A DNA stretch of 19,789 bases from Methanoregula sp. (GTDB lineage: Archaea; Halobacteriota; Methanomicrobia; Methanomicrobiales; Methanospirillaceae): positions 11,454-31,242 of the forward strand of contig PNBP01000057.1 of assembly GCA_003136075.1 (NCBI GenBank), given 5' to 3'. The stretch's first letter is position 1, and each line of letters begins with the position of its first letter. Below are positions 1 through 19,789 of this stretch, in pieces. The translations under genes were made by a program, and so were the position numbers. The notes below the pieces were generated by a model. The model made no database searches. It had not been told where the DNA came from and was given only the letters and a program-made list of their open reading frames with translations.

Positions 1-11
1 CAAACAGGTCT

Positions 12-995
12 TCACTTTTCATCAAGCCACCTGCACACATCTGCAGCAAAATAGGTGATGATCAGATCTGCGCCCGCCCGCTTTATGCAGGTAAGACTTT
101 CAAACACGGTTTCTTTTTCCCGGATCCAGCCGTTTGCTGCTGCTGCTTTAATCATGGAATATTCCCCGCTGACTTGGTATGCGGCGACAGGAAGACCCAG
201 TGTTGCGATGTCTGCAAGGATATCGAGGTAAAATCCCGCAGGTTTTACCATCAGGATATCTGCACCTTCATCCATATCCATGCGGGATTCAAGGTATGCT
301 TCCCGACCATTAGCAGGGTTGAGCTGGTAGGTTGACCGGTCCCCAAATGAATATCCAGAGTCTGCCGCCTCGCGGAATGGCCCGTAGAGTGCTGACGCAA
401 ATTTGGTCGAGTATGACATGATGAGAACTTTTTCATACCCTTCCGCATCAAGAGCGTTCCGCAGGGAACTGACCATGCCGTCAAGCATACAAGAGGGAGC
501 AATAATATCTGCGCCCGCTTCAGCATGGCTGACTGCAATCCGGTCCATCAGTTCAAGTGACTCATCGTTTAATAAATCCATTTCACCACAGCGGGAAGGG
601 CCGACAATACCGCAGTGACCATGAGTCGTGTATTCGCATGCACATACATCGGTAATAACCACCATGCCGGGAAGTGCAGATTTGATAATCCGTACTGCCT
701 GCTGGACGATGCCATCAGGATCATATGCGCTGGTCCCGTCAGGATCTTTATGCTCCGGGATGCCAAACAAGAGAACGGCACGAACGCCAATAGTCCATAA
801 TTCCTGGCAAACGCTGGCTATTTCATGAACCGGATACCGGAACTGGCCCGGCATTGCCATTATTGGCTGAGGTGTTTTTGCAGTTTCATCCACAAATAGT
901 GGTGCAACCAAATCGTTTTTTGTAATATTGGTCTCATTGAGGAGTGGTTGGATCGGTCGGGACCGGGCCCGCCGCATTCTTCGCTGGGGAAACAT
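12..995 (-). CDS. hemB: Porphobilinogen synthase (delta-aminolevulinate dehydratase)
   Basis: Condenses two 5-aminolevulinate molecules to porphobilinogen in the cytoplasm, an early shared step toward siroheme, cobamides, F430 and heme. The protein of 327 residues has the usual family length. The two active-site lysines are visible: K198 in SYSTKFASALYGP and K251 in MVKPAG. A Cys-rich zinc-type site lies at DVCACEYTTHGHC (about residues 116-128). I chose the ATG at 995, giving MFPQRRMRR, which matches typical HemB N-termini. An AGGAG lies 13 nt upstream. A TTG four codons earlier would place that AGGAG only 1 nt from the start, so it is less likely. The gene is on the same strand as hemA and the precorrin-2 dehydrogenase but is separated from them by a lipoprotein and a nitroreductase gene on the other strand. 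Its downstream neighbour lies outside the window. Identification is secure. Confidence 0.97.
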   Translation of the reverse strand: MFPQRRMRRARSRPIQPLLNETNITKNDLVAPLFVDETAKTPQPIMAMPGQFRYPVHEIASVCQELWTIGVRAVLLFGIPEHKDPDGTSAYDPDGIVQQAVRIIKSALPGMVVITDVCACEYTTHGHCGIVGPSRCGEMDLLNDESLELMDRIAVSHAEAGADIIAPSCMLDGMVSSLRNALDAEGYEKVLIMSYSTKFASALYGPFREAADSGYSFGDRSTYQLNPANGREAYLESRMDMDEGADILMVKPAGFYLDILADIATLGLPVAAYQVSGEYSMIKAAAANGWIREKETVFESLTCIKRAGADLIITYFAADVCRWLDEK

Positions 996-1197
996 TTCGC
1001 GCCACAATCTCCTATTTTACACTGGATACAGTTTGAAGATACATCATATTTATGATATAGTATTTTAGAACGCACGGAATTTTTTAAAAGAGCATGCGGC
1101 ATAAGGTTCTGCAAAAATTTTGCCTGCCAGATAAAAAAAGAAACCGGCCAAATAAAACTAAAAACGCCAACGATCATAAGCGGATACGACAACATAC

Positions 1198-1205
1198 TTT
1201 ATACA
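1198..1205 (+). promoter_or_regulatory. Possible TATA box for the lipoprotein gene
   Basis: TTTATACA lies about 70 nt before the chosen ATG at 1271, which would give a 5' leader of roughly 45 nt. No clear Shine-Dalgarno sequence is seen before the ATG, so promoter and start are both uncertain. Confidence 0.35.
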
Positions 1206-1270
1206 GGGGAACTTCTCAACGTTGCCTAAACAATAACAACATTTTTTACCGGACACGATCACCACTAACG

Positions 1271-1936
1271 ATGCACAGGAACACCTACCTTATTCTTATT
1301 CTTCTGGCTGGTGCATTGCTGCTTATTGCCGGATGTACGCAACCGGCACTTCCGGACAACCAAGTCAATAGTTCTCCTACCAGCACCGCGACAGATTTCG
1401 GCTCCCTTACCAATCTTGCTATAACAGGAACTAATCTTCCAACATCATACACGATCATCGAAAACCGGACAAAGAGCCGGGATGAACTAAGTCCACTTGC
1501 CATCGATCTAGGCTGGGAAGCCGGGTATATGGTGCGCTCGGTTACTGCAGGGGCACCTGATGGGAAGAGTGCAGAAATTACCCAGACCATTGCACTCTAC
1601 CCGAATGACACGATACACAAGATTATCCGTCTTGCAGAAGCACAGGACAGATCCGATAAGAGTATGGTATTCTCTGATCTGGCACCACCCGTAACAGGAG
1701 ATTTTACCTGGGCATTTCATGGAACCGTATCTGCCATTACTACAGAGACTCCTACCGGACTCATGCATACCAGTATTACGGGCAACTCCGGGGATTCTCC
1801 ACAAACCCTGCAGAATTTTTCCGAGGTGCTGTTCGTTAAGGGAAACGTGTTTGAAGTAATCCGGATACGTGGGGCTCATGTCGATGACGACCTCCTGCAA
1901 AACCTGTCAGAATCAGCTTACCAGAAAATACCCTGA
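1271..1936 (+). CDS. Predicted lipoprotein of unknown function
   Basis: A 221-residue protein with a clear lipoprotein signal: a hydrophobic stretch (about residues 6-19) ending in the lipobox LIAGC, with the lipidated Cys at position 22. A Ser/Thr-rich linker follows (about 30-42) and then a globular domain that should face outside the cell. I do not recognise that domain. The frame stays open upstream to 1094, but the extra N-terminus is basic and would bury the signal peptide, so the ATG at 1271 is preferred. No strong ribosome binding site is visible. It lies between divergent hemB and the nitroreductase gene and is probably a single transcription unit, closed by the T-tract that follows. 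Many such Thr-linker lipoproteins occur in methanogens; that is general knowledge and not a function assignment. Confidence 0.8.
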   Translation: MHRNTYLILILLAGALLLIAGCTQPALPDNQVNSSPTSTATDFGSLTNLAITGTNLPTSYTIIENRTKSRDELSPLAIDLGWEAGYMVRSVTAGAPDGKSAEITQTIALYPNDTIHKIIRLAEAQDRSDKSMVFSDLAPPVTGDFTWAFHGTVSAITTETPTGLMHTSITGNSGDSPQTLQNFSEVLFVKGNVFEVIRIRGAHVDDDLLQNLSESAYQKIP

Positions 1937-1942
1937 ATACAA

Positions 1943-1955
1943 ATATTTTTTTTAA
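1943..1955 (+). terminator. Oligo-T termination signal after the lipoprotein gene
   Basis: A run of eight T residues within AATATTTTTTTTAAT sits just after the TGA. Archaeal RNA polymerase terminates at such tracts without needing a hairpin. Confidence 0.5.
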
Positions 1956-1977
1956 TCCAACCAAACCCCTTTTTACC

Positions 1978-1983
1978 TTTAAA
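1978..1983 (+). promoter_or_regulatory. TATA box for the nitroreductase gene
   Basis: TTTAAA in the context TACCTTTAAATG, about 52 nt before the ATG. A start site some 25 nt downstream would leave a leader containing the GAGGTGA ribosome binding site (2022-2028) just before ATG 2032. Confidence 0.5.
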
Positions 1984-2031
1984 TGCTAACAGAACTGAAA
2001 TGTTCAGATATCAAGGCAAAAGAGGTGAATA

Positions 2032-2631
2032 ATGGATTTTAAGGATGCAGTGATGCAGCGGTATGCAACAAAACAATTTGATGGCCGCCTGATCGATGAA
2101 TCACTTTTATTTCAACTACTGGATATCATCAGATTTTCGCCATCAGCATTTAATCTTCAGCCATGGAAGATCAAAATTATTTCCTCAGCAAAACTCAAAG
2201 AAAAGCTCAAAATCCATTCAAATAATCAGCTCCAGATCACATCCTGTTCCCATCTCCTGGTATTCTGTGCCAATACCGAATTGGAACTGCTGGTTAACCG
2301 TATCGAACAGAAACTTGAATCTCTTGGCATGCCCCTTGACGTGCGGGATCCTTATATCGGAATGATACGGAATTATATTAGTTCCATGGATCCGGAGCGC
2401 AGACTGTCATTTGCACGGGAGCAGGTATTTGTTGCTCTCGCAAATGCCGTGAACGGAGCAAAGGCATTGGGATTTGATTCCTGCCCGATGGGAGGTTTTG
2501 ATCCTGCGGCTTATTCTGAAGCGCTTTTTATTCCGGATGAATACGTGCCTACTGTCCTCTGTGCAATCGGATATGCGGCAGATACACCCACGCCAAAATG
2601 GAGATTTCCCCGGGAAGACCTGTTCTTCTGA
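2032..2631 (+). CDS. Nitroreductase-family FMN oxidoreductase
   Basis: A 199-residue protein of the NfsB/FMN-dependent nitroreductase fold, which uses NAD(P)H to reduce nitro compounds, quinones or similar acceptors; the natural substrate cannot be told from sequence. Family signatures are the N-terminal FMN-phosphate motif RYATKQF (residues 10-16), SPSAFNLQPW (36-45) over the flavin, and the C-terminal GFDSCPMGGFDP (about 147-158). The length fits the short NfsB-like class. The start is supported by GAGGTGA directly upstream. The gene is monocistronic, with its own TATA box, and converges with the acetyltransferase gene. No link to the tetrapyrrole genes on either side is evident beyond position. 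Confidence 0.9.
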   Translation: MDFKDAVMQRYATKQFDGRLIDESLLFQLLDIIRFSPSAFNLQPWKIKIISSAKLKEKLKIHSNNQLQITSCSHLLVFCANTELELLVNRIEQKLESLGMPLDVRDPYIGMIRNYISSMDPERRLSFAREQVFVALANAVNGAKALGFDSCPMGGFDPAAYSEALFIPDEYVPTVLCAIGYAADTPTPKWRFPREDLFF

Positions 2632-2757
2632 CCGGTTTATTATTCTTAACCATTTTTCCTTAAAAATTGTGCATAGGTCGAGCATCAAAAAAAACACCAA
2701 GAATGACGTTGAACTGTATCGTATGATGAAGTTTTTGGAATCGGGAAAATAGATTTA

Positions 2758-3228
2758 TTATGCTCTCATTTTTTTAAGAATTAATCTGTCATGTCCTGGC
2801 CCGAAATATGCCGGATATATTTGTTCCTGCAAAAATCCCAGTCGTTTGTAAAGGCGACGGGCGGATTGGTTTTCTGGAGCCACCGTTAAAAAAATTTCAT
2901 GAGCCCCTTTATCCGTGAGCCGATCTACCATCGTTGAAATTAGAGCAGTGCCGATACCGTTTCCCCGGTATTTTTCTGAAACTGCCAGCCGGAGAATCCA
3001 TGCCTGTCCCGGATTATTCTGGACACACACACCAATTGAATACCCGACAGGATGTGTGCCATCAACAGCAACAAGGAAGGTATCCGGACAGCAGGCACTC
3101 ATCTGCCGGATAAAAACCGCAGACAGGTAGCTTGTATGGATGCCCGCCTCTTCAAGAGTGGTGACGGATGAAAAATCATCATCCTGATAATTCCGGATTT
3201 TTATGGGAGTGATCTCGCTTTCGATCAT
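2758..3228 (-). CDS. GNAT-family N-acetyltransferase (RimI-like)
   Basis: A 156-residue single-domain GNAT protein that transfers acetyl from acetyl-CoA to an amine, perhaps a protein N-terminus or a small molecule. The acetyl-CoA pyrophosphate loop R-x-x-G-x-G is at residues 88-93 (RGNGIG), preceded by the beta-4 strand AWILRLAVSE. Motif B is present as ENQSARRLYKRLGF (about 119-132). It lies 63 nt downstream of hemA on the same strand and may share its transcript. The start at ATG 3228 is not preceded by a properly spaced ribosome binding site. The nearest strong one (GAGGAG) serves an ATG at 3244 that opens a 4-codon frame ending 1 nt before this start, suggesting translational coupling. 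A RimI role is possible but unproven. Confidence 0.85.
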   Translation of the reverse strand: MIESEITPIKIRNYQDDDFSSVTTLEEAGIHTSYLSAVFIRQMSACCPDTFLVAVDGTHPVGYSIGVCVQNNPGQAWILRLAVSEKYRGNGIGTALISTMVDRLTDKGAHEIFLTVAPENQSARRLYKRLGFLQEQIYPAYFGPGHDRLILKKMRA

Positions 3229-3229
3229 A

Positions 3230-3244
3230 CTATGTAATCCACAT
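3230..3244 (-). CDS. Four-codon upstream frame (MWIT) before the acetyltransferase
   Basis: ATG TGG ATT ACA TAG, with GAGGAG 4 nt upstream (about 3248-3253). The stop lies 1 nt before the ATG of the acetyltransferase gene. It may act as a start-stop coupling device; alternatively it is a chance arrangement and the ribosome uses the downstream ATG. Confidence 0.3.
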   Translation of the reverse strand: MWIT

Positions 3245-3291
3245 GAACTCCTCAGGTATCATTCGGTGAAGGGATGGGAATCGGGTCATCG

Positions 3292-4566
3292 TCATTTTTG
3301 TTCTTTTAGCAAGATCTTTTCACCATGAGTAATGGCTTTAACTAGCGATTCAGCTGCCGCAAGATCTCCGGATTCTGCACTTGCACGGACAGAGAATGTT
3401 GCATCGGTGAGCAATTTTTTTGTGAGAACCCGGGAAAGATCGTCAAGGATTTCAACCGTCCGTTCATCCATAATTCCAAGACGGGCAAGCGCCTTATCCC
3501 GCTCCCGAATACGGACAGATTCTGCCCAGGTATGGAGTGAAGCAAGGGTATCATCAGCAGATTTGCGTTGGAGCTGCCGCAGGAACAGTTCCAGTTCGAT
3601 ATCGACAAACTCCTTTGCACGCTCTGCTTCTGCTTTTCGGGAGCTCATCGTTTGTTCGTTGATCAGTCGGAGGTTATCAATGGTAAAAAGACATACGCCG
3701 TCGATTGCATCCGCGCCCTCCTCAACATCCCGTGGCTGGGCGATATCGATAAGGATAAGTTTTCGCGGGTGTCCTTCCACTGGCCAGCACCGCTCTTGCA
3801 TCGCTTTTTTGAGTTCTTCCACATGGATAACCGGGTGCGGTGCGGATGTACAGGAAATAACCACATCTGAGAGGGTGATATAATGGTAGAGGTCATTAAG
3901 TCGTACCGCTTTCCCACCGATCTTTTCTGCAAGTTTCACGGCCCGCCCGTACGTGCGGTTTGCAACGTACATCGCGGTCAGATGTTTTGCTGCAAGTGCT
4001 TGGGCAACCAATAGTCCCATCTCACCACTGCCAATAACGAGAATATGTCGCCCGCTTAATGTTCCCAGTTCAGATTCCGCAAGCAGGACCGCTGCAGAGC
4101 CAACAGAAACAGCGCCCCGGTTAATCTGTGTCCGTTTCCGGACTTCGATACCTACATGAATTGCTTTATTGATGCAGTACTCAAGCAGGCTGCAGGATGT
4201 GCCTGCAGTCTGGGCATCACCAATCGCTTTTTTAAGCTGCCCGATGATCTGGTCTTCACCGACAATCATCGATTCGATACCGGATGCAAGGGAAAACAGG
4301 TGCTGCAGTGCATCTGTACCTTCAAGCAGGAAATAATCCGTCCGCCCTTGATCAGAGAGAAAGTCCTGAAGCAATTTTCCGTCACCTTCGATAATAATTT
4401 CCACGCGGTTACATGTCTGGAGGAGCAATACTCCCCCGAACTGGTCTTTTACCTGCTGGAGAAACTCAGATTCGTCGCCAAACCGGAATGCTTCCAGAGC
4501 GTGAACCTTCGCCGTATGATGGCTTACACCGGCAATAGCAATAGGTACCGGTGCAGAATCAGTCAT
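3292..4566 (-). CDS. hemA: Glutamyl-tRNA reductase
   Basis: Reduces glutamyl-tRNA(Glu) with NADPH to glutamate-1-semialdehyde, the first step of C5-pathway tetrapyrrole synthesis. In the 424-residue form the N-terminal catalytic domain has SHHTA (about 15-19) and the nucleophilic Cys52 in LLQTCNRVEI. The family block ESMIVGEDQIIGQ is at 98-110. The NADPH-binding motif GSGEMG is at 179-184. A helical dimerisation domain closes the protein. I chose the ATG at 4566, because GAGGT stands 6 nt upstream and it overlaps the end of the preceding precorrin-2 dehydrogenase gene by 8 nt. A second ATG seven codons earlier (4587) lacks such a site. The overlap indicates one operon and likely coupled translation. 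Function is secure. Confidence 0.96.
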   Translation of the reverse strand: MTDSAPVPIAIAGVSHHTAKVHALEAFRFGDESEFLQQVKDQFGGVLLLQTCNRVEIIIEGDGKLLQDFLSDQGRTDYFLLEGTDALQHLFSLASGIESMIVGEDQIIGQLKKAIGDAQTAGTSCSLLEYCINKAIHVGIEVRKRTQINRGAVSVGSAAVLLAESELGTLSGRHILVIGSGEMGLLVAQALAAKHLTAMYVANRTYGRAVKLAEKIGGKAVRLNDLYHYITLSDVVISCTSAPHPVIHVEELKKAMQERCWPVEGHPRKLILIDIAQPRDVEEGADAIDGVCLFTIDNLRLINEQTMSSRKAEAERAKEFVDIELELFLRQLQRKSADDTLASLHTWAESVRIRERDKALARLGIMDERTVEILDDLSRVLTKKLLTDATFSVRASAESGDLAAAESLVKAITHGEKILLKEQK

Positions 4567-5185
4567 GGAGATACCTCTGTTGTACATCTATCAAGGCATC
4601 TTCCGGAGATTTCATCAGTTTGTCCCATATCGTTTTGTCGCGTAATACATCATGGAGTATTGCACTCCGCTGAGCCTGCGGCATACCGGTTTTTTTCAGG
4701 TTATCGCGGAGACGGTGCTGGAGCTCGATCATTGCATCCAGTGCCGGGAAACGTGATTCGATCTCCTCCCGGAGAAAGCGTGATACCGCCGGACTATCTC
4801 CCCCGGTACTGAGCGCAATAAGGTAATGGTCTCCCCTGGTAACAGCAGGAATAATGACATCTCCCGTGGTTCCATCTGCATTATTAAAGAGAATCCCCTG
4901 TTTATTGCAGATCTGCCCGATCCGATCATTCATTCGCAGGTCCGGCAGCGTCCCCACCACAAGAAATGCCGGTGCAATTATTTGTTCTATGTCGGCATCA
5001 GATAGCGTAGTGATATCCTTTTGGCAAAAACGAACGGGAAGTATTGTACATTGGTCACTGATTGAACGGCTCACGATAAGGACATCGGCTTCCTGGCAAA
5101 AACGTCCGGCTTTTCGTGCAGCTACTTTGCCTCCCCCAAAGATCACGACCTGTTTTCCTGCGCAGTCAATAATGAGAGGGATCAT
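4559..5185 (-). CDS. Precorrin-2 dehydrogenase / sirohydrochlorin ferrochelatase family (CysG N-terminal, Met8p-like)
   Basis: NAD-dependent oxidation of precorrin-2 to sirohydrochlorin, the precursor for siroheme and, after nickel insertion by CfbA, for coenzyme F430. The 208-residue protein has the Rossmann loop GGGKVAARK (residues 17-25). The acid equivalent to the catalytic Asp of Met8p is D103 in FNNADGTTGDVIIPA. The block STGGDSPAVSRFLR (125-138) is typical of the family. It is first in a cluster with hemA, which overlaps its last codons. Whether it also inserts iron is not decided by sequence; archaeal members are often considered dehydrogenases only. No ribosome binding site precedes the ATG, and a TATA box about 27 nt upstream suggests a leaderless transcript. 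Confidence 0.9.
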   Translation of the reverse strand: MIPLIIDCAGKQVVIFGGGKVAARKAGRFCQEADVLIVSRSISDQCTILPVRFCQKDITTLSDADIEQIIAPAFLVVGTLPDLRMNDRIGQICNKQGILFNNADGTTGDVIIPAVTRGDHYLIALSTGGDSPAVSRFLREEIESRFPALDAMIELQHRLRDNLKKTGMPQAQRSAILHDVLRDKTIWDKLMKSPEDALIDVQQRYLHD

Positions 5186-5210
5186 CCGATATTAGATTGG
5201 CTGATTGCGT

Positions 5211-5218
5211 TACATAAA
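5211..5218 (-). promoter_or_regulatory. TATA box for the precorrin-2 dehydrogenase-hemA transcript
   Basis: Reading the minus strand, TTTATGTA is centred about 29 nt before the ATG at 5185. At normal archaeal spacing transcription would start at or within a few bases of the ATG, giving a leaderless mRNA. This fits the lack of a ribosome binding site. Confidence 0.5.
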
Positions 5219-5534
5219 GATGTTGGAATGGTTATTTTCGGGGATTTCTGTCATGAATAGAGGCTCGTTGCCTCTTTCGTTATAGATGTATCTATTGTTA
5301 ATATGAATTCTCAACGAAAGCATCCTTAAGACCCAGATCCATTTCGTATGGGGAGTTCACTGGATTTTGGAAATATACTATCCGAATGTCAGACTTGGGT
5401 AATGTATCCAGTGCCAGAATCAAGGGTTTAAAATCGGATATACTGATGTCGTAAAAGATACCGGGAAACGACCAGAATATGCCCAGAATTCGATATCCTT
5501 AAATCATTTGAATGCTCACACTTTAAAGCACACT
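5219..5534. other. Intergenic stretch with inverted repeats, no gene seen
   Basis: No convincing reading frame. It holds a hairpin GAGGC-TCGTT-GCCTC (5260-5274), a 6-2-6 palindrome ATAGATGTATCTAT (5282-5295), and an 8-bp inverted repeat CTTTCGTT/AACGAAAG (5274-5281 and 5313-5320) that brackets the palindrome. A TATA-like CTTAAAT (5498-5504) about 30 nt before tRNA-Gly is its likely promoter. Confidence 0.4.
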
Positions 5535-5606
5535 GCGCCGATAGTGTAGTGGTTATCACTAGGCGTTGCCAACGCCTAAACCCGGGTTCGAGTCCCGGTC
5601 GGCGCA
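5535..5606 (+). tRNA. tRNA-Gly (anticodon GCC)
   Basis: Complete cloverleaf: acceptor stem GCGCCGA/TCGGCGC with discriminator A; D arm GTG...CAC; anticodon stem AGGCG/CGCCT with loop TTGCCAA, giving anticodon GCC; and T arm CCGGG-TTCGAGT-CCCGG. There is no intron and CCA is not encoded. A T-rich tract directly downstream (5607-5640) should terminate it. An insertion sequence begins about 80 bp beyond the 3' end. Confidence 0.97.
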
Positions 5607-5640
5607 TTTCATTTTTCTTTTTTGTTAAATTTTTTTTTCA
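5607..5640 (+). terminator. T-rich terminator after tRNA-Gly
   Basis: Several runs of T (TTTTTC, TTTTTT, then nine T) follow the tRNA 3' end immediately, as expected for archaeal tRNA transcription units. Confidence 0.55.
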
Positions 5641-5687
5641 CATACTCGTGAATAATTTACCAGATTCTTGTGAATAAATCGGGTTAC

Positions 5688-6777
5688 TGTCAACCAAGTT
5701 AGTGTGACGAATCCCATCTTCGCGTTTTAACTCCTGATTCTGACGTACATAAATCGTAACATGGTATAAAATAGGGCGGATCTTTGAAATTTTTATAGAT
5801 ATCCATATAAAAACCAGTTATCGGGTAATTTATTGAAAATATTGCTCTGTAGAAAACCTTGAATGTAAGAAATAATAAGAACCTGTGGATGTTACAGACA
5901 ATCATTTTGTTAGCGATTTCTTTGATCTGAATTCGGAATTTTCTCGCTTTGAGATCCCCCCTGAACTTTTTTTTCAGGACAGAGAATTTATTTTCCACGA
6001 GTTGTCTCCTGGGATAAATAATGTTATTGAACTGACGAGCCATTTCCTGACGGTAGGTTCCCCCGATAATCTCGTTATTCCAGGAGCGGATAGGGATAAC
6101 AGAATTGGCATGAAGTTTTTCCCGGATCAATCGATGAATTGCTTCAGAGTCGTATCCTTTATCCATGACGTAACAATCGGACTTTCGGATTTTGTGACAT
6201 TGCTGGAGTAATTTTTCTGCATGGCGTGTATCATGGATCCGACTGTTTGAGGCAACAAATCCAGTAATCACCTGTTGCTCGGTATCGACCGATATCGAAG
6301 TTTTCAGGAAATGTTTTTGGATCTTACCGGTTCGTTCTGAGAAATAATGGCTACAGTACCCGCTGGTAAATCCAGAAGAATCGATAGCGATTATCGGAAT
6401 ATTTTCATTGGTTGTGTAGAACAGGTTCACGGTCTTTCTGAAAGTTAACCGGAGATAAAAAGATTTCACTCGTGAGAGAAATTTCTGAAGCGTTGTGAAA
6501 TGGGGTACTACTGATAGATCAAGGATCTCTTGAACTCCTTCCATATCTTTGACATCTTCGATGAATTCCCGGTAGTGCTGATTACGGAAATCTTTGAACA
6601 GAATCAGGATGAGCAGTTGATGTTGGGTGTAGATCTGCTTTGAAAATTTACATGAGTACGGATTGAGATGAGTTGACTTTATGACTGAAATGGCGGTCTG
6701 GATAAACCTGATATTCCGGCTTGCTGATTTCTTTGTTGTCTCCTTGCAATTTGACGACACATCAAAGTAAGGAGACA
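5688..6777 (-). mobile_element. IS5/IS4-type insertion sequence (ends approximate)
   Basis: About 1.1 kb containing one DDE transposase. Both outer edges start with TGTC when read inward, and imperfect inverted similarity extends over about 23 bases: left TGTCAACCAAG...GTGTGACG, right TGTCTCCTTAC...GTGTCG, roughly 13 matches with one gap. The similarity may extend outward to GGTTAC / GGTACAT. I could not find a target-site duplication, so the exact ends are tentative. Confidence 0.6.
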
Positions 6778-6778
6778 A
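5699..6778 (-). CDS. DDE transposase, IS5/IS4 superfamily
   Basis: A 359-residue transposase of the RNase H-fold DDE type. The first Asp is D133 in AIDSSGF and the second is D206 in VMDKGYDSE. The third acid is E262 within YPRRQLVENKFSVLKK, which matches the IS4-type signature Y-x2-R-x3-E-x6-K exactly. The frame is intact, so the enzyme could be active. The only standard start in the early part is a TTG at 6778 that lies on the presumed right end of the element, and the stop lies inside the left end. Both are therefore read through terminal repeat sequence. The last 40 or so residues beyond KVFYRAIF look like read-through rather than conserved domain. A shorter protein with an undetected start is possible. 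Confidence 0.85.
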   Translation of the reverse strand: MSPYFDVSSNCKETTKKSASRNIRFIQTAISVIKSTHLNPYSCKFSKQIYTQHQLLILILFKDFRNQHYREFIEDVKDMEGVQEILDLSVVPHFTTLQKFLSRVKSFYLRLTFRKTVNLFYTTNENIPIIAIDSSGFTSGYCSHYFSERTGKIQKHFLKTSISVDTEQQVITGFVASNSRIHDTRHAEKLLQQCHKIRKSDCYVMDKGYDSEAIHRLIREKLHANSVIPIRSWNNEIIGGTYRQEMARQFNNIIYPRRQLVENKFSVLKKKFRGDLKARKFRIQIKEIANKMIVCNIHRFLLFLTFKVFYRAIFSINYPITGFYMDIYKNFKDPPYFIPCYDLCTSESGVKTRRWDSSH

Positions 6779-6844
6779 TGTACCTTAGATCTTTCGGTCG
6801 TCAGTAAAACCCGTTTTTTTGGGGGGATTTCTACAGAGCAGAAA

Positions 6845-6882
6845 ATTTTTAAAATAAAGAAAAAGGTGAGTGGTGATAGCCA
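6845..6882 (-). terminator. Hairpin plus T-rich stretch after the Lys/Ala-rich gene
   Basis: Just past the stop on the minus strand is GTGG-CTATCA-CCAC, followed by CCTTTTTCTTTATTTT. This looks like an end-of-transcript signal for the very short upstream gene and supports it being a discrete transcription unit. Confidence 0.4.
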
Positions 6883-6884
6883 CA

Positions 6885-6971
6885 TCATTTCTTTTTGCTG
6901 ACCGCTTTTTTCGCGGCGGGTTTCTTTGCGGCGGTTTTCTTCGCGGCTGGTTTTTTGACTGCTGCTGCCAT
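6885..6971 (-). CDS. 28-residue Lys/Ala-rich basic protein (AAKK repeats)
   Basis: A complete short gene: ATG at 6971, TGA at 6885-6887. The product starts MAAAVKKP and then repeats (P/T)AAKK units four times (AAKKTAAKKPAAKKAVSKKK), so it consists almost entirely of Lys, Ala, Pro and a few Val/Thr/Ser. A very strong ribosome binding site, GGAGGTGG (6979-6986), lies 7 nt before the ATG, a TATA-like element lies further upstream, and a hairpin plus T-tract follows the stop. The composition resembles histone H1 tails and bacterial AAKK-repeat nucleoid proteins, so non-specific nucleic-acid binding is the natural guess; this is inference. The size makes it easy to miss in annotation. It sits between the IS5-like element and the IS6-like element. 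Confidence 0.7.
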   Translation of the reverse strand: MAAAVKKPAAKKTAAKKPAAKKAVSKKK

Positions 6972-6978
6972 CTGGATT

Positions 6979-6986
6979 CCACCTCC
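6979..6986 (-). promoter_or_regulatory. Strong ribosome binding site of the Lys/Ala-rich gene
   Basis: GGAGGTGG on the minus strand, 7 nt before the ATG. It is one of the best anti-Shine-Dalgarno matches in the window, and this is what makes the short frame convincing. Confidence 0.75.
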
Positions 6987-7332
6987 TACCGTAAAGGGTT
7001 ACATTTTTGTCATTGTATGAATTAATAAATATTTTGGTCAGAACGCGGTTTTGGAGCATAGAATCGATACAAACCAGCGGTTTATTCTATGAAAAATGGC
7101 AGTAACCGGATATCTGCAACAATTCAGGCAGTTTTGTTATGAAATGCGCAATTACGCAAATTACGCCTTTTTTTCCGATTGCTCCAATACTCTTTGAATA
7201 AAAAATATCTTATCAGACCAAAATACATGTAAACAACGAGGAAAATGGATTGGCGCGGCAGCTAGAATTATTCAATACATTTTGAGTGTGCCCGGGTTTA
7301 CATGCTACAGGGATAAAAAGTAATCTTTATTC
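6987..7332. other. Intergenic stretch with the promoter of the Lys/Ala-rich gene
   Basis: On the minus strand AATATTTATTAAT (7021-7033) is a plausible TATA box about 50 nt before the small gene. The remainder shows only a short tandem-like ATTACGC repeat (about 7150-7167) and no convincing gene. Confidence 0.4.
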
Positions 7333-7385
7333 GGTTCTGTTAACTTGGCGTGGGATGATTCAGAATGTTAACTGTCGTGGGATAG
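7333..7385 (+). repeat. Left end of the IS6-like element: terminal repeat plus sub-terminal copy
   Basis: The outer motif GTTAAC-TTGGC-GTGGGATG starts at 7339. The inner motif GTTAAC-TGTC-GTGGGATA starts at 7367. Spacing is 28 bp, matching the other end. Confidence 0.85.
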
Positions 7386-7402
7386 TTTCAAAATAGAATG
7401 GG

Positions 7403-7410
7403 TATAAAAT
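7403..7410 (+). promoter_or_regulatory. TATA box for the small membrane peptide gene
   Basis: TATAAAAT, 49 nt before the ATG at 7452. It lies just inside the element end, so the passenger gene appears to carry its own promoter. Confidence 0.45.
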
Positions 7411-7451
7411 CGCTAGACTTATGCCGTCAATAACTCATATGAAACTATTGT

Positions 7452-7637
7452 ATGGTTAGTAGAGATGGATTACCTGCATTGGGCTGCATAGGACTCGGCA
7501 TTCTTTTTATTTACATTGCGGCGACGGCAAGATTAGACATAATATTAGTTTGGATAGGGATTTTTCTCATTTTTGTTGGAATTGGAATAAATATATGGAT
7601 GGCATCTAATTCCAATTGGGTACGATTCGGTAAATAA
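7452..7637 (+). CDS. Small membrane protein with two predicted helices, unknown function
   Basis: A 61-residue peptide made largely of two hydrophobic segments, ALGCIGLGILFIYIAATA (about 9-26) and IILVWIGIFLIFVGIGINIWM (about 30-50), joined by a short RLD turn, with a polar tail ending RFGK. I recognise no family. It lies inside the IS6-like element, convergent with the transposase gene (8 nt between stops), and so is likely a passenger gene. No ribosome binding site is evident. An overlapping frame from ATG 7439 (MKLLYG, then stop) lies just before it. The small size and hydrophobicity would fit a holin-like or toxin-like peptide or merely a membrane accessory; none of these is demonstrated. 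Confidence 0.55.
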   Translation: MVSRDGLPALGCIGLGILFIYIAATARLDIILVWIGIFLIFVGIGINIWMASNSNWVRFGK

Positions 7638-7645
7638 AATTGAAA

Positions 7646-8686
7646 TTATTTTGCTGCCGTTGCAGCATTCTGAATCAGCGTTATCCACTTGTTTTCTCCC
7701 TCAACAACAATACCACATACATCAGCCGGTGTCTTTCCGTCAAGAGCTTCGTGGGGTCGGATGTAGTTGTGATAAATCTGCATCCCCGGTAGAACTTTTG
7801 TATCGACTTTCTTTAATCCCCGCATTGTCTTTTCCCTATCGCGGATCTCCCCGTTAATTCTCTCCATCTTATTGTTGTTCTCGTTCCACGCATTCCCCGT
7901 GAGTTTTATGGCATTAACATGACGGGAGCGCGGATTTGTAACGGTGAAAAGTTCGCGGTTGAATGCGTCATGGTACGCCGGTAGTCCATCGGTGATCATA
8001 ACGTTGGGACGCTTTCCCGCGATCTCTTTTGCATCGTGGAAAATCTTTGCCGCGTCATGCTTGAACTTTGACCCCGCGACTTCCTGTGCAATCCAGTACC
8101 GGGTTTCGTCGTCCATCACGGCAAACACATACTTCATGTCACCCTTGATTTTGATGTAAATTTCATCTGCTCTCCATGTATCTGATACCTGTGGCTGGAT
8201 CTTCTCGATGTATTGCTCCATCAGTGAGGTGTATTTATTAATCCACTTGTAGACGGCAACGTGAGAGACTTTAACCCCGCGAAGTTTGAGTGCCTTGGTA
8301 ACGTTCCTGAATGAAAGCCCAGTGAAGTAGAGCTGCATCGCGGCTGTAATGTCCTGTGGTGTAGATTTCATGCCCTCAAACCCTGCATTCAGGACAAAGT
8401 GCTGCCCGCATTCCTTACAATAGTAAACCTGTATGTCGCCGTAATCATTGTGCCTTATGCCGTCCTTGATGATATAAGAGGAACCGCAGTACGCGCAGAG
8501 ATCCGCCGCCGTGTTAATCGGGGTGATCCTCTTGACAATCTCAACCTGTTTACGGATGGCGAACGAGAGTTTCACGGCGATGATATGTTTGCACTCGACA
8601 CCGCGCATCTGGTGATCTGGGCAATTGCAAGACCAGCCGAGATCGGTTTTCTTGACCTGATACGAGCCATGACCGGATTGTGACAT
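7646..8686 (-). CDS. IS6/IS240-type transposase with SWIM and zinc-ribbon domains
   Basis: From ATG 8686 the protein has 346 residues. A SWIM-type zinc finger (C20-x-C22...C32-x-H34, in GWSCNCPDH...ECKHI) comes first. A zinc ribbon with C64, C67, C90 and C93 follows, then a helix-turn-helix-like region (about 110-150) and the DDE domain of the IS240 type: D174 in WRADEIYIK, D233 in MITDGLPAYHDAF and E275 in NNKMERINGEIRDREK. The reading frame is intact to the stop. Clearly coding-like sequence continues about 28 codons upstream of the first ATG (reading TTTREERGKAITEKKGQIW), where homologues as I remember them begin. No ATG, GTG or TTG occurs between the upstream in-frame TAG and 8686. The start codon may therefore be lost or unusual, and this could be a weakened gene. 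Confidence 0.85.
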   Translation of the reverse strand: MSQSGHGSYQVKKTDLGWSCNCPDHQMRGVECKHIIAVKLSFAIRKQVEIVKRITPINTAADLCAYCGSSYIIKDGIRHNDYGDIQVYYCKECGQHFVLNAGFEGMKSTPQDITAAMQLYFTGLSFRNVTKALKLRGVKVSHVAVYKWINKYTSLMEQYIEKIQPQVSDTWRADEIYIKIKGDMKYVFAVMDDETRYWIAQEVAGSKFKHDAAKIFHDAKEIAGKRPNVMITDGLPAYHDAFNRELFTVTNPRSRHVNAIKLTGNAWNENNNKMERINGEIRDREKTMRGLKKVDTKVLPGMQIYHNYIRPHEALDGKTPADVCGIVVEGENKWITLIQNAATAAK

Positions 8687-8813
8687 GATACGGTACAGAC
8701 TGTCGCTGTATCTCCAGATCTGGCCTTTCTTTTCGGTGATTGCTTTTCCGCGTTCCTCTCTGGTTGTGGTTAGGGGTGCAAAAATTTGGGACCTCTCTCT
8801 TACCTCACATATA

Positions 8814-8827
8814 TTTTGGTGCCAAAA
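8814..8827. promoter_or_regulatory. Palindromic operator 1 (TTTTGG-TG-CCAAAA)
   Basis: A perfect 6-2-6 palindrome immediately on the transposase side of the TATA box. It is matched by a second palindrome with the same arms 24 bp away (centre to centre). Likely a dimeric regulator site, with the adjacent AbrB-like protein as first candidate. Confidence 0.65.
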
Positions 8828-8828
8828 C

Positions 8829-8836
8829 TATATAAG
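8829..8836 (+). promoter_or_regulatory. TATA box of the AbrB-like gene, between two operators
   Basis: TATATAAG (in CTATATAAG) lies about 50 nt before ATG 8884 and exactly between the two palindromes. Read on the minus strand it is CTTATATAG, so it could serve the divergent transposase gene as well. Confidence 0.6.
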
Positions 8837-8852
8837 TTTTTGGCTCCAAAAA
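8837..8852. promoter_or_regulatory. Palindromic operator 2 (TTTTTGG-CT-CCAAAAA)
   Basis: A perfect 7-2-7 palindrome with the same TTTTGG/CCAAAA arms as operator 1. It overlaps the expected RNA polymerase footprint between TATA box and start site, so binding there would repress. Confidence 0.65.
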
Positions 8853-8883
8853 TTATTTATGTATTAGGTGTAAATTACATACT

Positions 8884-9087
8884 ATGAAATTGCAAAAACA
8901 GAAAGCATGGACATACAAAGACACCGAGTATGCAAAATACTCTATCGTTATCCCAAACAAGGAAATTGATAAACTCGGATGGAAAGAGGGAGATGAATTA
9001 GAATCAATCATTAAGGGGGAAAAACTTGTTATAGCGAAAAAAACACCCAAACAAATTGAGATAAATACTCCCTTATTTGGGAATTAA
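8884..9087 (+). CDS. AbrB/SpoVT/MazE-type DNA-binding protein
   Basis: A 67-residue protein with the swapped-hairpin AbrB-type core: YAKYSIVIPNKEIDKLGWKEGDELE (about 16-40), then the second strand pair SIIKGEKLVIAKK (about 41-53). Such proteins dimerise and act as transition-state regulators or as antitoxins that repress their own operon. An AGGTG (8866-8870) lies 13 nt before the ATG. The promoter is bracketed by two palindromes, fitting autoregulation. It is followed after 49 nt by an HNH nuclease gene on the same strand and diverges from the transposase gene. A regulator of the element or an antitoxin are both possible; the sequence alone does not decide. Confidence 0.75.
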   Translation: MKLQKQKAWTYKDTEYAKYSIVIPNKEIDKLGWKEGDELESIIKGEKLVIAKKTPKQIEINTPLFGN

Positions 9088-9136
9088 TATATCTATTAGG
9101 AATAATATCACATCTCATTATAGAGGTATTAGTTCA

Positions 9137-9595
9137 ATGAATCGAAAGGATCTTTCAAGAAGTTATACGCGTAGAGAGCCAGAGAAGCCAAAAGAGCCAG
9201 AGAAACGCGTATTGTCACCATCTCAAAAAAATAACATTAGACTTGTTTTTGAGGAGGGTGAGTACAGAGGGTGCCATAGGGCGCCGCACGAAGTGCATCA
9301 TATTAATGAGGATAAAACCGATGACTCTTATAAAAATTTAATTGTGTTATGTGGTGCTTGTCACGATGATGCGCATGGAAAAAATCCTAAAAAACAAAAA
9401 ATACCAAGAGAGAAATTGTATGGTATAGTAAAAAGACGTGCCAGTAATAAAGAAAAACGAATTAAAGAAATATTGTCAAAGAAAAGTAATCCTCGGAAAT
9501 CAAATAAAAACTCCGATTTTCCAAAATTATTAGAGATGCCAAAACCTTTAGATTACACAAAATTAGATTTGGGACTAAAGGGGAAATTTTATTGA
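9137..9595 (+). CDS. HNH endonuclease-like protein (passenger gene)
   Basis: A 152-residue basic protein. The HNH motif is clear: HEVHHINEDKTDDSYKNLIVLCGACHDDAHG, with the HH pair, the central Asn and the CxxCHxxxH end. Only one Cys (in RGCHRAP) precedes HH, where many members have CxxC, so the zinc site may use a different ligand or be incomplete. The N-terminus is Arg/Pro/Glu-rich and the C-terminal third Lys-rich, suggesting nucleic-acid contact. I chose ATG 9137, which has AGAGGT 9 nt upstream; a TTG at 9077 would overlap the regulator gene. It is AT-rich in codon use compared with the flanking housekeeping genes. Position after an AbrB-like gene suggests a possible toxin or effector role (inference). 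Confidence 0.75.
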   Translation: MNRKDLSRSYTRREPEKPKEPEKRVLSPSQKNNIRLVFEEGEYRGCHRAPHEVHHINEDKTDDSYKNLIVLCGACHDDAHGKNPKKQKIPREKLYGIVKRRASNKEKRIKEILSKKSNPRKSNKNSDFPKLLEMPKPLDYTKLDLGLKGKFY

Positions 9596-9608
9596 AATAC
9601 TCCCCAAT

Positions 9609-9854
9609 TTAGGTTGAGACAAAAAAATTTCCGTCGATCAACCTCACATAACGAAACCCCATCCTTTTTAGCGACAGTATTCCGCTTTTAATTCCCTTTT
9701 TTTGGGGGATTCCCGCCCAAACGAAAATTTTTTCATTAATTTTACGTTGATGAAGTGTTCTCTTTGCAGGACTTAATAGCCTGTCATTTGATGCATTTTT
9801 TAATGATTCCAGCAATCTTTTCTTACTAATCCATACCCCATTATCAGTAGACAT
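9609..9854 (-). CDS. 81-residue protein of unknown function in the element
   Basis: I do not recognise this protein. It is basic and has a pattern of helices followed by strands: STDNGVWISKKRLLESLKNASND, then KINEKIFVWAGIPQKKGIKSGILSLKRMGFRYVRLIDGNFFVST. The start at ATG 9854 is set by a very good ribosome binding site, GGAGGT, 8 nt upstream; the frame is also open to an ATG at 9902 without such a site. It converges with the HNH gene (13 nt between stops) and lies about 75 nt inside the right sub-terminal repeat, so it moves with the element. The compact size and basic character could suit a DNA- or RNA-binding accessory protein, but no motif proves this. Confidence 0.6.
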   Translation of the reverse strand: MSTDNGVWISKKRLLESLKNASNDRLLSPAKRTLHQRKINEKIFVWAGIPQKKGIKSGILSLKRMGFRYVRLIDGNFFVST

Positions 9855-9929
9855 TTTGTTTACCTCCATAAATTTCAAAGGATCGGGAATTCTTTCCGTC
9901 ATCTCCAGTCAACACACCAGAATCCCCAA

Positions 9930-9982
9930 GTATCCCACTTTGGTTAACAGTCATCTCCACCCCACACCAAGTTAACAGAACC
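9930..9982 (-). repeat. Right end of the IS6-like element: terminal repeat plus sub-terminal copy
   Basis: Read inward on the minus strand, the outer motif GTTAAC-TTGGT-GTGGGGTG begins at 9976 and the inner motif GTTAAC-CAAA-GTGGGATA at 9948. The 28-bp spacing and the 5-nt and 4-nt inner spacers copy the left end. Confidence 0.85.
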
Positions 9983-10188
9983 GTCAAGAACAATTAAAAT
10001 TGTGAGGTATTCCCCCAGAATAGTATCCACAAGTTTAGTTGTCCCTCTACACTAGACCTCCGGATTCCATCACAATAAAAAAACGGAGAAGATATGGCAT
10101 CTACTGATTTGAGTATATTATTGCCGGAGATGGCAAAAAATAAACATACCCCCTATTCCGGCAAGGCGGCGGAGAGGGATTCATCTCA
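9983..10188. other. Intergenic stretch beside the element
   Basis: Between the element end and pmbA. It contains an 8-bp inverted repeat, TTGCCGGA (10121-10128) and TCCGGCAA (10157-10164), with a 28-nt loop, which could close the pmbA transcript from the minus strand. A doubtful 50-codon frame from 10094 runs into pmbA antisense. Nothing else is supported. Confidence 0.35.
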
Positions 10189-11481
10189 TTATGAATGTTT
10201 GCCAATGATATGCTGCTTAGTAATTTTGATCGAAGGGAGAATGTAAGACCCTATGGATCTGCTCTCTTTACTCAATCCAACAATATTTTTGTGGAGTTCA
10301 AACACATTTCCCGAGAGCATTGCGCTTTTTATGGGATCCTGGAAGTCGCCGTCTTCCATCCAGAACGGGTTGGATAATTCCACCGAGAAATCCCCGCTCA
10401 TGGGGTTTGCCGTATGGGCGCCGACAACACTGTGGACATAGATGGCACGCTCATCCGCGATGTTCTCCCCTTTCCCGTCAACCGTAAAATTGTAATGGCC
10501 AATCGAGGGAAGCCCGGCAAATCCACCCCTCACTGCACTCCCCGTCGATGTTTTTCCGAAACGGTACGCTGTTTTGAGATCATAGGCAAACGCTTCAAGC
10601 ATCCCGTCACGGATGAAATCGATTCTTCGGGTAAGTGTCCCTTCTGCATCCCACCATGCACTCCCTTCTTCCCGGGGGATATGCGGATTGTCAAACATAG
10701 AGAGCCCCGGAGCCGTCACCATCGTCCCTAGTGCATCAGCAAGTTTTGAGCGCCCCATATGGACATTCCGCCCGTTTAACGCGGGAACAAAGACGTTTGA
10801 GAGCAGATCTGCATAGGCAAGAGGTGACAGGATAAGGTCATAATCCCCGGTAGGGATATCTGCACCCCCGGCAGAGCGGGATGCAAAAAACGTTGCCCGT
10901 TCGCCGACTTTTTCCGGGTCGATGTCATCGATGAATGCCGCGTGGTCAAATTCAGATCCGGTTGACTGCCCGCTGATCGCTTCAAGGGAGACGGAAACTC
11001 CGGTACTCTGGTGAGTGTAGAAAATACCCTGCGAATTTGCGAAGGTTAGATTTCCTGACGACAGGTCGGCTGAACCGGAAGTAACTTCTGCCGGGTGTGC
11101 TGCTGCACTTTCAAGCATTGTTTTTAAGAACTCCTGTGCGCAACCGGGTTCGAGTTTAAGGTCGGGATCAAACGAGAGATCGATAGTGGGAACCGGCGAT
11201 GGCTTGGGAAGCCCGTTCCACGTCTGGGGTGTTGCAAGATTTCCGCTGGCAACAGCCGCATCCAGACAGGCTCTCCACTGGTCAGGATTGTTGGTATATG
11301 ATGCGCCGATCCTGCCGTGATGGATAGTCCGTATGCACAGCCCGCACTCTTTTGACGAGGTTGCAAGACTGATCTTTTTTTGTTTCAGGCTGGCTGATAC
11401 GGACGTTCCGTTGCCGCAATAAACTTCCAGCTCGTCAACTTTCTTTGCTCCCTCTTTCAGGAGTGTTTCAATCCAGTCCAC
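10189..11481 (-). CDS. pmbA: PmbA/TldE-type subunit of the TldD/TldE protease family
   Basis: The non-catalytic partner of TldD. In bacteria TldD/TldE form a heteromeric metalloprotease that trims unfolded peptides and helps mature microcin B17 and pyrroloquinoline-type peptides. The 430-residue protein lacks an HExxxH motif, as expected for this subunit. It carries the typical C-terminal block VVGAHTANPMSGDFSVELSNPFWMEDG. The N-terminus [27 protein letters not shown] follows from the GTG at 11481, which overlaps the end of tldD by 14 nt. GTG 11487 and ATG 11499 are alternatives. It is the third gene of a lonB-tldD-pmbA operon, which suggests a coordinated role in protein or peptide turnover. 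Confidence 0.9.
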   Translation of the reverse strand: MDWIETLLKEGAKKVDELEVYCGNGTSVSASLKQKKISLATSSKECGLCIRTIHHGRIGASYTNNPDQWRACLDAAVASGNLATPQTWNGLPKPSPVPTIDLSFDPDLKLEPGCAQEFLKTMLESAAAHPAEVTSGSADLSSGNLTFANSQGIFYTHQSTGVSVSLEAISGQSTGSEFDHAAFIDDIDPEKVGERATFFASRSAGGADIPTGDYDLILSPLAYADLLSNVFVPALNGRNVHMGRSKLADALGTMVTAPGLSMFDNPHIPREEGSAWWDAEGTLTRRIDFIRDGMLEAFAYDLKTAYRFGKTSTGSAVRGGFAGLPSIGHYNFTVDGKGENIADERAIYVHSVVGAHTANPMSGDFSVELSNPFWMEDGDFQDPIKSAMLSGNVFELHKNIVGLSKESRSIGSYILPSIKITKQHIIGKHS

Positions 11482-12817
11482 TGCCACCCACCACCGCATC
11501 GCACAACAGGACATGGGGCGCCCCGTCACTTACCGGTACGCTCTGCCCACCTTTTCCACAATACCCCGGGTTCATCAACCGTGTCTTCCCGCACAGGGTA
11601 ATCCCATGAAGAGTGGTCAGGATCTCTCCAGAGAGAGAGACATCCCGTATCATTTTTGTGCATTCACCATTCTCGATCAGGTACCCGTACTCCGCGTTGA
11701 ACTGGAACACGCCCCTGCCCGGATCAACCTGCCCACCCCGGGAGCCTTTAAGGAAAATCCCCTTTTTGCATTCAGCAAAAATTTCCTCATCGGTCGCATC
11801 TCCTGTTTCAATGAAGGTATTGCTCATCCGCACAAGGGGCGGCTCACCTGCCATAGCCCGCGCATGCCCGGGGACGCCGTTTCCAACAGATGCCATGGTT
11901 TCACGGTTATGGAGAAATGCATTGATGACACCCCTCCTGATGATTTCAGTACGACCGACGGCAACTCCCTCTGCATCCACCGGATCAAAGCCGAACTCGT
12001 GGATGCCGGGATCATCGACGATAGTGAGCTGTTCGTTTGCGATTTTCTGTCCTGTCCTGCCTTTGAGGACGGAATTTCCTTCCTGGATCAGATCACCTTC
12101 ACTGGCATGTCCCACAGCTTCATGTGCAAACACACCGGCAAGTTCAGGATCGAGCACAGCATGCATCTTCCCGCCTTTTGCTGCACCGGCATCAAGGAGC
12201 GCGACTGCTATATCTGCCGCTTGTTTGCCTTTCTCTGCCTGATGCCGGAGGTTGAATCCATGGATGGAGTGATCACGCTCATGGCCCATCTGGATGTTGC
12301 CGTTCCGAGATGCGACCGCCATAACGGAAAATCCTGACCGGCACATTTCATAGGAGTATTCGTTGCCGGAACTGTCCAGAAAATGGATTTGTTCAATTTT
12401 TTCCGTGTAATTCGCCCGCCGGTTTACTACAAGGGGGTTGTGTGCCGAACGCTCAATCTCTGACAGGAGTGCAGATTTTTCCTCAATGCTGATTGAACGA
12501 CAGTCCTCTTTAACCGGGACTGTTAGGAGCATGCCGTGGCGTACATCTCCAAGAATCACCGATTCTTCCGTGATTTTGGCAAGTTTGGTGGCATGGTTGA
12601 GAATGTTCTCAAATTCTTTTCTGGAGCCGGGAGCGTAATTGTCAATTTGAACTATGCCCCACCCGCGGGGCCCCAAGACACGGATCACGGCTTTATTAAA
12701 AAATGAGGTTCCGGCAGATTCCACAATCCCATTGTCAATATCTATATGGGTATGATGGCCGTTGACATGACGAAGATCATAATACCGGATACCGGGCGGT
12801 TCTGGCATGATATTCAT
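11468..12817 (-). CDS. tldD: TldD metalloprotease
   Basis: Catalytic subunit of the TldD/TldE (PmbA) protease. The HExxxH zinc motif is present as HEAVGH at residues 232-237 of 449, and the distal Cys characteristic of the family is C420 in [30 protein letters not shown] follows the HExxxH helix as in other members. Its start ATG at 12817 overlaps the lonB stop (ATGA), and its end overlaps pmbA, so the three genes should be transcribed and probably translated together. Archaeal TldD substrates are poorly known. Pairing with Lon in one operon suggests that the enzyme trims peptides or partly unfolded proteins; that part is inference. Confidence 0.93.
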
Positions 12818-14757
12818 GCCACAGTCTGGTTGAGTGTTGGGGTTTCTGCAACCATTGCTGTCGATCGCATCGCCATTTTTTTGAGCTTGATAAGGAACCC
12901 TTCTGCATTCTCCGGGACAAGCGCATGTTTGAGCACTTCATCGATAGTGTCGACAGGGATGACGGTGACAAGGGATTTGTACCGCTCTTCGATGAGGACA
13001 TCATTGATATTTGTCCGCGGGATAAGGACGGTCTTGATACCGGCTTTTGCCGCTGCTTCAATCTTAAACGTAACCCCGCCCACCGGCAGGACATCGCCCC
13101 GGACTGATAGCGATCCAGTCATGGCAAGGTCCTGCCTGACGGGGATGCCTTCGATCGCACTGATAACTGCAGTTGCAACACTAATCGATGCAGAATCCCC
13201 TTCAACACCGCCATATGTTCCGATGAACTGGATGTGGATATCGATATTTCTCACATCTTTTCCGGTAAATTTCTTCAGGATCGCACTGACGTTTTTAATG
13301 GATTCCTGCGCGATTTCCTTTAACATACCTGTTGCAATGACGGTACCGCTTGCGCCCTGTGCAGGGGTGACTTCCGCCATGATAGGGAGTACGGAACCGG
13401 AATCGGTTCCCATGACCGCAAGCCCATTGACGCGACCGATGCGGGTGCCGTCAATAACCGTCAGCTCGTATTCACGGCTCCTGCGGATATATTCATCCGA
13501 GACCTGGTCTTCAATAGACCGTGCCGTCAGCTTTGCCGCAGTCACGTGGGCGGCGGTAGTCAATGCAGCGCCTTCCTGCCGGGCAATATCCCCGGCAACA
13601 CGAATCAGCCCGCCCATATCCCGCAGCTTCAGGGTAAGGTGCTCTTTGCGGTTCGAGCGCCGCCGTGCTTCCCGGATGACTTCATCGATTGCGCCGGGGT
13701 CAAAGTGCGGGATCTTGCCATCATTTTTAACTTCCTGGGCGATGAACCGGATATATTTTTCCCGGTTTTCCGGAGTATCTTCCATACTCTCTGACATGTA
13801 GACTTCATACCCATATCCACGGATACGTGACCGCAATGCCGGGTGCATACCCTGGATCGCATCAAGATTTCCTGCTGCCACCATCACAAATTTGCAGGGC
13901 ACCGGTTCAGTACGGACCATTGCACCGCTTGACCGTTCACTCTGGCCGGTGATGGGAAATTCTCCCTCCTGGAGTGCGGTAAGCAGGTTCTGCTGGGAGT
14001 GAGGATCCAGCGTATTAATCTCATCGATAAACAGAACTCCGCCGTTCGAGCGGTGGATTGCTCCTGCCTCGACACGGTCATGTGCCGGGGTTTCCAGTCC
14101 ACCGCTCTGGAAAGGATCGTGTCTAACGTCGCCAAGAAGCGCTCCGGCATGCGAGCCAGTACCATCAATAAACGGAGCGGCGGCCTTTGTATCATTTGAA
14201 ACGAGCAGTTTTGGGACCATCGCTTCCTCGCGGGGGGTTGTATAGCGCAGTGCCATAAAAACAAACGCTGCAGCGATAATTCCCATCAGCCACTGGTAGG
14301 TAAGGAACGCATAGCCGATGATGCCAATCACGAGAATCATCAGGAGCGTGTTCCTGAACTGTATCTTCTTTTTTGCTTCGGCTTTATGGGCAGCAACAAT
14401 CTGTTTACCCCGCCCACCGGCAACAGTTCGTATGACAGGATTATTGGGATCGTCGGAATTGGGATAAACCATAATATCCAGCAATTCCTCTTTTGGCAGG
14501 AGCTCAGCCATAGCTTTTGCAAGCATGGACTTGCCAGTGCCCGGGCTACCGATCATCATGACATGCCGGCGCTGTATTGCCGCTTTCCTGATGACTTCGA
14601 CTGCATGCTCCTGACCAATCACCTGATCGATCAGTTTGGCAGGCACTTCGATCTGTGAAGACGCTCCGGGAACTACAGGTTCCGGAGCTGGCGGATTTGC
14701 GGGGGCCTCTGTCTTCACTTCGTCGATTGCCTCTACGGGCTGTTCTGCATTTTCCAT
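12814..14757 (-). CDS. lonB: Archaeal membrane-anchored Lon protease (LonB)
   Basis: ATP-dependent protease that degrades misfolded and regulatory proteins at the inner face of the membrane. The 647-residue form has an AAA+ domain with Walker A GSPGTGKS (70-77) and Walker B VLFIDE (241-246). Inserted between them are two transmembrane helices (about 137-151 and 156-170), the hallmark of archaeal LonB. The C-terminal protease domain has the Ser-Lys dyad: S522 in [10 protein letters not shown] and K565 in VTFKIEAA. I chose ATG 14757 because GAGGT (14768-14772) stands 10 nt upstream; an in-frame ATG at 14808 lacks a site and adds a tail not typical of the family. It leads the lonB-tldD-pmbA operon and diverges from prs. 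Confidence 0.96.
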
Positions 14758-14810
14758 TGGAGATTTTACCTCTTTTTCACCCTTCGGTATCCATATAATT
14801 TGACGCATAA

Positions 14811-14818
14811 TAGTTTAA
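14811..14818 (-). promoter_or_regulatory. TATA box of the lonB operon
   Basis: TTAAACTA on the minus strand, about 55 nt before ATG 14757. It leaves a leader of about 30 nt that includes the GAGGT site. A second AT-rich candidate, AATTATATGG (14791-14800), is closer. Confidence 0.4.
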
Positions 14819-14863
14819 GTACTTTCAGCTGATTGCACCGACCCGTGACTTCAGTCGTAAAAT

Positions 14864-14871
14864 CTTAAAAA
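14864..14871 (+). promoter_or_regulatory. TATA-like element for the leader frame and prs
   Basis: CTTAAAAA lies about 43 nt before the leader ATG 14911. Transcription from about 14890 would include the GAAGGAT site and the leader frame. Confidence 0.4.
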
Positions 14872-14910
14872 AAACAATGCATAATAATACAAAACAGAAG
14901 GATGTATACT

Positions 14911-14961
14911 ATGGCAGAGATGAATTTTATCCCTTTGATTGGTAAAGGAACATTATCATGA
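14911..14961 (+). CDS. 16-codon leader frame overlapping the prs start
   Basis: ATG at 14911 opens a frame encoding MAEMNFIPLIGKGTLS. Its TGA stop overlaps the ATG of prs as ATGA. GAAGGAT precedes it by 7-8 nt, which is a fair ribosome binding site, while the prs site (AAAGGAA) lies inside this frame. That layout is typical of translational coupling or a leader peptide. No codon bias toward a regulatory amino acid is obvious. Alternatively it is a chance frame. Confidence 0.4.
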   Translation: MAEMNFIPLIGKGTLS

Positions 14962-15806
14962 GAGTGATCAGCACAGAAAAATCCCAGATTCTTGCTGCCC
15001 GTATCGCCGAGGCACTCAAAATACCGGTTGTCGATGTAAAATTTTCACGGTTTCCCGATGGCGAACATTATCTTGCAGCGGGGGATCTGGATGACGAGAC
15101 AATCATTGTCGGGAGCATTGTGGACAACGATACATTCGTCCAGCTGCTTCTCCTGATTGATGCCTGTGACAGCTCAACCAGCCGGCTGGTCATTCCGTAT
15201 ATGGGATATGCACGGCAGGATAAACGGTTCAAAAAAGGAGAGCCCATCAGCGCCCGCGCTATTGCGCAGGTATTAGGACGGGGAGTCGAATCGTGCATCA
15301 CTGTCAACATACACGAACCCGAGGTTCTGAAGTACTTCGATGCCCCGACAACGAATCTCTCAATTGCTCGTGAAGTGGGCGAATATATCTGTCGTGCAGA
15401 TATCCCTGATCCACTCATTCTCGCTCCTGACGACGGGGCACTGGCATTTGCCCGGGATGTGGCAACAGTAGGCGGATGGGATTACGACCACTTGGAAAAG
15501 ACCCGTTTGAGCGGGGTTGAAGTAAAGATGGCACCGAAAAAGTTGTGCGCCGCTTCACGATCGGTGGTCATTGTTGATGATATTATATCCACCGGGGGAA
15601 CGATCGCAACTGCCGCAGGTATGCTCTACCAGCAGGGCGCAAAAGACGTGTATGCATCCTGTGTTCACGGGGTGCTTATCGGTGGTGCCTATACCCACCT
15701 GAAAGCAAATGGTATCAGGGACATTATCTGCAGTGATACCATTGAACGGGGATGCAGCAAAATTTCTGCCGCCGGATTGATCGCCACGGCACTCATCAGG
15801 GAATAA
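14958..15806 (+). CDS. prs: Ribose-phosphate pyrophosphokinase (PRPP synthetase), archaeal short class
   Basis: Makes PRPP from ribose 5-phosphate and ATP, feeding purine, pyrimidine, histidine and tryptophan synthesis. The 282-residue length fits the short archaeal class rather than the bacterial enzyme of about 315. The ATP/catalytic loop ARQDKRFKKGEPIS is at 85-98, and the ribose-5-phosphate/PRPP loop VVIVDDIISTGGT is at 203-215. AAAGGAA lies 8 nt upstream of ATG 14958. A 16-codon frame overlaps its start. The downstream genes are nob1 and a PRTase-domain regulator, the latter possibly responding to PRPP made here. Confidence 0.95.
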   Translation: MRVISTEKSQILAARIAEALKIPVVDVKFSRFPDGEHYLAAGDLDDETIIVGSIVDNDTFVQLLLLIDACDSSTSRLVIPYMGYARQDKRFKKGEPISARAIAQVLGRGVESCITVNIHEPEVLKYFDAPTTNLSIAREVGEYICRADIPDPLILAPDDGALAFARDVATVGGWDYDHLEKTRLSGVEVKMAPKKLCAASRSVVIVDDIISTGGTIATAAGMLYQQGAKDVYASCVHGVLIGGAYTHLKANGIRDIICSDTIERGCSKISAAGLIATALIRE

Positions 15807-15851
15807 TGGTAAAACCGGGATTTTCTTTTTTATATATGGGGGAGTCGCTCG

Positions 15852-16307
15852 ATGAAATGCGTCCTTGATTCTACCGTTTTTTTTCTCGATTTCCCGGTTT
15901 CCGGTGAGATGTATACGACACCGCTGGTCATGGGGGAACTTGTTGATCTCCCCTCAAAATGCCGGTTTGAAAAATATGCTTCATCAGGCCTTCAGATCCT
16001 CACACCAAAACCGGAAAGCATCCAGCGGGTTCAGGAAGCTGCAAAACATTCACGCGACTCCGGTGTTATTTCTGATACAGACGTCGAGATTATTGCGCTC
16101 GCCCTCGATCTGGATGCGGTTATCTACACGGATGATTTTGCGGTCCAGAATGTTGCGATGGAACTGCATGTTCCTGTGCATTCAATCCAGCAACGAGCTG
16201 CAAAAAAAATAGTCTGGAAATACCGCTGCAGCGGTTGTGGCAGATATTTCAAAAACGACGGGGAATGCCCGATCTGTGGTTCAAAAATTAAACGAAAACT
16301 TAAATAG
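15852..16307 (+). CDS. nob1: Endoribonuclease Nob1 (PIN domain plus zinc ribbon)
   Basis: Archaeal Nob1 cleaves the 3' end of pre-16S rRNA during small-subunit maturation. The N-terminal PIN domain carries the metal-binding acids D6 (VLDST), E29 (MGELVD), D75/D77 (ISDTDVEIIALA) and D94/D95 (IYTDDFAVQN). The C-terminal zinc ribbon has C126, C129, C139 and C142 (RCSGCG...CPICG), the combination that separates Nob1 from toxin VapC. Its 151 residues are the usual archaeal size. GGGGAG (15838-15843) precedes ATG 15852. It follows prs by 45 nt; an AT-rich TTTTTATATATG lies between them but too close to the ATG for a conventional promoter, so co-transcription with prs is likely. Confidence 0.92.
   Translation: MKCVLDSTVFFLDFPVSGEMYTTPLVMGELVDLPSKCRFEKYASSGLQILTPKPESIQRVQEAAKHSRDSGVISDTDVEIIALALDLDAVIYTDDFAVQNVAMELHVPVHSIQQRAAKKIVWKYRCSGCGRYFKNDGECPICGSKIKRKLK
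16300..16306 (+). promoter_or_regulatory. TATA box giving a likely leaderless gfcR-like mRNA
   Basis: TTAAATA is centred 26 nt before ATG 16329 and overlaps the last codons of nob1. No ribosome binding site precedes the ATG, so transcription probably starts at the start codon. Confidence 0.5.
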
Positions 16308-16328
16308 ATAACGACAGACCTTTTGACC

Positions 16329-16931
16329 ATGTCTTCTCTTGACGATCTGATCATGCGGGCTAAGATGCTCCTCTCGGAGGGACATAGCCCGGGCCAGATT
16401 GCAGATGAGCTCTCCCTTTCCATGGAAACAGTTACGTGGCTGCTCACCCAGGTAAAAGGCTCCACTGCACCAAAAGATGTTCATATTGACTGGTCTGCGG
16501 TGAGCTGCCAGGCACCCTTACTGGAAGAGACTGCATTGATGCTGTTAAACCGGTACTATGGCTCACAGAGCGGGGAGAAGATTTCTCCGGCAGGTGTTAT
16601 CGTCGGGATCGCACTTTCGGGGATTCCGCTTGCAACGCTGATTGCCGTTCAGGAAAATGCAAAACTTGCCATCTATCACCCGACAAAACAGAATGTAAGC
16701 GAACACCCGATCGGATCTATCAGTGGTAATTTTGCATCGGTCTCCGGAGAGAGATGTATCATCGTTGATGATGTTATCACCTCAGGTAACACGATGCGGG
16801 AAGTAGTGAAATATCTAAAAAAGCACGGCGCGACACCGGTTGCTATCTGGGTAATCTTTGATAAGCGCGGTATAACAGATGTTGAAGGAGTACCAGTTTA
16901 TTCGCTCTTCAAAATATCCCGGATTGATTAA
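16329..16931 (+). CDS. gfcR: GfcR-like transcription regulator (HTH plus PRTase domain)
   Basis: A 200-residue protein with an N-terminal helix-turn-helix (about 16-42, [24 protein letters not shown]) joined to an orotate-phosphoribosyltransferase-like domain with an intact PRPP loop [13 protein letters not shown] (143-155). Such proteins were often labelled PyrE-like. The haloarchaeal homologue GfcR controls sugar metabolism genes, and other family members couple DNA binding to PRPP or nucleotide sensing (known for the family, PurR-style). The local target is not visible here; the nearby prs gene makes PRPP an attractive ligand. ATG 16329 is preferred over TTG 16323 for its position 26 nt after the TATA box. 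Confidence 0.85.
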
Positions 16932-16965
16932 TCATAATTCTTTTTAGATTTAAAAAAGAGATCAA

Positions 16966-16973
16966 TTTATATA
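16966..16973 (+). promoter_or_regulatory. Strong TATA box of the thermosome gene
   Basis: TTTATATA, a consensus-grade archaeal box A, lies 48 nt before the ATG. The implied leader of about 17 nt contains GGAGGAT (17002-17008), 5 nt before ATG 17014. This suits a highly expressed chaperonin. Confidence 0.7.
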
Positions 16974-17013
16974 GAAGTTCAATTCCACCTTTTACAGCAT
17001 CGGAGGATCAAAC

Positions 17014-18606
17014 ATGTTAGAAGGTCAACCAATTGTTATTTTAAGAAATAATGTCGAGCGTAATCGCGGGAAGGACGCCCAGCGCTCGAATATTATGGCG
17101 GCAAAAGCTATCGCCGGCGCTGTGAGGACAACCCTTGGTCCACGGGGAATGGATAAGATGCTTGTCGGTTCTATTGGCGATATCGTCATCACAAACGATG
17201 GCGCGACGATTCTCTCGGAGATCTCGGTTCAGCACCCCGGTGCAAAGATGGTCATCGAGGTTGCAAAAACACAGGACGACGAAGTCGGAGACGGCACAAC
17301 AACTGCAGTGGTTATTGTCGGCGCACTGATGGAACGGGCTGAAGATCTGCTCGAACAGGGAATCCACCCGACGGTCATTGCACAAGGATACCGGATGGGC
17401 ATGGAAAAAGCCCTTGAGATCACCAAAGGGCTTTCGTTTAAAGTAAGCCATGACGATCGCAAGACCCTCCTGAAGATTGCAGACACGGCAATAACCGGTA
17501 AATCCATCGAATCCGTGAAAGGAAAACTCGATGGTATCATTGTCGATGCAGTAATGACGGTTGCAGAAAAAGTAAATGGCAACTTCCTTGTTGATGAAGA
17601 CGACGTCATGATCAAGAAGCAGAAGGGGAAGTCGATGGATGACGCTGAATTGATCCGTGGCGTTGTCATCGATAAGAAGCGGGTGAACGAGGGTATGCCC
17701 CGCAAGGTCTCAAAAGCAAAAGTCGCACTCGTTGCGATGCCCATGGAGATCACAAAAACCCAGGTGAAGGCAAAGATCAAGATTACAGACGCTGAACAGA
17801 TCACCGCATTCGGCGAGCAGGAGCGCGAAGCACTCAAGAAACTTGCCGATGCCGTGATCAACAGCGGTGCAAATGTCCTCTTCTGCCAGAAGGGTATTGC
17901 AGATGCAGTACAGTTTTTCCTTGCAAAGCACGGGGTATATGCGATTGAGGATGTCCCCGAGAGTGACTTAAAGTATGCCGCACGTGCACTCCATGCAAAC
18001 ATCGTCAACAAGCCCGAAGATCTGACGGCAAAAGATTTGGGAAGTGCCGAAACGGTCGAAGAAGATAATGACGTGGACATTACCCGCATCTCCGGATGCA
18101 AGAACCCGAAGACCATTACCATCCTCCTCAGGGGTTCCAGCGACTACCTGCTCGATGAACTGGAGCGGGCGGTTGTTGATGGCACCCGGGTTGTCATGGA
18201 TGCCATTGAAGACGGCACCTATGTTGTCGGTGGCGGGGCCGTCGAAACGGAACTTCTCATGAAGATCAGGAATTATGCAGAGTCTGTCGGGGGTAGAGTT
18301 CAGCTCGCAATCGAGAGTTATGCCGCAGCATATGAGTCCATTCCCCGGACTCTTGCAGAGAATTCCGGATATAACCCCATCGACAAACTTGTCGAACTCA
18401 AAAATGCCCATGCAAAAGGCAAGAAGAACGCCGGGCTCAATGTCTACACAGGAGCCGTTGTGGATATGCTTGCTGAAGGGGTTCTTGAACCGCTCCGGTC
18501 AAAGCGCCAGTCAATCCAAAGTGCATCTGAAACGGCGATCATGCTTATCCGTGTCGACGATATGATGATCACCCAGTCAAAACCCCGTATGCCACCGGGT
18601 ATGTAA
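17014..18606 (+). CDS. ths: Thermosome subunit (group II chaperonin)
   Basis: ATP-driven protein-folding chamber subunit of the TCP-1/thermosome family in the cytoplasm. The 530-residue protein has the ATP-site blocks [10 protein letters not shown] (41-50), NDGATIL (61-67) and GDGTTTAVV (92-100). The apical domain is central, and the C-terminal equatorial domain has the catalytic-acid region [12 protein letters not shown]. It ends MPPGM, without the long Gly/Met-rich tail common in thermosomes. Promoter and ribosome binding site are both strong. It is monocistronic and ends in a hairpin terminator. Methanogens often have several paralogues, so the subunit letter is left open. Confidence 0.97.
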
Positions 18607-18632
18607 ATAAAATACAAAATTTTTCTTTTTCT

Positions 18633-18654
18633 GAGTGTACCCGACACTCTTTTA
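18633..18654 (+). terminator. Hairpin terminator after the thermosome gene
   Basis: GAGTGT-ACCCG-ACACTC (18633-18649) is followed directly by TTTTATC, and an A/T-rich run with five and six T lies just before it. Confidence 0.6.
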
Positions 18655-18787
18655 TCACCCAGTCATACTTTAAATTTGCAACTCGGGCATAACACATACA
18701 CCCAACAACATCGAGCCCGATCAGAACACGCGAAGGTTCTTCAGATAACTATTAGTGGAATTGACAAGAAAAATATCTGAACCGGGT

Positions 18788-18872
18788 GCCGAGGTAGTCT
18801 AGTCCGGAAAGGCGGTAGCCTCGAAAGCTACTGGCGCTTTGCGCCTCGGGAGTTCAAATCTCCCCCTCGGCG
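18788..18872 (+). tRNA. tRNA-Ser (anticodon CGA)
   Basis: Acceptor stem GCCGAGG/CCTCGGC with discriminator G; anticodon stem GTAGC/GCTAC with loop CTCGAAA (anticodon CGA); a long variable arm GGCGC-TTT-GCGCC typical of class II Ser tRNAs; and T arm GGGAG-TTCAAAT-CTCCC. No intron and no encoded CCA. Upstream, an imperfect inverted repeat (18735-18783) ends 4 nt before the gene. Confidence 0.96.
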
Positions 18873-19071
18873 TACAAAAAAATGATCTTTTTATTCAGCA
18901 AGTAAAGGCATTATGCATTCGCAAACATTTATAAAAAAATGAGAGAATTCGCATTTAATATTGTAATAATCAATAAATATGACCTGTTCCAATTACATCA
19001 ATATCGATCAATAAAATAATTTAATGAGCCAGGGTTGCTCAGGATACTATCGAAACAAGGGAGACAGGGAT

Positions 19072-19275
19072 ATGGTCAGGATAAAGAAAAATAAACCACC
19101 CATTTCTGGAGAGGCTCGTTCGTTTCGTACGGTGAGAAGACTGAATCTGAACCAGACCTACCTTCCCTTAAAAATCGGGGTCATTGCCGGGTATATTCTT
19201 CTCGGACTCCTTTCGGCATCCACCTCAATGTTCGGTATCCTTGTCGGGGCTCTTCTGCGAATGGCAGGATTCTGA
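19072..19275 (+). CDS. Small membrane protein, unknown function
   Basis: A 67-residue protein with a basic, polar N-terminus (MVRIKKNKPPISGEARSFRTVRR) and a hydrophobic C-terminal half (about 30-66: PLKIGVIAGYILLGLLSASTSMFGILVGALLRMAGF) that could form one long or two short membrane helices. I do not recognise a family. An in-frame ATG at 19024 extends it by 16 residues, but the ATG at 19072 has the GGGAG...AGGGA purine-rich stretch just upstream and gives a more natural N-terminus. By the positive-inside rule the basic end should be cytoplasmic. It stands alone between tRNA-Ser and the convergent cupredoxin gene. Confidence 0.55.
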   Translation: MVRIKKNKPPISGEARSFRTVRRLNLNQTYLPLKIGVIAGYILLGLLSASTSMFGILVGALLRMAGF

Positions 19276-19344
19276 TTCTACCCATCGTTGGCTTGGTTTT
19301 CGTACGAAAGTCCGAGCGCCCCGCTATTTTAGTAAAGGTTTAAC

Positions 19345-19360
19345 CTGAATTTTTTTTAGA
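19345..19360 (+). terminator. Oligo-T tract after the small membrane protein gene
   Basis: CTGAATTTTTTTTAG with eight T lies about 75 nt beyond the stop codon, between convergent genes. Confidence 0.35.
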
Positions 19361-19382
19361 GAATGAAAGACAGCCAGTATAA

Positions 19383-19789
19383 TCACTGCACAACGATCGT
19401 CCCATGCATTGACGGATACATAGCGCAGGAGTAGTCATAGGTCCCGGGCCTATCGAATTTTGCCGAGCAGGACTGGCTTAGAGAAATTATTCCTGCTCCG
19501 CACGAAATACCCGATTCTTTTGTGAAGGTGACCGTATGCGGGACATCGTCCTTGTTCACCCACCGGACAATTGAACCGACAGCAACAGTCAGCGTTGCGG
19601 GGTCATATGCCATGTTCTGAATAACAATTGTATTCGCTGATACCGAAGCAGTCTTTGTTGGCGCAGCAGTCACGGTCGTGGGTGTTTCCAGGGGAGTGAA
19701 AGTTGTCGTATGAGTGGTTGTGAGGGGGACGGGCGTTTGCTGTTGGGGTTGTGGTTGTGAACAGCCGCATGCCAGCAGCAGAAGAATAG
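19383..19789 (-). CDS. Cupredoxin-domain lipoprotein, 5' end outside the window
   Basis: The frame runs off the window edge; 134 residues are visible. They begin inside a signal peptide, ILLLLACGCSQPQ, whose LLAC can act as lipobox. A Gln/Pro/Thr-rich linker (about 10-50) follows, then a plastocyanin/amicyanin-like beta domain. Copper ligands expected for the CxxHPxM loop are His84 (DDVPHTVTF), Cys121 and Met127 (YSCAMYPSMHG). The second His is replaced by Tyr124 (codon TAT, one base from CAT). Two further Cys residues (in GISCGAG and SQSCSAK) may form a disulfide. Blue-copper electron transfer outside the cell would be the family role, but the missing His puts it in doubt. A GTG at 19673 should not be taken as the start. 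Confidence 0.8.
   Translation of the reverse strand, partial: ILLLLACGCSQPQPQQQTPVPLTTTHTTTFTPLETPTTVTAAPTKTASVSANTIVIQNMAYDPATLTVAVGSIVRWVNKDDVPHTVTFTKESGISCGAGIISLSQSCSAKFDRPGTYDYSCAMYPSMHGTIVVQ

Follow-up and report, generated by a model that had tools for sequence, protein, structure and literature searches.

Doubled ends of a long archaeal IS6-like element and its relatives: two predicted transposase sites per end that covary with the transposase

Why does an IS6-like element carry its end motif twice at each end? The question is raised by an element of Methanoregula sp. within a window of 19,789 nucleotides (the whole stretch of DNA analysed; Table 1), for which the first-pass annotation had suggested two transposase binding sites per end, perhaps one of them for a SWIM or zinc-ribbon module. 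Classical IS6 ends had been described there as short and single, which agrees with the available parts of PMC7986276 and PMC6807381 and also with the ends of IS26, IS1216 and a Methylosinus IS6 that were scored here, where inner-copy scores of 8-10 lie at the null level. A literature search returned no account of such doubled, covarying IS6-like ends.

Table 1. Features of the element in the window (positions count from the first letter of the window).
Feature	Position	Strand	Remark
Whole IS6-like element	7333..9982	.	2,650 bp; without target duplication at the window copy
Left outer site, first half TGTTAAC	7338..7344	+	
Left outer site, second half GTGGGAT	7350..7356	+	
Left inner site, first half TGTTAAC	7366..7372	+	offset 28
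Left inner site, second half GTGGGAT	7377..7383	+	offset 27
Right outer site, first half TGTTAAC	9971..9977	-	
Right outer site, second half GTGGGGT	9959..9965	-	
Right inner site, first half TGTTAAC	9943..9949	-	offset 28
Right inner site, second half GTGGGAT	9932..9938	-	offset 27
Transposase	7646..8686	-	SWIM, zinc ribbon, HTH, IS6-type DDE domain
AbrB/MazE-like protein, 67 aa	8884..9087	+	divergent from transposase; over Pfam cut-off
HNH-type protein, 172 aa	9077..9595	+	weak matches; HNH just under cut-off
ORF, 97 aa	9609..9902	-	no family above cut-off
ORF, 61 aa	7452..7637	+	many hydrophobic residues; no family

The left end of the window element begins with GGTTC, followed by TGTTAAC TTGGC GTGGGAT (outer site, N5 after GTTAAC) and TGTTAAC TGTC GTGGGAT (inner site, N4); the right end reads, on the reverse strand, TGTTAAC TTGGT GTGGGGT and then TGTTAAC CAAA GTGGGAT, and the inverted arms span 7332-7387 and 9928-9983. 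The geometry initially described was thus confirmed: a 25-bp terminal inverted repeat with two mismatches (the first 25 bases from 7333), a second motif copy whose first half lies 28 bp further inward at both ends, and spacers between half-motifs of 5 nt in the outer and 4 nt in the inner copies. Inner and outer copies match at 14/14 positions on the left and 13/14 on the right, and each end has one sole best inner position, where the first half is displaced by 28 bp and the second half by 27. That this is improbable by chance, as had been supposed, is borne out by shuffling the inner sequence 10,000 times, with a top score of 13 over all offsets that was reached only twice.

The boundaries assigned to the element likewise hold, as the same tip (GG....CTGT in the window element and the relatives) is bordered in relatives by exact target duplications of 8 bp. 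Flank homology also marks the right boundary, DNA resembling the right flank beginning at window position 9983 in genomes G063 and G067 (and at 9990 in G054). A target duplication was looked for at the window copy and is absent, and no empty site of this copy was found, only its right flank having relatives; this flank resembles a short repeated sequence.

Among 127 unique transposases, an 8-bp target duplication was detected for 87, two of them probably by chance; removal of these two (L238 and L254) left the 85 elements bounded by target duplications that are referred to as relatives in the following (an earlier count had left out 11 of 89 as chance duplications). The true register of the duplication yielded 84 elements and six wrong registers, serving as control, 0-2. 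Transposases without detected ends number 40/127 in this main set, 54/98 in a held-out set (partly the same genes as in the main set) and 8/15 in a last family, and the held-out counts retain four likely chance ends (L316, L327, L333, and L341). The relatives are 1,970-8,762 bp long (median 3,294, n=85), with at least 860 bp of DNA outside the transposase gene in each (median 2,184). Within one class, 88 of 300 genomes contain a transposase match at E <= 1e-60, and database searches at E <= 1e-10 gave 5,941 and 5,569 relatives. Two scans of viral contigs found 7 and 9 loci and two others none, and no record among the best 5,000 plasmid records or among 28 phage records covered 80% of the query at a single place.

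The doubled end structure proved to be a family trait: in 69 of the 85 relatives, at least one end has an inner copy in phase. An inner copy matching at 11/14 positions or better is present at 126/170 ends and is phased, with the second half one base nearer, at 103/170 (shuffled sequence: 0/170); it should be kept in mind that inner copies were found by their similarity to outer ones. Where a single best place exists (108 ends), the offset is 26-29 bp at 52 ends, 36-39 bp at 46, 40-41 bp at 3, 48 bp at 2, and elsewhere at 5, with none at 30-35 bp, and the copies therefore keep one face of the DNA. The shift of the second half by -1 recurs in 92 of these 108 ends without tie-breaking. Furthermore, among the 68 elements with an offset class at both ends, the two ends agree in 66 (0.48 expected if independent), including 45/47 of those with unlike spacers, and the tree shows at least 23 switches of class. 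The spacers of the two arms are identical in 19/56 elements, and in 16 of these 19 the similarity ends no more than 3 bases from the inner site. The letters of the half-sites vary between elements and agree within one element. Sites, geometry, and target duplications of the relatives, like the covariation described below, are read directly from the sequences.

The element had also been credited with at least four non-transposase genes, and four open reading frames fit this count (61, 67, 172, and 97 aa), of which only the 67-aa frame passes a Pfam cut-off. The transposase frame itself is open upstream, and relatives begin about 39 residues earlier; no in-frame ATG, GTG or TTG was seen by eye in this extension. 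An AbrB/MazE-like frame occurs in 33/85 relatives and is divergent from the transposase and at most 700 bp away in 29/85, an arrangement that would suit inner copies serving as operators, bound by the transposase or the AbrB-like protein for control of transcription and dispensable for transposition. However, the end far from the transposase start also has an inner copy of the same class in the 66 elements mentioned above, and the site letters track the zinc ribbon and HTH of the transposase, so that we consider this role quite improbable.

This tracking became apparent among 76 elements under 85% identity, with the maximum of 500 permutations as threshold. The first half covaries in its letters with the HTH recognition helix, the second half with the zinc ribbon, few transposase residues being involved: for the first half, only three recognition-helix columns exceed the permutation maximum of 0.28 (r 0.42, 0.34, and 0.32), and for the second, only two zinc-ribbon columns exceed that of 0.33 (r 0.41 and 0.38), although covariation does not separate direct from indirect effects. 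In a structure model of the transposase (mean pLDDT 77), the residues covarying with the second half lie on strands of the zinc ribbon (local pLDDT about 67) and those covarying with the first half where the third HTH helix begins; an earlier model was poor (pLDDT 56). The comparison of relatives thereby suggests which amino acids of the transposase read which DNA letters.

Predicted from transposases less than 60% identical, second-half base 3 was correct in 73/77 cases (majority baseline 32), base 5 in 69/75 (41), and base 2 in 67/75 (54), while first-half rules, with relatives left out at 60%, gave 48/74 for A4 (baseline 42) and 50/76 for A5 (51). Within the derivation sample, the rules hold for inner sites no less than for outer ones (base 5: 135/139 and 124/139, respectively). 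Once fixed, the rules were applied to 17 elements of the same clade outside the derivation set, 15 of which had already been fetched at that time with most ends visible; base 3 was met in 31/34, base 5 in 26/28, and A4 in 18/20 (permutation p <0.001 each). Base 2 is weak in the held-out sets (same clade 18/30, distant SWIM-bearing 13/30, without SWIM 1/10), Ile pairing with A or G rather than T at this base in the same-clade elements, and the base 3 rule fails in transposases without SWIM (6/14). A last family fetched after the rules scored 6/6, 8/12, and 12/12 at bases 2, 3, and 5, its six elements forming too small and uniform a set to be discriminated by the permutation test. Its base-3 misses concern one His and one Tyr element, both with T, and the code therefore depends on context. 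In short, prediction by the zinc-ribbon rules works well among related elements but breaks down in part among distant ones.

Residue-base links of this kind could also be a by-product of shared ancestry without any recognition code, given that the permutations ignore the tree and the rules weaken in distant groups. Transposase identity, however, accounts for little of the site likeness (r 0.13 and 0.18), bases 3 and 5 are predicted at 92-95% from transposases less than 60% or less than 50% identical, and the columns above the permutation maximum are confined to the two expected DNA-binding modules, all of which makes common descent an unlikely explanation. We lean slightly towards a zinc-ribbon code of nearly one residue to one base, in which residues 114, 126, and 135 of the L003 transposase would pair with second-half bases 5, 2, and 3, together with a partial HTH code and arms homogenised by copying of the whole end module.

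The idea of one motif copy being reserved for the SWIM or zinc-ribbon module is not borne out, as both copies carry both halves, the first covarying with the HTH helix and the second with the zinc ribbon. SWIM as reader of the inner copy was rejected, too: no SWIM-region column stands out, the highest r being 0.11 with the first half-site and 0.10 with the second. More broadly, the inner copy might be read by the SWIM domain or another protein, its likeness to the outer copy being inherited, and nine transposases without an aligned SWIM part indeed show no doubled ends (0/18). On the other hand, no column points to SWIM, the inner sites follow the rules of the outer ones, and one SWIM-bearing group (L188, L192, L298-L301, and L307; assembled without a tree after its ends were seen) has single sites only (0/14 ends), which leaves such a separate reader doubtful. 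Doubling thus follows SWIM only in part, and the domain may matter for it. L251 of the first set resembles this single-site group.

With respect to known systems, the window transposase shares with IS6/IS26 the DDE domain (PF13610, DDE_Tnp_IS240; 51.7 bits, cut-off 27), the tips, and, in relatives, the 8-bp target duplication; the NCBIfam IS6 model (NF033587) spans the HTH and DDE part and scores 123.7, 122.4, and 123.7 bits for three transposases, just under its cut-off of 125. In contrast to most IS6 members, with transposases of 213-254 aa (PMC7986276, as far as available), the transposases here have about 385 aa and include SWIM and zinc ribbon. Their ends, unlike a single repeat of 15-20 bp, comprise about 51-61 bp with two sites, and the length of the relatives sets them apart from short, transposase-only IS6 elements, the available text of PMC7986276 naming one IS6 member with a passenger gene. 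A search with PF13610 at 1e-20 in 61 genomes gave no match and hence no short-IS6 control. The long clostridial members (clades h/i in PMC7986276, VII/VIII in PMC6807381) likewise have a transposase extended at its N terminus by a zinc finger, and their terminal repeat consensus is longer, with ends aligned over the first 20 bases only in the available part of PMC6807381; the word SWIM is absent from the latter. The zinc ribbon resembles the zinc-binding domains of IS1/IS1595 and IS256 type, albeit just below cut-off (NF050000 26.5 versus 28, NF048018 22.5 versus 27), and no solved structure matched the transposase sequence at E 0.1. Repeated transposase sites per end, here known from sequence alone, are found in other families, namely IS21 (IstA), Tn7 (TnsB), and Mu (MuA). 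IS21 ends have two repeats each (L1/L2 and R1/R2) with two conserved blocks, 23 bp apart and bound by an IstA tetramer (PMC10122671, in the portion available). As for an AAA+ partner, none was noticed, with one AAA_31 member present among the 25 listed of the 46 Pfam families from 139 cargo ORFs.

Two transposase sites per end, as first suggested, are a well-supported prediction that extends far beyond the window element, and as explanation overall we consider it probable that each end is bound by two protomers, with one complete bipartite site read by each of them. In each of the two tandem sites, one protomer would read the TGTTAAC half with its HTH recognition helix and the GTGGGAT half with its zinc ribbon. 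Catalysis at the GG tip would fall to the outer protomer; the inner one, placed further in and in relatives sometimes by one or two extra helical turns on the same DNA face, may take part in assembling a paired-end complex of two-fold symmetry that is probably a tetramer. Transposition of the element would then produce an 8-bp target duplication and take along the genes between its ends. Direct contacts, the number of protomers, the tetramer, and the need for the inner site are what we infer here.

With these results, a widespread group of archaeal transposons gains a defined end structure, and the covarying ends suggest how its elements can maintain separate specificities. They bear on the role of second terminal repeats in Tn7-like ends, an open question according to the available part of PMC10122671, and on whether long IS6-like elements deserve families of their own, as raised for archaeal and long bacterial members in the accessible text of PMC6807381. 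The group may also offer a natural zinc-ribbon recognition code that is amenable to binding assays; if this code is true, transposon ends would be largely predictable from the transposase sequence.

The window sequence bears out both features that the first-pass annotation had described for the ends of the 2,650-bp element: a 25-bp terminal match that contains two mismatches and, at either end, a further copy of the bipartite motif 28 bp inward. With the motif taken as 7+7 letters, inner and outer copies agree in 14/14 letters at the left end and 13/14 at the right, each at a single best place, with an offset of 28 for the first half-site and 27 for the second at both ends; a score of 13 was reached twice in 10,000 shuffles. 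As to the at least four non-transposase genes described there, four further ORFs fit in the element. Upstream of the transposase start the frame remains open, and relatives in the alignment begin about 39 residues earlier; no in-frame ATG, GTG, or TTG was seen by eye in this extension. The same genome contains a 40 % identical paralog and, on contig 178, a lone element end. Since a separate transposase gene (DDE_Tnp_1) lies just left, the element adjoins other mobile DNA. Its right flank resembles short sequences in the same-genus genomes G063, G054, and G067, with ends similar to inverted repeats and CACTAGTG on both sides in G063, perhaps representing a small non-coding mobile element.

Features of the window element and its surroundings
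Feature	Position	Strand	Remarks
Element	7333-9982		
Transposase	7646-8686	minus	SWIM match, CxxC...CxxC zinc ribbon, HTH, IS6-type DDE domain
ORF	within element		61 aa
AbrB/MazE-like ORF	within element		67 aa
HNH-like ORF	within element		172 aa
ORF	within element		97 aa
DDE_Tnp_1 transposase gene	5699-6778	minus	
Right flank	9983-10055		

Ten related loci came from a scan of genome contigs. The closest belongs to a Methanoregula MAG (89 % identical); further ones are in MAGs named Bathyarchaeota, Nitrososphaeraceae, and Nitrosopumilus and, as fragments, in MAGs named Methanosarcina and Nitrososphaerales. Whole-genome searches with the transposase profile A1 (E <= 1e-60) gave matches in 18/392 genomes of the window's phylum, 28/256 of the class of locus L004, and 88/300 of the class of locus L008. 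The stretches then collected held 127 unique full-length transposase genes, 87 of them with ends bounded by an exact 8-bp duplication (86 finds in the true register vs 3-14 in six wrong ones; 84 vs 0-2 at 15/24 tip matches). Two of the 87, judged likely chance, were left out of the doubling and cargo counts (n=85). The stretches at loci L243, L257, and L235 each contain two or three of these transposases, and in L243 an identical 8-bp duplication recurs around adjoining elements, which hints at repeated or targeted insertion.

The 85 relatives measure 1,970-8,762 bp (median 3,294), and 33 carry AbrB/MazE-like ORFs. In a cargo sample of 139 ORFs from 78 loci (up to two ORFs of at least 110 aa per element), N6-methylases were commonest among the 25 of 46 Pfam families listed (6 matches), followed by Eco57I-type (4), proteasome-like (4), Type I specificity (3), SDH protease (2), and Fic (2), these matches overlapping one another; locus L005, for example, carries methylase and specificity-like genes.

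An inner copy of at least 11/14 letters was present at 126/170 ends, and at 103/170 it lay in the phased windows with its second half one base closer, as compared to 0/170 after shuffling; 69/85 elements have a phased copy at one end at least, and 16 have none. Among 108 single best places, 92 showed the one-base shift without tie-breaking, and offsets fell at 26-29 (52), 36-39 (46), 40-41 (3), 48 (2), or elsewhere (5), with none at 30-35. The classes lie about one helical turn apart. Where both ends could be classed, the class is the same at both in 66/68 elements (0.48 expected), including 45/47 with unlike spacers, though on the tree it changed at least 23 times, close to the mean of 27 after shuffling. 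By eye, loci L197 and L200 have three tandem motif copies per end, about 15 bp apart, rather than two.

Half-site letters vary across 82 elements (GTGGGAT, GTCGGAT, GGTTGAT, GGGACAT, GGCTCAT, and others). When covariation was computed over 322 transposase columns with overall identity controlled for, all five top-ranked second-half columns fell in the zinc ribbon and all three top-ranked first-half columns at the HTH recognition helix (the script's rough domain bins cut both modules at other positions). On 76 elements below 85 % identity, the only columns to exceed the maximum of 500 permutations were two in the zinc ribbon and three in the HTH. A second structure model (mean pLDDT 77, 74 sequences) predicts helices and strands for the SWIM part (~15-87), zinc-ribbon strands at 111-119, 122-129, and 135-138 (pLDDT ~67), HTH helices at 149-160, 165-174, and 181-199, and, after these, the catalytic part with its own strands and helices; covarying residues map to the three predicted ribbon strands, the remaining ones to the beginning of the third HTH helix or immediately before it.

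Residue-base pairings (L003 numbering, i. e., script position + 12; bases 2-5, second half-site; A4 and A6, first half-site)
Base	Residue	Pairings
2	126	Arg-G 49/51, Lys-T 11/12
3	135	Arg-G 23/24, Lys-G 7/8, Thr-T 18/19, Trp-C 11/11, Tyr-C 8/9
5	114	Asp-G 22/23, His-C 16/17, Lys-C 6/7, Arg-C 5/5
A4	182	Val-T 20/20, Gln-A/C 16/17
A6	186	Asn-A 32/33, Arg-C 10/10

Pairing of Arg, Lys, or His with G on either strand is in line with known protein-DNA contacts. The window sites are consistent with every rule that applies to the corresponding residues of its transposase (Val87, His96, Asp75, Ser141, Val143, Lys147), and inner sites follow the rules as outer sites do (in-sample). In locus L246, bounded by an 8-bp duplication and having one transposase, the second halves differ between the ends (inside: GGTTGAT vs GGGACAT), which could reflect a hybrid element or chance.

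The rules were fixed first and then applied to 44 elements outside the derivation set, grouped by profile score and SWIM; 19 of these (L305 on) were collected after the rules, only two of them among the same-clade 17 (score at least 400). A further family of the window's phylum was also collected afterwards; its six core elements gave no permutation p <0.05 for any rule, because they are few and alike.

Agreement in held-out sets and in leave-relatives-out tests (baseline in brackets)
Set	Base 2	Base 3	Base 5	A4	A5	A6	A7
Same clade (17)	18/30	31/34	26/28	18/20	20/26	12/14	6/8
Distant SWIM (18)	13/30	25/34	13/20	12/20	11/22	15/22	2/6
Without SWIM (9)	1/10	6/14	6/8	10/10 (equal to its null)	14/16	14/14	4/4
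Further family (6)	6/6	8/12	12/12	11/12	10/10	10/10	0/2
Leave-relatives-out at 60 %	67/75 (54)	73/77 (32)	69/75 (41)	48/74 (42)	50/76 (51)	61/70 (50)	42/70 (28)

As these tests indicate, the zinc-ribbon part is strong inside the clade and weak beyond it.

Phased ends numbered 16/34 in the 17 SWIM-bearing elements, namely 16/20 in ten (the window's own copy included) and 0/14 in seven, a split made post hoc once the ends were known; the seven resemble a single-site clade. The 18 distant SWIM-bearing elements had 12/36 phased ends and the nine whose profile match lacks the SWIM part 0/18; one of the nine, L341, is possibly a SWIM-bearing gene in broken form whose ends are chance finds. In the further family, 12/12 ends of the six elements are doubled at 28, and a seventh, distant member does not fall in the phased windows with the one-base shift. 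IS26, IS1216, and a Methylosinus IS6 scored 8-10, the null level.

That classical IS6 ends are short, as the first-pass annotation stated, agrees with PMC7986276 and PMC6807381, which also report that long clostridial members have zinc fingers; one member carrying a passenger gene is named in PMC7986276. PMC6563490 counts thaumarchaeal IS families, with nothing on such ends in the passages concerned, and our literature search, with subscription papers mostly outside reach, turned up no account of doubled ends in IS6-like elements or of a zinc-ribbon code. The best working parallel is IS21 (PMC10122671).

In the 56 elements whose two ends share a register, spacer likeness between the arms is nearly all-or-nothing: 100 % identity in 19, 83-89 % in three, and below 75 % in 34 (mean 0.33). 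Among the 19 identical ones, likeness stops 0-3 bases from the inner-site end in 16, four of which have mismatches inside the inner site; in L174, L268, and L194 it continues past the site. From such patterns, we infer that one end has been copied over the other. This copying perhaps takes place in the paired-end complex; it may or may not have to do with the conservative reaction of IS26, which according to PMC7885326 requires identical DNA extending inward from the end that reacts.
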